From Spirochaetales bacterium (GTDB lineage: Bacteria > Spirochaetota > Spirochaetia > JABEVK01): a stretch of 64,000 bases of DNA. The stretch covers positions 1 through 64,000 of the forward strand of contig CANJXC010000004.1 of assembly GCA_947478845.1 (NCBI GenBank), read 5' to 3'. The notes beneath the pieces are model-generated. The model did no database searches. It saw only the letters and a list, made by a program, of their open reading frames with translations, and had not been told where the DNA came from. Below are positions 1-64,000 of the stretch, piece after piece (position 1 is the first letter of the stretch; every line of letters starts with the position of its first letter). The position numbers were made by a program, and so were the translations under genes.

Positions 1-1
1 G

Positions 2-151
2 CAACCAAAATACCTTCAGCTCGGCGTCGCCGAGATCGCGGGAACCGATTCAGAAGCAGCGGGTGGCAGTTGTACCGACGGCAGGAGCAAGTTCTGCCCC
101 AGTCGGCCGAAAACCACGGCTCGCGTCGGGATCACAGTTCCTATCAGTTAA
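2..151 (+). CDS. C-terminal tail of an unidentified protein (partial)
   Basis: One frame is open from the window edge to a TAA at 149-151 and encodes about 49 residues that are rich in Gly, Ala, Ser and Thr, ending in GITVPIS. It contains two cysteines. No family is recognised, and another frame is also open here, so this may simply be chance reading. Only sequence upstream of the window can decide. Confidence 0.25.
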   Translation, partial: QPKYLQLGVAEIAGTDSEAAGGSCTDGRSKFCPSRPKTTARVGITVPIS

Positions 152-413
152 CTTGTTAGGGCTGTTGGAATACGGCTTGGGCGGGTTGGGTTTGTTCCTC
201 TTTGCCCGCCTCTTTTGGCCGCTGCCGACCTGGCGTTCCCTGGCGCTCATCATGGCAGGGTTGGGGGTGGTTGTCTGGTTTGCGCTGGGCATGATGGGCG
301 ATCCACAACAGGCCGAGTGGCGCGGCGGCTGGCAACGGCTGGCCGAGATCAGTCTCTTTGGCGGGATGCTATGGATAGTCCGCCAAGCCGGGCAGAAGAG
401 CCGGACAATATAG
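63..413 (+). CDS. small membrane protein, hypothetical
   Basis: The frame is open from the left edge of the window. The GTG at 63 is only the first start-like codon; a TTG at 153 would give a protein that begins right at the first hydrophobic stretch. Two hydrophobic segments are visible, around LLGLLEYGLGGLGLFLF and SLALIMAGLGVVVWFAL, followed by a soluble amphipathic tail. No family is recognised. It converges on the ECF sigma operon, with 42 bp between the two stops. The start and even the reality of the N-terminal third are uncertain. Confidence 0.35.
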   Translation: MAVVPTAGASSAPVGRKPRLASGSQFLSVNLLGLLEYGLGGLGLFLFARLFWPLPTWRSLALIMAGLGVVVWFALGMMGDPQQAEWRGGWQRLAEISLFGGMLWIVRQAGQKSRTI

Positions 414-455
414 GGGCGTCCACTTGCCGGTGCGCCCTTACCCCGCCCACATAAC

Positions 456-1112
456 TCAGTCGCGAGCAAATTGTTCCAGTTCAGCCAGGGTGCGTTGTGC
501 GCGTTGAATGCTTTGGCCGACTGTACCTTCATCCAGCGCGTCAGCGAGACGCCGACGGCTTGGGTGGCGCAACCAGCCCATAATGCCAAAGACCAGGAGC
601 AAACTGACCAGCGCACTGGCAATGAACCAGTAAACCACATTGGGATCATTCGTCCACACATCAGCACCCAGCCAGGCAAAGATGACCAGCAACAACGGAA
701 TCCAGATCACGGCCCCAGTGACAGCAAAAATTGGCGCCACACGAAGCCGCCAGGTGCGCAGGTTAGCTAACTGTTTTTGAATCTCAACCACGGGCGCAGC
801 GAAATCAAGCTGGTGGATCGCATAGAGTTCGCGTCCGGACAGAATGATGAAGAGAATGCCATAGGCATGTAAGGCCAATCCACAGAGCAGCAGGTGGGGC
901 TTATCTAGATGATCCACCCAGAAGGAGCCAAAGAGTAGACTCATCACCAAGCCGGCCAGCAATTGCACCCATTGACCAATCACCAGTGGGCGCAATTGCG
1001 CTTTGGCTTGGGTAACTTTTCGTTCTTTGAGTAGGGTGAAGTTCAGAGCGTTTTGTTCAGTCAGCCGGCGTTCCAGCGCTTGCCAGGCTGTTTTGAAATC
1101 ATCGAGTTCCAT
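456..1112 (-). CDS. four-TM membrane protein coupled to the ECF sigma factor
   Basis: This 218-residue protein has a soluble charged N-terminus (about residues 1-45) and four predicted membrane segments near 48-67, 74-93, 126-149 and 160-179, ending in a charged tail. Its start codon shares one base with the sigma-factor stop (TAATG), so translation is probably coupled. Membrane proteins encoded directly after an ECF sigma factor often act as anti-sigma factors or signal sensors. No zinc-binding anti-sigma motif (HxxxCxxC) is visible, so an anti-sigma role is inference from position only. Confidence 0.7.
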   Translation of the reverse strand: MELDDFKTAWQALERRLTEQNALNFTLLKERKVTQAKAQLRPLVIGQWVQLLAGLVMSLLFGSFWVDHLDKPHLLLCGLALHAYGILFIILSGRELYAIHQLDFAAPVVEIQKQLANLRTWRLRVAPIFAVTGAVIWIPLLLVIFAWLGADVWTNDPNVVYWFIASALVSLLLVFGIMGWLRHPSRRRLADALDEGTVGQSIQRAQRTLAELEQFARD

Positions 1113-1666
1113 TAGTTTTCTCCTTTTTCGACAAGCTGTTTCTCCGTTGTCGCCACAGTCGTATAGACCACAATCCCTTGCCGAATCCGCTGTTTCAAGC
1201 GATTGAGTTTGGTCGCCACATTGGTTTCGCTAATGCCCAGGATCTCGGCAATCTCGCGGTAGGGCCGTTCCTCCAGATAGAGCAACAACAGCGCCCGGTT
1301 GAGCGGATCTAGTTCCGCGATCAAGCGATTGAGTGCGGCGATCCGCTCATCCTGCTCTGGCATTGGCGGCGCGATCAGTTGGATCGCCTCGTCGCCATCA
1401 ATGGAGACTAGCGCCGGTGCCTGCTTGCCATGTCGCCGCCAGTCCGAAATTGCCACATTGAGGGCGACGCGATACATCCAGGTCGAAAACTTGCGGCTCG
1501 CATCATAGCGCGGAAAAGAACGCCACAACTGCAATGCGATCTCCTGCGCCAGATCATCCCGGTCTTCCGCTGAACGTCCGTAGCTATAGGCCACCTTCAG
1601 CACGATGCCCCAGTGTTGGGCAAGCAGCGTCTGAAATTGTACCCGTGCGGCCTCGTCAACCACCAT
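1112..1666 (-). CDS. ECF-type RNA polymerase sigma factor
   Basis: An extracytoplasmic-function sigma factor of 184 residues, the normal size for the family. Region 2 runs from about residue 20 to 80, with the core-binding stretch DDLAQEIALQLW and the promoter-melting stretch FSTWMYRVALNVAISDWRR. Region 4 is a helix-turn-helix at about 131-160 (PYREIAEILGISETNVATKL). The ATG at 1666 is preceded by a purine-rich GGGGAAG. It heads a two-gene operon with the membrane protein. The target promoters are not visible. Confidence 0.9.
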   Translation of the reverse strand: MVVDEAARVQFQTLLAQHWGIVLKVAYSYGRSAEDRDDLAQEIALQLWRSFPRYDASRKFSTWMYRVALNVAISDWRRHGKQAPALVSIDGDEAIQLIAPPMPEQDERIAALNRLIAELDPLNRALLLLYLEERPYREIAEILGISETNVATKLNRLKQRIRQGIVVYTTVATTEKQLVEKGEN

Positions 1667-1817
1667 TCATTCTTCCCCTTTCGTCATCGTTTGTTGAGGA
1701 TGTTGCTACCAATCAGTGATTCGCACAATGCTGAAAAAAATCACAGGTAAAAGAGCAATATTCGTCGCCCCGGTTTAAACCTTACCTCTTTTTATAAGGT
1801 GAAGGAGAGAGATAAAC

Positions 1818-2350
1818 ATGAGTTATCAGGCAAATCCAACACGGTATGACACGATGAAATACAATCGGTGCGGCAGATCAGGGGTAAAGCTTCCTGCAAT
1901 TTCACTTGGTTTATGGCATAATTTCGGTGGTGTAGATAATTTTGAGAATGGCAGAGCCATGCTGCGCAGAGCTTTTGATTTGGGCATTACGCACTTTGAC
2001 CTGGCCAATAATTACGGCCCCCCGGCAGGTTCAGCGGAAGAAATGTTCGGACAAATGATGCTGGGTGATTTGGCACCTTATCGGGATGAACTGATCATAT
2101 CTTCTAAAGCAGGTTATCATATGTGGCCTGGACCCTATGGAGAATGGGGATCCAGGAAGTATCTTGTATCGAGCCTTGATCAAAGCTTAAAACGAATGAA
2201 CCTGGACTATGTTGATATTTTCTACTCTCATCGTTTTGATCCGGAGACCCCATTGGAAGAAACTATGGGTGCTTTAGATTCATTAGTGCGTCAAGGGAAG
2301 GCCCTATATGCAGGGATTTCAAGCTACAGCCCAGAGCAAACTTTTACAAT
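1818..2350 (+). pseudogene. aldo/keto reductase (YghZ-like), truncated by an IS30 fragment
   Basis: About 178 residues match the N-terminal half of the NADPH-dependent aldo/keto reductases related to YghZ (L-glyceraldehyde-3-phosphate reductase). The catalytic tetrad is recognisable: D61, Y66 (FDLANNYGPPAG), K97 (IISSKAGYHMWPG) and H138 (FYSHRFDP). A strong ribosome site (GGTGAAGGAGAG) precedes the ATG. After residue ~178 the reading runs into transposase sequence and stops at 2486, so the C-terminal half of the barrel is missing. Base composition is clearly more AT-rich than both flanks, which suggests a transferred gene later broken by the insertion sequence. Confidence 0.8.
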
Positions 2351-2878
2351 ACAAAGGATTCCAGAGGAAGACTCGAAGGAAAGCGTCACATTTCGACTAG
2401 GCCGGAAGCCATCAATGACCGATCGGAGTTCGGCCATTGGGAGGCCGACACGGTCATGGGATCAGATCGCCACCACTGTCTTTTGACCATGGTTGAAAGG
2501 CAAACCGGCTTTCTGATCATCAAGAAACTAACGGCCAGAACTGCAGCCATCACGACCGCCGCCGCGATCACGGCGATCGAAGAGAACTACGATCAGTTCA
2601 AAACAATCACCTTCGACAACGGTACCGAATTCCACGACTACCAGAAGATCGAAGACTCCCAATTCGTGATGTGCTACTTCGCCACCCCCTACCATTCCTG
2701 GGAACGAGGCACCAATGAAAACACGAACGGACTGATCCGCCAGTATCTCCCCAAAGGCCACAACATGGACTGGGTCGACCAGGACCACTGCGATCGGATT
2801 GCTCGCCAGATCAACGCCAGACCGCGAAAGCGGCACCAGTACCTCACCCCACGGGACAAGTACTATTCATCTGTATAG
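2351..2878 (+). pseudogene. IS30-family transposase, 5'-truncated
   Basis: Reading the frame that contains the ATG at 2456 upstream to about 2351 gives the end of the N-terminal part (KRHISTRPEAI), then the IS30 DDE core: first Asp in FGHWEADTVMG, second Asp in FDNGTEF, and the Glu in RGTNENTNGLIRQYLPKG. The protein ends normally near 2878. The helix-turn-helix N-terminus is absent, so the remnant cannot encode a full transposase. It abuts the broken aldo/keto reductase in a different frame. Confidence 0.85.
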
Positions 2879-2925
2879 TGTTCGTTGCACTTCACGCTTG
2901 AAACTACGCGGCAAACTTGAGCCAA
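2351..2925 (+). mobile_element. IS30-like insertion sequence remnant
   Basis: The remnant comprises the truncated transposase plus about 40 bp after its stop. That downstream stretch (GTTGCACTTCACGCTTGAAA around 2884) resembles the right inverted repeat of IS30-family elements, which commonly contain GTTGCACTTC. The matching left repeat was not found next to the 2350 junction, consistent with loss of the left end. Confidence 0.6.
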
Positions 2926-3066
2926 AACTATCGCTATCGCCCGTGCCTACTTTAGCATGTAGAGAAGGGCTTAACTTTTGGAAAGGGCTAGGCACCTATT
3001 TTTGGTCGATCCTTGCATTCAGCGTTGCCCAGTTCTGAATCAGCGAGCACATAATGCTCATAGAAT
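2926..3066. other. non-coding spacer between IS remnant and zinc-ribbon gene
   Basis: No convincing gene or structured element is seen here. An attachment-site copy matching the tRNA-Asn 3' end was looked for and not found. Confidence 0.5.
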
Positions 3067-3672
3067 CTATAGTTGCTTTAACGGATACCTAGCATTGTAC
3101 TTGGTTTCGACAAGGTCAAAATGTTCCCCCCAGATACGAGCGGAGTCATGTTGTTTGCGACCGGCAATTCGTGGCCGACCGTTTCTGCTAAGGTAATTTG
3201 ACCGAGCCTCTAGGACTTCCGAGCGTCTAAGCAAATCCAAACTGTGTCGGTGGTCTCGTGAGCACTGGTAGACTAAACGTGAGCAAACCCTGCACAAGTT
3301 GCTTTCGGGCATTATGTAGAGATGTTTTCGCAGCTGGCCGCAACCATGGCATTTGAAGAACCACCTTCTTCCACCGAAGTGAACCGCTTGTGACACGATT
3401 TGGTATTCTTGGATTTTCTCGGTGCGACCTATTCTTTGGCGAATCGTCATCATTCGTGAAACGGTGCTATCCATCTCGATGCACGGGGCAACCGTAGCAA
3501 CTAGGTGCATAACTGGACTTCGCAACCAGGCGGTAGACAAAGGAATGTTTCCTGTGTAGGTCCAGGTGCCGTTTTCATCTTCCAGAACACCGGAGGTGAT
3601 TAGATCTTGGATACCTATCCGAAAGACATACTCAACGACCTTCCGATTCGAACTTCTGTGTGCCATATACAT
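3067..3672 (-). CDS. zinc-ribbon protein of an integrated element, hypothetical
   Basis: About 200 residues. The central part carries two CxxC pairs (FKCHGCG and LCRVCSR) separated by roughly 15 residues, the pattern of a zinc ribbon, preceded by GGRRWFF. I recognise this arrangement (RRWWF..C.xC...C..C) from uncharacterised proteins common on plasmids and islands. The C-terminal part is basic and Arg/His-rich, suggesting nucleic-acid binding. Start choice is between ATG at 3672 and at 3666; an upstream in-frame ATG at 3756 lies before the promoter and inside the terminator hairpin, so it is unlikely. It is the last gene of the element and has its own promoter with a palindrome over the start. 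Confidence 0.65.
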   Translation of the reverse strand: MYMAHRSSNRKVVEYVFRIGIQDLITSGVLEDENGTWTYTGNIPLSTAWLRSPVMHLVATVAPCIEMDSTVSRMMTIRQRIGRTEKIQEYQIVSQAVHFGGRRWFFKCHGCGQLRKHLYIMPESNLCRVCSRLVYQCSRDHRHSLDLLRRSEVLEARSNYLSRNGRPRIAGRKQHDSARIWGEHFDLVETKYNARYPLKQL

Positions 3673-3688
3673 TACAATTCCGTAATGT
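3669..3688 (-). promoter_or_regulatory. operator-like inverted repeat over the start of the zinc-ribbon gene
   Basis: On the minus strand this is ACATTAC-GGAATT-GTAATGT, a perfect 7-bp inverted repeat with a 6-bp centre. It begins directly after the -10 box and overlaps the possible ATG at 3672. A protein bound here would block transcription initiation, so autoregulation by the zinc-ribbon protein is a reasonable hypothesis. Confidence 0.55.
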
Positions 3689-3717
3689 ATTGTAGTTTTA
3701 ATCGGGTTTTGAGTCAA
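3689..3717 (-). promoter_or_regulatory. sigma-70-type promoter for the zinc-ribbon gene
   Basis: Minus strand TTGACT (3717-3712), a 17-bp spacer, and TACAAT (3694-3689). This is close to consensus. Transcription would start near 3683, leaving only about 10-17 bases before the start codon. Confidence 0.65.
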
Positions 3718-3735
3718 ATGACAATCAAAAAGTGA

Positions 3736-3782
3736 GAAGCACCGGCAGCTTTCCATGTTGGCTGCGGGTGCTTCTCAGATCA
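3736..3782 (-). terminator. rho-independent terminator after the primase gene
   Basis: Minus strand GAGAAGCACC ... GGTGCTTCTC with an inner GCAGC/GCTGC extension, followed by ACTTTTTG. The stem is about 15 bp with one mismatch. It lies just after the stop at 3786, i.e. after the part of the primase that follows the in-frame TGA, which supports that part belonging to the same gene. Confidence 0.8.
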
Positions 3783-3785
3783 ATG

Positions 3786-6179
3786 CTAGAAGATTCCCAA
3801 CTCTTCAGAGTCATCAATAGAGGGTGGACCTGAGTACCTTAGGTGACCTTCTTCAGCACCTACAGAAATAGAATCTTCTTCATTCTTTCTGACGGGTAGA
3901 AAAGGTACACCTAGGTCCCAAGGTCCACTTCGGGCAAGCCTCCACATCTGTTGGCCATGTTTCTTTCCGGCAGACAAGATTTGAAACTGGGAATCGAACT
4001 CTCCAGTCTGGACGCGATAGATTCGATCCTTCTGCTTCTTCATGGCGATCCCAAAACTGGTGCTTCGAGACTTGTCTGACTGTCCGCTTCCCATCGGAAA
4101 TCCATCGATGTTCTGAGCAATCTCGTGCAGCTCTTTCGTCTTGACTGACTCCAAGTGATGAAGGTCGTATCAGTCCCCCACTAGGTTGATCCACGCCTCG
4201 GAGTCGACGTCGCCTTGTTCGAACATCTCATCGCGGTTGGCTAGAAAACCCTCGACTCCTACAGACTCCACTATGCCACCGACGATATTGCTCCAGTTCT
4301 GGAATGATCCGATAGGCTTGCCCGAGAACTTTGGCATTCCTTTGGCGATCCAGCCCTGAATGATAGCGATGCAGGCCCCCTGAATCTTGGCTCGGTTCTC
4401 TTTGACCCATGCCCCAAGATCGTCGTGCCTGAAGCCAACCCGTTCCCACGGCTTGTCGGTATTGGGAACGAGCCTTGACCGCACTGTTCGCCTTGCCATT
4501 TCCATGCTCAGAACTGGGTTGTTGGCAGTCGCGATGAAGTCCAGAGTCACTGGGATCTTGACTTGGATATTGGTGCCCAAGAGTCGCCCGGAATAGGATG
4601 ACGCTGTGAGCACCCCAGCCAAGACACCAGAATCGATAGGCCGATTGATATTGTCTATGATGACACGGGGAGCACCCTCCCTTAGATTTGCGAGCATCCG
4701 CTTCTCAAACTCTGCGTCGTCTTGCGGCTCACCCTGCAGCAGGTAATTGTCACCCATTGCGGGTACTGTCAGGGCCATTGCGAGGTATCCCTTGCCGCTC
4801 CCCGGTGTCGGACTCTCTGCCAGGAACAACGGAGTTGGACCATCAATCAAAGGACGCACATACGGGTCCAGAAGCTTGCCGAACGCATTGGCCCGGTCTG
4901 CTTGTGTCGCAAAGGGGAAGTCCCCAAGCAACTCTACAACCAAGAAGTCCCGCGCCTCTTCTGGCTCCATTGTCACGACCACTACTTCGCCACTTCCAAC
5001 TTGGTAGAGCTCTGTCTCTGGATCATAGCCCGGTTCCGTCCTTAGGTTTCCGTCCTTTGAAAAGACCGGGCAATAAGTAAGACCTTTCAACGGTGGGAGG
5101 GGGAAGCTGTCGCTCGCTAGCATATTCTTGACAGCCGCGATTGGTGGGTGAGCGTCCTCAACCACAATCACTCCGCCCCGGTTCTTCTTGGTTACGAAAC
5201 GAACCGACTTCGCCAGTTCATTCATCAACTCGTCTTGTCCAAGGACGCCCAAGCGAACACCAGTTGGTTCATACTCAACCCTAACGATCTGCCGAGCTCG
5301 CACCATAAGCCGTACCGGGTCATTCGCCTGTGCCAAACTTTTCCAGCAAAGCGTTGTAAGACGAGTGAGGTCACCTTGTGGGAGAAAGATCAAACTAGGG
5401 TCATCCCCATCCATGAAGGACCTTCGACTTGCAGAGGCAGCGATCTGCTGCACTTCCCTTCGGCTCAGTGGAACTTGGCACCTCTCCTCGTTTTCGATTT
5501 CGAGTCTTGCAAGGATTTCGGGCTCGGAGTACCCCTTGTCAGCAAGTCTCGCGGCGACCTTAAATAGAGTGTTGTTTCGCTGGGTCGCAGGTATTGTTTG
5601 CACATCGTCTTCGAGTCTATTTGCCGGTCTTCGTTTAGCGTGACTGGCTACCCCTGGCCCTTTCCTTGAGTTCCTTTGTGCAGAGCTTCTCGGTGGTTCG
5701 TAGACCGACCCCGGATGGTTAATCACGATCGACTCCTTGGAACCAAAAAAGAACCGAGCAATATCGGCCGCATTCGGGTCTGCGAAGTCGTATCGGGTAG
5801 CAATGGCCTTCAGTTTCTGTTCCATTTCAATCGGGTCAGAGATTGTGGGTACTGGAAAGAAAGCATGGAATCGGTCACAGGCATCCCTTCCGTCTTTCGA
5901 CTTCTGGTGACTCCTCGAGGTTACCAAGAAGTAGTCAGTGTTCTTGAAGTCGGTATGGTCTGCAAACTCCCGGATACTGATACCGCCGTCGATGTCCATG
6001 AACAAGAAGTCGCTAGATCGCCAGTTCCTTTTCGATCGTTTCCCGTCAGCAAACACGCTTGGGGAATGATCGCTTTTTCTGACAACTTCTTGAAGTTGTT
6101 CCGCCGTATTCACCTCGAAGATTTTGAAGCCATGAGCAACATGCTCATTTTGGAGAGTGTTGTTGACCGAGAGTCTCAC
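3786..6179 (-). pseudogene. element primase-helicase with an in-frame TGA
   Basis: Starts at GTG 6179, which overlaps the preceding stop (GTGA). The first open part is 669 residues: an N-terminal archaeo-eukaryotic-primase-like domain with LFMDIDGG (residues ~59-66), a PriCT-1-like helical domain at ~202-252, then a P-loop helicase-like domain with Walker A PGSGKG (459-464), Walker B VIIDN (506-510), sensor-1 IATANN and an arginine-rich RRTVRSRL. A TGA at 4172-4170 follows LVGD. The same frame then stays open for 127 more residues to 3786, and these resemble the usual C-terminal winged-helix tail of such proteins (SFGIAMKKQKDRIYRV). Trp at the TGA position would fit the pattern, so a TGG to TGA change is the simplest reading. 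It probably replicates or maintains the element. Confidence 0.8.
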
Positions 6180-6400
6180 TTTGCGCCTCTCGCAATCGAA
6201 CCTCTGCTTGTCTCCGCTGTGTTTGCCGGAGCAATCTTGAACTTCTCTCGGCTACCGGCTTCGAGCGCTACTAGCTGTCCATCATGGATTTCTGCAATCA
6301 AGACCAACTGGCCAAACTTCGGAGAGTTGTCGCACAATCCGGTGAGTACGGGGGCGAGTTTCGAGATTAGCAGGTCGCTGGCATCGGTTCTACTTTGCAT
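6176..6400 (-). CDS. small element protein, hypothetical
   Basis: A 74-residue protein starting at ATG 6400 (MQSRTDASDL), which has AAGGAG seven bases upstream and overlaps the excisionase-like stop. A longer reading from 6430 has no ribosome site. Its stop overlaps the primase start (GTGA). No motif is recognised. It is translationally coupled on both sides within the element operon, so a replication accessory role is possible but not shown. Confidence 0.6.
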   Translation of the reverse strand: MQSRTDASDLLISKLAPVLTGLCDNSPKFGQLVLIAEIHDGQLVALEAGSREKFKIAPANTAETSRGSIARGAK

Positions 6401-6599
6401 CACTGATCTCCTTTTCGGCCGCCAGATCAAGGTAGGCAGCCTTCTGGAGATCGTCGAAGAATGAGACTGGTATTAGTACGCGACCCCCGATACGTACAGT
6501 CGGTACTCGGCCACGAGTCACGTCGCGGTTTGCTGATGCAGGAGAACGTCGAGCTCTCGCAGCATATTCTTTGATTGTAAGGAAGTGAACTTGAGTCAT
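6390..6599 (-). CDS. excisionase-like helix-turn-helix protein
   Basis: A 69-residue protein with the compact winged-helix pattern of excisionases and MerR-like DNA-binding domains: LTIKEYAARARRSPASANRD (helix-turn-helix) followed by GRVPTVRIGGRVLIPVSFFDDL (wing). AGAAAGGATTC gives a ribosome site. Its place upstream of the primase and in the same element as a tyrosine integrase fits a directionality factor or a replication/transfer regulator. Confidence 0.75.
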   Translation of the reverse strand: MTQVHFLTIKEYAARARRSPASANRDVTRGRVPTVRIGGRVLIPVSFFDDLQKAAYLDLAAEKEISDAK

Positions 6600-6660
6600 T
6601 TTGAATCCTTTCTGTGGTCGTTTCCTGCAGGTAAATGCAGAGTACCACTCAGGAGTCAGA

Positions 6661-6683
6661 ATGAGTCTACATGAGTTCTACAT
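6661..6683. repeat. two tandem 12-13 bp direct repeats upstream of the excisionase-like gene
   Basis: ATGAGTCTACAT at 6661-6672 and ATGAGTTCTACAT at 6671-6683 overlap by two bases and differ by one inserted T. They lie 60-85 bp before the excisionase-like start, where an operator, excisionase site or iteron would be expected. Confidence 0.45.
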
Positions 6684-6688
6684 AGATA

Positions 6689-7309
6689 CTAAGCCTTTTT
6701 GACAGAAGAAATTACTCTCTTAAGTGCATGCTGGTTTGCTAACTTAACGGTGGCAAAGTAAGGAGAAAGACTCTCAGGCATCGGTTCTCCATCGGTGAGG
6801 ACAAAAATTCTGGCAATGGTTGCCCGTTTCTTCTTTTCAAGAAGGCCCTCGTCTTCGAGCATTTGCAGAAGCACTCCGAATTGGGCCTTGGTGCCCTTCC
6901 AAGTAACTGGACGAATCGCCTTTTCCGACGCGACCTTATTTTCTGACATATATTTCTCCAACACCTCAGTCACAACGTCAAAAGGTTTTTTCTTGCGAAG
7001 AAACTCCCGGAGCGATTCTAAGATCGAGTCTCGCGTTCGATTGCTGTCCACCTGTTCTAGGTAACTGCAACACTCTTCAATCGACTCGAAGATTCTGGTC
7101 TTGACTTCAATTTCAGTGTACTCAAACAGCCATGGTCGACGGTTGAACTCAAATCGCCACCTCTTGGCATCGATAATCTGTAACAGAAACTTGTAGATGC
7201 CTTCAGCCTCAATGACTTCTCTCGCTGCTGCCACGAGTACAAGTGGAGAATCTTTTTCTTGGTCTTTGATCCTGGCTATTTCGTCGTCGGACAAATCCTG
7301 TACATGCAT
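6689..7309 (-). CDS. element protein, hypothetical (206 aa)
   Basis: The start is ATG 7309 (MHVQDLSDDEIARIKDQ), which has GAAGGAG five bases upstream; an open extension up to 7471 lacks such a site. The protein is acidic, mostly helical and has no clear motif. The C-terminal third (TKAQFGVLLQMLEDEGLLEKKKR) looks like a winged-helix segment. It sits between the integrase and the excisionase-like gene in the same orientation. Function unknown. Confidence 0.6.
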   Translation of the reverse strand: MHVQDLSDDEIARIKDQEKDSPLVLVAAAREVIEAEGIYKFLLQIIDAKRWRFEFNRRPWLFEYTEIEVKTRIFESIEECCSYLEQVDSNRTRDSILESLREFLRKKKPFDVVTEVLEKYMSENKVASEKAIRPVTWKGTKAQFGVLLQMLEDEGLLEKKKRATIARIFVLTDGEPMPESLSPYFATVKLANQHALKRVISSVKKA

Positions 7310-7578
7310 AGAAACTCCTTCAGCGACAATTTCGACTATGGTGCTTGGGCGAGCGTGAAACAGCCACTTGAATTCTATGCCCAGTTTCGTGCCTTCGCAA
7401 GACTTAAAACCCTGCAAGAGGTACCACACGTGGTCACCGAGTTTGACCCCTAGGCGGGACCCCCGCCCCAAAAATCACCCCTGACTTCCCTGCTCGATGT
7501 ACCCCCGTCGCCAAAGTACCCCCCCCACCAAAACAAGCTAGCGCGCAGGCTGTGGGGAGTCCTTTGGTTTCTTTTTGG
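7310..7578. other. non-coding stretch with G-rich minus strand
   Basis: Between the 206-residue gene and the integrase stop. About 7440-7540 is strongly strand-biased: the minus strand carries GGGGGGGG, GGGGG, GGGG and GGGGCGGGGG runs within about 90 bases. No terminator with a T-run is seen. An open frame continues upstream of 7309 but has no start with a ribosome site. Confidence 0.5.
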
Positions 7579-8919
7579 CTAAGCAGTGACCTTCCTTCCA
7601 GTGAAGGGTACGATTTTGCCAAACGCCTTCTCAGTCGCTCTGCTCATGTCTTCGAGGAAGCCCGCCTTCTCGTGGTCCGCGTAGCCTGCAAACACCGCTC
7701 CAGTAGCGTGCCCTGTAAGTTTGCGCGCCTTCTCAGGTCCAACTGCTATCGATAGGTCGGTGGCAAAGAAGTGCCTCCAGGAATGGAACACCACGTTTCG
7801 TGCAGCCCAGTATTCCAGTGCCTCCGCTTTCTGCTGCTCCGTGGGGTTTGCACCCACCTTCAGTATGGTAAGCATGTCTCGAAGGGCGAGACCGAACTGG
7901 CGACCTTCCATGGGTGAGTCTTCCCTGTAGGTCTCCCAAAAGACGTAGCCGTTGCCGTGGGGGTTTATTGCAGCCAGCGCTTTGAGTCGGTCAGCAAGCG
8001 CGGGGATGACTGGAACCTGCCTGGCCTTTCCTGTCTTCGTACTCTTGAGTCCATGGCCCTCAAGGTAGCTTGCTTCAACGGTCATGAGGTTGCCGTCCAG
8101 GTTCTCCAGCCGAAGTGCAGCAACCTCACCTGCTCGTAGGCCCGTCGTAGCCGCAAGCCAGTTGGCAAGAAAGAGTCGGTCATCCTGCCAGTCGAGAGCG
8201 AATAGAGCGCTTGCCTCATCGTGAGTGAGGATTCCACGGCGCTTTGAGTCACCTGAGTATCGCATGATGCCTGAGGTCGGATCGGTCGGTATCAAATCGT
8301 TGTCATGGGCCCATCGTAACGCCGTAGTACCTGCGACGAGTGTGCTGTTGAGTGAACCGGGGGACAGCTTCCTCTCTGGACGTGCCAAATGGATGGAGAA
8401 CTGCTTGATGTCGTCGCGGGTCACGTCAGCCAGCCTCTTCCCGACAAAGAAGGAAGCCCAGTCCTTCTTGACCTTCAAGAGGTTGTGATCGCAATGAACT
8501 TCACCTATGCGTTGGCCGTGGGCGGACTTCTCCTTTACGTAGGGGCTTTCCTTGAACGTCCAGAACCGCGTGAGGAAGTCCGTGAATAACTCAGCACCTG
8601 GCGAACCGGCAAGCGTTGCGCTGGCCAGCAGCCCCCGTTTGGTGAGCACGTCGACGATCCTTTGGCAGTCCTCAGGCGTGATGTTTTCATGTTTGAGCGA
8701 CTCAATCACGCGAGCCACACTAAAGTGCTCAGCGATGGGTCGGGCCGAAGGAGCGTGCTTGATAGGCAAGCCGTCCCTGAGCCATTCGTGCACCGTATGC
8801 AGCGCATCGTCACGGACAGTCTGGAAGGTGGAGCGTGCAGGCAGTTTCCTGCCTGTCGCAGGGTCGATAAGTTCGGCGTAGTAAACGCCTTTTCTCTGGT
8901 GAAGGTAGTACCGTCGCAT
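7579..8919 (-). CDS. int: tyrosine-recombinase integrase
   Basis: A 446-residue tyrosine recombinase that would integrate the element at the adjacent tRNA-Asn gene. It has an N-terminal arm-binding region, a core-binding SAM-like domain (about residues 110-205) and a C-terminal catalytic domain with all key residues: R262 (TTGLRAGE), K295, H379 and R382 (HSWRHF), H404 (TGHATG) and Y413 (FAGYADH). It starts 134 bp from the tRNA 3' end and points away from it, typical of tRNA-integrating islands. AAGGAAAAGG precedes the ATG. Confidence 0.93.
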   Translation of the reverse strand: MRRYYLHQRKGVYYAELIDPATGRKLPARSTFQTVRDDALHTVHEWLRDGLPIKHAPSARPIAEHFSVARVIESLKHENITPEDCQRIVDVLTKRGLLASATLAGSPGAELFTDFLTRFWTFKESPYVKEKSAHGQRIGEVHCDHNLLKVKKDWASFFVGKRLADVTRDDIKQFSIHLARPERKLSPGSLNSTLVAGTTALRWAHDNDLIPTDPTSGIMRYSGDSKRRGILTHDEASALFALDWQDDRLFLANWLAATTGLRAGEVAALRLENLDGNLMTVEASYLEGHGLKSTKTGKARQVPVIPALADRLKALAAINPHGNGYVFWETYREDSPMEGRQFGLALRDMLTILKVGANPTEQQKAEALEYWAARNVVFHSWRHFFATDLSIAVGPEKARKLTGHATGAVFAGYADHEKAGFLEDMSRATEKAFGKIVPFTGRKVTA

Positions 8920-8942
8920 GGACCTTTTCCTTGGAAAAAACC

Positions 8943-8969
8943 GTTTTTCTCATTCGGTTTTCTCATTCG
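8943..8969. repeat. back-to-back direct repeats between integrase and tRNA
   Basis: GTTTTTCTCATTCG (8943-8956) is followed at once by GTTTTCTCATTCG (8957-8969). Such short direct repeats near an attachment site are typical of integrase arm-type sites; that role is inferred. Confidence 0.5.
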
Positions 8970-9052
8970 TGGATTTGGTACAGGCTCCGGTTTTCCGGTC
9001 GCTTGACTAAAAAAACAGCCTAACTCCCTGCAACGCAAGTAGTTGGGCTAAG

Positions 9053-9125
9053 CTCCCCCGGTTGGACTCGAACCAACGACACTCGGATTAACAGTCCGAT
9101 GCTCTACCGACTGAGCTACAGGGGA
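9053..9125 (-). tRNA. tRNA-Asn (GTT)
   Basis: A complete 73-base cloverleaf on the minus strand. The acceptor stem pairs TCCCCTG with CGGGGGA, the D arm is GCTC/GAGC, the anticodon arm TCGGA/TCCGA carries CTGTTAA with anticodon GTT, and the T arm GTTGG/CCAAC encloses TTCGAGT. Discriminator base G; CCA is not encoded. Its 3' end faces the integrase, so it is the likely attachment site. The asparaginyl-tRNA synthetase gene lies 17 kb away in the same window. Confidence 0.97.
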
Positions 9126-9192
9126 AGGAACGCCACAACTCTACCGATTGGCTTTCGTTTTGTCAACTCTGGCCGCAGGAGCCAAAAGCCAG

Positions 9193-11130
9193 CTACTTTT
9201 TGAAGTACTCGAGCAGACCACGAACAAGCTTCTGGGCGCTGAGCTGGCGACTGTTGCCCGAGCGCATCGCCCAAGATTGCTGGTCGCTGGCGAGGTTGTG
9301 CACTTCCACCAAAACTTTGTAATCAGCGTTATTCCCGCGTAGCACGGCTAAGTTCTGGGTGCGTGCATAGGCGTTGTCTCCCAGGAAGGGAAGCATTTTG
9401 TCTGCAAAGTTCTTGCTCCGCTGGTCAACACCGCCTGCAGTAGTTTCCAGGGCATACACCCCAGTTCCGAGCGGCGAACTGGGGTTGTTGTCGGCGTGGA
9501 GGCTCAGGAAGATGCGCTTGCCTGCCGGAACCCCGTTGAACGCTTTACCGCTGATGGCGATGCGCTTCTCCAGACCGCGGGCCGTACCTGCCGGCCAAGC
9601 CTCGTTGTCATCACCCTCATTGAGGCCAAGGTCGTTGTACACTTGGTTCTTTTCGTTGATGAGGGTGTTGTTGGCGGGCTTGGTCTCGCGTATCAGATGG
9701 TTAGGAGCTAGCACGGTCATTTCGACCTTGGCGCCGTGGCGCTTGAGCAGGGCGTACATACGCAGGCTGATATCGTAAACATATTCGTGCTCTGTGATCC
9801 ACATGTCCTTGCCCGAGCCGTCGTTGCTCTTGACGATGGCCCCCGGGTCAAGTCCGCCGTGGCCGGGGTCGAGAACAACGGTATAGCCCGACAAAATGCC
9901 CGATAAGGGGAGCTTTTGGTCGATCAGGGCGTTGAACTTATCGTAAAGTTGGCTGGCTTTTTTGTAGGCATCGAGGGGTGAGGGCCAGGAGTTCTCGTAG
10001 TAGCCCCGATTAGGCTGACTGACAGCGCCAGGGTGGGTCCAGTAGTAGTAGTCGTTGTTCCACTCAAAAACAGGAATGGAATTGTCCATCACGGCATAGC
10101 TGTCCCATTTGAGACTGCTTTCGTCAGCGTCACGGAAATCGGGAAGCGTGGAGGTATTGGCCAATGGGGCCTTGGGGTCCTCAGGAAAACTGACGTTTGT
10201 CTTGGGGACAGGCAGCGTTGACGAAGAGTTGGTTGCTCGCGCGTTACCGGGTAGTATATTGAGTTTCATGCCTATGCGGATGATGCTTGAGCTGTCGAGG
10301 CTGTTGGCTGCCATGAGCTTGTCGAGCGCCACGCCGGTGCTGCGCGAAATGGCCAGAAGGGTATCTCCCGATTTCACGGTATAGCTCAAAGGCGCTGGGG
10401 CAGCAGTGGATTCAAACACGGTGTTGGCGGCCGCCGAGGCAAAAGTGCGCAGTTTAATCACCTGGCCCGTGTGTAGCACATCGAGCCCCGGGTTGAGGCG
10501 CAAAAGGTCGCTCATGGTTAGGTCGTACAGCGCTGCGATTCCAGCAGTTGTGTCGCAAGAGGCAACCTCATGGTTGAGAGGTACCTCCGAAGGTTTGAAC
10601 ACCCGAAGTATTTTTCCCGGGGCCAAAGAGTCTGTGGCCAGTTGGTTGATGCTTCGCAGGTCTTTTTGGCTGATGTTGAACAACCCCGAAAGAGCCGAAA
10701 GTGTGTCACCGGCGCTCACCGTGTAGAAACTGATGCCTAGAGGTCGCCGAATATAGAGCCTTTCTCCGGTGTACAGGTTCTGATTTGGTGCCAGGGAGTT
10801 CAGTCGGCGCAAGTCTTCCAAGCTGATGTCGAACTTGAGCGCCAAGGCAGACAGCGAGTCGCCACCACGCACGGTGTACAAGAAAGGGTTGAGACCCGGA
10901 TTGACCACAGTGTTGGCCGCCGCAGGTTTCACCACGAGAATCTGACCCACTCGGATGGCACTGGCATCGAGGTTGTTCCACACCTTCAACTGGTCCACAG
11001 GCACGTTGTAAAGTCGAGAAAGCGAGTAAAGCGTCTGGTTCGACTGTACGGTGTGCGTTTCTTGGGCAAAAGCCAAGGGCCAACCCATGAGGCTGACAAG
11101 TAGCAGAATATAACTCTTTGTACGTTTCAT
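9193..11130 (-). CDS. N-acetylmuramoyl-L-alanine amidase with five LysM repeats
   Basis: A secreted or periplasmic peptidoglycan hydrolase of 645 residues. A signal peptide (MKRTKSYILLLVSLMGWPLA, cleavage after AFA) is followed by about five LysM units, the clearest starting HTVQSNQTLYSLSRLY, YTVRGGDSLSALALKF, YTVSAGDTLSALSGLF and YTVKSGDTLLAISRST; the fourth (VASCDTTAGIAALY) is diverged. The C-terminal amidase_3 domain has the zinc-site motifs VVLDPGHGG, a Glu in ITEHEYVYDI, LSLHAD and a late catalytic Glu in LVEVHNL. The gene is first read after two upstream genes on the same strand, with 9 bp to the PilZ-like gene. Confidence 0.92.
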   Translation of the reverse strand: MKRTKSYILLLVSLMGWPLAFAQETHTVQSNQTLYSLSRLYNVPVDQLKVWNNLDASAIRVGQILVVKPAAANTVVNPGLNPFLYTVRGGDSLSALALKFDISLEDLRRLNSLAPNQNLYTGERLYIRRPLGISFYTVSAGDTLSALSGLFNISQKDLRSINQLATDSLAPGKILRVFKPSEVPLNHEVASCDTTAGIAALYDLTMSDLLRLNPGLDVLHTGQVIKLRTFASAAANTVFESTAAPAPLSYTVKSGDTLLAISRSTGVALDKLMAANSLDSSSIIRIGMKLNILPGNARATNSSSTLPVPKTNVSFPEDPKAPLANTSTLPDFRDADESSLKWDSYAVMDNSIPVFEWNNDYYYWTHPGAVSQPNRGYYENSWPSPLDAYKKASQLYDKFNALIDQKLPLSGILSGYTVVLDPGHGGLDPGAIVKSNDGSGKDMWITEHEYVYDISLRMYALLKRHGAKVEMTVLAPNHLIRETKPANNTLINEKNQVYNDLGLNEGDDNEAWPAGTARGLEKRIAISGKAFNGVPAGKRIFLSLHADNNPSSPLGTGVYALETTAGGVDQRSKNFADKMLPFLGDNAYARTQNLAVLRGNNADYKVLVEVHNLASDQQSWAMRSGNSRQLSAQKLVRGLLEYFKK

Positions 11131-11139
11131 GAGTCCTTC

Positions 11140-11841
11140 CTATGCGGGGAGAATGGTCAGGTGTTCGCCCAGAAGCGAGGCATCTTCCAGCCTCGCTGGG
11201 GAGATCGAGAGCAGCAACTGTCCGGTGTTTTTCTTCACCTTCGCATCGAGGTTCAGTAGCGCTTCACCTAGCCGCAGAGAACAACCAGGGATTTCCTCGC
11301 CAACGCCGAGGTCCACAATCTCGTGGGCGAAATCGGGCCGGAAGGTGGCGTTTTTTTCTTCCAGCCGAATCAGCTTGCCGGTCACCAGGTGCTTGCGGCG
11401 GGGGTGCTGAAACAGAAACCCGAAGGGGCCGTCGGTATTGACACCCTCGGTGGTGGCACTTACGTCGAGGGTTCCATAACGCAGGAAGACCTCACGTACG
11501 TGGCGGGCCAAAAGCCCAACGTCTCCAGTGTAGTTCAGGATGCCATTCACCCCGAGGTAAAGGGCCTTGTTGGCTTCCTCGAGGCGAGGGTAGGCCTCAG
11601 AAAACAGGAGAAAAACCGCCTCTTCCTTCGTACATGCGTCTCGCAAGAACTTCACCAAGATTTTCCAGTGGCGAGGAAAGTCCTGCAAATCGTAGAGCAC
11701 AATTCGGGGAGCCGACTCGCTGATGTTGTCGAGTGCCTTGATGGGGTGTTTGTAGTGCACCACACTGATGCCAAAGGGTGCCAGCTGTCTTGAAAGCTCA
11801 ACCGATAGCAGATTATCACCGGTGACCAGCATAAGGATCAT
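11140..11841 (-). CDS. REC-like/PilZ-like two-domain protein
   Basis: The first ~125 residues look like a receiver-type fold (MILMLVTGDNLLSVELSRQL... VVHY... IVLYDLQDFP) but without the usual phosphoacceptor pattern of DD and a conserved Lys in clear places. The second half looks like a PilZ domain (FQHPRRKHLVTGKLIRLEE, then EIVDLGVGEEIPGCSLRLGE). The RxxxR signature of c-di-GMP binding is not clearly present. It overlaps the upstream gene by ATGA and is followed by the amidase gene, suggesting a cell-envelope control unit. Domain calls are from pattern only. Confidence 0.6.
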   Translation of the reverse strand: MILMLVTGDNLLSVELSRQLAPFGISVVHYKHPIKALDNISESAPRIVLYDLQDFPRHWKILVKFLRDACTKEEAVFLLFSEAYPRLEEANKALYLGVNGILNYTGDVGLLARHVREVFLRYGTLDVSATTEGVNTDGPFGFLFQHPRRKHLVTGKLIRLEEKNATFRPDFAHEIVDLGVGEEIPGCSLRLGEALLNLDAKVKKNTGQLLLSISPARLEDASLLGEHLTILPA

Positions 11842-12893
11842 GAGCGTCCCTTCCTTTCTGAGCCAAGGTTGCGCACTTGGTAGTCGTAGATTTCCCAGAT
11901 GCCGTTATTGCGTTTCAGGGCATATTTGTACTCGCGCAGCTCGAAGTAGTCGCCGTTGTCGAACTTGAGTTTGGCCGTCACAGTGGCATCCTTGGCGGTG
12001 TAACTTGTGGTCAGGATATCAAAGGCAGCCGGCACCTTGCTTAAGGCTTCCTCGCGTTTCCATAGTTCGTTCTCAAAATCGGCCATGATCTGCCGGCGTT
12101 CTTCCTCTCCGGCAGCCAGAAAGGTACGTCGAAACTGAGGAGCCCGCTTGTAAAGGTCTTCTATGTTCAGATAAAGGAAAAACTTAGCCTGTTCTTGGGC
12201 CTGGCGGGCTTGGAGAAGGTAGTTCACCACTTCGTCGGGGCTTTTGCCCTCGCGTTTCAGGTAGGTCTGATTATGCTCGTCCAGGTTGTCGTGGATGACC
12301 TTGGAGGTGCCGGTAGGGAGGGTGGGCCGCAAACTTAGGGTGAGAGTGTTGGAGCTCAGCACGGTGGCATCCACCACCTCAGCCGAAGGGAGGGTCTTGG
12401 CGTTGGCGGACACTTGCGTGAGTACGCTCTGCCCTCGCGCGCCTTGAAACTCGGGCAGAAGCGAGGGGTAGAACTTGGCGGCGACAGTGTAAACTCCCGC
12501 GTCGGAGAGTTCGATGTAATCGCGAAGGTTGACGGTGTAGTTGAACTCTTCTCCGGGAAGGATGCTCACATCGCGGAAGAATACCGGCTGGTTGTTGAAG
12601 CGTCGTTCGTTCCAGGTTTCGGCAGGCGGAAGAAACAAACCCGTGCGGCCGGCGGCCATCACCTGAAGGCTTAATTGGAACACCGGCTGGCTTGGCATAC
12701 TGAACCAAACAGGCTGCAACCCTTGATTGCGGAGCCCCACCTGAAGCAAGATGGGTTGGTCAGGATCGTTGGTGTAGATTTCTTTGTTGGAGAAACGGAG
12801 GGAGAATTGGACGCTTGTGGCCGGGGTTTCGGCCCCGAGCCCCAGCACCAGAGCCCCCAAGATCGCCAATAGAACAATTCGTTTCACAGACAT
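11838..12893 (-). CDS. secreted protein with Ig-like N-terminal half, hypothetical
   Basis: Start chosen at ATG 12893 (MSVKRIVLLAILGALVLGLG), which has GGAGG five bases upstream and opens directly into a signal peptide; a 12-codon upstream extension lacks one. The mature N-terminal part is beta-rich and alternating, with phrases such as LQVGLRNQGLQPVWFSM typical of intracellular-proteinase-inhibitor or CARDB-like beta sandwiches. The C-terminal part is helical and ends in a small domain with YALKRNNGIWEIYDYQV that resembles SnoaL/DUF4440-like tails. Function unknown; first gene of the envelope operon. Confidence 0.6.
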   Translation of the reverse strand: MSVKRIVLLAILGALVLGLGAETPATSVQFSLRFSNKEIYTNDPDQPILLQVGLRNQGLQPVWFSMPSQPVFQLSLQVMAAGRTGLFLPPAETWNERRFNNQPVFFRDVSILPGEEFNYTVNLRDYIELSDAGVYTVAAKFYPSLLPEFQGARGQSVLTQVSANAKTLPSAEVVDATVLSSNTLTLSLRPTLPTGTSKVIHDNLDEHNQTYLKREGKSPDEVVNYLLQARQAQEQAKFFLYLNIEDLYKRAPQFRRTFLAAGEEERRQIMADFENELWKREEALSKVPAAFDILTTSYTAKDATVTAKLKFDNGDYFELREYKYALKRNNGIWEIYDYQVRNLGSERKGRS

Positions 12894-12953
12894 TCCAGCC
12901 TCCAAATCAGGGGGTGCCGTACAAGGCACCTCATTCCATTGTCGGAAGAATCG

Positions 12954-15900
12954 ATGATTACCTTACTGGTGAATGCCATTTCGAGGGCCCTGAAGACCGA
13001 CCAGGTCTTCAGCGCCTTGCTTGCGGACTACAAGAACGGAAAGTTTCCCCTGAGGATCGAAGGATCCCAGGGTTTTTTTCAGGCCCTCACCGTCCAGTCG
13101 CTCATCCAAGCGGCTCCGGGACCAGTGTTTGTCGTAGCTCCAAGCGACAATGAAGCGCAGGCCCTGGTGTCGGACCTCGATTCGTTGGGAATCTCGGCCG
13201 AGGTGTTTCCTTGGTGGGGCACGCTGCTTTACCAGGGAATCAGCGCGCAGGCGAGCATTTTTGGCCACCGGGCCAGGGTGCTCGCGCAGCTCTCTCAGGG
13301 GCAGGTCAAGGTTGTGGTGCTTTCGCTGCGCAGTTTGCTTTTCCCGGTGCCGCCGCGAGCCATTTTTGCCGCTCAGTTGGGGGTGTGGAAGGTGGGTAAC
13401 ACGATCAATGTTACCAAGACAGCCGAGCAGTTGGTGCGCTTGGGGTACTCGAGGGTGCCACGAGTTACGGTTCCTGGGGAGTTTGCTCTGCGCGGCGAGG
13501 TGCTCGACCTCTACCTGCAGGGTGACGACGATGCGGTGCGAGTGGTGTTCGATTTTGACAAGATTGAAGACATCAAGCGTTTCAATCCGCTCACGCAGAG
13601 CTCTACCTCAGGCGAGAAGGAAATCACCGTTTACCCCGCGCGGGAGTTGGTCTGGACCGACGCTTTAAGGGCTACCCTCGAAACCAACGTGCTGAAACGC
13701 AACCTTGGCGGCGCTCTCGAGCTCCTCGAGCAGTTGTCCGTCCTTGGCGACTTCCGCGGGGTGGAATTGTTTTACCCACTGGCCTTTGATACCCCGACGG
13801 GTTTGTGGGACTACGCTGGCGAGGCCGGTACCTTTATTTTTCTCGACTGGGACCATCAGGAACAGCTCGATAGTGCCATCCGCAAGGAGCGCAAGCAGTT
13901 GTTCGAGCAGTCGCGCGAGCAAGGCCTTAGCCTCCCACCTCCCGAGGCTGTATTTTTCGGGTTCGAGCAGCTGAAAGCCCTCGAGGCCCGTTCGGTGTGG
14001 TTTCAGACTCTGCGTCATGAGAACGACAGGCCTACGGTGCTCCATAAGCTCGAATGCGACCCGCCCCGGTCATTTTTCGGCAACATCCCGTTCTTCAAGC
14101 AAGAGATAGAGTCCCTCTTGGCCAACAGTTACCAGGTGTTTGTGTTTGCCGAAAGCCAGAGCCAAGCCCAGCGCATCGGGTTTCTTCTCACCGACCTCGC
14201 GGTCACCGTGGTTCCCCACAGCATCTCCGCGGGCTTTACCTTGCCAAGGCACAAGATTGTCGTCATCGGCGAAAACGAGATTTTCGGACGCCGGAAGCGG
14301 GCTCCGGCCAGCCTCAAAAAGGCCAATAGCCAGGTCATTGAAAGCTTTGTCGACCTCAGCCCCAACGATTTCGTGGTGCACCTGAACTACGGCATAGGTC
14401 AGTTTCAAGGCATCGAGCGCATCCGGGCCGGTGGTAACGAGCGCGACTACATCAAAATCCTCTACGGTGGAGAGGAAACTATTTTTCTCCCCATCGAGCA
14501 GGTCAACCTCATCCAGCGCTACATCGGCAGCGAGGGCCGCGAGCCCCGCCTCGACGTGTTGGGGGGCAAGACGTGGGAGAAGAAGAAGGCCAATGCCCGC
14601 AAGAGCGTGGAGGATCTCGCCGACCGCTTAATTCTTCTGTACGCCAAGCGCCAGAACGCGCAAGGCTACCAGTTTCCCAAAGACAACGACTGGCAGATGA
14701 GTTTCGAGGCCGCCTTTCCCTTCGAAGAGACCCCCGATCAGACCCAGGCCGCTATCGAGATCAAGGCCGACATGGAGAGCCCCCGGCCCATGGACCGACT
14801 GCTGTGCGGCGATGTCGGGTATGGGAAAACGGAAGTGAGCATGCGCGCCGCCTTCAAAGCCGTCATTGGCGGCAAGCAGGTGGCCTTCTTGGCCCCCACC
14901 ACCATCCTTGCCGAACAGCACTACGAGAACTTCACCGAGCGGTTCAAGCGTTTTCCCGTCCGCGTAGGTATGCTGAGCCGTTTTGTGCCCAAGGCCGAAC
15001 AGAAACGCACCCTCGAAAAGCTTGCCAAAGGGGAGCTCGACATCCTTATTGGTACCCACCGCCTGTTGCAAAAAGACGTGATGTACAAGAACCTCGGGCT
15101 TCTGGTGGTCGATGAGGAACAGCGTTTCGGCGTCAAAGACAAGGAGCGCTTGAAGGAGTTTAAAGCCAGCATCGACTGCCTAGCCATGAGCGCAACGCCC
15201 ATACCACGCACCCTGCACATGAGCCTACTCAAAATTCGCGACATGAGCGTGCTGCGTACCGCCCCCGTGAACCGACAGCCCATCGAGACCTTCATCCAGG
15301 AACTCCACGACGAAACCGTGGTGAAAGCGATTCGCCGGGAAACCCAGCGAGGAGGGCAGGTGTTCTTCCTTCACAACCGGGTTGAGACCCTCGAGAATAC
15401 CCAGACGTATTTGCAGGGGCTCATGCCCGAGTTGCTCATCCGCAGCGCGCATGGGCAGATGAACGCTCTGGAGCTCGAGGAGGTGATGCACGACTTCGTT
15501 CATGGAAACTTCCATGTGCTGGTGAGCACCACCATCATTGAAAACGGCATCGATATTCCCAACGTCAACACCATCATCATCGACCAGGCCGACATGTACG
15601 GCATCAGTCAGCTGTATCAACTGAGGGGCAGAGTAGGGCGCTCGGGCAAGGAAGCCTATGCGTATCTTCTGTACCCTAAAGGACGTGCGCTCACGGAACT
15701 GGCTATGAAGCGCCTTCAGGTGATCAGCGATTTCACCGAGCTCGGAGCCGGCTTCAAGATTGCTATGAAAGACCTCGAGGTGCGGGGCGCGGGAAACCTG
15801 CTCGGTGCCGAGCAATCCGGCGATATCCTTTCGGTGGGTTTCGAGATGTACCTGAAACTTCTCGACGAGGCCGTGGCCGAAAAGATGGGCGAGGCCCGTG

Positions 15901-16349
15901 ACCAGCCCGAGGAGATTTTCCTAGAACTGGATTATTCCGGGTTTATCCCCGATACCTACATTCAGGATCAGACCGACAAGATGGACGTGTACAAGAAAAT
16001 CGCGTCGGTTGTTGATGAGAATGATCTCGAGCGGGTGCACCAGGAAATCCACGACCGTTTTGGCCCATTGCCGAGCGAGGTGCACAGCCTGATGTCGCTA
16101 TCGGAAATCCAGATTCTGTGCCGCAAGTTGCGCATCACCTCGCTACGCGAACGTGGCGGTGTGTGCGCGGTAGAGTTTGGCAAGATGATGGACTTTCCCT
16201 TTGAAAAAGCCATGCGCCTATTGAAGGAGTCTGGAGGAAAGGTGAAAAGCAACTCGGCCAAGCCCAACCAATTAATCTTGGAGACCAGCAAGGTGGGATT
16301 GGCCGAAAAGTCGGCGTTTATTCGGGAGCGCTTGTCACGCTTGCTCTAG
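12954..16349 (+). CDS. mfd: transcription-repair coupling factor Mfd
   Basis: Mfd removes RNA polymerase stalled at DNA lesions and recruits UvrA. Order of parts: UvrB-like N-terminal module, the RNA-polymerase interaction domain (FVVHLNYGIGQFQGIERI near residue 470), the RecG-like translocase with Walker A CGDVGYGKTE, DEEQRFGVK box, SATPIPRTLHMSL, and STTIIENGIDIPN through RGRVGRSGKEAYAYLLYP, and a C-terminal TRCF domain. Length about 1131 residues, as expected. ATG 12954 has GGAAG just upstream; a TTG at 12939 is also in frame. Divergent from the envelope operon across 60 bp. Confidence 0.96.
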   Translation: MITLLVNAISRALKTDQVFSALLADYKNGKFPLRIEGSQGFFQALTVQSLIQAAPGPVFVVAPSDNEAQALVSDLDSLGISAEVFPWWGTLLYQGISAQASIFGHRARVLAQLSQGQVKVVVLSLRSLLFPVPPRAIFAAQLGVWKVGNTINVTKTAEQLVRLGYSRVPRVTVPGEFALRGEVLDLYLQGDDDAVRVVFDFDKIEDIKRFNPLTQSSTSGEKEITVYPARELVWTDALRATLETNVLKRNLGGALELLEQLSVLGDFRGVELFYPLAFDTPTGLWDYAGEAGTFIFLDWDHQEQLDSAIRKERKQLFEQSREQGLSLPPPEAVFFGFEQLKALEARSVWFQTLRHENDRPTVLHKLECDPPRSFFGNIPFFKQEIESLLANSYQVFVFAESQSQAQRIGFLLTDLAVTVVPHSISAGFTLPRHKIVVIGENEIFGRRKRAPASLKKANSQVIESFVDLSPNDFVVHLNYGIGQFQGIERIRAGGNERDYIKILYGGEETIFLPIEQVNLIQRYIGSEGREPRLDVLGGKTWEKKKANARKSVEDLADRLILLYAKRQNAQGYQFPKDNDWQMSFEAAFPFEETPDQTQAAIEIKADMESPRPMDRLLCGDVGYGKTEVSMRAAFKAVIGGKQVAFLAPTTILAEQHYENFTERFKRFPVRVGMLSRFVPKAEQKRTLEKLAKGELDILIGTHRLLQKDVMYKNLGLLVVDEEQRFGVKDKERLKEFKASIDCLAMSATPIPRTLHMSLLKIRDMSVLRTAPVNRQPIETFIQELHDETVVKAIRRETQRGGQVFFLHNRVETLENTQTYLQGLMPELLIRSAHGQMNALELEEVMHDFVHGNFHVLVSTTIIENGIDIPNVNTIIIDQADMYGISQLYQLRGRVGRSGKEAYAYLLYPKGRALTELAMKRLQVISDFTELGAGFKIAMKDLEVRGAGNLLGAEQSGDILSVGFEMYLKLLDEAVAEKMGEARDQPEEIFLELDYSGFIPDTYIQDQTDKMDVYKKIASVVDENDLERVHQEIHDRFGPLPSEVHSLMSLSEIQILCRKLRITSLRERGGVCAVEFGKMMDFPFEKAMRLLKESGGKVKSNSAKPNQLILETSKVGLAEKSAFIRERLSRLL

Positions 16350-16398
16350 GGTTCCGTGTTTCTTGCAAAAAAGGCCGGTTATTCGTAGAGTGTTGCCC

Positions 16399-17058
16399 AT
16401 GTTTCCCCGCACGGTGCGCAGTTTTGTGATTCGAGCCGCCCGCCTCACTCCCGGTCAAAAAAGGGCTCTCGATGAGTTGTATCCGGTCTATGGGGTGGTT
16501 TTTCCGCCGTCGCCCGATTTGGCGGCTTTGTTTCCGGGGTTGAGTCGGCATGTGGTGGAAATTGGTTTTGGCAACGGGCATGCCACCCTCGAAATCGCTG
16601 CCGCCGATCCGTCTACCGGATTCCTGGGCATTGAAGTGCATCCTCCCGGCGTGGGACATTTGCTGATGAAACTGCAGGAAAGGGGTTTGACCAACTTGAG
16701 GGTGCTCCGTCACGATGCCATTGAGGTGATTTACAGCCTCGCTTCTGAAAGTGTCGACGCCTTCCATGTGTTCTTTCCCGACCCCTGGCCCAAAAAGAAA
16801 CACAACAAGCGCCGCCTGTTGCAAGCTCCGGTTCTGGCCGAGTTGGCACGTTCGCTGAAGCCTCGGGGCTTGTTTTACCTAGCCACTGACTGGGAACAAT
16901 ACGCCGACGAAGTGAATGCCTCCCTCTTGTCGATGGCGAACCTATTGCCTGCACCCCAAGCCGTGGTTCCCCACCGTCCCACGACCCGTTTTGAGGCCCG
17001 TGGCGTCGCCGAGGGGCGCCCTATCCTTGAGCTCGTTTATCAAAAAAGGAGTGACTGA
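16399..17058 (+). CDS. trmB: tRNA (guanine-N7-)-methyltransferase
   Basis: TrmB methylates G46 of tRNAs using S-adenosylmethionine. The SAM-binding motif VVEIGFGNGHATLE, the motif for the ribose (GIEVHPPGVGHLL) and the family signature FPDPWPKKKHNKRRL are all present. The ATG at 16399 gives 219 residues, the usual length; a TTG at 16363 is possible but adds residues not typical of the family. One base separates it from the citrate synthase start. Confidence 0.93.
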   Translation: MFPRTVRSFVIRAARLTPGQKRALDELYPVYGVVFPPSPDLAALFPGLSRHVVEIGFGNGHATLEIAAADPSTGFLGIEVHPPGVGHLLMKLQERGLTNLRVLRHDAIEVIYSLASESVDAFHVFFPDPWPKKKHNKRRLLQAPVLAELARSLKPRGLFYLATDWEQYADEVNASLLSMANLLPAPQAVVPHRPTTRFEARGVAEGRPILELVYQKRSD

Positions 17059-17059
17059 C

Positions 17060-18436
17060 ATGAAACCTACCAAAAGCGCCCAACAGCTCGAATCAGAGTT
17101 TCTCGAACGCTACGGAGCCGCAGCCGAGCGAGCCAATTTTTTTGATCCGTCTTTCTTTGAAAAGTTCAACGTCAAGCGCGGCCTGCGCAACACCGACGGC
17201 TCGGGCGTAGTGGTGGGCCTTACCGAGATAGGCGAAGTGCACGGTTACGTCATGGACGAGGGTGAGAAGCACGATGTGCTCGGCCGCTTGCGCTACCGGG
17301 GTTACGACGTCAAGGACTTGGTGGCGGGCTTCCAGAAAGAGAAGCGCTTTGGGTTTGAGGAAACGGCCTTTCTGCTTCTTTTTGGCACCTTGCCCAAGCA
17401 GAACGAGCTCACCGACTTCAGCCAGTTTCTTGGGTCTCTCCGCAAGCTCCCCGACGGATTCGTCGAGGATGTCATTTTAAGGTTCCCAAGCCCCGACATC
17501 ATGAACCAGCTCGCCCGGGCCGTACTGTTCACCTACAGTTTCGACGCCAGCCCTGAAGACTACTCGATCAAGAATATCCTGCGCCAGAGCGTTGAGCTGA
17601 TCAGCCGGTTTCCCAGCTACATCGCCTACAGCTACCAAGCCAAGCGTCACTACTACGACAAGAAGAGCCTTCTGATCCATCATCCCCAGCCCGACCTGAG
17701 CACAGCTGAGAACTTCCTTTACATGGTTCGCCACGACAACCAGTTCACTTCTCTGGAAGCCGAGATTCTCGACCTGGCCCTGGTGTTGCACGCCGAACAC
17801 GGTGGTGGCAATAATTCCACCTTTTCCATTCGCTTGGTCTCTTCGGCGGGGACTGACACCTACAGCGCGATGGGCAGCGCCATCGGCAGCCTCAAAGGCA
17901 TCAAACACGGGGGCGCCAATATCCGCGTCATGCGGATGATCGACGACATCAAGACCAACTGCCCACACTGGGACGATGATCACGCTCTGGCGGCGTATTT
18001 GGGGCGCATCGTTCGCAAAGAAGTCTTTGACAAAACAGGCCTGATTTATGGCATGGGCCATGCGGTGTATACGATGAGCGACCCCCGGGCTGAGCTTCTC
18101 AAGGACAAGGCAAGGCAGCTGGCCGATGAAAAAGGCTTGATGAAGAGCTTCCAACTTTATGAGGCCATCGAACGGCTCACCCCCGAGGTGATGCTGGAGG
18201 CGAAAGGAAGCTCCAAGGCCATCTGTGCCAACGTCGACCTGTACTCCGGGTTTGTGTACGAGATTCTTAACATTCCCCGCGAGCTCTTCACGCCCATCTT
18301 CGCCATGGCCCGTGTGGCCGGTTGGAGCGCGCACCGCATCGAGGAAATCGTCTCCGGGGGCAAAATCATCCGTCCGGCATATAAAAACGTCAGCGAAAAG
18401 TTCGAATACCTCGACGTTGCCGCTCGGGGAGTGTAG
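17060..18436 (+). CDS. citrate (or 2-methylcitrate) synthase
   Basis: Condenses acetyl-CoA with oxaloacetate. 458 residues from ATG 17060, which has AAAGGAG nine bases upstream. Family motifs seen: LAEHGGGNNSTFSIR-type region (first His in LHAEHGG), IKHGGANIRV, the catalytic His in YGMGHAVYTMSDPRA and the catalytic Asp in CANVDLYSGFVYEILNIP followed by FTPIFAMARVAGWSAHRIEE. Longer than the short bacterial forms, so it may belong to the citrate synthase group with an N-terminal extension. Whether it is GltA, PrpC or a Re-type alternative cannot be told; Re-citrate synthase is excluded by the fold. Confidence 0.9.
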   Translation: MKPTKSAQQLESEFLERYGAAAERANFFDPSFFEKFNVKRGLRNTDGSGVVVGLTEIGEVHGYVMDEGEKHDVLGRLRYRGYDVKDLVAGFQKEKRFGFEETAFLLLFGTLPKQNELTDFSQFLGSLRKLPDGFVEDVILRFPSPDIMNQLARAVLFTYSFDASPEDYSIKNILRQSVELISRFPSYIAYSYQAKRHYYDKKSLLIHHPQPDLSTAENFLYMVRHDNQFTSLEAEILDLALVLHAEHGGGNNSTFSIRLVSSAGTDTYSAMGSAIGSLKGIKHGGANIRVMRMIDDIKTNCPHWDDDHALAAYLGRIVRKEVFDKTGLIYGMGHAVYTMSDPRAELLKDKARQLADEKGLMKSFQLYEAIERLTPEVMLEAKGSSKAICANVDLYSGFVYEILNIPRELFTPIFAMARVAGWSAHRIEEIVSGGKIIRPAYKNVSEKFEYLDVAARGV

Positions 18437-18474
18437 GGGGTCATCGCGCCAGTTCCTCAACCCCAGAGCCCCTG

Positions 18475-18678
18475 CTACACCTTGCCGGCTTCGAGGTGAC
18501 CACCCACAAAGTCCCAACAACCAGGAAAAAGTTTGCGCGTCAGCGAGCGACTCTGTGCAAAAATGCGCAAGTCGGAGCCACGGCCTCGCAAGACCAACAG
18601 GCCCACCACCCCCTGCCGCCCCGCAGCCAGTCCTTGTGCATAGAGGAGGTCAATCTCGGTCCAGTTGAAACTGATCAA
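18475..18678 (-). pseudogene. NUDIX hydrolase remnant
   Basis: 67 codons start at TTG 18678, overlapping the tolC stop (TTGA). The peptide reads like the first half of a NUDIX domain (LVLRGRGSDLRIFAQSRSL, then FPGCWDFVGGHLEAG), i.e. up to the GG-HxEAGE start of the NUDIX box, then ends at a TAG just before the catalytic REUxEE half. The 38 bp to the convergent citrate synthase stop are too short to hold the rest, so this is a truncated last gene of the efflux operon. Confidence 0.65.
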
Positions 18679-20060
18679 GACTGGAACTGCACCCCGGTGA
18701 GAAACTCGAGGTCGATGAGCGAGAGTTCAAACTGAAACTTGGCGGCCCAATCGTCGATTTCGGCCACGAGCTCGCCCAACTGCGCCCCTTGGCTGTCTTC
18801 GCGGGTAGCAAGTTCGTTTTTGAACGCCACCTGCGCATTGCGGTTTCTCTCATCGGCCAAGGCCAGCGCGGCTTGCTTGCTGGCTACTCCCGATAAGGCA
18901 TTGGTCACCGTTTCAACGCTCTGTTGCACTTGAACCGTTAGCCCCTGTTTGAGAAGTTCCATGCCTGCCTGGGCCTGCAACACTTTTTCGTAAGCAGACT
19001 TGACCCGGGCGTCAGCTTTGAAGCCATCAAACCAGGTGCCGTTGGTTCCCACGCTGATGGTGATATTGGGGTTCCAGGTGTCTCTCCAGTTCGAGCTGTA
19101 GGGGACGGCCTGACCATTAAACTCGAATTGAATGTTGAGCCCGAAGTCGGGGTGCAGCGGACCCGAAGCCTCCTCGATCTGCTGGGCTCCTTTTGCCAGT
19201 TCTTGTTGACGCTCGAGAATTTTTCGCGCTGACGAAGCGACCCAAGCCTTCTCCTGGAGGGCTTCTAGGTCGAGTTCTGCCACGTTGGTGCGCATGGTGT
19301 CGGTCAAGGTTGCCGGGTCAACCTTAATTCCGGTGAGTAAACCCAGTCCTAGCGATGCCGTCTTGAGCCCCTGTTCCACTTTCTTTCGTTGGCCGGTGAT
19401 GTCCGCGAGGCGCCCAGCCATTTCGAGCACGGCTTCCTTGTTGACGGTTCCCTGTTCGAAGTTCAACTTGCGGTCTTTCATCAGTCCCAGCATGAGCTCT
19501 TCCATTTTCTTGAGCACCCCGAGCGTCTCGCGGGCCATCACCGAGCCAAAATAGGCCTTGCGGACATCTCTGCGGGTTTCCTCGGTGGTTTTTTCGGTGT
19601 TGAGCGAGGCCAAATTGACCTGGACTTCAGCGAGGTGTACGGCTTGTGACAGTTTGCCCCAAGTGAACAAGGGCACGCTGAGGGTCGTCCCTAACTTGAA
19701 GTAGGTGTGAAGCGGGTCGGGTACCAGCACGATGTCGGTACCCGGAACCGGGGTAGGAAACTTCGCATTGGCGTTTGGTGCATTCCCAAGCGACCCGGCC
19801 TTGATGGTGACCCCTTTCTGCGGGTCGGTAAGGTAGCTGGCGCTGCTGTTGAAACTCAAGGTTGGCCACAGCCGGCTAGCGGCCTCCTGCAAACCATCCT
19901 GCGCCACGCGGTACTCCGACTGCCTGAGCTGGAGGGTCTTGTTGTTATCCAAGGTGGCCTTCCAGGCTTGGTCTAGGGTGAGAGTAGGGGATTGCGCCCC
20001 GACTGCGAGGGGCAGGAAGAGCAAGCCTAGTACAAACCCTAACGAACGACAGCCTTTCAT
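18675..20060 (-). CDS. TolC-like outer-membrane efflux protein
   Basis: Outer-membrane factor of a tripartite efflux pump. Start at ATG 20060 gives a signal peptide (MKGCRSLGFVLGLLFLPLAV, cleavage after GAQ). The mature part shows the duplicated TolC pattern: LTLDQAWKATLDNNKTLQLR, SRLWPTLSFNSSASY, long helical hairpins and a second repeat with QLGELVAEIDDWAAKFQFEL. About 461 residues, normal for the family. The gene begins 7 bp after the lipoprotein stop and its own stop overlaps the NUDIX remnant. Confidence 0.9.
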   Translation of the reverse strand: MKGCRSLGFVLGLLFLPLAVGAQSPTLTLDQAWKATLDNNKTLQLRQSEYRVAQDGLQEAASRLWPTLSFNSSASYLTDPQKGVTIKAGSLGNAPNANAKFPTPVPGTDIVLVPDPLHTYFKLGTTLSVPLFTWGKLSQAVHLAEVQVNLASLNTEKTTEETRRDVRKAYFGSVMARETLGVLKKMEELMLGLMKDRKLNFEQGTVNKEAVLEMAGRLADITGQRKKVEQGLKTASLGLGLLTGIKVDPATLTDTMRTNVAELDLEALQEKAWVASSARKILERQQELAKGAQQIEEASGPLHPDFGLNIQFEFNGQAVPYSSNWRDTWNPNITISVGTNGTWFDGFKADARVKSAYEKVLQAQAGMELLKQGLTVQVQQSVETVTNALSGVASKQAALALADERNRNAQVAFKNELATREDSQGAQLGELVAEIDDWAAKFQFELSLIDLEFLTGVQFQS

Positions 20061-20067
20061 TAAAAGG

Positions 20068-21324
20068 CTACCGGTTACTGATGCCATCAAAAAAGTTGTT
20101 CGGACTGCGCCAAGACTGAAGGTTAAAGGAGTAGGTCGACGCCGACCCCGAGGAACCGTCAGCATAGGCAACTTCATTGAACTGATAGTAAGTCGTTGAT
20201 GCTGTTGATGGGTTCTTGAGGTTAGTAAAGGCGACCTTTACTTTGAGTCCGTCCTCACCTGGATCGATGGTCGCATCCTGGTTCGTACTATCAGTACCGT
20301 TGTCGCCGTCATAATTTCTGGGATTGGGGTCTGTCCACTGGACAAATACCGTCCAATTGCCCTGGTTGTTGGTATCGGTTTCTGCCTGATGAGTCACAAA
20401 GGTGCCCGTAGAGTCCGCGGAGTACCACGACACCACAACGTGGATTCCCTGAACACCACTATCGGTGGTCCCGTTGGTAGTAGCTCGGCGTATGAGAATA
20501 CGGCCGGCGAGATTGGTAGAGAAATCGTAATGCACGTTCCGACTGGCTCGCGTAGGCTCTGCGGTTAAATCGCTGGCGCTTCCCGAGGTCAGGGTTGGCG
20601 TCAAGGGGTCACTGGTGGGGCTGTAGTTCGCATCATCCATCTTAATAATCACATCATGGGTGTCAATTTCAGCAGTCTGCTGAGTGTTGTGCCAAGTTAC
20701 GTTGTTGAAGGTAAACGTACCAGCTACGTTGTTCGCTGTTGCCGTTGTAGCCACGTAATCGGGAGTTCCCGCTGTCTGGGCGGCCGGGGTCAGGAATAAC
20801 ACCACTCTCACGTTGTTGACTCCGTTACCACTAGCGTCGATCACTCTCCCTGTGACGCTGGGCGTCGTGAATGTGATGCGCTTCACCTTCAGGTCCACCA
20901 AGTTATTGGTGGTGTCGGAAAGCACCCCGCCCAAAGTGAAGGCTGTCCAAGCGTAGTCAGGGTGCGTCACCACGGCGTAAACCGTTGTGGTGTCGCCTTT
21001 TGACCCGTAGGCACCGCTGGGGTTGTTCCACAAAACCTTTGAGGTGTAGAGCCCTGTGTTGTTGTTGGCATTCGAGGTTGAGGTAACCTGGACATAGCCC
21101 GAAGGAACCGTGCTGGGATTTGCGTTTAGCGCAGAGGCTGGATCCTTGGTGTAAATGTAAACAATCGCGTTCGCCACACCAGCCCCCCCCGTCTTGGAGT
21201 CCATGACATAGCCCTGAAGGTTGGCCGAGTAGTAGTAGGCTCCAATCTGGCTGAAGTCACAAGAATGCAGTCCCAAAAGGCCTACCAGGCCAAGGGCTGC
21301 GCAAAAAATCCGGGGAAGTTTCAT
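20068..21324 (-). CDS. surface lipoprotein inserted in the efflux operon
   Basis: 418 residues. The start gives a lipoprotein signal peptide with lipobox GLHSC (MKLPRIFCAALGLVGLLGLH then SC). The mature protein is Thr/Asn/Ser-rich and beta-stranded, with two or three repeats of the carboxypeptidase-regulatory-like or prealbumin-like type (LQGYVMDSKTGGAGVANAIV; VTGRVIDASGNGVNNVRVVL; LAGRILIRRATTNGTTDSGV). It overlaps the RND gene by ATGA and precedes tolC by 7 bp, so it is made with the pump. Lipoproteins of this type are not part of the standard tripartite pump; its job is unknown. Confidence 0.75.
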   Translation of the reverse strand: MKLPRIFCAALGLVGLLGLHSCDFSQIGAYYYSANLQGYVMDSKTGGAGVANAIVYIYTKDPASALNANPSTVPSGYVQVTSTSNANNNTGLYTSKVLWNNPSGAYGSKGDTTTVYAVVTHPDYAWTAFTLGGVLSDTTNNLVDLKVKRITFTTPSVTGRVIDASGNGVNNVRVVLFLTPAAQTAGTPDYVATTATANNVAGTFTFNNVTWHNTQQTAEIDTHDVIIKMDDANYSPTSDPLTPTLTSGSASDLTAEPTRASRNVHYDFSTNLAGRILIRRATTNGTTDSGVQGIHVVVSWYSADSTGTFVTHQAETDTNNQGNWTVFVQWTDPNPRNYDGDNGTDSTNQDATIDPGEDGLKVKVAFTNLKNPSTASTTYYQFNEVAYADGSSGSASTYSFNLQSWRSPNNFFDGISNR

Positions 21325-24300
21325 GATTTTGTCTCCAGAGCGGGAAGAAGGTCAGCGGGAAGGATTTCTGGCTCCTTCTTCGCTTTTCGTTTTTCGAACA
21401 TCCACAAGATCGTGGGGATCAGGATCAACGTGATGGCGGTAGAGGTGAGAAGCCCGCCGATGATGGCCCGCGCCATGGGGGCACGCAGCTCTGCTCCGGT
21501 ACCGTAGGCCAGAGCCATGGGGATCATGCCCAAAACAGTGGCGCCCGTGGTCATCAAGATGGGCTTCAGGCGGGTCTTACCCCCGTGAATAATAGCTTGG
21601 CGCAGGGGCACGCCCTGTTTTTGCAGATGGCCGATGTAGTCGATGAGCACGATGGCGTTCTTGACGACGATACCTGCGAGCATGATGGCACCGGTGAAGC
21701 TGAGAATGTTGAAGGTGGTGTTGGTGAACAGCAAGGCGAGCACCAGCCCGATCACGGCGAACGGAATGGAAAACATGATGATCAGCGGGTTGCGCAGGTT
21801 TTCGAACTGGGCGGCCATAATCATATACACCAGCGCGAGGGCGGCCATGAGCGCCAGTCCCAGACTGGCGAAACTGGAGGACAACTCACCCCCGGTGCCG
21901 GTGAACGCTCGGGTGACACCAATGGGCGGCGCTCCGCCGTCTTCGACCCGCTTTTGCACCTCGGCGCTGACCGTAGCCAAGGGTACGGTACCCGAAAGCG
22001 AGCCGGCTACTTCGATGGTACGGGTGCGATTCTTCCGGCTAATCGATACAGGCCCCAGCGCCTCTTCGATGCTCGCCACGCTTTCCAGGGAAATCTTCTT
22101 ACCCTTGCTAGTGACGAAGAACAGTTGGCGGATCTGATCCACGGTGGTTCGGTCCTCATCGGCCAACATGAGGGTCACATCGTAGTCCTGGTCCTTGTTG
22201 CGGTAGGTCGACACCTTGCTGCCCGAATAGGCGGTGCGCACGCTGGCGGCAACTTCCAACGGACTAAGCCCGAGACTTACCGCCTCCTCGCGCTTAATGC
22301 GAATCTGAACTTCCGGTTTGCCCACCTGATGACTGATCTTGAAACTCCGGGTACCGGGGGTTTTTTCAGCAATCGCTTTGATTTTCTGGGCGTAGGAGAA
22401 CATCGCTTCGATGTCGTCACCGGCCAGTCGGATGACAATGGGGCTCGAGACCCCGGTGGCCTGAGTGGCCAGGCTAGCCATTCCCTGCAGTACAATACCG
22501 AAACGCAAATCAAGCACAGTTTGCCGAATTTTACGATCTAAGCGGTTGGTGATGGCCCAGATATTTTCTTTGCGCTCATCCTTGGGAACTAAGATGACCG
22601 AAAGAGCCCCTAGGTGGCTCCCGCCGTCTCCGACGGTGCTGGATATGCTCTTGAGTTCTGCGCCCACTTCTTCACGGATGAGCTTTTCGAGGTCGTTAGC
22701 CAGGCCGCGCGTCGTGTTGTAGGTGGTTCCCATTCGGGTTTCAAAATTGACAATGAAAAAAGCGTCGTCGGTTTCGGGCAGGAACTCGATGCCCAAAAGC
22801 ACCACGAGGGCGAACGAGCCCAGCAGGAGGCCAACTGCTCCCGCGATGACCCATTTGACGTGGTCGAGGGCCCACGCACTGAGCCGGGCATAGCCACCGT
22901 CCATCCACTGCAAAGCATTTTGGATTTGCTTGGCCACAAAATCGAGGGGCTTCCAGCCGGTCACCACTTCCAAGTCTGCCAACGAAATGTCATCCAGTTG
23001 TCCGGGTTCGATGTTCTGTTTGCCTAAGGGCACCACTTTGAGCACCCGGCTGGCCAAAACTGGTACCAGCGTCATCGCTGAAAGCAAGGAAACCGCCATG
23101 GAGATGATCAGGGTGAGCGCCAAATCGCGGAACAGAATACCGGCCATGCCGTCCACAAACAGAAGAGGAACAAACACCGCCAGCGTGGTGAGCGTCGAGG
23201 CAATGACGGCACTGGCCACCTCTTCGGTACCCTGCACGGCGGCTTCCAAGGGTGGGAGGCCTACCAAAAGCTTGCGGTAAATACTTTCAATGACAACAAT
23301 TGCGTCATCAACTATCATCCCGATGGCCAAGGTGAGTCCCATGAGGCTGGTGAGGTTCATCGTCATGTGGTTAAAAGCCATAAACACGAAGGTCGACACC
23401 ACCGAAATGGGAATGGTCAGCGTGACGATGAGCGTCGAGCGCAGGTTTCGCAGAAAGAACAAAATGATCAGGATGGCCAGCCAAGCCCCTTCCCAAGCGG
23501 CGCTCGCCACGCCGTCAATGGCCGCCCGAACCTGCGCGGCCTGATCCTCGATAATCTCAAACCTGACCGAGGGAGGCAGGAGCGCTTTCGCCTTTTCCAT
23601 GCGCCGCAGAACTTCTTCGTTCACCTTCACCGTGTTGTAGCCCGACTGTTTCTGCACGTTGAGCCGTATAGCGCTCTTTCCGCCGGACTGCACAAACTCA
23701 TCAGCGGGAAGGCGCTCGAGTTGGATGTCAGCCACGTCGCTCAAGAAAATCGGGTTGTCGCCCTTGGCTCCGATGATGACCCGACCCACCTCTTCCACCG
23801 ATTGAAACTCACCGATGGTCCTGAGGCTGATATTGGAAGCGTCGGCTCGGATCGTCCCTCCGGGAAGGGACACATTCTCCCCTTTGAAGGCTTGCAAAAG
23901 CCCCATCAGAGGGATACCCACGCTCGAGAGTTCGCCGAGATGAACTTTCACCGTCAGGGCCGACTTCTCGCCACCGAACAGCGTCACCTGAGCCACGCCC
24001 GGGACGCGCTCGAGCTCGGGAACAAGTTTGTCCTCTAGTTGACGACGCAAGTCGAGCCCCTCGGTGCCGGTCGCGATGTTCATACGCAGGCTGGGAAGCA
24101 AGGACGCTGAAAAAATCAAGATGCGTGAACGTTGTGTGCCATCGGGAAACTGGCTTTCCACGGTTGTGACGGCTTCCCGAACGTCGGCCGAGGCTTTGTT
24201 CATGTCTTGGCCATTGGCGAAGCGAATCGTCACCTGGCTGACGCTTTCAAAACAATTTGCCTCGATCGTCTCGACCCCATTGATTTTTGCTACGGCCGAT

Positions 24301-24533
24301 TCCACTGGCTTGGTGATGTTGCTTTCGATGTCGTAAGGGCCCACCCCGGGACTGACGGTGAACACGGCAATCGTCGGCAGGCCGATGTTGGGGAACATCT
24401 CCTGCCCAATCTGCGGCAAGGAGGCCAAACCGAAGGTGAACAGACCGAGGAAGATCATGAGCACGGTAACGGGCCGGTTGACCGAGAACCGAGCTATACT
24501 CATTTTGGGCCTTAGAGGTTGATTCGGGCTCAT
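21321..24533 (-). CDS. RND-family efflux transporter (HAE1/AcrB type)
   Basis: Inner-membrane proton-driven pump, 1070 residues, full length. The N-terminal helix (FSVNRPVTVLMIFLGLFTFG), the periplasmic porter halves, and the central membrane block with GMIVDDAIVVIESIYR (the Asp pair used in proton transfer) and the second repeat (GIVVKNAIVLIDYIGHLQ, then GAELRAPMARAIIGGL) are present. AcrB-like order is intact. Overlaps both neighbours by ATGA. Substrate cannot be read from sequence. Confidence 0.94.
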   Translation of the reverse strand: MSPNQPLRPKMSIARFSVNRPVTVLMIFLGLFTFGLASLPQIGQEMFPNIGLPTIAVFTVSPGVGPYDIESNITKPVESAVAKINGVETIEANCFESVSQVTIRFANGQDMNKASADVREAVTTVESQFPDGTQRSRILIFSASLLPSLRMNIATGTEGLDLRRQLEDKLVPELERVPGVAQVTLFGGEKSALTVKVHLGELSSVGIPLMGLLQAFKGENVSLPGGTIRADASNISLRTIGEFQSVEEVGRVIIGAKGDNPIFLSDVADIQLERLPADEFVQSGGKSAIRLNVQKQSGYNTVKVNEEVLRRMEKAKALLPPSVRFEIIEDQAAQVRAAIDGVASAAWEGAWLAILIILFFLRNLRSTLIVTLTIPISVVSTFVFMAFNHMTMNLTSLMGLTLAIGMIVDDAIVVIESIYRKLLVGLPPLEAAVQGTEEVASAVIASTLTTLAVFVPLLFVDGMAGILFRDLALTLIISMAVSLLSAMTLVPVLASRVLKVVPLGKQNIEPGQLDDISLADLEVVTGWKPLDFVAKQIQNALQWMDGGYARLSAWALDHVKWVIAGAVGLLLGSFALVVLLGIEFLPETDDAFFIVNFETRMGTTYNTTRGLANDLEKLIREEVGAELKSISSTVGDGGSHLGALSVILVPKDERKENIWAITNRLDRKIRQTVLDLRFGIVLQGMASLATQATGVSSPIVIRLAGDDIEAMFSYAQKIKAIAEKTPGTRSFKISHQVGKPEVQIRIKREEAVSLGLSPLEVAASVRTAYSGSKVSTYRNKDQDYDVTLMLADEDRTTVDQIRQLFFVTSKGKKISLESVASIEEALGPVSISRKNRTRTIEVAGSLSGTVPLATVSAEVQKRVEDGGAPPIGVTRAFTGTGGELSSSFASLGLALMAALALVYMIMAAQFENLRNPLIIMFSIPFAVIGLVLALLFTNTTFNILSFTGAIMLAGIVVKNAIVLIDYIGHLQKQGVPLRQAIIHGGKTRLKPILMTTGATVLGMIPMALAYGTGAELRAPMARAIIGGLLTSTAITLILIPTILWMFEKRKAKKEPEILPADLLPALETKS

Positions 24534-25852
24534 TTGGCACCGTCTAGGTTCACAACAGCGACCTTTTGCCCATCTTCCAAGAAGGTGTTGCCCTCGAGCA
24601 CAATCTGCGGGTTGTTTTCCAGGCCACTGACGATCTGCACCATGTTGGCTCCCTTGCCTGCGGTCTTCACTTCCACCATTTTCACCACGCGGATACCGGG
24701 TACTTTCGGGTCTGCTGGTGGCTGTGCAATAAACAGCACTGTCTTTCCATCGCGGTTGAGGAGGGTCTTTTCAGGAACTTGCACCACGTCCTCTTTGGTC
24801 TGGCGCACGAGTTCTACTTCGGCGAACATGCCGGGTTTAAGCAGATGGTTGGGGTTGTCGACGGCCATCTCGACGTCAAAACTTCGTGAAGAGCCGTCGA
24901 TGATGCTGGAAACTTCGGTGATTCGTCCACGGAACGGAGGGTGGTCTTTCCATGCTATCGGCGTCACGTTCACCGTAAACCCGCTCGGGTCGGTATAAAA
25001 CGCTCCGTAATACGGTTCAGGCACCATCACCGAGGCGAAAATATCCGAGTCGCTGACAATAGTGAGAAACGGCATTCCCGGGGCGATGGTATTGCCCCGT
25101 TCTACGTGGATAACGGCCACCCGGCCGCTAATCGGAGCCCTGAGCTGGGCATAATATTGTTGCAATTGGGCCAACTCGAGCTGTTTTCCCTGAGCGTTGG
25201 CTTGGGCTTGGGCCATCTGGATGTCCTCAGCCCGAGCGCCTTCGGCCATAAGACTCACCTGACGGCGGGCGTTTTCAATGGAAGTCTCGGCGGCTTTAAC
25301 CTTGTTTTGAGCGTCCTCGTACTTGCTCTTGGGCAGGGTTCCTGACTCGTAGAGGTTTTTGGTGCGGTCGAGATTCGTCTTGGCGCTGGCCAAGTCTTCT
25401 TCCGCCTGCGACAACGAGGCCTTCGCGCTCGAAAGTTCTTCCGGCCGAACCGCGGAGTTCACCTTCTGCAATTGCGCTTTGGAGGCCTGATAAGCGGCCG
25501 CAGCTTGCTCGGCCTGAAGCCTCACCACGTCGTCTTCGATGCGGCCCAAAAGTTGGCCCTCTACCACCTTGTCGCCCTCTTTGACGAGAATAGAGAGAAT
25601 CTTACCCCCTATCCGTGCCACCAGAGTTGTTGTATCAGCTGGCTTGAGATGACCGCTGAAGGTCAGGTGCTGGGTTAGCGGGGCTAGCGTTGCCGGGCCG
25701 AGCACCACGGGCGGGTACACCTCGCCGGTCAATTCACCGTGGGATTCGTTAAACAAGCGCGGGACCACGAGGATCGCTACAACTCCGATTATAAGGCAGA
25801 AAACAACCCAGAAACGTTTAGACTTCAGGATGAGCCTGAGGGAAAACTTCAT
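24530..25852 (-). CDS. RND periplasmic adaptor (membrane fusion protein)
   Basis: 440 residues linking the pump to TolC. One N-terminal membrane segment (FWVVFCLIIGVVAILVVP), lipoyl-like half-motif GHLKPADTTTLVARIGGKI, a coiled-coil hairpin (roughly residues 120-215, VNSAVRPEELSSAKASLSQA and following), the second lipoyl half with APISGRVAVIHVERGNTIAP, and beta-barrel/membrane-proximal domains. Overlaps tetR and the pump gene by ATGA. Confidence 0.92.
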   Translation of the reverse strand: MKFSLRLILKSKRFWVVFCLIIGVVAILVVPRLFNESHGELTGEVYPPVVLGPATLAPLTQHLTFSGHLKPADTTTLVARIGGKILSILVKEGDKVVEGQLLGRIEDDVVRLQAEQAAAAYQASKAQLQKVNSAVRPEELSSAKASLSQAEEDLASAKTNLDRTKNLYESGTLPKSKYEDAQNKVKAAETSIENARRQVSLMAEGARAEDIQMAQAQANAQGKQLELAQLQQYYAQLRAPISGRVAVIHVERGNTIAPGMPFLTIVSDSDIFASVMVPEPYYGAFYTDPSGFTVNVTPIAWKDHPPFRGRITEVSSIIDGSSRSFDVEMAVDNPNHLLKPGMFAEVELVRQTKEDVVQVPEKTLLNRDGKTVLFIAQPPADPKVPGIRVVKMVEVKTAGKGANMVQIVSGLENNPQIVLEGNTFLEDGQKVAVVNLDGAK

Positions 25853-26388
25853 GCAGACTCCAGATACGCCATCAAGCTAGTCTTCAGACGCCCAATTTCT
25901 GCGCCCAGGGCCTCGGGTGGCACCGAGGCGAAAATAAACAGCACTCCAGCGATCCAGATGCGCATCGATTCAAACTCGGTGCCGCGCAGGCCACCAAAAT
26001 TCTTAGAAATCACTAGGGCCAAGGCGTCGAGGCGCTGATGCATCAAGTCAAGCCGATTAGCCGCCGAAATCATGCCGCGCACCAGCGGATGCAACTGCGT
26101 CAGAGTTTCCATGCCGTATTGGATCAATCGGGCTGAGAGTTCACGAGGGTCTCGGCCCTCGCCGAAGATAGCTTCCACGCCCTCGAAAAAGCCATCCCAG
26201 ACCTGGTCTACAGCGCCGACAAACAAGGCTTCCTTATCGGTAAAATACGTGTAGAGCGTTCCCGGGGCCACCCCAGCGCGGTCAGCGATGTCTTTCATGG
26301 TTGCGCCTTCGAGCCCCAGAGTGCCGAAGACCTCGATGGCCGACTTCAAAATACGATACTGTTTGTCTTCGTCGGGTTGTCGCGACAC
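25849..26388 (-). CDS. TetR-family repressor of the efflux operon
   Basis: Start chosen at GTG 26388 (VSRQPDEDKQYRIL) with AAAGGAAC upstream. The DNA-binding domain is typical: ILKSAIEVFGTLGLEGATMK then IADRAGVAPGTLYTYFTDKE. The C-terminal two-thirds is the helical ligand-binding domain. It is the first gene of its own operon and its stop overlaps the adaptor start, so it probably represses all genes downstream, including itself, through the palindrome at 26402-26420. Confidence 0.88.
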   Translation of the reverse strand: MSRQPDEDKQYRILKSAIEVFGTLGLEGATMKDIADRAGVAPGTLYTYFTDKEALFVGAVDQVWDGFFEGVEAIFGEGRDPRELSARLIQYGMETLTQLHPLVRGMISAANRLDLMHQRLDALALVISKNFGGLRGTEFESMRIWIAGVLFIFASVPPEALGAEIGRLKTSLMAYLESA

Positions 26389-26401
26389 GGCAGTTCCTTT
26401 C

Positions 26402-26420
26402 TTGAATGAACGTTCAATCA
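26402..26420. promoter_or_regulatory. TetR-type palindromic operator
   Basis: TTGAATGAACGTTCAATCA contains a perfect palindrome TGAACGTTCA with imperfect extension on both sides. It lies 14 bp before the tetR start, the expected place for an autoregulatory operator. Related TGAATGAAC-containing palindromes are common for TetR regulators of efflux genes. Confidence 0.75.
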
Positions 26421-26476
26421 GTAAAGTAATCAAACTGGTATCCGGTGGTCAAGGGCGGTCGAGGCAGGAAATGTTC

Positions 26477-27886
26477 TTAAAAGTCGGCGTTGCCGGCCGT
26501 GCGCGGAAAGGGAATCACGTCGCGAATATTCCCCATACCGGTGACGTACTGTACCAACCGCTCAAAGCCCAGCCCAAAACCCGAGTGGACCACAGTGCCG
26601 AAGCGGCGCAGGTCGAGGTACCAGCGATAATCCTCCGGGTTCATCCCCAGCTCACCGAGTCGCTGTTCCAGCGCAACAAGATCTTCTTCGCGCTGGCTGC
26701 CACCAATAATCTCTCCCAAGCGGGGCACCAGCACATCCATGGCTCGCACCGTCTTGCCGTCGTCGTTAAGTTTCATGTAGAAGGCCTTGATCTCTTTAGG
26801 GTAGCCGGTGACGATCACCGGGCCTTGGTAAACTACGTCGGTCAGGTAACGTTCGTGCTCGCTCTGCAGGTCGATACCCCAATAAATGGGAAACTCGAAC
26901 TTTTGGCCGCTTTTGGTGAGTATCTCCACTGCTTCGGAATAGGTGATGCGGGCGAAAGGCTTTCTAACCACCGTTTGCAGGGTTTCCACCACGCCTTTTT
27001 CCACCCACTGGTTGAAAAACGCCATCTCTTCCGGGTTGCGCTCGAGCACACGTGCAAAAACAAACTTAAGGAAGTCTTCCGCGAGGTCCATATTGCCATG
27101 GATGTCGATGAAGCTCACTTCGGGCTCGATCATCCAAAACTCTGCCAGGTGTCGGGTTGTGTTGGAGTTCTCCGCCCGGAAGGTGGGTCCAAAGGTGTAA
27201 ACTCCTCCCAGGGCCGTGGCGTACGCCTCCCCGTTGAGTTGGCCCGACACCGTGAGGTGAGATTTTTTGCCAAAAAAATCTTTGGTGTAGTCCACCGCGC
27301 CCCCGGCTCGGGGAACGTTGTCTAGCGGCAACGTGGTCACCTGAAACATCTGACCGGCCCCTTCCGCATCGCTGGCCGTGACGATAGGCGTGTTCACATA
27401 GTAGAAACCGAGCTTTTGAAAATACTCGTGGGTTGCGAAACTGAGGGTGTTGCGCACGCGTGCCACGGCCCCGAAGGTGTTGGTGCGGGCCCGCAGGTGA
27501 GCAATCTCCCGCAAAAACTCAAGGCTGTGTTTTTTCTTTTGGAGCGGGTAGGTTTCAGCGTCGGCAGCGCCGAGCAACACCACTGACATGGCTGAAAGCT
27601 CCCATTTTTGCCCGGCGGCCGGGCTTTCCTTCAGGCTCCCCGCCACTTCTACGCTCGCACCCGTGCCAATGGACGCTAGTAATGGGTCCCAACCTTCGGC
27701 TGGAGGAGTTTGAGTTTTGTCGATGACCACCTGGAGATTGCCCTGCGTGCTTCCGTCGTTGAGCTCCAGAAAAGCGGTTTCTTTGCCATCTCGCTTGGTT
27801 CGTACCCACCCAGCAGCTTTTATCCCTTGCCGGGGAGTTTCCGAGGCGAGCAGGCTTGCCACCGAGGGATAGGGTGTCTGGAACAT
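26477..27886 (-). CDS. asnS: asparaginyl-tRNA synthetase
   Basis: Class IIb synthetase charging tRNA-Asn. The OB-fold anticodon-binding domain is at about residues 20-110 ([20 protein letters not shown]), followed by class II motif 1, motif 2 ([20 protein letters not shown]) and motif 3 ([16 protein letters not shown]). The MIEPEVSF stretch is typical of AsnRS rather than AspRS. 469 residues, full length. AGGAG precedes the ATG. Confidence 0.95.
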
Positions 27887-27918
27887 TTTGCGGACTCCTG
27901 AAGGTAGCTCAACCCGGT

Positions 27919-28242
27919 TCAGCCGAGTTCGTCCCGCAATCTTAACATGGCCTTGAAGGGCGAGTCAGGCTTTTTCAGCTCTTTGCTACCGCGGGTAATT
28001 TTGCACAGGCTGACCCCCAGTTCCGCTGCGACTTGCCGCTGGGTTTCCCCAAGATTGATGCGGTGGACAAGTTCCCAGCGGGCCGCAATATCCAGCCTTT
28101 CCGAGGGTGTGAGTAGACTGGTTAAGAACGCCTTGACTAACTCAGGATCACCGGTTGCCGTGAGGACCCTCACCAATTCATCGAAGGACACCTCCAGAAG
28201 TTCCTGACGCGCAAGGGACAGCCTCCTGGAGGTTGAAGGCAA
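27919..28242 (-). CDS. TrpR-like helix-turn-helix regulator
   Basis: 107 residues with the TrpR-superfamily pattern: [20 protein letters not shown], then the helix-turn-helix [20 protein letters not shown] and SKELKK. This superfamily includes the tryptophan repressor and YerC. No tryptophan biosynthesis gene is nearby; the neighbours are a BI-1 protein (4 bp upstream) and asnS (downstream). The first start is TTG 28242 without a clear ribosome site; a strong AGGAGG occurs inside codons 6-8, so a shorter protein from a rare start is possible. Confidence 0.8.
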
Positions 28243-28245
28243 CTT

Positions 28246-28956
28246 CTAGTCCCGGCGCCCGCCAAACAGGCGCAAAAGCATCAGGAACAGGTTGATGAAA
28301 TCTAGGTACAACTGGAGGGCTCCAAGTAAGCCAAGCTTGCGCAGGGCTACGGCGTCGCCGCTCATTTGCTCCTGGGCCTGCTTGAGCTTCCAGGTATCGT
28401 AGGCGGTGAGCCCTGTGAACACCAAAACGCCCACAATACTGATGATGTAGCCCATCAGGGTGGAGCGCAGGAAGAGGTTCACCAAGCTGGCAAGGACGAT
28501 GCCTATCACGCCCATGAACAGGATGTTGCCCCATTTCGAAAGGTCGCTCTTGGTGGCATAGCCCCACAAGCTCACGGAGAAAAACATGGCCGAGCAGACG
28601 AAAAAGGTGCTGGCGATGCTGCCGAGCGAATACACCAAGAAGATCGACGAAAGGGTAACGCCGTTGAGAAATGCGTACAAAGCGAACAGAGCCGAACCGG
28701 TTTCGAAACTCAGATCAAAAACGCGGGACGACAAGTACCACACCAGGCCCACTTCGGCGACGATGAGCACAATCAGGCCCACCGGGAAGCCACCCGAGGT
28801 GGCAAACACCAGATTCATCACGAACTGGTTTTGCGAAGTGAAGTACGAGGCTACCGCGGTAAGCAGAATCGCAAGGCCCATCCACGAATAGACCTGATAC
28901 AAGAACTTCTTTTGTTCGATGGCGGCCTTCTCGGCAGCCACATACATGTTTGACAT
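28246..28956 (-). CDS. Bax inhibitor-1 family membrane protein
   Basis: 236 residues with about seven membrane segments and a cytoplasmic C-terminus (YLDFINLFLMLLRLFGGRRD), the typical BI-1/YccA/YbhL ending. Signature FTGLTAYDTWKLK is present. Bacterial members are thought to be pH-dependent calcium leak channels or protease modulators. GGAGG precedes the ATG. A plausible promoter lies at 28975-29003. Confidence 0.9.
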   Translation of the reverse strand: MSNMYVAAEKAAIEQKKFLYQVYSWMGLAILLTAVASYFTSQNQFVMNLVFATSGGFPVGLIVLIVAEVGLVWYLSSRVFDLSFETGSALFALYAFLNGVTLSSIFLVYSLGSIASTFFVCSAMFFSVSLWGYATKSDLSKWGNILFMGVIGIVLASLVNLFLRSTLMGYIISIVGVLVFTGLTAYDTWKLKQAQEQMSGDAVALRKLGLLGALQLYLDFINLFLMLLRLFGGRRD

Positions 28957-28974
28957 AGTACCTCCGAAGTTTTC

Positions 28975-29003
28975 AAAATACTGCAGAAGTGTCCGGCAAT
29001 CAA
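28975..29003 (-). promoter_or_regulatory. candidate promoter of the BI-1/TrpR-like operon
   Basis: Minus strand TTGATT (29003-28998), 17-bp spacer, TATTTT (28980-28975), about 19 bp before the BI-1 start. Weaker than consensus. Confidence 0.45.
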
Positions 29004-29093
29004 TCTCTGTTTTAAGTGCCTAACTTGTCCCTATTCCCTTGGTATGCATCGGAAGGGGTCGTCGCCTTGGCCTGGCTCTTGTACAATGCAAAG

Positions 29094-29672
29094 ATGAACT
29101 TTCCCCGTTCTGCCCTTGTCCAGAGTCTGCTTGTGCTCTTGGAAGACTATGCGCTCCGGTACCCCCTCGAGGCCTCGGTGGGCAAGTTTCGGGAGTTCGC
29201 CACAAGCGGTGAGGCCCTTCAGGGCAAGGAAAACCCCCGCCGCCACATCACCGCGAGCACCTGGATCGTCAATCCTGGCCGTACGAGGGTCTTGCTGACC
29301 CACCACGCCAAACTCCACCGGTGGGTTCAGCTCGGAGGCCATACCGATGAAGGGGAGGACTGGAGGGCAGCTGCGCTCCGCGAGGCGGTGGAAGAGTCCG
29401 GCCTCACCGGGCTCAGGCTCCTGCAAACAAGCCTTTTCGACCTCGACATCCACCAGATTCCCGAGCGGAAGGCGACCGAGTCCACCCCGTTTACTGCCGC
29501 TCACGACCACTACGACCTTCGATATCTTGTGGAGGCCGACGATGGGGTGGAACTGACGGTTTCGGAAGAGAGCCATGACTTGGCCTGGGTAGAGTTGCCC
29601 CGCTTAGGTGAGTTCACCAACGAAGAGTCGCAGCACAGAATGGCCCGCAAAACCCCGATTGCACCGGCTTAG
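29094..29672 (+). CDS. NUDIX hydrolase
   Basis: Hydrolyses a nucleoside diphosphate linked to another moiety. The NUDIX box is complete: GGHTDEGEDWRAAALREAVE then ESGL. 192 residues from ATG 29094; the frame is open further upstream to 29016 but the extension is not needed and has no ribosome site. TACAAT lies 7 bases before the ATG, so the mRNA might be nearly leaderless. Its stop overlaps the convergent transporter stop by 4 bp. Confidence 0.85.
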   Translation: MNFPRSALVQSLLVLLEDYALRYPLEASVGKFREFATSGEALQGKENPRRHITASTWIVNPGRTRVLLTHHAKLHRWVQLGGHTDEGEDWRAAALREAVEESGLTGLRLLQTSLFDLDIHQIPERKATESTPFTAAHDHYDLRYLVEADDGVELTVSEESHDLAWVELPRLGEFTNEESQHRMARKTPIAPA

Positions 29673-30412
29673 CGTCCGTCCTGTGGAAACTGGTTTTCGC
29701 CACCCTCGCGAGCAAACGCGAAGGGACTCCACGTTTCTGTGCCCAAGACGTCCTTCGCCTCGTATTTTTTGATCCCCCGAATGGCCCACACGGTGAGCGG
29801 AGTAAACACGATTTCGACCAGGGTCTTGATGAGCCATTGGCTGACGATGAGGCTTACCAGTGCGTCTGCGGGAAACACTCCGAAGAGAACAGCTACACCG
29901 ACAAAAAAAGTCGTGTCGATGAGTTCACCAACAACTGTAGACCCAATGGTGCGCAGGGGAAGCCAGCGGTGAGCTGGGTCCCACTTGACCATGGAGATTT
30001 TCATCCCGGCGAGGACGGAGTCGTTGGCGAAGCTGCCGAACCACGAGCCGGCCAAACTCGCGACCACAAGGCCAGGAACTTGCCCTAGAACCGCCCTGAA
30101 GGCCTCTTGGTTGGCAAAATCCGGGCTATTGGGCAACGCAACGGCTGCGGTGTAGAGCCCTGCGGCTGCCAAGTTCGCAACAAACGCATACCAGACCACC
30201 CTTCGCGAAGCGGCATAGCCATAAACTTCAGTAAGGATGTCGGACAAAATATAGGTGAACGGAAACAACAGCAGGGTGCCCACATCGGTTGTTACCGGCA
30301 TGCCCCAAACGGGAAAAGAGAAAAACTTTTGCGAGATGACGTTCGAGACGAGCACCAAGCCCACCGCTGCAGCGATGAGGGGCTCAAGAAGACTGAAGCG
30401 AGAACCTTTCAC
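29669..30412 (-). CDS. queuosine-precursor transporter (VUT/YhhQ family)
   Basis: Membrane importer for preQ0/preQ1-type precursors of queuosine. About six membrane segments; family motifs LVSNVISQKFFSFPVWGMPV, LLFPFTYILSDILTEVYGY and ELIDTTFFVGVAVLFGVFP are visible. GTG 30412 is chosen because CAGGAG lies six bases upstream and the longer frame runs through the leader. The leader looks like a preQ1-I riboswitch, which agrees with the assigned substrate. Confidence 0.9.
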   Translation of the reverse strand: MKGSRFSLLEPLIAAAVGLVLVSNVISQKFFSFPVWGMPVTTDVGTLLLFPFTYILSDILTEVYGYAASRRVVWYAFVANLAAAGLYTAAVALPNSPDFANQEAFRAVLGQVPGLVVASLAGSWFGSFANDSVLAGMKISMVKWDPAHRWLPLRTIGSTVVGELIDTTFFVGVAVLFGVFPADALVSLIVSQWLIKTLVEIVFTPLTVWAIRGIKKYEAKDVLGTETWSPFAFAREGGENQFPQDGR

Positions 30413-30418
30413 CTTAAA

Positions 30419-30466
30419 CTCCTGTTTTTGATTTGTATAACGCGCAGGAGGTCTGCGAACTGCGCG
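30419..30466 (-). promoter_or_regulatory. candidate preQ1 class I riboswitch
   Basis: Minus strand: stem CGCGCAG/CTGCGCG, loop TTCGCAGACCTC, then an A-rich tail (ATACAAATCAAAAACA) ending in GGAG, the ribosome site of the transporter. The loop's CTCC can pair with that GGAG to make the H-type pseudoknot of preQ1-I riboswitches and hide the ribosome site. The loop segment UCGCAG also occurs in the Thermoanaerobacter tengcongensis preQ1 aptamer as I remember it. The structure is seen in the sequence; ligand binding is inferred. Confidence 0.65.
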
Positions 30467-30472
30467 AGGCAA

Positions 30473-30501
30473 ACTCTAGCGGGCGAAGGGGAACTTGGCA
30501 A
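30473..30501 (-). promoter_or_regulatory. promoter of the queuosine transporter
   Basis: Minus strand TTGCCA (30501-30496), exactly 17 bp, TAGAGT (30478-30473). The transcript would begin near 30466, right at the first stem of the riboswitch candidate. Confidence 0.65.
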
Positions 30502-30545
30502 GCTATTGACGGCGAGGTAGAGTCGAGCCTTTCCGGAGGTGTCCA

Positions 30546-31439
30546 ATTCCTGCTCATCCCGTCCGATCTTCGTTTGCCCTGTTGACGACCGCGGCCATCT
30601 GGGGCTTTGCCTTTGTTGCCCAACGGGTGAGTTTTGCCTCTTTTGGCCCTTTTACCTTTAATGGCCTACGTTTTTTGCTCGGGGCCTTGTCGCTGGTGGG
30701 CCTAACGCTCATCTTCAAGCCAACTGGGCTATCCACCGAACAGGCACGGTGGAAGGCGGCTTTTTTGCCAGGCGCGATTGCGGGCGCGGTGCTTTTTTCC
30801 GCTGCGAACTTACAACAGGTGGGACTTTCCTCCACAACGGCGGGTAAGGCCGCTTTTCTCACCGGGTTTTACATCCTTCTGGTCCCATTGGCCGGCCTCC
30901 TTTTGACTCGGTTGGGCCACCGAAGTACACCGGGGCATTTCGGTGTGTGGTTGGGAGCTTTTCTCGGACTCGCTGGCCTGTTTTTTCTGAGTGTTAACGA
31001 AGACTTCTCTGTGGGACTAGGCGACGTCTTGGAACTGGTCGGAGCGGTGTTCTGGTCGGTGCACATTCTGGTGATCGACCGCTATTCAGGGCAGGTTGAT
31101 CCCCTGAAACTTTCGGTAATTCAGTTCGTGGTTTGCGGAGTTCTGAGCCTGATGGTAGGGCTGCCCACCGAGACCTTTACCCTTGCTGGCCTGCAGACCG
31201 GTTGGATCCTTTTGGCCTACGCGGGGATCGGCTCGGTTGGAATCGCCTACACCTTGCAAGTGGTGGGTCAACGTGGAGTGGCCCCTGGCCCCGCAGCGCT
31301 CATCATGAGCCTCGAAACGGTGTTTGCAGCCTTTGGTGGGTGGCTGATCTTAGGTGAGACTTTGGGGCCAAGGGAACTTCTTGGCTGCGCGCTGATGCTT
31401 GCAAGTATGGTTGTGGCTCAGGCGGTAAAAAAAAGCTGA
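30546..31439 (+). CDS. EamA/DMT-superfamily transporter
   Basis: Ten-helix drug/metabolite transporter with two EamA repeats: AAIWGFAFVAQRVSF in the first and VGAVFWSVHILVIDRY in the second; LETVFAAFGGWLILGETLG near the end is typical. The first conventional start is TTG 30582, inside helix 1. GGAGG at 30534-30538 points instead to ATT 30546 (reading IPAHPVRSSFALLTTAAIWG), which gives a normal N-terminus. Substrate unknown. Divergent from the queuosine transporter. Confidence 0.85.
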   Translation: MPAHPVRSSFALLTTAAIWGFAFVAQRVSFASFGPFTFNGLRFLLGALSLVGLTLIFKPTGLSTEQARWKAAFLPGAIAGAVLFSAANLQQVGLSSTTAGKAAFLTGFYILLVPLAGLLLTRLGHRSTPGHFGVWLGAFLGLAGLFFLSVNEDFSVGLGDVLELVGAVFWSVHILVIDRYSGQVDPLKLSVIQFVVCGVLSLMVGLPTETFTLAGLQTGWILLAYAGIGSVGIAYTLQVVGQRGVAPGPAALIMSLETVFAAFGGWLILGETLGPRELLGCALMLASMVVAQAVKKS

Positions 31440-31524
31440 GGGGAAGGGAGAGGAAACTCGGGCGTCACAGACGAGGTCTGCGAAGTCTAGATTCCCCTCC
31501 ATCCAAAGTTCTGTAGTTCGAGGA

Positions 31525-32313
31525 TCAGTGCCGGGTTTCGGTGCTGGCAGTGGTAACCACCGCCAAGTCGCCTTCGTGCAGCTTCCGCCGGAACAAGTCG
31601 AGGGCCATGCCGTACGCGATCCGTGCGTTCTCCGGGTCGTAGCGAAGTCCTTCATCTCTCAAGAAGGCGTGCGCTCCATTGAACTCATGCCACTGATAAT
31701 TAACTCCTGCCTCATCGAGAGCCTTGTGAATCAGGTAGCGGCCCTCCTTCGGTACGTGAGGGTCCTGACGGCCGAAAATCAGCAACAACTCACCACCTAT
31801 TTCCGGAATACGGTCGAGGGAATTGTCGTTCATCCCTTTGCCTAATCCCCGCTTGTGGATGTCGGTGGGGTAAAAACAGGTGGCGGCCAGTACCTCAGGG
31901 TTCATAGCCGCCCGGAAGGCCAAGTGGCCGCCGATGCAGATGCCCAAGGCTCCGAGGCGCCCGTTGGTGTGCGGTGAAGTTTTCAGAAAGTGGAGCACGG
32001 CCTTGGCATCGTCGTCGTAGCTGACAAGCTCCTTGGTCGTTTTGTGGGCGTTACCACGTTCGGTACCGGCGTTATCGTAGGCCAGCACCGTGCCGGCGGG
32101 TTCAAGTTCATGGTAGATTTCGGGGCAGGCAACCACGAAGCCGTGACCGGCAAACATGGCAGCGGTGCGCCGGATGGGGCCCGTCAGCTGAAAAATCTCA
32201 GAATACATCACCAGACCCGGATACTTCCCGGGAGCGCTCGGGCGAAAAACAGTAGTCCTCATCGGCCCGCGCGGGGTGTCGAGGTCTACGACTTCAGGTT
32301 CTGCTATGGTCAT
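31525..32313 (-). CDS. dienelactone hydrolase family protein
   Basis: Alpha/beta hydrolase of 262 residues. The Cys nucleophile is in GALGICIGGHLAFR, the Asp in FGRQDPHVP and the His in FNGAHAFLRDE, the usual triad of the family. ATG 32313 has AAGGAG five bases upstream; the GTG two codons earlier is too close to it. The natural substrate in bacteria without aromatic degradation genes is usually unknown. Confidence 0.9.
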   Translation of the reverse strand: MTIAEPEVVDLDTPRGPMRTTVFRPSAPGKYPGLVMYSEIFQLTGPIRRTAAMFAGHGFVVACPEIYHELEPAGTVLAYDNAGTERGNAHKTTKELVSYDDDAKAVLHFLKTSPHTNGRLGALGICIGGHLAFRAAMNPEVLAATCFYPTDIHKRGLGKGMNDNSLDRIPEIGGELLLIFGRQDPHVPKEGRYLIHKALDEAGVNYQWHEFNGAHAFLRDEGLRYDPENARIAYGMALDLFRRKLHEGDLAVVTTASTETRH

Positions 32314-32355
32314 GTGCACTCCTTAGCTTCACTATACCATGCTATACTCGCAAAC

Positions 32356-33300
32356 ATGTTCGTTTATGTTCTGGTGAACCCCGGAATGGAGCCTTGGCTC
32401 AAGGCCGAAGCGGCATTTCGACACCCGGAGCTGAAACTCTCCTACAGCCGCCCGGGGTTAGTCACCTTTAAGGCCCCAGAGGGCAGAGGTGAGCCCCACT
32501 TTTGGTTTTCAAGGGTCTCGGGAATCTTTCGCGTCAAGACGGCTCCCGCGTCGCTGGATACTGAGCTCAATCTTTGGTCGGAGGGACGCACGGTTCACCG
32601 CACTCTGTTGGCCCACCAGAGTGCCCAAGGAACTATTGCCCAACAAGGTGACCAAGTGCTCGATGTCCTGGATCTAGGCCAAGAACTATGGTTGGGAACC
32701 CGGACGGTAAAACCCTTCACCTGGGGCCACCCTGGTGGGTTGCCCGGCTTGGCGCTTCCCGCTCAGGCACCGAGTCGGGCCTGGCTCAAGGCTACCGAGC
32801 AACTGCTTTGGTCCGGTTGGGAGGCGCCTGTGGGATCCGTTGCGGTTGAACTCGGATCAGCCCCCGGGGGCGCCTCTTGGGCCTTGCTCCAACAGGGTTT
32901 TCAAGTAACTGGAGTCGACTTGGCGGCGATGGACAAACTGTGCCTAGACCATGGGTCCTATTCGCACGTGACACTTTCGGTACGAGACCTGCGTAAGAAA
33001 CACTTGCCCGTTCATATCGACGCGCTGTTTTGCGACTTGGGCCTTAGCCCTGTCGAAGCGATTCCTCAAATCCGTGAACTTTCTCACGTCCATCCGGAGA
33101 TTTCGTGGCTTTTCTACACCCTAAAATTGGGTCAAAAGCTTCCTATGGAACAACTTCAGAAACATTTGGATAGCTTGCACGCGCTGGGTTTCACGTTGAG
33201 GTGCACCCATTTGCCGTCGAACAAATCTGAGTTGACCGTCGTCGGATTCCGGGGTAGGGTAACCTCTGACGTATCTGGGAGGGTGCATGGAAAAGACTGA
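32356..33300 (+). CDS. RlmM-like ribose methyltransferase (FtsJ fold)
   Basis: 314 residues. The C-terminal half is an RrmJ/FtsJ-type SAM domain (SVAVELGSAPGGASWALLQQ, then TGVDLAAMD and DALFCDLGLSP), and the N-terminal half resembles the THUMP-containing part of RlmM, which methylates the ribose of 23S rRNA C2498. The ATG 32356 start is supported by the conserved-looking start MFVYVLVNPGMEPWLKAEAA; the frame is open much further upstream but that part is antisense to the hydrolase gene. Its end overlaps the next micro-gene by 14 bp. Confidence 0.8.
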   Translation: MFVYVLVNPGMEPWLKAEAAFRHPELKLSYSRPGLVTFKAPEGRGEPHFWFSRVSGIFRVKTAPASLDTELNLWSEGRTVHRTLLAHQSAQGTIAQQGDQVLDVLDLGQELWLGTRTVKPFTWGHPGGLPGLALPAQAPSRAWLKATEQLLWSGWEAPVGSVAVELGSAPGGASWALLQQGFQVTGVDLAAMDKLCLDHGSYSHVTLSVRDLRKKHLPVHIDALFCDLGLSPVEAIPQIRELSHVHPEISWLFYTLKLGQKLPMEQLQKHLDSLHALGFTLRCTHLPSNKSELTVVGFRGRVTSDVSGRVHGKD

Positions 33301-33430
33301 GGACAAGGCGAAAGTTGTCAATCTTATAAAGACTTGGGAAGATTGGGACGAAACCGAAGACAAAACCCCAAGCACCGAGGGCAAAAAACTTTGCCTAATC
33401 GAAGATCCCGACTGCGAAGCCTGTCAGTAA
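33287..33430 (+). CDS. 47-residue acidic CxxC micro-protein
   Basis: Starts at ATG 33287 behind GGGAGGG, inside the end of the RlmM-like gene, and ends at TAA 33428-33430. It is strongly acidic (about 15 Asp/Glu), carries WEDWDETED near the middle and ends in LCLIEDPDCEACQ, so it has three cysteines with a C-terminal CxxC. It is too short for most gene finders. The good ribosome site, overlap and biased composition support a real gene; a metal-binding or redox role is conjecture. Confidence 0.6.
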   Translation: MEKTEDKAKVVNLIKTWEDWDETEDKTPSTEGKKLCLIEDPDCEACQ

Positions 33431-33479
33431 AACACTTTCATCTGCGCTGCCGGTCGAGTGGAGTGTCCGTTTAAGTCCA

Positions 33480-33728
33480 CTAGAAGTTGAACTTCCTGAG
33501 GAGCAGGTTCTTGGCAGCAATGGCCTGCGGCAGGTACTCGGGCTTAACGCTGGCAAGAAACCCCGAAACTAACGCCAAAAGTGAATTGCGATACACCTCG
33601 GTGCTGACGGAGTTGTCGTAGGTCAGCCTTTCAAAAGCGGTGAAGACCAGTTTGTAGAAGGTTAGGTCGCGGGTTTGGTCTTTTCCCAAGATTATCAAGT
33701 GTTGCAGGTCCATTTCCCTCAGTTCCAC
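33480..33728 (-). CDS. small hypothetical protein downstream of mrfB
   Basis: 82 residues, probably from GTG 33728 with AGGAG eight bases upstream. It is helical with hydrophobic patches (LIILGKDQTRDLTFYKLVFT; YRNSLLALVSGFLASVKPEY) and ends LLLRKFNF. No family recognised. Same strand as mrfA-mrfB, 95 bp downstream. Confidence 0.55.
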   Translation of the reverse strand: MELREMDLQHLIILGKDQTRDLTFYKLVFTAFERLTYDNSVSTEVYRNSLLALVSGFLASVKPEYLPQAIAAKNLLLRKFNF

Positions 33729-33823
33729 CGTTTCAGCTCCTGCGCCTTCGCGCCTTTCTTATGTCGGTCGAATTGACGGCAAGGATGAGCTCTACAAGTG
33801 CCGAGCTCGGGGGTCGTGCTTTG

Positions 33824-35053
33824 TTACCCTCGCTTTTCCAGCCTGAGGCGGCGCTTTTGCAGAGCCTGACGGTCTTTTTGCGTGATGGCCGCACCTTCTT
33901 GGGCTTGAGCAACCAAGCGCAGGGCTTTGGTGAGGGCCTCGGGAGAGCGGTCTCGGTGTTCCAGCCACTTCAAGGTTTCTACCAAAGCGGGGAGGCAACG
34001 TGAGTTGTCCCAGAGAAACTCCCACACTTTCAGGGCCCTGATGTCTCCCAAGCGCTTGAGGGTTTGGCCCCAAGCCAGTCCTACCACAGCGTTTGGATTC
34101 CACTGCCAGGCTGCCTCAAGGGCACGAACCTTTTCGAGGGAACTCTGCAAAGCGAGCCAACCCCAAAAATCGACCAAGACTCGGCTTCCCAGATCAGGAT
34201 GCAGCATCCCCCAGGGCGCAAGCCGCGCGAGTGGTCTGCGCCGTTGTTCATACTGATGCACGGGTTGCCATAGGTTGTGACCCGGTTGCCGGGAAACCGC
34301 GTGAATTAGTAAGTCTAAGCAAAGTAGCGAATAAACATCCTGAGCGTGGTGCCGCAAGACGCCTTCGAGCGGAGTTGCAAAGTCGGCTGCGGCTCCACAC
34401 CTCAGGTAGGAAAACCAGAGCTCGGGTACCAGCGAACCCGGAACGTCGTCTTTTCGTTGAACACCCAGAACATCCTGTTCCAGCTGGCCCAGCCGGCACG
34501 AGCTAAGTATTCGCTTCCATAGGCGCCTTGCAACCGGAAGATCATCCCGGTGTACCACATCGGGAAAGGTCCGACCTGATAGCACCCAACGCGTCTTCAG
34601 CAAAGGGAGGTCAAACGAGGCGCCATTAAAACTGACCAGGGAGCGGGAAGCCCGAAACTCTGCATCGAGCAAATTCAGAAGTTCAGGCTCGCCGGGAAGG
34701 TCCCGCAGGAACCACTGGTCGACTTGCACTTTGGGGATGCAATTTTCCTCACGGGAGGGAAGAAGCTTGGCCCAGCCCACCAAAAAGGCTACGGTGCCTG
34801 CTCCTCCAGATAAACCGGTGGTTTCAGTGTCAAAACACAAGACATCCTGCCATTGCTGAGCATCGACGAGACCCTCGAGTTGGCCCCAAAAGACCGATTC
34901 GAGTTCAAAGATGAGTGTCCTTCGCGCCACCATGGGGGCCACCCATTCCCAGCCTGGCGGAGCCGGGCCCGCAGATTGCACTTCGACCCCAACGTCGTGC
35001 GGGTCAGTTGGACGGGCCCTCACCGCCCGCAGGCGTTCCCAAAGGTCTTCCAT
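33824..35053 (-). CDS. mrfB: RNase H-like 3'-5' exonuclease, MrfB/YprB type
   Basis: 409 residues with a DEDD exonuclease domain: CFDTETTGLSGGAGTVAFLV holds the DxE, LVSFNGASFDLPLL the second motif, and HRDDLPVARRLW plus HHAQDVYSLLCL the later acidic residues. The C-terminal part is helical with TPR-like repeats, as in YprB. In Bacillus subtilis MrfB works with the helicase MrfA to remove mitomycin-type interstrand damage. Here the two genes overlap by one base (TGATG), helicase first, reproducing that pair. Confidence 0.88.
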   Translation of the reverse strand: MEDLWERLRAVRARPTDPHDVGVEVQSAGPAPPGWEWVAPMVARRTLIFELESVFWGQLEGLVDAQQWQDVLCFDTETTGLSGGAGTVAFLVGWAKLLPSREENCIPKVQVDQWFLRDLPGEPELLNLLDAEFRASRSLVSFNGASFDLPLLKTRWVLSGRTFPDVVHRDDLPVARRLWKRILSSCRLGQLEQDVLGVQRKDDVPGSLVPELWFSYLRCGAAADFATPLEGVLRHHAQDVYSLLCLDLLIHAVSRQPGHNLWQPVHQYEQRRRPLARLAPWGMLHPDLGSRVLVDFWGWLALQSSLEKVRALEAAWQWNPNAVVGLAWGQTLKRLGDIRALKVWEFLWDNSRCLPALVETLKWLEHRDRSPEALTKALRLVAQAQEGAAITQKDRQALQKRRLRLEKRG

Positions 35054-37347
35054 CAGCGGCCGAGCCAGCCTTCAAGAAGCAGGCTCACCCCCAGTTTAGG
35101 GTTCTTTCCTACCTCTTGTTCCGGGTCGCGCGGGCCGACACAACTCGGGCATCCCTCGGCACACGGACAAGCCGCCACCAAGTCGGCAGCAGCCGAAAGA
35201 ACTAGCTCCAACTGTGTTGCTAGGCTTTCTGCCAAACCTGAGCCGCCTGGAGATTGGTCATAGACAAAAATGGCGGGCCCGTCAAAGTGCGGGTCCCGCA
35301 AGCGTTCTGCGATACCGAAGTCCTGACTTTGACACAGAAGAAACGCCGGAGCGACCGCTTTCAGCAAGTGGCCGAGGCGCGCCATGGCCATTCCCTTCTG
35401 GTCTTCCTCTAAACCATCCAAAGCGGCACCCGAGGGCCCACCATCGAGCAAAAGAGTGAGGCTTCGGGTATGCATTTGTTCTTCGGGCAGAGCTACTTCT
35501 CCGTAGCCGATGTTTTCGTGAGTGTGGAACTTGAGCTTCTTGAACCGGCTGACTTGGCTGCGCACCAGCACATCGCCTAACACCAAGGAACAACCCGGCC
35601 CGGCAAATCGCCTATCCTCGTGCAAGACTTTCAGGTCGGTTTTGACCACGGCGTCGGTATAGTAGTTAACCAACCGCTCCTCGACAAAACAGCGGCGTTC
35701 TTCCAGATCAAGTTCGAGTACCATGAATTGTCGCTCGCGATGCATGTACACCGCTTGGGGGAAGATCATTTGCTTGGCACTGGGCCGGTCCATTTCACCG
35801 AGCACCTGATTACGGCCTTTGGTGGTGTCGATGATAACGATGTTCTCGGCGCTGGCGCTTCTGAGGCTCACATTCTCGGCCGGATAGGCCAAACCGGACC
35901 AGTACCAACGCCCCCCCGTGCGCCTCACCGTTCCTTCCTCTTCCAGCACCTGCAAGTAGGACTCCACTCCCGGCAGATACGCGTCGGTGCCCCCTGTACC
36001 CTGAAAAGGTAGCTCGAACGCGGCGCACTTCACGTGTTCCATCAGAACATAGGGATTTTCGGGGTTGATAAAGGCGGCTTCCGGCGATCGCTCCAAAAAA
36101 TAGGAATCGTGCTGCACCATGTATTGGTCTAGGGGTGCCGAACTGGCGATGAGGATGGCCAGACTTTCTGTCTGTCGGCGGCCAGCTCGACCGGCCTGTT
36201 GCCAAACAGAGCTGACACTTCCCGGAAAACCGGCAAGGATAGCGACATCCAAACCACCAATGTCGATTCCCAGCTCCAAAGCGTTGGTGCTGACCACGCC
36301 TTGAATGGTGCCCTCACGGAGTCCTTTTTCAATCTCCCGGCGTTCATTTGGTAGGTATCCGCCCCGGTAACTTTCCACCCGGATTCGCTGGTTTTCGGTG
36401 TAGAGGTTGGCAAGCTGTTGATGGATATAGCTGGCGATCAGCTCTACACGAACCCTGCTGCGGGCAAACACAATGGCCTTTTGCCCCGAGGTGAGCACCC
36501 TTACGGCCAAGGCCTGCGCCTCGTTAACCGTGCCACGCCGGATTCCCTGAACGCGATCCACTAGCGGAGGGTTGTAGAGCACGAAGTGACGTTTACCGCT
36601 CGGAGCACCCGACTGATCTATCAGTTCCACTTGGCAGCCTAGCAGTTTCTCTGCGTGTTCCTGCGGATTTCCAATCGTGGCTGAACAGGCAATGAACTGA
36701 GGATTTGCCCCATAAAACGCAGCCACGCGTCGCAGTCGCCGCAACACGTTGGCAACATGGCTGCCAAAGACTCCCCGGTAGGTATGGACCTCGTCTACTA
36801 CCACATAGCGGAGGTTCTTCAGAAACTTGATCCATTTTGGGTGGTTGGGTAGGATGCCGGAATGGAACATATCGGGGTTGGAGATGATGATCTGGCCCGT
36901 TTCACGGGCCGAGGCTCTAAGACTCGTAGGCGTGTCGCCATCGTAGGTCGAGACTTTCAGGCCAAGGTCTGCGCCCAAAGTAGTCTCGTTAAGTTCGCTT
37001 TGTTGGTCTTGACTCAAAGCCTTGGTGGGAAACAGGTAAAGGGCGCGGGCTTCGGGCTCTTCCAGTAGAGTCTGCATCACCGGCAGGTTGTAGCATAGGG
37101 ATTTCCCGCTGGCCGTGGGAGTCGCCACCAGAATATTCTTTCCGTTGCGGATGGCGTTAAAGGCTTGCCCCTGGTGGCTGTATAACTTTGTCATGCCCCG
37201 GTTGTTGAGTCCCTCTACAAGTTGCGGATTGAGGTTGGCAGGCAAGGTTTCATACACGCCCTCTCGCTCAGGAAAGGTGTGCCAAGCCTGAACCTGTGCC
37301 ATAAACATCGGGTCGGCGCGAAGCGAAGCGATCAGCGGGATTGCCAT
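35053..37347 (-). CDS. mrfA: DEAD/DEAH-box helicase, MrfA/YprA type
   Basis: 764 residues. Helicase motifs in order: Q-motif region YSHQGQAFNAI, Walker A VATPTASGKSLCYN, YLFPTKALSQDQ, DEVHTYRGVFGSHVANVLRR, SATIGNPQEHAEKLLG, STNALELGIDIGGLD and QQAGRAGR. A C-terminal DUF1998-type cysteine cluster (CPCAEGCPSC) probably binds zinc or iron. Together with the exonuclease downstream it should form a nucleotide-excision pathway independent of UvrABC. Confidence 0.92.
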   Translation of the reverse strand: MAIPLIASLRADPMFMAQVQAWHTFPEREGVYETLPANLNPQLVEGLNNRGMTKLYSHQGQAFNAIRNGKNILVATPTASGKSLCYNLPVMQTLLEEPEARALYLFPTKALSQDQQSELNETTLGADLGLKVSTYDGDTPTSLRASARETGQIIISNPDMFHSGILPNHPKWIKFLKNLRYVVVDEVHTYRGVFGSHVANVLRRLRRVAAFYGANPQFIACSATIGNPQEHAEKLLGCQVELIDQSGAPSGKRHFVLYNPPLVDRVQGIRRGTVNEAQALAVRVLTSGQKAIVFARSRVRVELIASYIHQQLANLYTENQRIRVESYRGGYLPNERREIEKGLREGTIQGVVSTNALELGIDIGGLDVAILAGFPGSVSSVWQQAGRAGRRQTESLAILIASSAPLDQYMVQHDSYFLERSPEAAFINPENPYVLMEHVKCAAFELPFQGTGGTDAYLPGVESYLQVLEEEGTVRRTGGRWYWSGLAYPAENVSLRSASAENIVIIDTTKGRNQVLGEMDRPSAKQMIFPQAVYMHRERQFMVLELDLEERRCFVEERLVNYYTDAVVKTDLKVLHEDRRFAGPGCSLVLGDVLVRSQVSRFKKLKFHTHENIGYGEVALPEEQMHTRSLTLLLDGGPSGAALDGLEEDQKGMAMARLGHLLKAVAPAFLLCQSQDFGIAERLRDPHFDGPAIFVYDQSPGGSGLAESLATQLELVLSAAADLVAACPCAEGCPSCVGPRDPEQEVGKNPKLGVSLLLEGWLGR

Positions 37348-37370
37348 ATAGGGAAGAATACCTCTAAAGG

Positions 37371-37700
37371 CTAGCGGTTGTCGCCGCTACCGTGAAGTCT
37401 GCCTTGAGCTTGCCGGGCTTTCAGTTTCTCGAGGTTGAGGGTCGCCACTTCGTCGAGCGTCAAACCCATAGTGTCCGAAAGGACAGCAAGATACCAAAGC
37501 ACGTCCCCCAGTTCTTTCTGTATTTCCCGCCGGTCGACGTCGCTGATCTGGCCGCCCTTGTCTCGGAAGATCTTTTTGAACTTCTCGGAAACCTCTCCAG
37601 CCTCCCCGCCGAGGCCGAGAACTGTGCAAATGAGTCGTTGTTCAGAACTTGTGTAGACGGCCGTGGTCTTGGCCTGCTCCTGGTATTCATTGAGATTCAT
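37371..37700 (-). CDS. MazG-like nucleotide pyrophosphohydrolase
   Basis: About 109 residues from ATG 37700 (MNLNEYQEQAK). The MazG helix motif is clear: LGLGGEAGEVSEKFKKIFRD and KELGDVLWYLAVLSDTMG supply the ExxE12-28ExxD metal site. It is a short dimeric type. The frame is open to an ATG at 37760; no ribosome site supports either start strongly. Confidence 0.85.
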   Translation of the reverse strand: MNLNEYQEQAKTTAVYTSSEQRLICTVLGLGGEAGEVSEKFKKIFRDKGGQISDVDRREIQKELGDVLWYLAVLSDTMGLTLDEVATLNLEKLKARQAQGRLHGSGDNR

Positions 37701-37887
37701 GACAGAAGTGTAACAAAGGCTAGTTTTTTGGGAAAGATCCCTGTCTACAAAAACAGACATTTGCGAACGAATGAGCCATAGACGTCACTCTCTAGAAATT
37801 AAATCATTTACAGGAAACAGGTTAACAATTTCTACAAGACCTAAAGGTTCTGGCGCGTATTTTGCTATAGAAAGTGTGGAGGCACTT

Positions 37888-38715
37888 GTGAAGCCATTTT
37901 CGAACCTGGATTCTGATGATGCTCTGGCGAAATACTTCGAAGAGATCGCTAGGACGCCCTTGCTGACCTTCGAACAGGAGCAGTTGATCTCCTGCCAAGT
38001 TCAAAACGGCGATCTCGAGGCAAAAGCCCTATTGATTCGTAGCAACCTGCGTCTTGTGGTAAAAATCGCCAAGGCTTACACATCCTACGGCATGGGGTTT
38101 TCCGACCTCATTCAGGAGGGTAACCTAGGACTCATTCACGCGGCCGGCAAGTTTGACTTCCGCAAGAAAGTCCGTTTTTCCACCTATGCCTCCTGGTGGA
38201 TCAAACAGTCAGTTGTACGTGCGCTCGTCAACAAGAATCGTCTTGTTCGTCTTCCCCACAGGAAGGAGGAAGCGATGCGGCGCTTGTCGACTCTGTTGTC
38301 CGAGGGCAGCGAGTTTCAAAAGCGACCTTCGGTCGACCAGTTGGCCGTTGCCCTCAAGCTTCCCCGACGGGACGTACTTCAACTTTTGGACTTGTCTGGA
38401 GTTATTGCTTCACTCGATAAGGAGTTGGGCGATGACGGTGGCAATCTGCTTGATCAACTTGAAGACCTTCGTTTTCAACCGGAGGTCCAGTTTGCCGAGG
38501 CCAGCCTTAAGGAAGAGGCCTCTGTTATGTTGGCTTCGCTCCCACGACGCGAGCGGGAAGTTCTTCGGTTCCGTTTTGCCTTTGAAGGGGAAAAGCGGAG
38601 CACTCTCAAAACCGTTGGACAGAACTTGGGACTTTCGGCCGAAGCGGTAAGGCAACTCGAAAGGCGAGCCTTGGGCCGACTCAGGGTGGAGTTTGCACAG
38701 ATGGCCACTCCTTGA
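37888..38715 (+). CDS. sigma-70 family factor (group 2/3)
   Basis: From GTG 37888, which has GGAGG five bases upstream, the protein is 275 residues: region 1.2 (DALAKYFEEIARTPLLTFEQ), region 2 (LRLVVKIAKAYTSYGMGFSD, then FSTYASWWIKQSVVRALVNK), region 3 and region 4 with ETVGQNLGL-type helix-turn-helix (LKTVGQNLGLSAEAVRQLER). It lacks the long region 1.1 of a housekeeping sigma, so it is an alternative factor. The open frame continues 39 codons upstream to 37771 but crosses a TATAGA box. Confidence 0.9.
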   Translation: MKPFSNLDSDDALAKYFEEIARTPLLTFEQEQLISCQVQNGDLEAKALLIRSNLRLVVKIAKAYTSYGMGFSDLIQEGNLGLIHAAGKFDFRKKVRFSTYASWWIKQSVVRALVNKNRLVRLPHRKEEAMRRLSTLLSEGSEFQKRPSVDQLAVALKLPRRDVLQLLDLSGVIASLDKELGDDGGNLLDQLEDLRFQPEVQFAEASLKEEASVMLASLPRREREVLRFRFAFEGEKRSTLKTVGQNLGLSAEAVRQLERRALGRLRVEFAQMATP

Positions 38716-38777
38716 CCCCCGTGGTGAGGTCAGTTATCCTCCTGTAGTGGCCTAGACGGCCCTACCGGGAGGGGTCG

Positions 38778-39005
38778 TTGTTTCAAGACATGGAAAAAAC
38801 CCGCGATACAATTCTGCAAGCCATAGAGGATGGCAGAAAAGTGTCAATCTCCAAAGGCCGCGCCCTTCAGATTGGGCCCCTGTGGTCGAGTACTTTGGCC
38901 GAGACCCTCATCGCGGTTTACCCTCATTTGGTCGAAGAGGGCTACACGCTAGAAGAACTCTCCCAGATGATGCAGGAAGACGGGAATGAAGGTTCTCGGG
39001 ATTGA
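38778..39005 (+). CDS. small hypothetical protein upstream of tsaD
   Basis: 75 residues from TTG 38778, chosen because GGGAGGGG ends four bases before it; ATG 38790 is also in frame but further from the site. Acidic helical C-terminus (YTLEELSQMMQEDGNEGSRD). It overlaps tsaD by 20 bp. No family recognised. Confidence 0.6.
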   Translation: MFQDMEKTRDTILQAIEDGRKVSISKGRALQIGPLWSSTLAETLIAVYPHLVEEGYTLEELSQMMQEDGNEGSRD

Positions 39006-39999
39006 GTCCTCTTGCGACGAGTGTGCCGTTGCTCTAGTAGAGAACGGTTCTAAAATCCTTTCCTCGGTCATTCACAGCCAGATTTCTGCCCACAGGCCTT
39101 TCGACGGGGTAGTGCCGGAACTTGCCTCAAGATTGCACGTGGAAACGATTGTGCCGGTTTATCGGCAAGCCCTCAAAGAGGCCGGAGTGACCTCTCGGGA
39201 GATTGATGCGATTGCGGTCACCAACAGGCCCGGTCTGATCGGCTCGCTTTTGGTTGGAGTTTCGTTTGCCAAGGCCCTCTCGTTTTCTCTGGGGAAGCCC
39301 TTGCTTGGCGTTGATCACATTCTCGCCCATTTATATGCCCCCCATTTGGAAGGGAAGTTGGAATACCCCCACATCGGTCTTTTGGTCTCTGGGGGGCATA
39401 CCCTGATCACGATGGTGAGAAGCTTTGACGAGGTTGAAGTGTTGGGCACCACAATAGACGACGCTGTGGGCGAGGCTTTCGACAAGGTGGCCAAGCACTA
39501 TGGACTAGGCTACCCCGGAGGGGAAGCGGTCGACGACCTGTCCCGGTCGGGTGACCCGCTAGCCTACAAGTTTCCCCATTCCCGCCTGGACAAAGGCAAC
39601 CATCCCTGGGACTTTTCCTATTCCGGCCTCAAAACCGCTGTTATCAACCAATCTGAAAAATTTCTTCAACCGGGTAAGGTTGCATCCCTTGAGAATCTTT
39701 GTGCCAGCTTTCAGAAAGCAGCGATCGATGTGCTCTGGAATAAGATCCGTTTACTAGTCGTCTCCACCGGGGTTAGACGAGTGGTGGCCGGGGGTGGGGT
39801 GGCGGCCAATTCTTACCTAAGGAGTCTAGTCAACGCGCAGCCAGGTTGGAACGTGTATTTTCCTTCTCTTGCCTTATGTTCCGACAATGCGGCAATGATT
39901 GCTGGCTGGGCCTGGGGCGCATTGAGCCGCGGCGACAGAAGCCCGCTTGATCTGAATGCGGAGAGCCGGGTTGCTCGCTTCAAGAGAAAGTATCCGTGA
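38986..39999 (+). CDS. tsaD: tRNA t6A threonylcarbamoyltransferase TsaD
   Basis: Transfers the threonylcarbamoyl group to A37 of ANN-decoding tRNAs. ASKHA-fold signature at the start (VLGIESSCDECAVALV), the metal-site histidines in VDHILAHLYAPH, and LLVSGGHTLI, DDAVGEAFDKVAKHYGLGYP and VVAGGGVAANSYL. 337 residues, full length. The other complex members tsaB and tsaE are 2 kb away on the opposite strand. Confidence 0.96.
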   Translation: MKVLGIESSCDECAVALVENGSKILSSVIHSQISAHRPFDGVVPELASRLHVETIVPVYRQALKEAGVTSREIDAIAVTNRPGLIGSLLVGVSFAKALSFSLGKPLLGVDHILAHLYAPHLEGKLEYPHIGLLVSGGHTLITMVRSFDEVEVLGTTIDDAVGEAFDKVAKHYGLGYPGGEAVDDLSRSGDPLAYKFPHSRLDKGNHPWDFSYSGLKTAVINQSEKFLQPGKVASLENLCASFQKAAIDVLWNKIRLLVVSTGVRRVVAGGGVAANSYLRSLVNAQPGWNVYFPSLALCSDNAAMIAGWAWGALSRGDRSPLDLNAESRVARFKRKYP

Positions 40000-42047
40000 T
40001 TCGGTGGGCAGCACTTTTGGGGGCCTTACTTTTGGTCTCGTGCGGTGTCCCTAGCAGACAACCAGTCGAAGTGAAGGCAACCCATGCTCTAGTCGACCTT
40101 CGTGGCTACGACTTCAAGCACAATGGTCCGGTCTACCCCAGTCATTGGGCGTGGGATGCTGGAACCCTCTGGTCGCCCGCTCGGGGCAGACCTTCCACCT
40201 TGCTTCCGCCACGGTATTTACCGGGTCCTGAAACGGGGGGAACCCTCGTGGACGGGTTGTTTAGGCCCTACCTACCGGGTGAGAGTGGCGGCCTTGCGGT
40301 CGCCACTGCGCAGGTGACGTTTTTGGTCCCCCCCAGAACGTCCCTGAGGCTTCAAATCGGATGGTTTCCAGGGGCCCAGCGGGTTTGGGTCAACGGTGTC
40401 AGAGTTCTAGAGAGGGGAACACCCTCGTTGGACCAAGCCGTCTACCGGGCAGGTGGTTTTGGAGAATTAGTGGCCGTACAACCCCGAGATGGTCTGCTGT
40501 CCATCGTCGTAGAAATGGCCACCAACGATCCTTTGGTCTATCATTTCGAGTTGGGGCGTCAATGGCTTTTGGAGTCCTTCGAAACGATGGAATTGGAACG
40601 ATCGACGGTCCTTTTCTGGCACGGAATGCAGTCTGCTGTGATCACTTTTACCTCTTTGGCCTTCCTTCTCTTAGGGATACTCAGGGGTGGCAGAAAAAAC
40701 CAGTTGGCTGTTGCCCTGTTTCTGCTCAGTTGCCTCGTTAAGCTTCTGTTCACTGTCGAATTGGCGCAACCTGCAGACTATCTGCTGGCGGGAATTCTGG
40801 GTACCAAAGGCTATCTGTTCCTCCATCATGGTTTCAACTTGGCCCCACTACCATTCCTGATATGGGTTCTTTTCCAACAGTTTCCCCGTGAGTTCAGTGT
40901 TCGCTTTGCATGGGGATTTACATTGGCTACCCTTGGGGCAGTGATATGGCAGTTGGTTCCACTGTTGGCTTTGGCCGGAGGTTGGGAGGCCATTTACCGC
41001 GCGTTCATGCAGTGGAACTGGGCGTTGGTCGTGGGTGGATTTGCGGTCGCGTCACTTTTGGTCGTCCTGGAACGTCTTTCGGTCGTGCTGCAACGTCGTC
41101 GGCCTATGGCCGTGTCTTACTTCCTTGCTGGCACGGTCTTGTGCCTATCAGTAATGTTACCCACCTTTCTGAGCTTGTTTTTCCAGACTCACTTCACACT
41201 CTATTTTGGTTGGGGCATAGCGTTTTTCTTGATCGTTGTCTCTTGGGACCTGATTAGACTCGACCTCCGGTCTTCAGAAAAACTCATTTGGCGTCTTCGG
41301 CGCCGGATTCTGGAACTTTCGGTATTGGGCAACTTCGTGAGCCAGCAGTGGACTTTCCGAATGGGAAAGGCCCAGACATTAGAACTTCGCTCCGGTGACC
41401 GCCAGGCCACGCTGGGAAGTTTGGTAGACGTTTCCTGCGAATTAGATCCGGCGGTTTGGCTGACTCAAGCCTCGGGCACGGTGAAAAAGTTTCATGCTGC
41501 CTTGTTGAGGAGCCACGCCGAACGGTACGTATGGTTGACCGACCAAAGTCCAGAAAGTGGTCTCGGTATGGCGTTTGAACTCGAAAAGATTCTCCATTCC
41601 TTTGGTGCGCAGGCTCGAATTGTGGTGATAGGCACTGTGGGTGAGCTTAGATTAATCGGTGGACCCGACCATTGGTTTTTGTCTCTGCGTCCGTACCCGG
41701 AGGTGCACCTCGAGCGGTTGATGAATCTCGCTATGGCAACCAGCGCTGCGGTTGTCGTCGATGGCGGATTGGGACCGGGACTAATAGCAGGAGGATGGCG
41801 CAGATACAGACGACTTTCCCTCGAGGGGACGGAAATTGAGGTTTTTGAAGGAGAAGCTGAGCCGTTTTGCGGTCTAAAGTCACAGACTTTGGCTTCGTAC
41901 GAGGAAGCCCTTGATTGCTTTGCAGCGGGCGACCATGCCCGAGGGAGGGCGTTGCTTGCCGAGGTTCTGCGTCAGAATCCGCTCGATGGTGCGGCTCGTT
42001 ATTTTCTGAGACTTTCGGACAAGGCCTCTTTAGTTTCCCGTTCGTGA
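39996..42047 (+). CDS. lipoprotein with 7TM region and degenerate cyclase-like domain
   Basis: 683 residues. A lipobox (ALLLVSCG) is followed by a beta-rich periplasmic domain (about 25-200) resembling 7TMR-DISM extracellular domains, then about seven membrane segments (~205-425). The cytosolic part from ~455 resembles a class III nucleotide cyclase in layout (GELRLIGGPDHWFL; VHLERLMNLAMATSAAVVVD; RRYRRLSLEGTEIEVFEGEA) and ends in a TPR-like tail (YEEALDCFAAGDHARGRALL). The metal-binding Asp of cyclases (FxDIxGFT) is not found, so it would be inactive. Translation overlaps tsaD (GTGA). The cyclase reading is inference. Confidence 0.6.
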   Translation: MIRWAALLGALLLVSCGVPSRQPVEVKATHALVDLRGYDFKHNGPVYPSHWAWDAGTLWSPARGRPSTLLPPRYLPGPETGGTLVDGLFRPYLPGESGGLAVATAQVTFLVPPRTSLRLQIGWFPGAQRVWVNGVRVLERGTPSLDQAVYRAGGFGELVAVQPRDGLLSIVVEMATNDPLVYHFELGRQWLLESFETMELERSTVLFWHGMQSAVITFTSLAFLLLGILRGGRKNQLAVALFLLSCLVKLLFTVELAQPADYLLAGILGTKGYLFLHHGFNLAPLPFLIWVLFQQFPREFSVRFAWGFTLATLGAVIWQLVPLLALAGGWEAIYRAFMQWNWALVVGGFAVASLLVVLERLSVVLQRRRPMAVSYFLAGTVLCLSVMLPTFLSLFFQTHFTLYFGWGIAFFLIVVSWDLIRLDLRSSEKLIWRLRRRILELSVLGNFVSQQWTFRMGKAQTLELRSGDRQATLGSLVDVSCELDPAVWLTQASGTVKKFHAALLRSHAERYVWLTDQSPESGLGMAFELEKILHSFGAQARIVVIGTVGELRLIGGPDHWFLSLRPYPEVHLERLMNLAMATSAAVVVDGGLGPGLIAGGWRRYRRLSLEGTEIEVFEGEAEPFCGLKSQTLASYEEALDCFAAGDHARGRALLAEVLRQNPLDGAARYFLRLSDKASLVSRS

Positions 42048-42698
42048 TTGAAGCTCTTGGGCTTCACTCAGGCGTAAATACACTGGTCCGGAATGCTCCG
42101 TCAGCGGCTGGCTATGCTTCGACACGTTGTCAAGCTGATCCAGTAACGAGACCGTCCAATCGTCGAGCGGAAAGCTCTCCCACAACTCTGGCAACGAAGA
42201 CCATTGCAAAGCAAGCAGGTGGCCCTGATACCCGGAAACAGCAACCGGCCCGTTCCACACAGCAGCCACTTCTGCGCGCCAACGTTCAGCACTCCAGTCC
42301 CGGCCTGGTATAAGCACTCGCGAACCCAAGTATAAGCCTCCATAAAACTTTTGTTTTCGGGCATCCAAGGCGCAGAGGACGGCAGTTTCTGTTCTCGGAT
42401 AAAGATCCTGCCACGTCTTCGCCATGGCGGCAAGGTTGTCCAAGCCCCAAAGGGGGCGGTTCCAACCCTCCGACAGCCCCTTGGCTGTAGAGAGCCCAAT
42501 ACGCAAGCCAGTGAAACTGCCAGGACCCACACTGACGCCCAAAATGTCTGGGATACAGCCATCGAGAACTTCTTCGAGTCGAAGAAGAATATCTTGGGCG
42601 TGGTTGCCCCCGGAGGCAAGGTTCATGGTACGGGTTGTCCCTGAGCGCAGGCCGATAAGCATTCTTTCAGAGCAGGTATCCAAGACCAGAGAGGTCAA
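42030..42698 (-). CDS. tsaB: t6A complex scaffold TsaB
   Basis: The start is TTG 42698, overlapping the tsaE stop (TTGA), with GGAG eight bases upstream. About 222 residues of the ASKHA fold: SLVLDTCSERMLIGL, VSVGPGSFTGLRIGLSTAKG and LCALDARKQKFYGGLY are typical. TsaB lacks catalytic residues and pairs with TsaD. The 3' end overlaps the convergent cyclase-like gene by 18 bp. Confidence 0.9.
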   Translation of the reverse strand: MTSLVLDTCSERMLIGLRSGTTRTMNLASGGNHAQDILLRLEEVLDGCIPDILGVSVGPGSFTGLRIGLSTAKGLSEGWNRPLWGLDNLAAMAKTWQDLYPRTETAVLCALDARKQKFYGGLYLGSRVLIPGRDWSAERWRAEVAAVWNGPVAVSGYQGHLLALQWSSLPELWESFPLDDWTVSLLDQLDNVSKHSQPLTEHSGPVYLRLSEAQELQSRTGN

Positions 42699-43102
42699 TG
42701 TTGAAACTCCACCGACAGCCTGCGGGCCCTTCCTGCTAATTCCAGCCGCAGGTCCCAACGCACCGCAGGTAATTCTCCTTCCAACCTTTCTGGCCATTCC
42801 AAGAAGCAGATGGCGCTAGAGTTCAAGGCTTCCCAGCCTCCCATCTGTTCAAACTCTTGCGGACCAGAAATTCGGTAGAGGTCTAGGTGAAAAACCGGAG
42901 TTCTACCCCGGTATTGGTTGATCAGGGCATAAGTAGGGCTCGTGACAGGCTCTTCCACTCCCAGGCCTCTGGCAATCGATTGTACCAAAGTCGTTTTTCC
43001 AGCCCCCAAGGGACCATAGAGGCACACCAGTTGGCCCGGTTTCAACTCGGGTGCAAACGCTTTCCCCCATCGTTTGGTGGACGACACGGAGTTCAGTAAC
43101 AC
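42695..43102 (-). CDS. tsaE: t6A complex ATPase TsaE
   Basis: 135 residues from GTG 43102. P-loop LYGPLGAGKTTLVQSIARGL, the family motif SPTYALINQYRGRTPVFHLD and the LEWPERL element. ATP hydrolysis by TsaE resets the TsaBD complex. Only tsaC/sua5 of the pathway is missing from the window. Confidence 0.94.
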   Translation of the reverse strand: MLLNSVSSTKRWGKAFAPELKPGQLVCLYGPLGAGKTTLVQSIARGLGVEEPVTSPTYALINQYRGRTPVFHLDLYRISGPQEFEQMGGWEALNSSAICFLEWPERLEGELPAVRWDLRLELAGRARRLSVEFQH

Positions 43103-43116
43103 GCTCGTCCCCGCCT

Positions 43117-43380
43117 TCAGAAAAGGGAACCTTTACGGTCAAGACTATGAATTTCGTCCTCTAGGGATTTCAGAATCGGAACCAGGGGGTATTCAAGGGT
43201 ATCCACAAAATTAATCCTGATGTCTTTTGAACCTATGGGCGACATCTCAACGACGAACTCGATGCGTTTGGAAAGCAAACTCTGATTGTCGAGCTCAAAG
43301 ACAGCACTGGCCGTATATTCATTTCTGTAGTGGAGAGGACTGTTCTTCTTCACAATATTGGAGATCCCAGTCAATTTCAT
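43117..43380 (-). CDS. small hypothetical protein between flagellar and t6A genes
   Basis: 87 residues, beta-rich, with VFELDNQSLLSKRIEFVVEM and ending SLDRKGSLF. No motif recognised. Lies 14 bp before tsaE and 21 bp after the 276-residue gene, so it belongs to the same transcription unit. I recall an unnamed gene at the matching place in Treponema. Confidence 0.65.
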   Translation of the reverse strand: MKLTGISNIVKKNSPLHYRNEYTASAVFELDNQSLLSKRIEFVVEMSPIGSKDIRINFVDTLEYPLVPILKSLEDEIHSLDRKGSLF

Positions 43381-43401
43381 ACGAGCATTCTAGGGGAGCC
43401 C

Positions 43402-44232
43402 TCAGGGCTGGTCAAGCGAGAAATCCGGAGACAAGGTGTCATGGCAGGCCTGCAAGCGGGGAGCAAGCTCGTACTCGATGAGGTCACAGACCAAGACAAA
43501 ATCCTCAGTTTCCAATGCCTGACGTACTTCCGCTAAGAATGGCTGGACGCTGTTGCGAAAGTCTATCCAAGAAAATGAGTTCCCTGCCGACTCAAGTGCC
43601 AACGGCGCTATCCTGTCAAGATCTTCTAGAACGGTAACTAGTCCGAGCACTTTCTCCACCGCCAGTTTGTCTTGGCCTCTTTGCCACAGCAGGGGTAGGG
43701 TATCAAGACCTTGCAACTGTGTGGCGAGAACGCCCAAAGTTCGGGACAAGGGTAGCCTGGGAGCAACCAGCATCTCTTGGCGTTCCAAAACCCTCGCACT
43801 GAGGCGTTGCAGAACGTCTTTTACGGTTTCTGTGTTCCATGGTTTTTCCAAGTCGGCGCGTTCGGCAGCATTCCAGAGTCCAAGCCCATCTAAACTCTCT
43901 CGAATCGGGCCGAACTCCGAATGAAGGTCGTTAAGGAGCGGGATGTTAGCGGTCGAAACAGCTCGAGAGGCCAAAATAAGGTACTCCGCTACAATTCCGA
44001 GTCTGGCCCCCAACTGTTTGTCCTGTGCAACCGTTTCAAGTTCTACCAGCCCCACACGGTCAAGCCCAATCGCTTCACTCTCAGCGGTGGCAACCCTTCC
44101 ATCGACGAGAGCACCGATCACGACCTGGCCTTGTTGGTGCGCCCACTTCTCCAGGGAGTCCAATAAATCACGCACCGTACGTTCATCCTCGAGGGTCATC
44201 TCGACGGGGTTTTGATTGATGACCAGCTTCAT
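43402..44232 (-). CDS. conserved-position protein after fliD, possible flagellar accessory
   Basis: 276 residues starting 6 bp after fliD. The N-terminus (MKLVINQNPVEMTLEDERTV) resembles a small beta-grasp domain, the remainder is helical; the C-terminal VLVCDLIEYELAPRLQAC looks like helices of flagellar export chaperones. In many bacteria fliD is followed by the chaperone genes fliS and fliT, so a filament-related role is likely, but no real FliS or FliT signature is visible. Confidence 0.6.
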   Translation of the reverse strand: MKLVINQNPVEMTLEDERTVRDLLDSLEKWAHQQGQVVIGALVDGRVATAESEAIGLDRVGLVELETVAQDKQLGARLGIVAEYLILASRAVSTANIPLLNDLHSEFGPIRESLDGLGLWNAAERADLEKPWNTETVKDVLQRLSARVLERQEMLVAPRLPLSRTLGVLATQLQGLDTLPLLWQRGQDKLAVEKVLGLVTVLEDLDRIAPLALESAGNSFSWIDFRNSVQPFLAEVRQALETEDFVLVCDLIEYELAPRLQACHDTLSPDFSLDQP

Positions 44233-44238
44233 GGCGCC

Positions 44239-46203
44239 TCACTGTCCGGTAGTGGTATTGCCCAAGGAATTGAGCGATTGAGAGTTCTTATTGAGAGAGT
44301 TGAGCGAGGCTTCCATCTGACCATATTTGTTTTTTAGATCTTGCTGGTAGCGCGTGAGGTAGTCATTGTAACTGGCAATCTGTTTATCTTTAGACTTAAT
44401 GTCACCATCGATAGTACTGATATGCATCGAATTGAAGCCTCCCAACTGAGTGGAAGGCTTCAAGAGCTCATCAACACTGAAGGCCGCCCCTGTATTCACG
44501 ATGAGTGATCCGTCTGTACTGTTGCCAAAGAGCTTGCGGACTCCTTCGAGGTCTTTCGCAATCGACTCATCCAGTCTCGGCTCGTCCAGCTCCAAATAAC
44601 CGCGGAGCTTAGAGGCGTTCACTTTGTCCCCATTGCCGGCGGCATTGGTTGAAATGCCAACCTGCGACAGCAGGGTAAATTCAGAACCATCGGTGGCATA
44701 AGGATTCATAAGTATCCGCTGGAGGCCACTTTTCACCTGATTGAGTGCAATATCACCCTGAAACAACCCGAGATTTGCTTCGGCCTTCTTTTTTTCGTCG
44801 TCGGTGAGATAGGAAGCCTCGGTGATGATGGGGGAGGAGGCCGGATTGGAATCACGAATCGTCGTCAGGACCAAGATATCAGTGATCAAACGGTTGTAAT
44901 TGGCCATGAAGGATATGATCCCATCCTTGATAGCTTTCTTGTCAGGCTCAATCTTCACAATGACAGCTTTTTCAGAAGCATTTTTGAGATTGAGAGTGAC
45001 ACCAGGAATGAGGTCGGAAACTGTGTTGCTGTCACGATTAACTTTGATACCCTCAAACTCTAGGGTGGCGTCGGCAGCCGTTGAGAGCGCGTGTTTAGGA
45101 ACCATCCCGGTCTTAACCGCCGGTTCAACAAGTGTCAGTTCCGAAATCGAGATCGACCGCGCAGAGTTACCATTGGAAAATTGTAAGGAAGTCAAAGTCG
45201 CCGCACCATTGAAAACATAGCTGTACGTGGTTGGGGTTGTTGAATCCGGCAACTCCGGCAGCGCGACTATTCCTTTTTCGGTTACGACCGAAAGTCCTTT
45301 CATGGACTTAATCTCCATCGCAGGAGACCCTGCTTGGAGGGGGGGTAACTCACCTTTCATGGGACCGCCGGAAATCGTGATGCCCTCGAAGTTCACTTCA
45401 GGAGCGTCGGGAAGGGTGAACAGACGCTTCGGCGATGCAACAGCCTGAGAAATTGGAGGGCCAACCTGTACCGTCATTCGCAGTTCTGTGCCCGGGTTGA
45501 TGGCCAAAGGTAGATCCTGTTTCCAGGTATTGGTGGCCCCGGGTAGCAGTGTCGATGCCTCGGTCTGCAGCACCTTCTTCGCTCCTTCAGCGGAAACGAG
45601 CATTCCCACCTCCTGCAAAGTAGAAAGAGCCTTTTTCTGAAAACCCACCGTGTTTTTTTGACCAACTGGTATGCCTTCCAACTGAAGAAGCTGGGTCTCG
45701 GAAGAGTTCTTAATGACCGAAGCCTTAAGGAGGTCGGGTTTCTTGATGTTGATGGCGTCCACAAAGTTTTGAACCTTGCCACCTTTGAAAGTAAAAGATA
45801 TTTCTTTGTCGCCCACCAAAAAAACGTAATCACCCTGCGCAATGGCCTTGTCGAGGGGAAGCGGGTCGGAAAGGAACCGGTCACTGGCAGCCGCAGAGGA
45901 GATCTTCACCGCGTAGCTTCCATTAGACGCCCCTCGGGTCGCCGAAACGGTCAAGGCCGTCTCATCGCCCGAAGTGCCAAGCTTGCTTCCGAAAGGAGTG
46001 TTAAAGCCGTACAACGCTTTAGCGGAATCTCGAACATTCTGCATGTACTTATTGGTTTCTTGCCAAACCAACTTCGTGCCTTGCAAAGCCTTTTTGTCGG
46101 CCTCCATTTTGACAAGCTTGTTACGCTCGACCTTTACGAGGCTATCAATGATGTTCTGAGTACCGTATTTACTGTTGACGCCAGGGATACTGATGTCTGA
46201 CAT
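44239..46203 (-). CDS. fliD: flagellar filament capping protein FliD
   Basis: 654 residues. FliD_N domain at the start (SDISIPGVNSKYGTQNIIDS, then LVKVERNKLVKMEADKKALQ), a central IN-motif-like region, and FliD_C with the coiled-coil end (LGGFNSMHISTIDGDIKSKD ... YLTRYQQDLKNKYGQMEASL). In spirochaetes the cap acts in the periplasmic filament. Preceded by flaG at 58 bp. Confidence 0.94.
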   Translation of the reverse strand: MSDISIPGVNSKYGTQNIIDSLVKVERNKLVKMEADKKALQGTKLVWQETNKYMQNVRDSAKALYGFNTPFGSKLGTSGDETALTVSATRGASNGSYAVKISSAAASDRFLSDPLPLDKAIAQGDYVFLVGDKEISFTFKGGKVQNFVDAINIKKPDLLKASVIKNSSETQLLQLEGIPVGQKNTVGFQKKALSTLQEVGMLVSAEGAKKVLQTEASTLLPGATNTWKQDLPLAINPGTELRMTVQVGPPISQAVASPKRLFTLPDAPEVNFEGITISGGPMKGELPPLQAGSPAMEIKSMKGLSVVTEKGIVALPELPDSTTPTTYSYVFNGAATLTSLQFSNGNSARSISISELTLVEPAVKTGMVPKHALSTAADATLEFEGIKVNRDSNTVSDLIPGVTLNLKNASEKAVIVKIEPDKKAIKDGIISFMANYNRLITDILVLTTIRDSNPASSPIITEASYLTDDEKKKAEANLGLFQGDIALNQVKSGLQRILMNPYATDGSEFTLLSQVGISTNAAGNGDKVNASKLRGYLELDEPRLDESIAKDLEGVRKLFGNSTDGSLIVNTGAAFSVDELLKPSTQLGGFNSMHISTIDGDIKSKDKQIASYNDYLTRYQQDLKNKYGQMEASLNSLNKNSQSLNSLGNTTTGQ

Positions 46204-46261
46204 GGCTCTTGTTCTGCCTCCGGGGACGCCTACCGGTGCCGCAAGTGAGGCGCGAACCGGT

Positions 46262-46573
46262 TCAGATCAGTTTGTTGATCAGCAGCCCTACAGCATCCTT
46301 GATGCTCTTGTGCAGCTTCTGCAATTCGACTGCTGGCATTTCCCTGATTAACTTTTCGGTATCTGCGTCAATCACTTTAACAATGATATCATTGGTGTCG
46401 TGATCGACGCTGAAAGTGAGCCGGTGATTGATCACTTGGCTCAGCGTGTTCATCTGGGTGACAGTGTGCTGAATCTCCGTAGCAGGCGCAGTTTTCGGCT
46501 CCACAACCGGTCGTTGCAAAGCTTGAAAAGCCACTTGAGAAGTGTGAATGGGACTCATAAGTTCAATAGCCAT
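46262..46573 (-). CDS. flaG: FlaG-family flagellar protein
   Basis: 103 residues with the FlaG core LTFSVDHDTNDIIVKVIDAD and TEKLIREMPAVELQKLHKSI. AGGAGG precedes the ATG. FlaG proteins limit filament length in other bacteria. Lies between flagellin and fliD as usual. Confidence 0.9.
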   Translation of the reverse strand: MAIELMSPIHTSQVAFQALQRPVVEPKTAPATEIQHTVTQMNTLSQVINHRLTFSVDHDTNDIIVKVIDADTEKLIREMPAVELQKLHKSIKDAVGLLINKLI

Positions 46574-46591
46574 GGTTTCCTCCTGAAAGGA

Positions 46592-46620
46592 AGGAAAAGG
46601 GGGACGCGGCCCCTTTTCCT
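46592..46620 (-). terminator. hairpin between flaB and flaG
   Basis: Perfect 11-bp stem AGGAAAAGGGG/CCCCTTTTCCT with a 7-base loop. It is followed on the minus strand by TCCTTTC and then at once by the flaG ribosome site. It can act as a partial terminator or as a 3' stabiliser that separates flagellin expression from flaG-fliD. Confidence 0.65.
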
Positions 46621-46674
46621 GTTGAAAAACGTTCTTGAAGAGAAGACGTCCAGAATTCTCTCTTAGGAACGATA

Positions 46675-47532
46675 TTAACCGAGAAGCTGGGTGACAGACC
46701 GGGTATTGACATTCGCCTGGGCGAGCATCGCGTTGCCGGCTTGCGACAGGACCTGATTCTTGGTGTAGGACACCATTTGACTGGCCATGTCGACGTCACG
46801 GATGCGGCTTTCACTGGCGGTGAGGTTTTCACCGGCGATCTGCACACCCTTGTACGCCATTTCGAAGCGGTTTTGGTAAGCACCGAGATCGGCTCGCTGC
46901 TTGCTAATCTTCTCATTGGCGGCATCCAGCTTAGTCAGAGCCAAGTTAGCCGAGTCGGGCGAACCAAGAGATATCGTCTGTCGGCCTTGAGCGGTTTCAC
47001 TCTGGAGTCCCAGAGAAAGTGCCGTCATCGTGGCTACATAGAGTCTCTTGTTCTGATCAGCGTTGGCTCCCACCTGGATTTGCATTACGGACCCGTTAGC
47101 ATTGTCTCTGGCGTAAGCACCCGTGAGCATGTTCAAGGTGTTGAACTGAGCGTGCGAGGCGACGCGATTAATTTCGTCGACAAGCTGGGAAACTTCTACC
47201 TGGATCTGCTGACGATCGCTCTGGGTGTAGATACCGTTGGCTGACTGAACCGCAAGTTCGCGGACGCGGTGGACAATATCCTGAGTTTCCGTCAGAAAAC
47301 CTTCGGTCGTCTGAATAAAAGAAATTCCGTTCTGGATGTTCTGTCCGGCTTGGTTCAAGCCACGGATCTGGGAACGCATCTTTTCAGATACAGCCAGACC
47401 CGAAGCGTCATCCGCCGCATTGTTAATCCGCTGGCCCGAGCTCAATTTCGAAAGATCCTTCTGAATCTCCGCTTGATTGGTGCCTAGGACACGGTTGGCG
47501 TTGATGGCGCTCATGTTATGGTTAATGATCAT
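46675..47532 (-). CDS. flaB: periplasmic flagellin FlaB (copy 1)
   Basis: 285 residues, core-filament flagellin of spirochaetes. The N-terminal D0/D1 helices ([40 protein letters not shown]) and the C-terminal helix ([20 protein letters not shown] then [17 protein letters not shown]) are complete; there is almost no variable middle, as usual for FlaB. About two-thirds identical by eye to copy 2 next door. AGGAGGG precedes the ATG and three hairpins precede that. Confidence 0.97.
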
Positions 47533-47537
47533 ATTTA

Positions 47538-47659
47538 CCCTCCTGGATTCGTCAAAGGTAATCCTTTACCTTTGCCTTGCCGCCCTGACCCGGAGAAACC
47601 ACGCGTCGTTTCTCGGCGGAACTGGTCAGACAAGGATCTGGAGTTTCCTAAGAAACTCC
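47538..47659 (-). promoter_or_regulatory. structured flaB leader: three tandem hairpins and ribosome site
   Basis: In the flaB copy 1 leader: AAAGGTAA-AGGA-TTACCTTT (47573-47554, 8-bp stem, loop AGGA), GAGAAAC/GTTTCTC (47614-47593, 7-bp stem) and GGAGTTTC/GAAACTCC (47659-47640, 8-bp stem, 4-base loop). The ribosome site AGGAGGG is at 47544-47538. A GGA in a hairpin loop plus a second GGA in the ribosome site is the arrangement bound by CsrA on the hag mRNA of Bacillus. CsrA control is inferred. Confidence 0.65.
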
Positions 47660-47711
47660 ACGTCCTTGCCGACCTGGGCAGGTGAACCAGAAGTGCGCTG
47701 TCAAAGAACTG

Positions 47712-47749
47712 AAAAAAAACCAGCAGGGCAGTCTCATGACCGCCCTGCT
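47712..47749 (-). terminator. rho-independent terminator of flaB copy 2
   Basis: Minus strand AGCAGGGC-GGTCATGAGACT-GCCCTGCT followed by GGTTTTTTTT, starting 15 bp after the stop codon. Textbook form; it separates the two flagellin genes into distinct transcripts. Confidence 0.92.
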
Positions 47750-47763
47750 TTAAGAATAAACCC

Positions 47764-48624
47764 TTAGCCCAACAATTGCAAGGTCGACTGTGACCTTTGG
47801 TTCGCCTGCGCGAGCATGGCGTTGCCGGATTGGACCAAGATTTGGTTCTTGGTATAGTCAACCATCTGCTTGGCCATGTCGACGTCGCGGATGCGGCTCT
47901 CGCTGGCCTGGAGATTTTCGGCTCCGATGTCCAAGCCCTTCACCGCAAACTCAAGGCGGTTTTGGTAGGCACCGAGGTCGGCCCTCTGCTTGCTGACCCT
48001 TTGGAGGGCAGCGTCAAAGGTCATGATGGCGCGGTTCGCGTCGTCTGGGCTTCCGAGGTTGATTTTCTGACCGTCGCCGAGATTTTTCAGTCCCAGAGCA
48101 GTGGCGCTCATTGTACCCACATACACGCGGGTGCGCTGATCCACATTGGCTCCGATGTGAAAATACATCGAGGCGGTAATCGTATTCGTCCCTTCCGCTT
48201 TGGCGAACGATCCTGTCAACATGTTCATCCCGTTGAACTGAGCGTGCGAAGCGACCCTGTCGATTTCATCCACGAGTTGGCTGACTTCGACCTGAATCTG
48301 TGTTCTGTCCTTCGAGGTATAAATCCCGTTGGAAGACTGCACCGACAGTTCACGCAGACGCTGGAGTATGTCTTGAGATTCCTGCAGGTAGCCTTCCGTG
48401 GTTTGGATGAACGAGATTCCATCGGAGGCGTTGCGGGAAGCTTGGTTGAGCCCGCGGATCTGGGAGCGCATCTTCTCCGACACGGCCAGTCCTGAGGCGT
48501 CGTCACCGGCGCGGTTGATCCGCAGCCCGGAAGACAACTTCTCCATGCTCTTGGTGACTTCTTTCACGGAGTCACTTTGAACGCGCTGAGCGTTGATGGC
48601 GCTCATGTTGTGGTTGATGATCAT
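47764..48624 (-). CDS. flaB: periplasmic flagellin FlaB (copy 2)
   Basis: 286 residues with the same organisation as copy 1: [40 protein letters not shown] and a C-terminal helix [20 protein letters not shown] then [17 protein letters not shown]. It has its own terminator and its own leader hairpin. Two or more FlaB proteins co-assembling in one filament are normal for spirochaetes. Confidence 0.97.
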
Positions 48625-48644
48625 AATATTCCTCCTTGAATATT
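48625..48644 (-). promoter_or_regulatory. ribosome-site hairpin of flaB copy 2
   Basis: Minus strand AATATTC-AAGGAG-GAATATT ends directly at the ATG. The ribosome site AAGGAG is exactly the six-base loop of a perfect 7-bp stem. A GGA displayed in a hexaloop is the preferred CsrA/RsmE target. A second inverted repeat CGAACC-TT-GGTTCG lies about 15 bp further upstream. Confidence 0.7.
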
Positions 48645-48723
48645 ACGTCGATTACCCGAACCAAGGTTCGAGAGACGTTGCACAAATCTTAAGTAAGGCC
48701 CAATCCGTTGGACCCCCTCACAT

Positions 48724-49665
48724 TTACTGATCGGTGTGGGGGAAAAATACTTTAAGGGAACTTGCTAGGTACTGCACAGTGGCCAAATCAACGGCCGCCT
48801 CGAGAGGAGGAAGTAACCCGCACTCCAGTCTTCTGGCATGGAGAAACCACGGGCGCGGTGCGCTTCGCGGCCAAGGCCTGGCAGAGTATTTGCTATCGCC
48901 GGCCAATGGAAAGCCCGCTTGGCGGGCGTGAGCACGGATCTGATGGGTTCTTCCGGTGGCTATCCTAACCTCTGTCAGGGTAAGTCCGCCGGCATGGACC
49001 AGCGGTACAAACTGAGTGTGCGAAGCACGGCCTTCAGGGTCGACGAACGTCAGTTTGCGCACTTCATCTCTGGTCAAGGGAGACTCTAGCGCAAGCGTTC
49101 GGGAGAGCTCGCCTTGGAGTAGGGCCCAGTAAACCTTGTAGACCTCACCATCGACCATTGCCTGTGTAAACTTGCGGGCACCGCGCAGGCTTGCTGAGAA
49201 CACGACGATCCCGGAGGTGGGCCTGTCGAGCCGATGAAGCGGGCCAGGTCGGAATGAAAGACTAGGTTCCATCCCTGTGGCAAGCCTGATTTTCACCAAA
49301 TCATCGAGGGATTGTTCACCAGATTTGTCTCCCTGGACCAACAAGCCCGAAGGCTTGTTGATGACCAGGAAATCCTCGCTTTGGAATAAAATCCAGGATT
49401 CCTCGAACGGGAGACCCCCTAAGGATCGGCGATTTTCGGGTTTGGCGCCAACACCCGAACCTCCAAGTAACGCATCCCATATTTCCACAGTGTCGCCCTC
49501 ACAAACCTTAGTTTCAGGGGTCGCTTTTTTGCCGTTGAGCCGTATATCGCCGCGGCGCATAGAGCGGTGAAGGGGTGCAAGTCCGAGCCTCGGAAGCAAT
49601 TTGCGCACAACAGTCTCTAGACGTCGCCCATGATCGTTTGCCGTTGCCCGGAACTCCTGTCTCAT
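48724..49665 (-). CDS. RluA-family pseudouridine synthase
   Basis: 313 residues: N-terminal S4-like domain (LAPLHRSMRRGDIRLNGKKA) and catalytic domain with VINKPSGLLVQGDKSGEQS, the active-site Asp in GPLHRLDRPTSGIVVFS, and VRIATGRTHQIRAHARQAGF then PLAGDSKY. RluC and RluD cannot be separated by eye. Converts uridines in 23S rRNA. Upstream of and co-directional with flaB copy 2 across 99 bp. Confidence 0.92.
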   Translation of the reverse strand: MRQEFRATANDHGRRLETVVRKLLPRLGLAPLHRSMRRGDIRLNGKKATPETKVCEGDTVEIWDALLGGSGVGAKPENRRSLGGLPFEESWILFQSEDFLVINKPSGLLVQGDKSGEQSLDDLVKIRLATGMEPSLSFRPGPLHRLDRPTSGIVVFSASLRGARKFTQAMVDGEVYKVYWALLQGELSRTLALESPLTRDEVRKLTFVDPEGRASHTQFVPLVHAGGLTLTEVRIATGRTHQIRAHARQAGFPLAGDSKYSARPWPRSAPRPWFLHARRLECGLLPPLEAAVDLATVQYLASSLKVFFPHTDQ

Positions 49666-49740
49666 AGCTTAACCTAGCCACGGCACACGGAACGGTCAAC
49701 CTTGACAAAGGCTTGGAGGGGAGAGAAACTACAGGCGCCC

Positions 49741-50208
49741 ATGGAAACCCTTGCGACGCTCGTCTCAAATCCGATCTTCCTCTCGACCGTGTTTGCTTGG
49801 TTTTCTGCCCAATTTATCAAGACCCTTATCGCTCTCGTGCGTTCTCGAGCGCTGACAAACAAGCGAGACCTGCTGATGTCGATGGTTTGGACGACCGGAG
49901 GAATGCCTTCAAGCCATTCGGCGGTCGTCAGCGCTCTGACGACCGCCGTAGGCTTTAAAGTGGGTTTTGACTCACCCCTTTTCTTAACAGCCCTCTGTTT
50001 TTCGGGGCTGGCCATGCGAGATGCTCTTGGAGTTCGTCAGGCTGCTGGCCTGCAGGCCCGAATGCTCAACCAAATTATCCCCGACCTAAACCTGAAGTTA
50101 GGAACCGCGTACAAGCAGGTTAAGGAAATCCACGGCCACCAGGGACCCGAGGTCATCGTAGGAATGCTCTTGGGCATCTTCCTCGCGGCAGCCTTCTGTA
50201 ATCTGTGA
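49741..50208 (+). CDS. DUF212 divergent PAP2 family membrane protein
   Basis: 155 residues from ATG 49741. Motifs: FIKTLIALVR, TGGMPSSHSAVVSALTTAVG, MRDALGVRQAAGLQARMLNQ and EIHGHQGPEVIVGMLLG, all typical of the divergent PAP2 phosphatase-like family (YuiD group). Several membrane segments. Its stop overlaps the next start (GTGA). Confidence 0.88.
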   Translation: METLATLVSNPIFLSTVFAWFSAQFIKTLIALVRSRALTNKRDLLMSMVWTTGGMPSSHSAVVSALTTAVGFKVGFDSPLFLTALCFSGLAMRDALGVRQAAGLQARMLNQIIPDLNLKLGTAYKQVKEIHGHQGPEVIVGMLLGIFLAAAFCNL

Positions 50209-50846
50209 TTCAAATGCGGGTACTTATCACGGTTTTCTTTTCTGCAACGGCGTTGGTGGGGTGGTCACTCCCTACTCAGGCTGTCACAGAGATTTCAAAC
50301 TTCCATGGACTTGAGTTTGTAAAGGTTGACCAGTTGACGGCACGGCTTACCGAAGGAGATCCCCGGTGGGACCCCTGGCTGACCGGACTCCTGAACGACC
50401 CTAGGCCTGCGGCTACCCTACATCCAGTGTTCACTCGGCCGCGAATCCTTGCTGGAATCCTTTTTACAGCAACAGCGGTCTTGGTTGGGTTTTTTCTACT
50501 TTTGATCCGAAGCCGTCGAAGCTCGCCTTGGGCCTCCGTGGCCGTCTGTGCAAGTATTGCCTTGGTGCTCCTGATTCAGCCTTTTCCGGAAGTTTCCGGG
50601 TCAGCCCCCACCTCCGGCCTGTACCGCCAGCACCTTTGGTATCAGCAGGCCTTTCCGTATGGATTGACATGGCTTGACTACGCACCCGGCAAAGCCATTA
50701 CTCAACCAGCGTATCGGCGGGATGGGGGCAAACTCACAGCGGTTACCGACACCATTTTTGGCCCGGGTGAAGCCTGGGAAGACCAATGGTTTGCGAACAG
50801 TCCCGAGTCGAACGCGGTGCGGCTTTTGAATATCCGGTTCCCTTGA
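50205..50846 (+). CDS. membrane protein upstream of rnfC, hypothetical
   Basis: 213 residues from GTG 50205. A signal peptide-like start (VLITVFFSATALVGWSL, cleavage near TQA), a soluble segment of about 65 residues, two membrane segments (ILAGILFTATAVLVGFFLLL; VAVCASIALVLLIQPF) and a soluble C-terminus. RnfG was considered because of the neighbours, but the flavin-attachment SGAT motif is missing. Function unknown. Confidence 0.6.
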   Translation: MIQMRVLITVFFSATALVGWSLPTQAVTEISNFHGLEFVKVDQLTARLTEGDPRWDPWLTGLLNDPRPAATLHPVFTRPRILAGILFTATAVLVGFFLLLIRSRRSSPWASVAVCASIALVLLIQPFPEVSGSAPTSGLYRQHLWYQQAFPYGLTWLDYAPGKAITQPAYRRDGGKLTAVTDTIFGPGEAWEDQWFANSPESNAVRLLNIRFP

Positions 50847-50897
50847 CGGCCCGATGGTAGCAGGCTATTTTGAGCGAAACCAGAGAGAGGCCCAAAA

Positions 50898-52172
50898 ATG
50901 ACCAGGAATAAAACCTTTCCCTTGGGCGGTATCGAAGTCGAGTCCTTTCGGCACCTGACGGAAGGCTCGCTCATCCACTCGCTGACACTGCCGTCTCTTG
51001 CCGTGGTTCCTTTGGTGCAGTATGCGGGTGCCAAGGCCCGCTGGATTGTGTCGGTTGGTGACAAGGTCGCCGAAGAGCAGGTGCTCGCCAAGGGACTTGG
51101 GCCGAACGACCGTGATGTGCATTCCCCCACACCAGGAGTTTTGCAGGAGTTTCGCGAGGTACCGCTCGCCGGAGGCGAAGTGTCGAGCGCCGCAGTGATC
51201 CGGCTCGAAGGAGAGTTCCAGCGCACGGGAAAAACGGTGACGGTTCGAGACTGGACCTCCTGGAGTCCCGCGCAACTGCTCGAATGCATTCTCGAGTGCG
51301 GAGTGTACCTTGAGTCAAGCACGCTCGATCGGTCTGTGATTCTCCCAAGCCCGGGAAAACCGCTGAAAAATTTGGTCATCAATGGGCTTCAACATGAGCC
51401 CTATTTGACTGTTGCCCTCACCCTGCTCGAGGAGCGATTTCAGGACGTGGCGGAAGGGGTTCGCATTCTCAAACAAATGTACTCGCCTGAGCGTACTCAC
51501 CTCGTCACTGACTCGGGTGACCTCACGAGCCGGTTACCAAAATGGAAAGAACTGATGGAGGGGGTCGAGTTTCCGGAACTTGAGTTCAAGTTTCCCCAAA
51601 CCCAAGCGGGTTTGCTTCTCAAAACCTTGGAAATAGGACAGGAGAGCCTGGTCATCGATGTCGTCGGAGTACTGGCCATCCGAGATGCAGTGGTTGAAGG
51701 GCGACCGCAAATCGAACGCACCATTGTTGTCTCAGGAGGGGGAGCGCGACGTCCCGGAGTGTATCGGGCCCGTATCGGAACTCCACTGTTCCAGTTCTTA
51801 AAGAACTCCGGTGGCATTAAACCGCAAAGTGAAAAAATCCTCGTTGGTGGCCCGTTTCGGGGTAGGACAGTTGAGAATCTCGGGAGTCCGGTTGTCAAGT
51901 CTACCCAGTCGGTGCTCGTCCTGACCAAAAACGAGGTCAACGCCGGTTCAGAGCGCTCTTGCATCCGCTGCGGTTCCTGCGTGATGCACTGCCCTGTCGG
52001 ATTGGAACCCCTGAACCTCTATAAGCTGATTCGGCAGCAGAACTTAGATCAGGCCAGACAGGACGGCTTGGAGTACTGCATCGAATGTGGGATTTGTTCT
52101 TTTGTCTGTCCCTCGCGTTTGCCCCTCGTTGAGACCTTCCAGGCGGCCAAAGAAGAGTTGGCCCATGAGTAA
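50898..52172 (+). CDS. rnfC: Rnf complex subunit C
   Basis: 424 residues, peripheral iron-sulfur and flavin subunit that receives electrons from NADH or ferredoxin. N-terminal GGIEVES motif start, SLBB-type region, and two 4Fe-4S motifs near the end: CIRCGSCVMHCP and CIECGICSFVCP. Slightly short because the C-terminal Ala-rich tail of E. coli RsxC is absent. Overlaps rnfD by 8 bp. Confidence 0.9.
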   Translation: MTRNKTFPLGGIEVESFRHLTEGSLIHSLTLPSLAVVPLVQYAGAKARWIVSVGDKVAEEQVLAKGLGPNDRDVHSPTPGVLQEFREVPLAGGEVSSAAVIRLEGEFQRTGKTVTVRDWTSWSPAQLLECILECGVYLESSTLDRSVILPSPGKPLKNLVINGLQHEPYLTVALTLLEERFQDVAEGVRILKQMYSPERTHLVTDSGDLTSRLPKWKELMEGVEFPELEFKFPQTQAGLLLKTLEIGQESLVIDVVGVLAIRDAVVEGRPQIERTIVVSGGGARRPGVYRARIGTPLFQFLKNSGGIKPQSEKILVGGPFRGRTVENLGSPVVKSTQSVLVLTKNEVNAGSERSCIRCGSCVMHCPVGLEPLNLYKLIRQQNLDQARQDGLEYCIECGICSFVCPSRLPLVETFQAAKEELAHE

Positions 52173-53160
52173 AACACCCCAAGCTTTTGACAGCCTGACC
52201 AGTCTGCGCCTCCATGGGACTCTCATTTTGTCTCTTGCGCCGGTGGCTGTTGTTGCAACGTTCTCGGGAGGGTGGTCAGTAGCCTTTGTGATTTTAACGA
52301 CCATGCTTGTGGCGTGGGTCACTGATTTTCTGCTGCGCCGTAGTAGCTCTCTTCGCGAACGAGATGACGGTTCCTCTCTTCTTTGGGGCCTCTGCCTTTC
52401 CCTTCTCATGCCCCCGGCGGTCCCCTTTTGGATTCCCTGGGCCGGAGTTTTGTTTAGTCTGCTCGTCATCAAGGCCCTGATGGGAGGAAGTGGTTCACCT
52501 TGGCTCAACCCTGTTCTCATCGCATGGGCCTTCTGCCAAACTTGCTGGCCCTCGGAGATGGGCCTTGGGAGGGCCATCTCGGGTGCCGGCTCAGCGCAAA
52601 TTTCCGGTTTTCTGCTGGAGCACCAAAGCACCTTTGATCGCTCGTTCACCGAATGGCTCAATAGTAACGTCCTCTCCTGGATAAATATACAATTGCCTGG
52701 CGGCTACATTGACCTCATCAGCGGTCTGGGAAATGGGGTCCATTCCTGGAACGCCGAGGCCGGTGCAACTCTCCTGCTAGCCTCCACTGTGTTTCTCTTG
52801 GTGCGTGGCACCATTCCCTGGCAGATTCCTAGCTTTTTTTTCGTAGGTTTTGCGGTTCCCATGGCAGTTCTCGGCGGTCTGCCATCCGGAGCCGGGCTTT
52901 TTGCAGGTGACGTTCTCTTTCAGGTCTTTTCGGGAACCTTTCTTCTTGGGATTTTTTTTCTAGCCACAGACACTTCGAGCCGTCCTTTATCGGAGTCTGG
53001 ACTAGCCCTATTCGGTCTGGGGGCCGGCATCCTCACCTTCTCCCTGAGAACCTGGGGCGCTCACCCCGAAGGAGTGGGTTACGCCATTCTGCTTATGAAC
53101 CTTCTGGTACCCTGGATCGACACAGCTCTCAAGAAAAAAGTCCTTAACGATTTTCGTTGA
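52165..53160 (+). CDS. rnfD: Rnf complex subunit D
   Basis: 331 residues with about nine membrane segments. The covalent-FMN site is probably the Thr in AEAGATLLLAS, a diverged form of SGAT. Family motifs GGSGSPWLNPVLIAWAFCQT and LATDTSSRPLS are present. ATG 52165. Confidence 0.88.
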   Translation: MSKTPQAFDSLTSLRLHGTLILSLAPVAVVATFSGGWSVAFVILTTMLVAWVTDFLLRRSSSLRERDDGSSLLWGLCLSLLMPPAVPFWIPWAGVLFSLLVIKALMGGSGSPWLNPVLIAWAFCQTCWPSEMGLGRAISGAGSAQISGFLLEHQSTFDRSFTEWLNSNVLSWINIQLPGGYIDLISGLGNGVHSWNAEAGATLLLASTVFLLVRGTIPWQIPSFFFVGFAVPMAVLGGLPSGAGLFAGDVLFQVFSGTFLLGIFFLATDTSSRPLSESGLALFGLGAGILTFSLRTWGAHPEGVGYAILLMNLLVPWIDTALKKKVLNDFR

Positions 53161-53189
53161 TCGTGCTACAATCACCCTAAGGATTTATA

Positions 53190-53765
53190 GTGCGTTTTGC
53201 TGACCTCACTGTGGCTTTTCTACTGGCCAACAATGTTCTTTTTTGCCATTTTCTCGGGTTGAGTGAAATGCTCGGGCCCGTTTCATTTCAGAAGATCCTT
53301 CGCCGTAGTCTAACGCTTTCGGTAATTCTTGCCGTCAGTAGTGTTTTATTCTGGCTGTTCAACTGGGCCCTTTTGATACCTTTTCAACTCACTTATCTGT
53401 CTACGTTTTTTGCTGTAGCGAATGTAGGTGCAGGCTACTGGCTTTATGTCTGGATCAGACGTGCCTTGGGTCGTGAAGGCTCTTGGCCCGACCCCCGGGA
53501 GTTTCTGTTCCATAGCCTACTTCTTGGCGGAATGCTACTAGCCGTAGGAGCCTCTCGTGACCTGGTAGAAGTTGTCGGGGTGGTATTGGCATCGGTGGTC
53601 GGCTATTCTGTCGGACTAGTATTGCTTCATGCCGTCCTCGTGCGTATGTCTCGGGAGCGAGTTCCGCTTCTCCTGCAAGGGATTCCATTTCAGTTGTTTA
53701 CGGCCGGTTTGGTCTGGTTAGTACTCAATGGCTTGGATTTTCGGTTTACTGGGCAGGCCGGTTAA
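53190..53765 (+). CDS. Rnf subunit A/E (NqrD/E-like membrane protein)
   Basis: 191 residues, six membrane segments. The first helix LLANNVLFCHFLGLSEMLGP matches the NNxV(L)xxxxLG pattern of RnfA and RnfE; the second repeat has a diverged GASRDLVEVVGVVLASVVGY. One A/E-type subunit is present, where a full Rnf has both. A or E cannot be settled by eye. Overlaps the GH57 gene by one base (TAATG). Confidence 0.8.
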   Translation: MRFADLTVAFLLANNVLFCHFLGLSEMLGPVSFQKILRRSLTLSVILAVSSVLFWLFNWALLIPFQLTYLSTFFAVANVGAGYWLYVWIRRALGREGSWPDPREFLFHSLLLGGMLLAVGASRDLVEVVGVVLASVVGYSVGLVLLHAVLVRMSRERVPLLLQGIPFQLFTAGLVWLVLNGLDFRFTGQAG

Positions 53766-55555
53766 TGACCGAAAGACGTCAGGTCATTCTAGGCTTCTGC
53801 TTCATCCCGTCGGTCTTCTCCTCCGAGGAAGTTCTAGAAGCCTATTACCAAAGCGTCGCCAAGCCTTTTCTCAGTATCGCATTCCGTTTTCAAGACGTGC
53901 ATTTTGCCGTGTTCTTTTCCGGACCCCTGCTGAACTGGTTGCGGTTGCGCCATTCGGAATATGTGGCTGCCCTTTCGGAAATGCTCAAGAGGAAGCAGGT
54001 AGAGGTGCTTGGTGGTGGTTTCTTTGCACCACTTTTGCCCCTGATTCCTCCAGGCGATCGCGTCGGTCAAATAGAGGAGCTAACAACAACAGTTCGCAAA
54101 ATGTTTGGTAAACGACCTCGCGGTCTCTGGCTTACCAAGACAGTTTGGGATCCCGGGCTCGTGTCGACGATTGCTGCCAGCGGATTGGAGTTCACTTTTC
54201 TCGACGAAAAAGAGTTTGAACGATTGGGCATCGAAGGTCAGCGGTTGCACCAGCCAAGGTTGACGGAGTTTCAAGGTCGGTTACTAACGGTGCTGCCCCA
54301 CCACGCCCGGCTTTCGGCAGAGGTACAGCACGGGAGTTTTGATGGATTTTTGCGCTGGAGCCGGGAAGCCATTGGCCCTGGTCCGTCGCTGCTGAGTATT
54401 TTCCATTGTTTTGATTCGCACGAGGGAACCAGTTTTTTTTCTCCCGGTTCCGCTGGATTCGAGGCTTTCCTTGACTTGGTTCGTTCTGAAAATCTCAGCG
54501 TAGAGTCTGTGACACCCTCGGTGGTGCTCCGATATTATCCGCAGGCCCTCGAGCGCAGTTACTTCACGGGAACCACCTATGAAGACCTCGCCGCTAGACT
54601 AGGTAGAGTGGCACCACCTCAGTCGCGACTTCAAAGCTGGAAACATTTTCTGGCCGACGATAAAGCGGCCAACAGCCTTTACAACAAGATGGTCTATGTC
54701 AACTTGCTCGTTTCCTCTCTGCGCGGTGACAAGTACAAAAAAAAATCCGCTTACGAAGATCTTTGGAAGTCGCAAACCAGCTCTGCCTACCTTGGGAGTG
54801 CCCAACAGCTAGTTCTAGAGCGGAAGCAGGCCTTTGCCTGTTTGTTGAATGCTGAAGTGCTACTACGAGATCGGGCTACTTTCACCTCGGCTCTCAGCAG
54901 TCAGGACTTTGACCTAGACGGTGTCAAGGAATACCTTTTTCAAGGCAAGAGCTATAATTATTACGTCGATTCCTTTGGAGGCCAAGTTTTCGAGTGGGAC
55001 TGCCTCGATCGTCCCTGGAACTACGTCGACGAAACGGGAGGACGTGGTATCCATCGTCAAGTGTTTGTCGACCGGTTCTTCCGAATCGACCAACCCGAGA
55101 TCGATTCCGCCCAATTCTATCAGCGTGAATATAAACTTGCTGAACTTTCCCGAGATTCAAAGACCCTGGCGCTTGTAGCCACCGATCACCTCGAGGGTAG
55201 AGGCGGTCTGCAACCGATACGCCTTCGAAAAACCTTTATTTTTGATGAAAACACGGTGCAAGTCGACTACGAGCTTGAGCTTCTCGGTGGCCCCGACTGG
55301 GAAGGCTGGTTCACTAGCGAAGTGCATCTCACTGCTGCCCATGGCCTGCAGTGGCTCGAACCTTCCAACTCAGTCCCGGTTACCCAAGTCGTTTTGGCTG
55401 ACAGTTTCCAAAAGAGTCGGCTGCAATGGTCGTGGACTTCGGCAGCGCAGGTTTCGGTTGAAGACGGCAGTGTTCAACCCCGCTGGTGGATGATCCTTCA
55501 CCCCGGCGAACCTTGGCGCTGCCGTGTTAATCTTTTGATGATGGAAGAAGCGTAA
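53765..55555 (+). CDS. GH57-like protein lacking catalytic residues
   Basis: 596 residues with the layout of GH57 glucan transferases: (beta/alpha)7 barrel at about 1-290, helical domain, then DUF1925/1926-like beta domains (RKTFIFDENTVQVDYELELL). Key sites are changed. The nucleophile motif, normally LTERVW, reads GLWLTKTVWDPG with Lys at 125; the start, normally GxHxHQPxG, reads GFCFIPSVFS; and the DDGEKFG acid/base loop reads FDSHEGTSFF. It is thus predicted inactive as a glycosidase. It overlaps rnfA/E (TAATG) and converges on the Fn3 gene, overlapping by 29 bp. Confidence 0.8.
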   Translation: MTERRQVILGFCFIPSVFSSEEVLEAYYQSVAKPFLSIAFRFQDVHFAVFFSGPLLNWLRLRHSEYVAALSEMLKRKQVEVLGGGFFAPLLPLIPPGDRVGQIEELTTTVRKMFGKRPRGLWLTKTVWDPGLVSTIAASGLEFTFLDEKEFERLGIEGQRLHQPRLTEFQGRLLTVLPHHARLSAEVQHGSFDGFLRWSREAIGPGPSLLSIFHCFDSHEGTSFFSPGSAGFEAFLDLVRSENLSVESVTPSVVLRYYPQALERSYFTGTTYEDLAARLGRVAPPQSRLQSWKHFLADDKAANSLYNKMVYVNLLVSSLRGDKYKKKSAYEDLWKSQTSSAYLGSAQQLVLERKQAFACLLNAEVLLRDRATFTSALSSQDFDLDGVKEYLFQGKSYNYYVDSFGGQVFEWDCLDRPWNYVDETGGRGIHRQVFVDRFFRIDQPEIDSAQFYQREYKLAELSRDSKTLALVATDHLEGRGGLQPIRLRKTFIFDENTVQVDYELELLGGPDWEGWFTSEVHLTAAHGLQWLEPSNSVPVTQVVLADSFQKSRLQWSWTSAAQVSVEDGSVQPRWWMILHPGEPWRCRVNLLMMEEA

Positions 55556-56777
55556 ACAGGCTGTCAATCATGTCTTGCACTTCTACCCGGTACATGGTGC
55601 GAGCGGCCAGCAGTTCCAGAAATGCCTTCCGGTAGGACTTTTGACCGGCAAGTGATTGTCCCAAATAGAAATGAACCCTAGCTTCGAGCCCTGCCTCAAG
55701 ATCGAGAGTCAACATTTGGTTCAGCAGATCGACTGAGGACTTCCAGTCTTTTTGAAGGAAATAGGCTTGAACAGTCTGAGAGAGCAACTTCTGATTGCCG
55801 GTGGGTCCTTTCGCACTTTCCTCAGCAAGTGTCCGGGGCGCCGGGAAAGCAATCGTCGCAACCTTCACGCCTTTGGTCCAAGCACTGAGGACCTTTTCAG
55901 TTTCGGGGCTTACCTTGGCGGGACTTTGTGTCGCAGGTTGAGTCGCCATAACCTGACCGGTAACCGGATCGTTAAAAAACGTGAGTTTAGGAACCGGCAG
56001 AGGGCGAAGCGACTGGTCTATCGCCGGCCGCAAAGCAGCCGAAAGAGCGGCTGTCTGCGTGGCTTCACTGACCTTGACCAGCGGAAAACCATAGGCGATT
56101 TCGGTGGTGTTAGCGGATGAAAAGGCTCCTGCAGTATTGCTGGCCAAGGCAGAGGCATCGACGACCGAATAGTAAAAGTCGAGCCCGGGAGGGGGCGAGT
56201 CTACCCATGGCGACTTTGATCCGGTAGTCGACCCTAGTAGCGTGGCATCTTTGAGGTTTGTCAGTGATTTGACCGGGATAGTTGTGCGGTAGATCGAGAC
56301 TTTCTTTTCAGCTGGAACGGAACGGAACGAGATTTGCAGAGTTTTACCCGAAAGCGTCACCGTCAGCCCACTCACCGTGGCGGGAGCTTTCGGGTCAGCC
56401 GCGGCAGGACCGAGGGCTGAGGTTGTCTTATTGCGGTCTGGAATGAAAAAGTTGCGGCGGTTGCCGTCGGAATCTTTGAGCAGCACCAGGTAGTACGAAG
56501 GTGCGCTCACTGTGAGGTCATCGAACTGCATGACGCCCGCTGCTACTGTGGACAATAATTGTGCCGACGGGAGCGAATCTTTCGCGATCTCATTTGGAGA
56601 ACGCCAAATCTCGTATTTGGCTCCCGTGAACCCAACGGCATCCTTCCACGTAAGCCGAACGTGGCCTGCCACTAGGCTAGCATCAAGCTTGGTTATGTAA
56701 GCCTGCCCCTCCTGCCCCGAAAGACCGGAAGCCAACACGAGAAGGGGTAGCAAAATCCAACGGGACAACAATATCAC
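55527..56777 (-). CDS. secreted Fn3-like and TPR-like protein
   Basis: 416 residues. Signal peptide (MILLSRWILLPLLVLASGLS, then GQEGQA). Two fibronectin-type-III-like domains (AGHVRLTWKDAVGFTGAKYE; KTLQISFRSVPAEKKVSIYR) and a C-terminal helical tail resembling TPRs (DWKSSVDLLNQMLTLDLEAG, then AFLELLAARTMYRVEVQDMI). A GH57 gene end overlaps its 3' end. Envelope-located, function unknown. Confidence 0.7.
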   Translation of the reverse strand: MILLSRWILLPLLVLASGLSGQEGQAYITKLDASLVAGHVRLTWKDAVGFTGAKYEIWRSPNEIAKDSLPSAQLLSTVAAGVMQFDDLTVSAPSYYLVLLKDSDGNRRNFFIPDRNKTTSALGPAAADPKAPATVSGLTVTLSGKTLQISFRSVPAEKKVSIYRTTIPVKSLTNLKDATLLGSTTGSKSPWVDSPPPGLDFYYSVVDASALASNTAGAFSSANTTEIAYGFPLVKVSEATQTAALSAALRPAIDQSLRPLPVPKLTFFNDPVTGQVMATQPATQSPAKVSPETEKVLSAWTKGVKVATIAFPAPRTLAEESAKGPTGNQKLLSQTVQAYFLQKDWKSSVDLLNQMLTLDLEAGLEARVHFYLGQSLAGQKSYRKAFLELLAARTMYRVEVQDMIDSLFTLLPSSKD

Positions 56778-56824
56778 CTGTAAAAGCCCTCTCTAAGGTT
56801 CTCGGTCCTGAGACGCCAAAAATC

Positions 56825-56861
56825 AATCCTATTTGACAGGATTCCCCGAAAGACATAGATT
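56825..56861 (+). promoter_or_regulatory. promoter and inverted repeat of the Cas2-like/prfB operon
   Basis: TTGACA (56833-56838), 17 bp, TAGATT (56856-56861), very close to consensus. The -10 ends six bases before the ATG of the Cas2-like gene, so the transcript would begin at or next to the start codon. The -35 is bracketed by AATCCT (56825-56830) and AGGATT (56838-56843), a 6-bp inverted repeat that could be an operator. Confidence 0.7.
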
Positions 56862-56867
56862 CAGGCT

Positions 56868-57140
56868 ATGTTCGTTTCGGCCGCTTGCGACTATGGAAAT
56901 GACGACAGTCGCATCAAGGTAGACCAGTTGCTACTGCAGTATGGCTTCCGAAAAGTCCAAAAAAACTTGTACGAATCGACCAGCTTGTCTGAAAAAAACC
57001 TAGCGCGGCTGAAGCTAGAAGTTGACAGGCTTACCGACTTCTACGACACCCTGCGCCTCTACCAGTTTCCGATGGAAAACACCCTTGTGATTACCTCGCT
57101 CGAGGGAAAAAAATGGAAACGTTCGGTGCTCAAACCTTAG
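56868..57140 (+). CDS. stand-alone Cas2-like protein
   Basis: 90 residues with the ferredoxin-like layout of Cas2: first strand with the usual Asp (MFVSAACDYGNDDSRIKVDQ), helix (LLLQYGFRKVQKNLYES), second helix (LARLKLEVDRLTDFYDTLRL) and late strands (ENTLVITSLEGKK). The metal-site Asp is D8. No cas1, other cas gene or repeat array is within the window. Its stop lies 10 bp before the prfB start, so they are co-transcribed. Some orphan Cas2 relatives are VapD-like nucleases. Fold call moderately sure, function unknown. Confidence 0.65.
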   Translation: MFVSAACDYGNDDSRIKVDQLLLQYGFRKVQKNLYESTSLSEKNLARLKLEVDRLTDFYDTLRLYQFPMENTLVITSLEGKKWKRSVLKP

Positions 57141-57149
57141 GAGAATCTC

Positions 57150-58281
57150 ATGATCGAAGACCTTCAAAACCGCATCGCACAAATTGGCATCCAAGCGCGT
57201 GAAACATGGAGGCGTCTTTGACCCGGACGCCGTCAACCAGCAGATAGAGGACGAAGAAGCCGTTACCCACGACCCTGCGTTTTGGAACGACCAAGAGCGG
57301 GCCCAGAGGGTGATGGCTACCATCAAACGACTTCGTGGACGCTTGGAACCATGGAAAGGTTTGCTTCAAGACCTTGATGATTTAGAAACCCTCAACCAAA
57401 TGGCAATGGCCGAGGGTGATCAGACTCAGGAAAGTGAACTTGTCGCGCTTGTGGCAAAGGTCGAGGAAACCTACCAACGGCGTAAAGTGCTTGAGTTGTT
57501 GTCGGATGAGGCGGACCCGTTTGACGCTTACCTTGATATCCATGCGGGCGCAGGAGGAACCGAAGCTTGTGACTGGGCGTCGATGCTTCTGCGCATGTAC
57601 ACCCGCTGGGCTGAGCGTCGCAAGTTCAAGGTGGAAGTCGTCGATCTTTTGGAAGCCGAGGGTGGCGTCAAGTCGGCCACCTTGCAGATTTCCGGCGAGT
57701 TTGCCTATGGCTATCTGAAAGCCGAAAACGGAGTTCATCGCCTAGTTCGCATCAGTCCATTTGATGCTGCTGCCCGGCGTCACACAAGCTTCACTTCAGT
57801 TTCTATCCATCCCGTCATTGACGACACAATCACGGTAGACATCAAGGACGACGACCTGAGGATCGATACCTATCGGGCTCAAGGGGCGGGTGGCCAGCAT
57901 GTCAACAAGACCGACTCAGCAGTGCGTTTGACTCACCTTCCCACGGGCATAGTGGTTCAGTGTCAAAACGAGCGTTCCCAACACAAGAACAAGGCCACTG
58001 CCATGGGAATTCTGAAGAGCAGGCTCTATGAACATTACAAATTAGAACAGGACAAGGAAATGGCCAAATACACAGCCGGAAAGAAAGCGATCGAGTGGGG
58101 ATCACAGATCCGAAGTTATGTCTTTCAACCTTACACCATGGTCAAAGACCACCGCAACAAACACGAAACAGGAAACGTAAACGCCGTTATGGACGGCGAC
58201 ATCGATGACTTCATGGAGGAGTACTTGAAGTTTTCGTGGGAGAACAAGAGCTTCGTTCCCGATGGTGATGACGACCTCTAG
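57150..58281 (+). CDS. prfB: peptide chain release factor 2 with programmed +1 frameshift
   Basis: Reads UGA and UAA stops. Starts at ATG 57150 (AGGAG upstream). After 23 codons the frame meets TGA at 57219-57221 in CGTCTTTGAC; GGAGG (57208-57212) is three bases before CTT, exactly the spacing of the E. coli prfB frameshift. After a +1 shift the second part runs from GAC 57220 (DPDAVNQQ) to 58281. It contains the SPF anticodon-like motif (VRISPFDAAARRHTSF) and the GGQ catalytic motif (GAGGQHVNKTDSAVR). Autoregulation by RF2 level is expected. Confidence 0.95.
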
Positions 58282-59680
58282 GCTTGCTCTGGCGGCATTG
58301 TGGATTTCTCTCGGAATCCACCTCTGGGCACAGACCGATCCTGCGGTTGTTCCTACCCAATGGACTTGGGCCTATGCCGAGTTTCAGGTAGACCCGACGG
58401 GCCCAGCAGATTCACCTTGGCGGATCACCCTTCCGCAGTTGCTGGTCAAGGGCTGGGAACAGCCCGAAAAGCACGTACTTACGGAACCGGAAAAAACAGC
58501 TTGGCGAGGTAAAAATCTGGCCCGCCAGCGTTTGGAGATTCAGAAACAGCTAGACCAAAAGGCGCTTGATCGTAGCCGACTGCTGCTTGGTCCCAAAGTA
58601 AAGCCTGCCGAGGTAACGGCTGCCGAAAAAGCGATTGCTGATCTTGCGGCACAATTTGAAGCGCTCGATAAAGCAACGCCACAAAGTTTGCCGGAAAGCC
58701 TCGTGCTTTCTCGCAAGGACGCTCCGGGACACGAAGGATTTCCCTCAACCAAAACCTCACCGCAAGCTCTCGAACTGGAGTCGGGAGCTTACTACCTTTT
58801 GACAGGAAAGGTGAAAATCGTCGCAGGATACCTTTCGGTCTCGGTTTTTTTGACGAGTACCCTCGAAGGAAAGGTTCTGGCTAGTTGGAGTTCCACTTTT
58901 GCGCCCGATGAGGCCCCTGAACAGATGGTGTTAGCGAGAAGAACCCTTCAGGAGGTTTTTTTGGGGCGACCTTGGGCCTCCCTGGAGTTGACGAGCACCA
59001 CCGAAGGAACCTCCGTAGAGGTGGGAAATTACGGTACGGAAACTCTACCATGGCGCGGTGAAACCCTGAGCCCGGGCCCACTTACGCTCAAGATCCATCG
59101 TCCCGGACTCGCCACAGAAGTGATGCCGGTTGACCTGCTTCCGGCACAAGTGACGAGGCTCCACCTGCAAGTGCCTGAAGGCGAGGTGCAGACCCTACTG
59201 CTGACAAGCGAGCCTAGCGAGGCTTCAGTGACCATCGATAGCCGTCTGCTCGGATTGACCCCACTAAGGATTCCTAGACCACTTTCGACCGCGAGAATAA
59301 CGGTAAAGCTGGAGGGATTCGCACCGACGGTTCTCGAGCTCGGACCGAAGTCCGCGCCTGAGATCGACGTGGTGCTCCAGGCCCAGACTCCCTCCCCGGA
59401 TGTGACGGGCGCACGAGACCTTTACTACCAGTTGGCCCTAGCTACGACGTTTTCGATGGCCGGGGCAATGTTCCTGAGGGAAGGTGCCGACCAAGCCTAC
59501 AAGCTCGCACTCGCCTACGCTAATGGAAAAAGTCTTGACAACTTTGAAGCTGCGAAACTGCAGTACGAGTTTACCTGGTATGTATCCCAGGCAACCTTGG
59601 CCTTGACCACTGGTGTTTTTGTTTGGATGATGTTGTCACTCGGTGACTACTTGAACGCTGTGCAGACCCCCATTCCTTAA
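58262..59680 (+). CDS. secreted PEGA-domain protein
   Basis: 472 residues (ATG 58262 or 58268; it overlaps the prfB end by 20 bp). Signal peptide (LALAALWISLGIHLWA, cleavage after AQ). A helical charged part (~75-135), a beta-rich part and a PEGA domain at about 318-360 (LLTSEPSEASVTIDSRLLGL, TPLRIPRP). One or two C-terminal membrane helices (FTWYVSQATLALTTGVFVWM). PEGA proteins are abundant in spirochaete envelopes. Confidence 0.75.
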   Translation: MVMTTSRLALAALWISLGIHLWAQTDPAVVPTQWTWAYAEFQVDPTGPADSPWRITLPQLLVKGWEQPEKHVLTEPEKTAWRGKNLARQRLEIQKQLDQKALDRSRLLLGPKVKPAEVTAAEKAIADLAAQFEALDKATPQSLPESLVLSRKDAPGHEGFPSTKTSPQALELESGAYYLLTGKVKIVAGYLSVSVFLTSTLEGKVLASWSSTFAPDEAPEQMVLARRTLQEVFLGRPWASLELTSTTEGTSVEVGNYGTETLPWRGETLSPGPLTLKIHRPGLATEVMPVDLLPAQVTRLHLQVPEGEVQTLLLTSEPSEASVTIDSRLLGLTPLRIPRPLSTARITVKLEGFAPTVLELGPKSAPEIDVVLQAQTPSPDVTGARDLYYQLALATTFSMAGAMFLREGADQAYKLALAYANGKSLDNFEAAKLQYEFTWYVSQATLALTTGVFVWMMLSLGDYLNAVQTPIP

Positions 59681-59688
59681 GGTGCATC

Positions 59689-60558
59689 ATGAAAAAAGGC
59701 TTGTTCCAGCAACTCCGTGAAAGGTTCTTTGGTCCCGGAAACCAGGCCGAGTTCGAGGAGATTGAGGACCTTTTGCTGGAAGCCGATCTTGGGTACAAAA
59801 CCGCCAAGGCCGTGTGCGAAAGTTTGAGGGATCTTGCTAAAAAGGGAAAACTTAAAACCCGGGAACAACTGCGCGGCGCGCTCAAAGAGGTTCTGCGTCC
59901 TCTGCTGAAGTCTATGGTTCTGCCTTACAGGCCGGATGGCCTCAACCTTTATCTGTTGCTGGGCGTCAATGGTGTTGGCAAAACTACCTCGATTGCCAAG
60001 TTGGCGGCTTGGATGAAAGCAAACGACCGCGGCCCCGTGCTGTTGGCCGCCGGTGATACCTTCCGAGCCGCGGCGATTGAGCAGCTACAACTTCACGGCG
60101 ACCGGCAAAATGTGAGGGTGGTGGCTCAGGCCCACGGCTCAGACCCCGGCGCGGTTTTGTTCGATGCTCTCAGCAGCGCTCAGGCCCGAGGCGAGAAGGT
60201 TATCCTCGCCGACACTGCTGGCCGAATGCATAATAAAATTAATCTGGTTAAGGAGTTGCAGAAACTTGACAAGATTGCCGTTTCGAAAGTGAATGGGGGT
60301 ATCTACCAGAAAATTCTTGTCCTCGATGCGACAACAGGCCAGAACGCTTTCCAGCAGGCCCAGGTTTTTCATCAGGCCGTTGGCGTCGACGGCATCATTT
60401 TGTCGAAATATGATTCTTCCGGCAGGGGTGGCATCGCAGTTGCAATTTCTTCCGAGCTCGGCTTGCCTTTTTTGTTCTTCGGAACCGGGGAAAAACCAGC
60501 TGATTTTGCCCCGTTCGACATTGAACAGTTCCTTGAAGGGTTACTCGGTTCCGAATGA
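59689..60558 (+). CDS. ftsY: signal recognition particle receptor FtsY
   Basis: 289 residues: short N domain and GTPase G domain with G1 LGVNGVGKTTSIAKLA, DTFRAAAIEQL, G3 ILADTAGRMHNK and a diverged G4 (SKYD instead of TKLD) in IILSKYDSSGRGGIA. The acidic A domain of E. coli FtsY is absent, as in many bacteria. Start ATG 59689. Overlaps the next gene by ATGA. Confidence 0.93.
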   Translation: MKKGLFQQLRERFFGPGNQAEFEEIEDLLLEADLGYKTAKAVCESLRDLAKKGKLKTREQLRGALKEVLRPLLKSMVLPYRPDGLNLYLLLGVNGVGKTTSIAKLAAWMKANDRGPVLLAAGDTFRAAAIEQLQLHGDRQNVRVVAQAHGSDPGAVLFDALSSAQARGEKVILADTAGRMHNKINLVKELQKLDKIAVSKVNGGIYQKILVLDATTGQNAFQQAQVFHQAVGVDGIILSKYDSSGRGGIAVAISSELGLPFLFFGTGEKPADFAPFDIEQFLEGLLGSE

Positions 60559-61655
60559 AGGCCATGCTGCCGGGTGCGTCAACCACCTTGATGGGTTGCC
60601 TACTGGTTCTGGCGCTGCCGCTGGGGGCACAAACTCAATGGGTCGTGTCTGATAGCCTTGGTACGACATCGCCAGAAGCGAACCAGCGATCCAAACCGGG
60701 TAAAGGGTGGTTCCTGGGAATTGAGCATTTGGGATCACAGGAGAAAAGAACCCTCACTTTTGATGGAGTCGAAAAGAAAGTCTTTGTTCTGGATTTTGAT
60801 GAGGTGAACCGTCTTACCCGTTCACGAACCTTTCAAGGCGGCGTGATGGTCGATGATCTGAGTTATCAGGCTGGAACAACCTGGCCATCCCGAGAAACTC
60901 TATTCAACGATGGTCAGCCCAGCGTGCAATACGAATATGTGTTTGGTCCCGATGGCCTGCGAAGCAGACATGCCACCAATTCCAGCGGAGTTTTCCTCTA
61001 TGAAGACAAGTTGTCGCGGTTGCCGGACGGTCGGTTGCGCCGCCTCGAGCGCGATGGTCCCGATGGTCCCCTTGCTGAGGTCTCTTGGACCTACAACTCT
61101 CAGGGTCTGGCTCAACTTTGGGTGGCAGACGAGGACCTCAAAGCAGCTGGAAGGCATAAGCTGGTCACCTACGGATCTGGTTCGGTTCGGGAGGATCTTC
61201 TTGAGAACCTCACACTTCTGCTTTCCCGCGTCACCGTGGATCAAGCAGGGGGAGGGACTACCGAGCGCGAGAGCTCAGGAAAAGAGAACGCAGTGGTGGA
61301 TAGGGTCAGAGACTCCCGCGGACGCCAAATCTTGGAGACCGTCAGCATACCCGGGCAACCGAACAAGGTGACCCGCTGGAATTGGGACGACAACGACCGC
61401 GTGACCCATGAGGAAACCGACATCCCGGGTGGTCTGGAGACGACAGACCTGACTTATGAGGGTGACCAGATTGTGACCGTGCACCGCCGACTGGGAGAAA
61501 TTACGACCCGGCAGACGGAGGTCGATGGCGAAAAGGTTCTTGTTGAACTCTTCGATCGTGGTGAAAAGTTTCTGGAAGAAGCGTGGCACGGGGGACGAAA
61601 AACCGCAGAACGTTACTTTACCGATGGTCGGTTAGTGAGGGAGAGAAAGCTGTGA
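60555..61655 (+). CDS. secreted hypothetical protein with toxin-like repeats
   Basis: 366 residues with a signal peptide (TTLMGCLLVLALPLGAQ). The body consists of short beta-hairpin units (WTYNSQGLAQLWVADEDLKA; TRWNWDDNDRVTHEETDIPG; TYEGDQIVTVHRRLGEITTR) like YD/RHS-type or MORN-like antiparallel repeats. It sits between ftsY and the LolC-type gene in a chain of overlapping genes (ATGA and GTGA). Function unknown; location suggests an envelope job. Confidence 0.6.
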   Translation: MKAMLPGASTTLMGCLLVLALPLGAQTQWVVSDSLGTTSPEANQRSKPGKGWFLGIEHLGSQEKRTLTFDGVEKKVFVLDFDEVNRLTRSRTFQGGVMVDDLSYQAGTTWPSRETLFNDGQPSVQYEYVFGPDGLRSRHATNSSGVFLYEDKLSRLPDGRLRRLERDGPDGPLAEVSWTYNSQGLAQLWVADEDLKAAGRHKLVTYGSGSVREDLLENLTLLLSRVTVDQAGGGTTERESSGKENAVVDRVRDSRGRQILETVSIPGQPNKVTRWNWDDNDRVTHEETDIPGGLETTDLTYEGDQIVTVHRRLGEITTRQTEVDGEKVLVELFDRGEKFLEEAWHGGRKTAERYFTDGRLVRERKL

Positions 61656-62848
61656 ATGCGGCACTTGGTTTCTTGGCTAGCCGCTACCTCGTGAGTCGCC
61701 GCAAGCACCGTGGAATGGGTTCATCGGTGTCTTCCTTCGTGGGGCTTTCGGCGGGCGTCGTGGTTCTCAACTCGGTGCTTTCGGTCATGAACGGCTTTCA
61801 GCTCACCTACATTGAGTCGCTCATGGAGGTTTCCTCATCACACATACGCTGGAGTACTGCGGCTCCTCATCAGGAAGCGCTGAGGGCTCTAGAGGGAGTA
61901 CCTGGAGTGGTTGCGGTCTTGGATGAGACCGAAAGCCAAAGTTTGGTTTCGACCGAGGCCGGAGGGGAGCGGGGGGCCGTGGTTCGTGGCTTTCCCCCCG
62001 GTGCCCTCACCCGCGACCGGGGTTTGGCGGCCCATCTGGATTGGGAATCGGGCGGTATGCCGCAAATGGGAGAGGTCGCTCTCGGAAGTGCACTCGCGCA
62101 CACCCTTGGTGCTTACCTAGGGGGAACTGTGAGGCTCACAGCGCTGACAGGGGCAGGTTTTTCTCTCCTGGCTCCTACAACACTGGAATACCGGCTGGCG
62201 GGCACGTTTTCGACGGGTTACTACGATTTGGATGCCACTTGGGTCATTCTACCGCTCGCTGAGGCGCTCGCGGGTTTGGCTGGACCCCAGGACCGCCTTG
62301 TTGCAATTAAGCTCAAGCACCCCGAGGATGCCTCATGGATGCGGATCAAGCTGGCCGAAGCGACCGGACGTCCGCCGGGTGAGTTCCGCAGTTGGGATGA
62401 GTTTAACAGTGCTTTCTACGGTGCCTTGCGCACGGAAAAGACTTCCATGATGGTTTTGGTAGGGTTAATTTTCCTTGTCGTCGGGGCCAATCTGTATTTC
62501 TCCCAAAAACGGGCTGTCTTGGAGCACAGGGAAGACCTCGCCCTGTTGAGGGCTACCGGAACTTCTGCGAGCCGGCTTCGTCTTGTGTTCACTCTCGAAG
62601 GTTTGACCGTTGGAACCTCGGCCGCTGTTGTGGGGACGATTGCCGGCTGGGCTTTGTCCCTAGCTCTTGGTTCCCTTGGACTTTTTTCTTCAGAAGCTTT
62701 TTATATTCCTGCCGTTCCCGCCCGAATGGTGGTGGATGAGGTCCTAGCCATTGCCGTCGCCTGCATAGCCTCGGCAACTGTCGCGGCGGGACTTGCCTCA
62801 GCTCAGGTGCTCAGGGTAGCACCCGGGGAAGTTTTGAAGCACGCATGA
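61652..62848 (+). CDS. LolC/E-like ABC transporter permease (first)
   Basis: 398 residues from GTG 61652 (overlapping the preceding stop). Typical LolC/MacB-type layout: one N-terminal helix (FVGLSAGVVVLNSVLSVMNG), a large periplasmic MacB-PCD-like domain, then three C-terminal helices (MMVLVGLIFLVVGANLYFSQ; VGTSAAVVGTIAGWALSLAL; EVLAIAVACIASATVAAGLA). It should help release lipoproteins from the inner membrane. Overlaps lolD by ATGA. Confidence 0.88.
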   Translation: MNAALGFLASRYLVSRRKHRGMGSSVSSFVGLSAGVVVLNSVLSVMNGFQLTYIESLMEVSSSHIRWSTAAPHQEALRALEGVPGVVAVLDETESQSLVSTEAGGERGAVVRGFPPGALTRDRGLAAHLDWESGGMPQMGEVALGSALAHTLGAYLGGTVRLTALTGAGFSLLAPTTLEYRLAGTFSTGYYDLDATWVILPLAEALAGLAGPQDRLVAIKLKHPEDASWMRIKLAEATGRPPGEFRSWDEFNSAFYGALRTEKTSMMVLVGLIFLVVGANLYFSQKRAVLEHREDLALLRATGTSASRLRLVFTLEGLTVGTSAAVVGTIAGWALSLALGSLGLFSSEAFYIPAVPARMVVDEVLAIAVACIASATVAAGLASAQVLRVAPGEVLKHA

Positions 62849-63525
62849 ATGAGCCCTTGCTTGAGTTCCTCAGGGTTACCAAGGAGTTCAGAGAGACTGC
62901 CGAGCCGGTGGTTTTGTTCCGAGATCTCGATTTTGCACTTCAATCAGGCCATTCCGTATCGCTGATGGGGGAGTCGGGAACCGGCAAAAGCACGTTCCTG
63001 CAATTAGCAGCGGGTCTAGACACCCCATCCTCCGGAGCGGTTCTGCTGGGAGGCCGTGAAATCAGCTCTCTACCGGAAAAAGACCTCAATGAACTGCGGG
63101 CCCAAGGCGTGGGTTTGGTCTTTCAGTTTCATTTTTTGCTCAAAGAGTTTTCGGTCCTTGAAAATGTCCTTCTTCCAGCCTGGCTGGCCGGTACGCCCCG
63201 AGTGAAGGCCACCAAGCGAGCCCTGGAACTTCTGGAACAGGTGGGTTTGTCTGCACGTCAGGGGCATTTCCCAGCCCAACTTTCCGGGGGTGAAAAGCAA
63301 CGGGCTGCTCTGGCCCGGGCCCTGATCAACGACCCTCCTTTAGTGCTCGCCGACGAACCGACCGGTAACTTGGACGAGCGCAACGCTGCCCTGGTCCAGG
63401 ACCTGCTTTTGCGTTTGGTGGTTGACCACCACAAGACGCTTCTATTGGTTACCCACGACAAAGTCTTTGCCGGCCGGACGGACCTGAGTTACCGGTTGAC
63501 AGCAGGAAAGTTGGAAAGATCGTGA
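62845..63525 (+). CDS. lolD: LolD-like ABC transporter ATPase
   Basis: 226 residues with Walker A GESGTGKSTFLQLA, Q-loop LVFQFHFLLKEFSVLENVLL, signature LSGGEKQRAALARAL, Walker B LVLADEPTGNLDE and the His switch LLLVTHD. The LKEFSVLENVLLP stretch is typical of LolD. Flanked by two permease genes, the LolCDE arrangement. Confidence 0.92.
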   Translation: MNEPLLEFLRVTKEFRETAEPVVLFRDLDFALQSGHSVSLMGESGTGKSTFLQLAAGLDTPSSGAVLLGGREISSLPEKDLNELRAQGVGLVFQFHFLLKEFSVLENVLLPAWLAGTPRVKATKRALELLEQVGLSARQGHFPAQLSGGEKQRAALARALINDPPLVLADEPTGNLDERNAALVQDLLLRLVVDHHKTLLLVTHDKVFAGRTDLSYRLTAGKLERS

Positions 63526-64000
63526 ATCCTCGATTGGGCTTTAAACTTGGTTGGAGGGCCTTTGTTACCAGAAGTGGGGTAGGTGGCGGACGCTTCCTTT
63601 GGTCGAGTTCGCTGGCCCTTGCGTTGGGGTTGGTGCCTTTGGTGGTTGTTCTGTCAATTGCCGATGGAATGATCGACAGCATTTCTTCCCGAACCATTGA
63701 AACCCTGCTTTCGCATGAACAGGCTTGGCCGGTTACTTTGAACGCAGATCAAGATCTCCAGGAAAAATTGTCGAAGGTGGCTGGCTTCCGTGCCGCGTAC
63801 CGCGAACAAAGCGGTTTTGGCCTCGCTTATTCGCAAACGGCGCGCTTAGGGGTGACCTTGCGTGGTGTGGAAGACCGTTGGGCAGGGGATCCCGGCGTAA
63901 GGAGGTTCTTGAGCGCCGATTCGGGAACCCTTGTGTTTCCCGATCAAGAGAGCCTTTGGGTCGGCCGGGAAGCCTCGGTGAGGCTGGGGGTGAAAGTTGG
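63522..64000 (+). CDS. LolE-like permease (second), cut by the window end
   Basis: Starts at GTG 63522, overlapping the lolD stop (GTGA), and runs past the window end with no stop in the 159 codons seen. First helix LWSSSLALALGLVPLVVVLS, followed by IADGMIDSISSRTIETLLS and a periplasmic part (LGVTLRGVEDRWAGDPGVRR), the same type as the first permease. Confidence 0.85.
   Translation, partial: MNPRLGFKLGWRAFVTRSGVGGGRFLWSSSLALALGLVPLVVVLSIADGMIDSISSRTIETLLSHEQAWPVTLNADQDLQEKLSKVAGFRAAYREQSGFGLAYSQTARLGVTLRGVEDRWAGDPGVRRFLSADSGTLVFPDQESLWVGREASVRLGVKV

Follow-up and report, generated by a model that had tools for sequence, protein, structure and literature searches.

The leader of flaB copy 2, one of two flagellin genes in the analysed window (a stretch of 64,000 nucleotides from a Spirochaetales bacterium), very probably forms a two-site CsrA operator, judging from its sequence and from those of its relatives, in which a hairpin on the ribosome site (BS2) would be one half and CsrA repression would be relieved by FliW. 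Control of flagellin translation of this CsrA/FliW type had been put forward by an earlier, sequence-only reading, and it is now supported by what is established here, namely the csrA and fliW genes, the hairpins (a second one upstream included), their conservation and covariation through compensatory changes, and an ANGGA rule in the loops. The earlier reading had overlooked the second site, the related hairpin before flaB1 and the place of the start codon in the stem. From these results we infer that CsrA binds the leader.

Flagellin genes and layout of the leader

The locus is made up of the following features, all on the minus strand.
47764..48624, minus: flagellin gene (flaB copy 2) with Flagellin_N and Flagellin_C domains (Pfam), beginning ATG ATC ATC
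46675..47532, minus: flagellin gene (flaB copy 1), Shine-Dalgarno (SD) sequence CCAGGAGGG, without an SD hairpin of the copy-2 kind
48728..48754, minus: sigma28-like promoter TAAAGTAT-N11-ACCGATCA, recognised by sequence, with similar boxes in L089, L119, L120 and L123
48695..48716, minus: BS1 hairpin with hexaloop ACGGAU in the flaB2 leader, whose equivalents in genomes of the same genus and family differ in loop and stem
48655..48672, minus: spacer hairpin without GGA, CUCGAAC-CUUG-GUUCGGG, 18 nt long, between BS1 and BS2
48622..48647, minus: SD hairpin (BS2), CGUAAUAUUC-AAGGAG-GAAUAUUAUG, whose hexaloop is the SD and ANGGA site and whose stem base holds the AUG
47722..47749, minus: site resembling an intrinsic terminator, between the two flaB copies
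47553..47574, minus: BS1-type hairpin of flaB copy 1, CAAAGGUA-AAGGAU-UACCUUUG, 21 nt before the flaB1 SD

The genes are ordered flaB copy 2, flaB copy 1, flaG and fliD, and the 2.99 Mb genome has no close flagellins besides the two flaB copies, a third match being weak and falling on a flgL-like gene that adjoins fliW. From the sigma28-like box the flaB2 mRNA is predicted to start near 48720, which would give it a leader of about 95 nt. Read 5' to 3', this leader carries the BS1 hairpin, the GGA-less spacer hairpin and BS2, and a hairpin at the spacer position is also predicted or visible in the leaders of G051, G052, G055, G054 and G056. The distance from BS1 to BS2 is 71 nt in the window; members of its family have 49-69 nt, and elsewhere it is about 23 nt. 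No sigma28 box was recognised for flaB1, and the terminator-like site suggests that the two copies have separate transcripts. Between this site and the flaB1 leader there is also a perfect 8-pair hexaloop repeat (47639-47660) inside a longer hairpin (47633-47667, minus), and part of the stretch adjoining that hairpin (ATCCTTGTCTGACC) recurs in the same-genus L087.

The hairpin on the ribosome site

It had been claimed that AATATTC-AAGGAG-GAATATT stands directly before the flagellin start codon with the SD as the whole loop of a perfect hairpin. The sequence is indeed present at 48625-48644 (minus), immediately 5' of the ATG (48624-48622), and its hexaloop is AAGGAG, in which the GGA lies within ANGGA and overlaps the SD. 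The location of the 7-pair stem thus stood, while its length had been understated, since three further contiguous pairs (U-A, G·U and C-G) extend it to 10 contiguous pairs, one of them G·U, at 48622-48647 and running through the AUG. The folding energy is -7.8 kcal/mol for 10 pairs as against -3.2 for the 7 noted earlier, and pair probabilities in the predicted transcript are 0.90-1.0. The ribosome site of flaG, UUUC-AGGAG-GAAA at 46574-46590 (minus), is likewise placed in a hairpin loop, on a short stem of 4 pairs before the gene, possibly a weaker site of the BS2 kind.

A search of the 64-kb window, both strands included, for stems of 6 pairs or more (G·U counted as a pair) closed by an ANGGAN hexaloop gave only three, with loops starting at 48637, 48708 and 47566, and each of them belongs to the leader of one or other flagellin gene. 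The minimum of 6 pairs was chosen after the case had been seen, while the loops were defined by the CsrA rule as published, which was not fitted to the window. AATATTC-AAGGAG-GAATATT itself had no other match at up to 3 mismatches in the window and none in 100 shuffles. As controls, 85 genes other than flagellin genes, with GGAG at the ribosome site, were taken from the window and related loci, and their longest comparable stem had 4 pairs. Perfect hexaloop repeats of at least 7 pairs with any loop sequence number 11 in the 64 kb, and therefore the BS2 stem by itself is not rare; what is rare is the combination of stem, ANGGA loop and position. A perfect 12-pair inverted repeat, cggcggtcgtca-GCGCTC-tgacgaccgccg, was also seen at 49919-49948, where it falls within a DUF212 (divergent PAP2) coding sequence.

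Conservation and covariation in Spirochaetia

BS2 is unchanged in three same-genus genomes, and it is in the wider family that compensatory changes, by which the stem had been expected to be kept in relatives, are indeed seen as double changes. The arms read AATTTTC/GAAAATT in G053 and G055, CATTTTC/GAAAATG in a second G055 gene and GTATTC/GAATAC in G054 and G056. In the family alignment of 11 leaders the covariation score of BS2 was 0.209 as compared with 0.080 in shuffles, none of 500 shuffles reaching 0.209. Furthermore, 80% of the cells were paired against 37-59% when the arms were slid, and double changes fell at three pairs, with nine double-change cells against 3.6.

Across the class, 88 distinct sites of the flaB2 type (GGAGGA) had a mean stem of 3.97 pairs, against 2.63 with arms re-dealt (maximum of 1000: 2.94), and 36 of them had stems of at least 5 pairs against 6.8 with re-dealt arms; examples of such arms are ACAATC/GATTGT, ACTATC/GATAGT, AGTTTC/GAAACT, AACATC/GATGTT and ATTTATTC/GAATAAAT. 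The GGAGGG-type sites of flaB1-like genes (n=58), which served as an internal control, showed no stem excess (2.22 vs 2.28), so that SD composition in general does not account for the excess at flaB2-type sites. Class-wide covariation of BS2 is weaker than in the family: in independent taxon pairs the double changes that preserve pairing number 7, against 1-6 with slid arms, which is no clear excess, and among 19 strongly divergent representatives the stem length was significant (p 0.002) and the pair count was not (p 0.09).

The upstream hairpin BS1 shows stronger covariation than BS2 class-wide. Across Spirochaetia an upstream ANGGAW hairpin that covaries strongly is present in most flaB leaders. 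In it 66 double changes (60 independent taxon pairs) keep the pairing against 13-38 when slid, and pair levels 1-7 equal or exceed the maximum shuffled value; the stems are thus kept by compensatory changes in the family for BS2 and in the class for BS1. Leaders of similar order occur in the family with the BS1 loops ATGGAT (G051), ACGGAT (G052), AAGGAT (G055 and G053) and ACGGAA (G056 and G054). Elsewhere in the class, in families other than this one, the first hairpin stands about 23 nt before the SD and is most often GGC-AAGGAU-GCC, which agrees with the CARGGAUG core of the SELEX consensus RUACARGGAUGU (PMC7652899). A comparison with Rfam 15 gave no family at the curated score, its single sub-threshold match lying elsewhere, and a covariance model of BS1 run against the genome had zero matches, known sites included, the model being too short.

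CsrA, FliW and the loop rule

A search of the genome found both csrA (E 9.8e-23) and fliW (E 2.3e-38), side by side, as CsrA/FliW-type control would have it. The pair closes the cluster flgN-flgK-flgL-fliW-csrA, in which flgN, flgK and flgL are named by order and sequence, an arrangement like that of B. subtilis, where fliW and csrA are adjacent in a flagellar cluster as well. In the encoded CsrA both the MLIL strand at the N terminus and the VYRQEV arginine are retained, and the protein matches solved CsrA chains, best of all 5dmb, a CsrA homolog, into the C-terminal part. Among 50 related genomes csrA was found in 46 and fliW in 45. Both genes occur, too, in Treponema genomes that have flaB leaders without the motif, so the presence of the genes proves nothing alone, and comparing presence or absence of csrA and fliW with presence of the motif was rejected as a test, since nearly all genomes have both. 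It may be noted that one flaB group of A+T-rich gut Treponema (L012, L015, L019, L022, L037, L044 and similar ones) has a plain SD (TAGGAG, GAGGAG or AAGGAG) without an ANGGA hairpin, and that nearly all genomes of this group carry csrA and fliW.

Loops of the flaB2 type follow ANGGAG, with A in 99% at the first place and in only 49% at the second, against 31% and 40% in the 85 control genes. Pairing with the anti-SD would favour A at the second place, while CsrA asks for ANGGA; the loops thus fit the CsrA rule and not the SD rule.

Proposed switch and alternative explanations

We propose that the sigma28-type promoter would yield an mRNA with some 95 nt ahead of the coding region; its 5' end would fold into BS1 (ACGGAU hexaloop), and the spacer hairpin and then BS2 (AAGGAG hexaloop, AUG in the stem) would come after it. 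A CsrA dimer would then dock on BS1 and BS2, bridging the two and covering the SD, and by clamping the AU-rich stem of BS2 it would keep the start codon paired and the 30S subunit excluded. During flagellin export, free FliW would remove CsrA and translation would begin, whereas flagellin backing up would bind FliW and thereby allow CsrA to repress again. In this scheme the steps that we infer are that CsrA binds and represses, that one dimer spans both sites, and that FliW acts as the switch.

The leader could also act on translation with no regulator at all, an AU-rich stem around the AUG slowing initiation or acting as an RNA thermometer and the ANGGA of the loop being merely the SD. Such a reading can draw on the AUG within a 10-pair stem of -7.8 kcal/mol that is identical in the same genus, but we regard it as unlikely. 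Classical RNA thermometers have the SD paired in the stem, whereas here it is open in the loop, and the thermometer was set aside because the SD is not paired in a heat-melting stem. Moreover, the first loop A is kept and the second base is free, which is the reverse of what anti-SD pairing demands; a second ANGGA hairpin, having no SD role, is kept upstream; and beyond the two nearest genera the AUG lies mostly outside the stem.

That the hairpin arose by chance, a GGAGGA SD easily finding an upstream TC and the remainder being coincidence in one genome, gains something from the inner two pairs (C-G and U-A), which are nearly fixed and hence uninformative, and from the many class members whose BS2-type stems have only 2-3 pairs. 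Exact conservation in the genus, the paired changes in the family, the maximum of 4 pairs in the controls and the lack of excess at GGAGGG flagellin sites all speak against it and make it very improbable, the family covariation of BS2 already contradicting it. Scarcely credible, even less so than chance, is that a transcription factor uses the repeat as its DNA operator, a reading that a perfect 20-base inverted repeat near a start codon might otherwise bring to mind. The predicted transcription start is about 75 nt upstream of the repeat, and the arms of the repeat change in pairs around a fixed loop, while an operator would keep the letters of its half-sites; on these two grounds it was set aside.

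As to the two-site CsrA operator itself, further points count against it besides the weaker class-wide covariation of BS2 and the presence of csrA and fliW in genomes without the motif. The 10-pair stem of BS2 exceeds most SELEX hairpins, which have four or fewer pairs (PMC7652899), and the 71 nt between BS1 and BS2 lie beyond the 10-55 nt used as the range for cooperative binding (PMC6028588), unless the spacer hairpin shortens the path. Only this distance sits uneasily with a single dimer spanning both sites, and the spacer hairpin of 18 nt may bring it nearer to the accepted range. We put forward only tentatively, as somewhat doubtful, that the family has a variant of the CsrA switch, in which the spacer hairpin would set the distance between the sites, CsrA would clamp a self-closing lock on the start codon and not just cover the SD, and the pair of leader hairpins would represent a class-wide, unlisted RNA element.

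Comparison with known systems

The principle of CsrA acting on flagellin is already known, spirochaetes included. In the C. jejuni flaA leader it was shown experimentally that two hairpins with ANGGA hexaloops, SL1 and SL2, the second on the ribosome site, stand 21 nt apart and have compensatory changes, and that CsrA repression is relieved by FliW (PMC4894983). The flaB2 leader is like it in its two ANGGA-hexaloop hairpins, the second over the ribosome site, and in its compensatory changes, the FliW antagonism being that of C. jejuni; unlike flaA, with its 21 nt spacing and 45-nt leader, it has 71 nt between the sites, a third hairpin without GGA between them and the AUG in the BS2 stem. The hag gene of B. 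subtilis likewise has two CsrA sites, one over the SD, with FliW as antagonist (reviewed in PMC7652899), and two sites so placed are predicted here; B. subtilis has one flagellin gene, whereas here two flagellin genes lie far from csrA.

Among spirochaetes, a Leptospira study describes gel shifts in which CsrA bound the SD hexaloop of L. biflexa flaB3, where the GGA was needed, and a GGA hexaloop near the start codon of L. interrogans flaB4 (PMC8668096). The flaB2 leader similarly has a GGA hexaloop near the start codon of a spirochaete flaB; in its accessible part the Leptospira account deals with a single site and does not mention an upstream hairpin or covariation, both of which are found here. 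The flaB of Borrelia burgdorferi is cited as repressed by CsrA at the SD (Sze et al. 2011, as cited in PMC9481697; also cited in PMC8668096), and CsrA control at the same place is predicted for flaB2. For T. denticola flaB1 and flaB2, the accessible text of PMC9481697 notes CsrA sites near the SD in passing; the flgN-flgK-flgL-fliW-csrA cluster and the candidate sites near the SD are alike in our genome, and the leader structure, which that text leaves aside, is analysed here.

A search of the literature, most subscription papers being outside its reach, found no report of a class-wide two-hairpin leader, of the spacer hairpin or of an AUG in the stem. The details particular to the present case are accordingly the class-wide conservation, the family's spacer hairpin between the sites and the start codon inside the stem. 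The results provide comparative evidence that CsrA control of flagellin translation is widespread in Spirochaetia, whose internal flagella give the cell its shape, and they supply the exact bases to change in a test. The natural series of spacings, from about 23 to 71 nt with and without the spacer hairpin, is suited to testing how a CsrA dimer bridges its sites.

The analysis also tells which flagellin paralogues carry which sites. An extra flagellin paralogue in the same-genus L116 (G052) and L117 (G051), absent from the window's genome, is without a hairpin of the BS2 type, and control may, to judge from such leaders, differ between flagellin paralogues.
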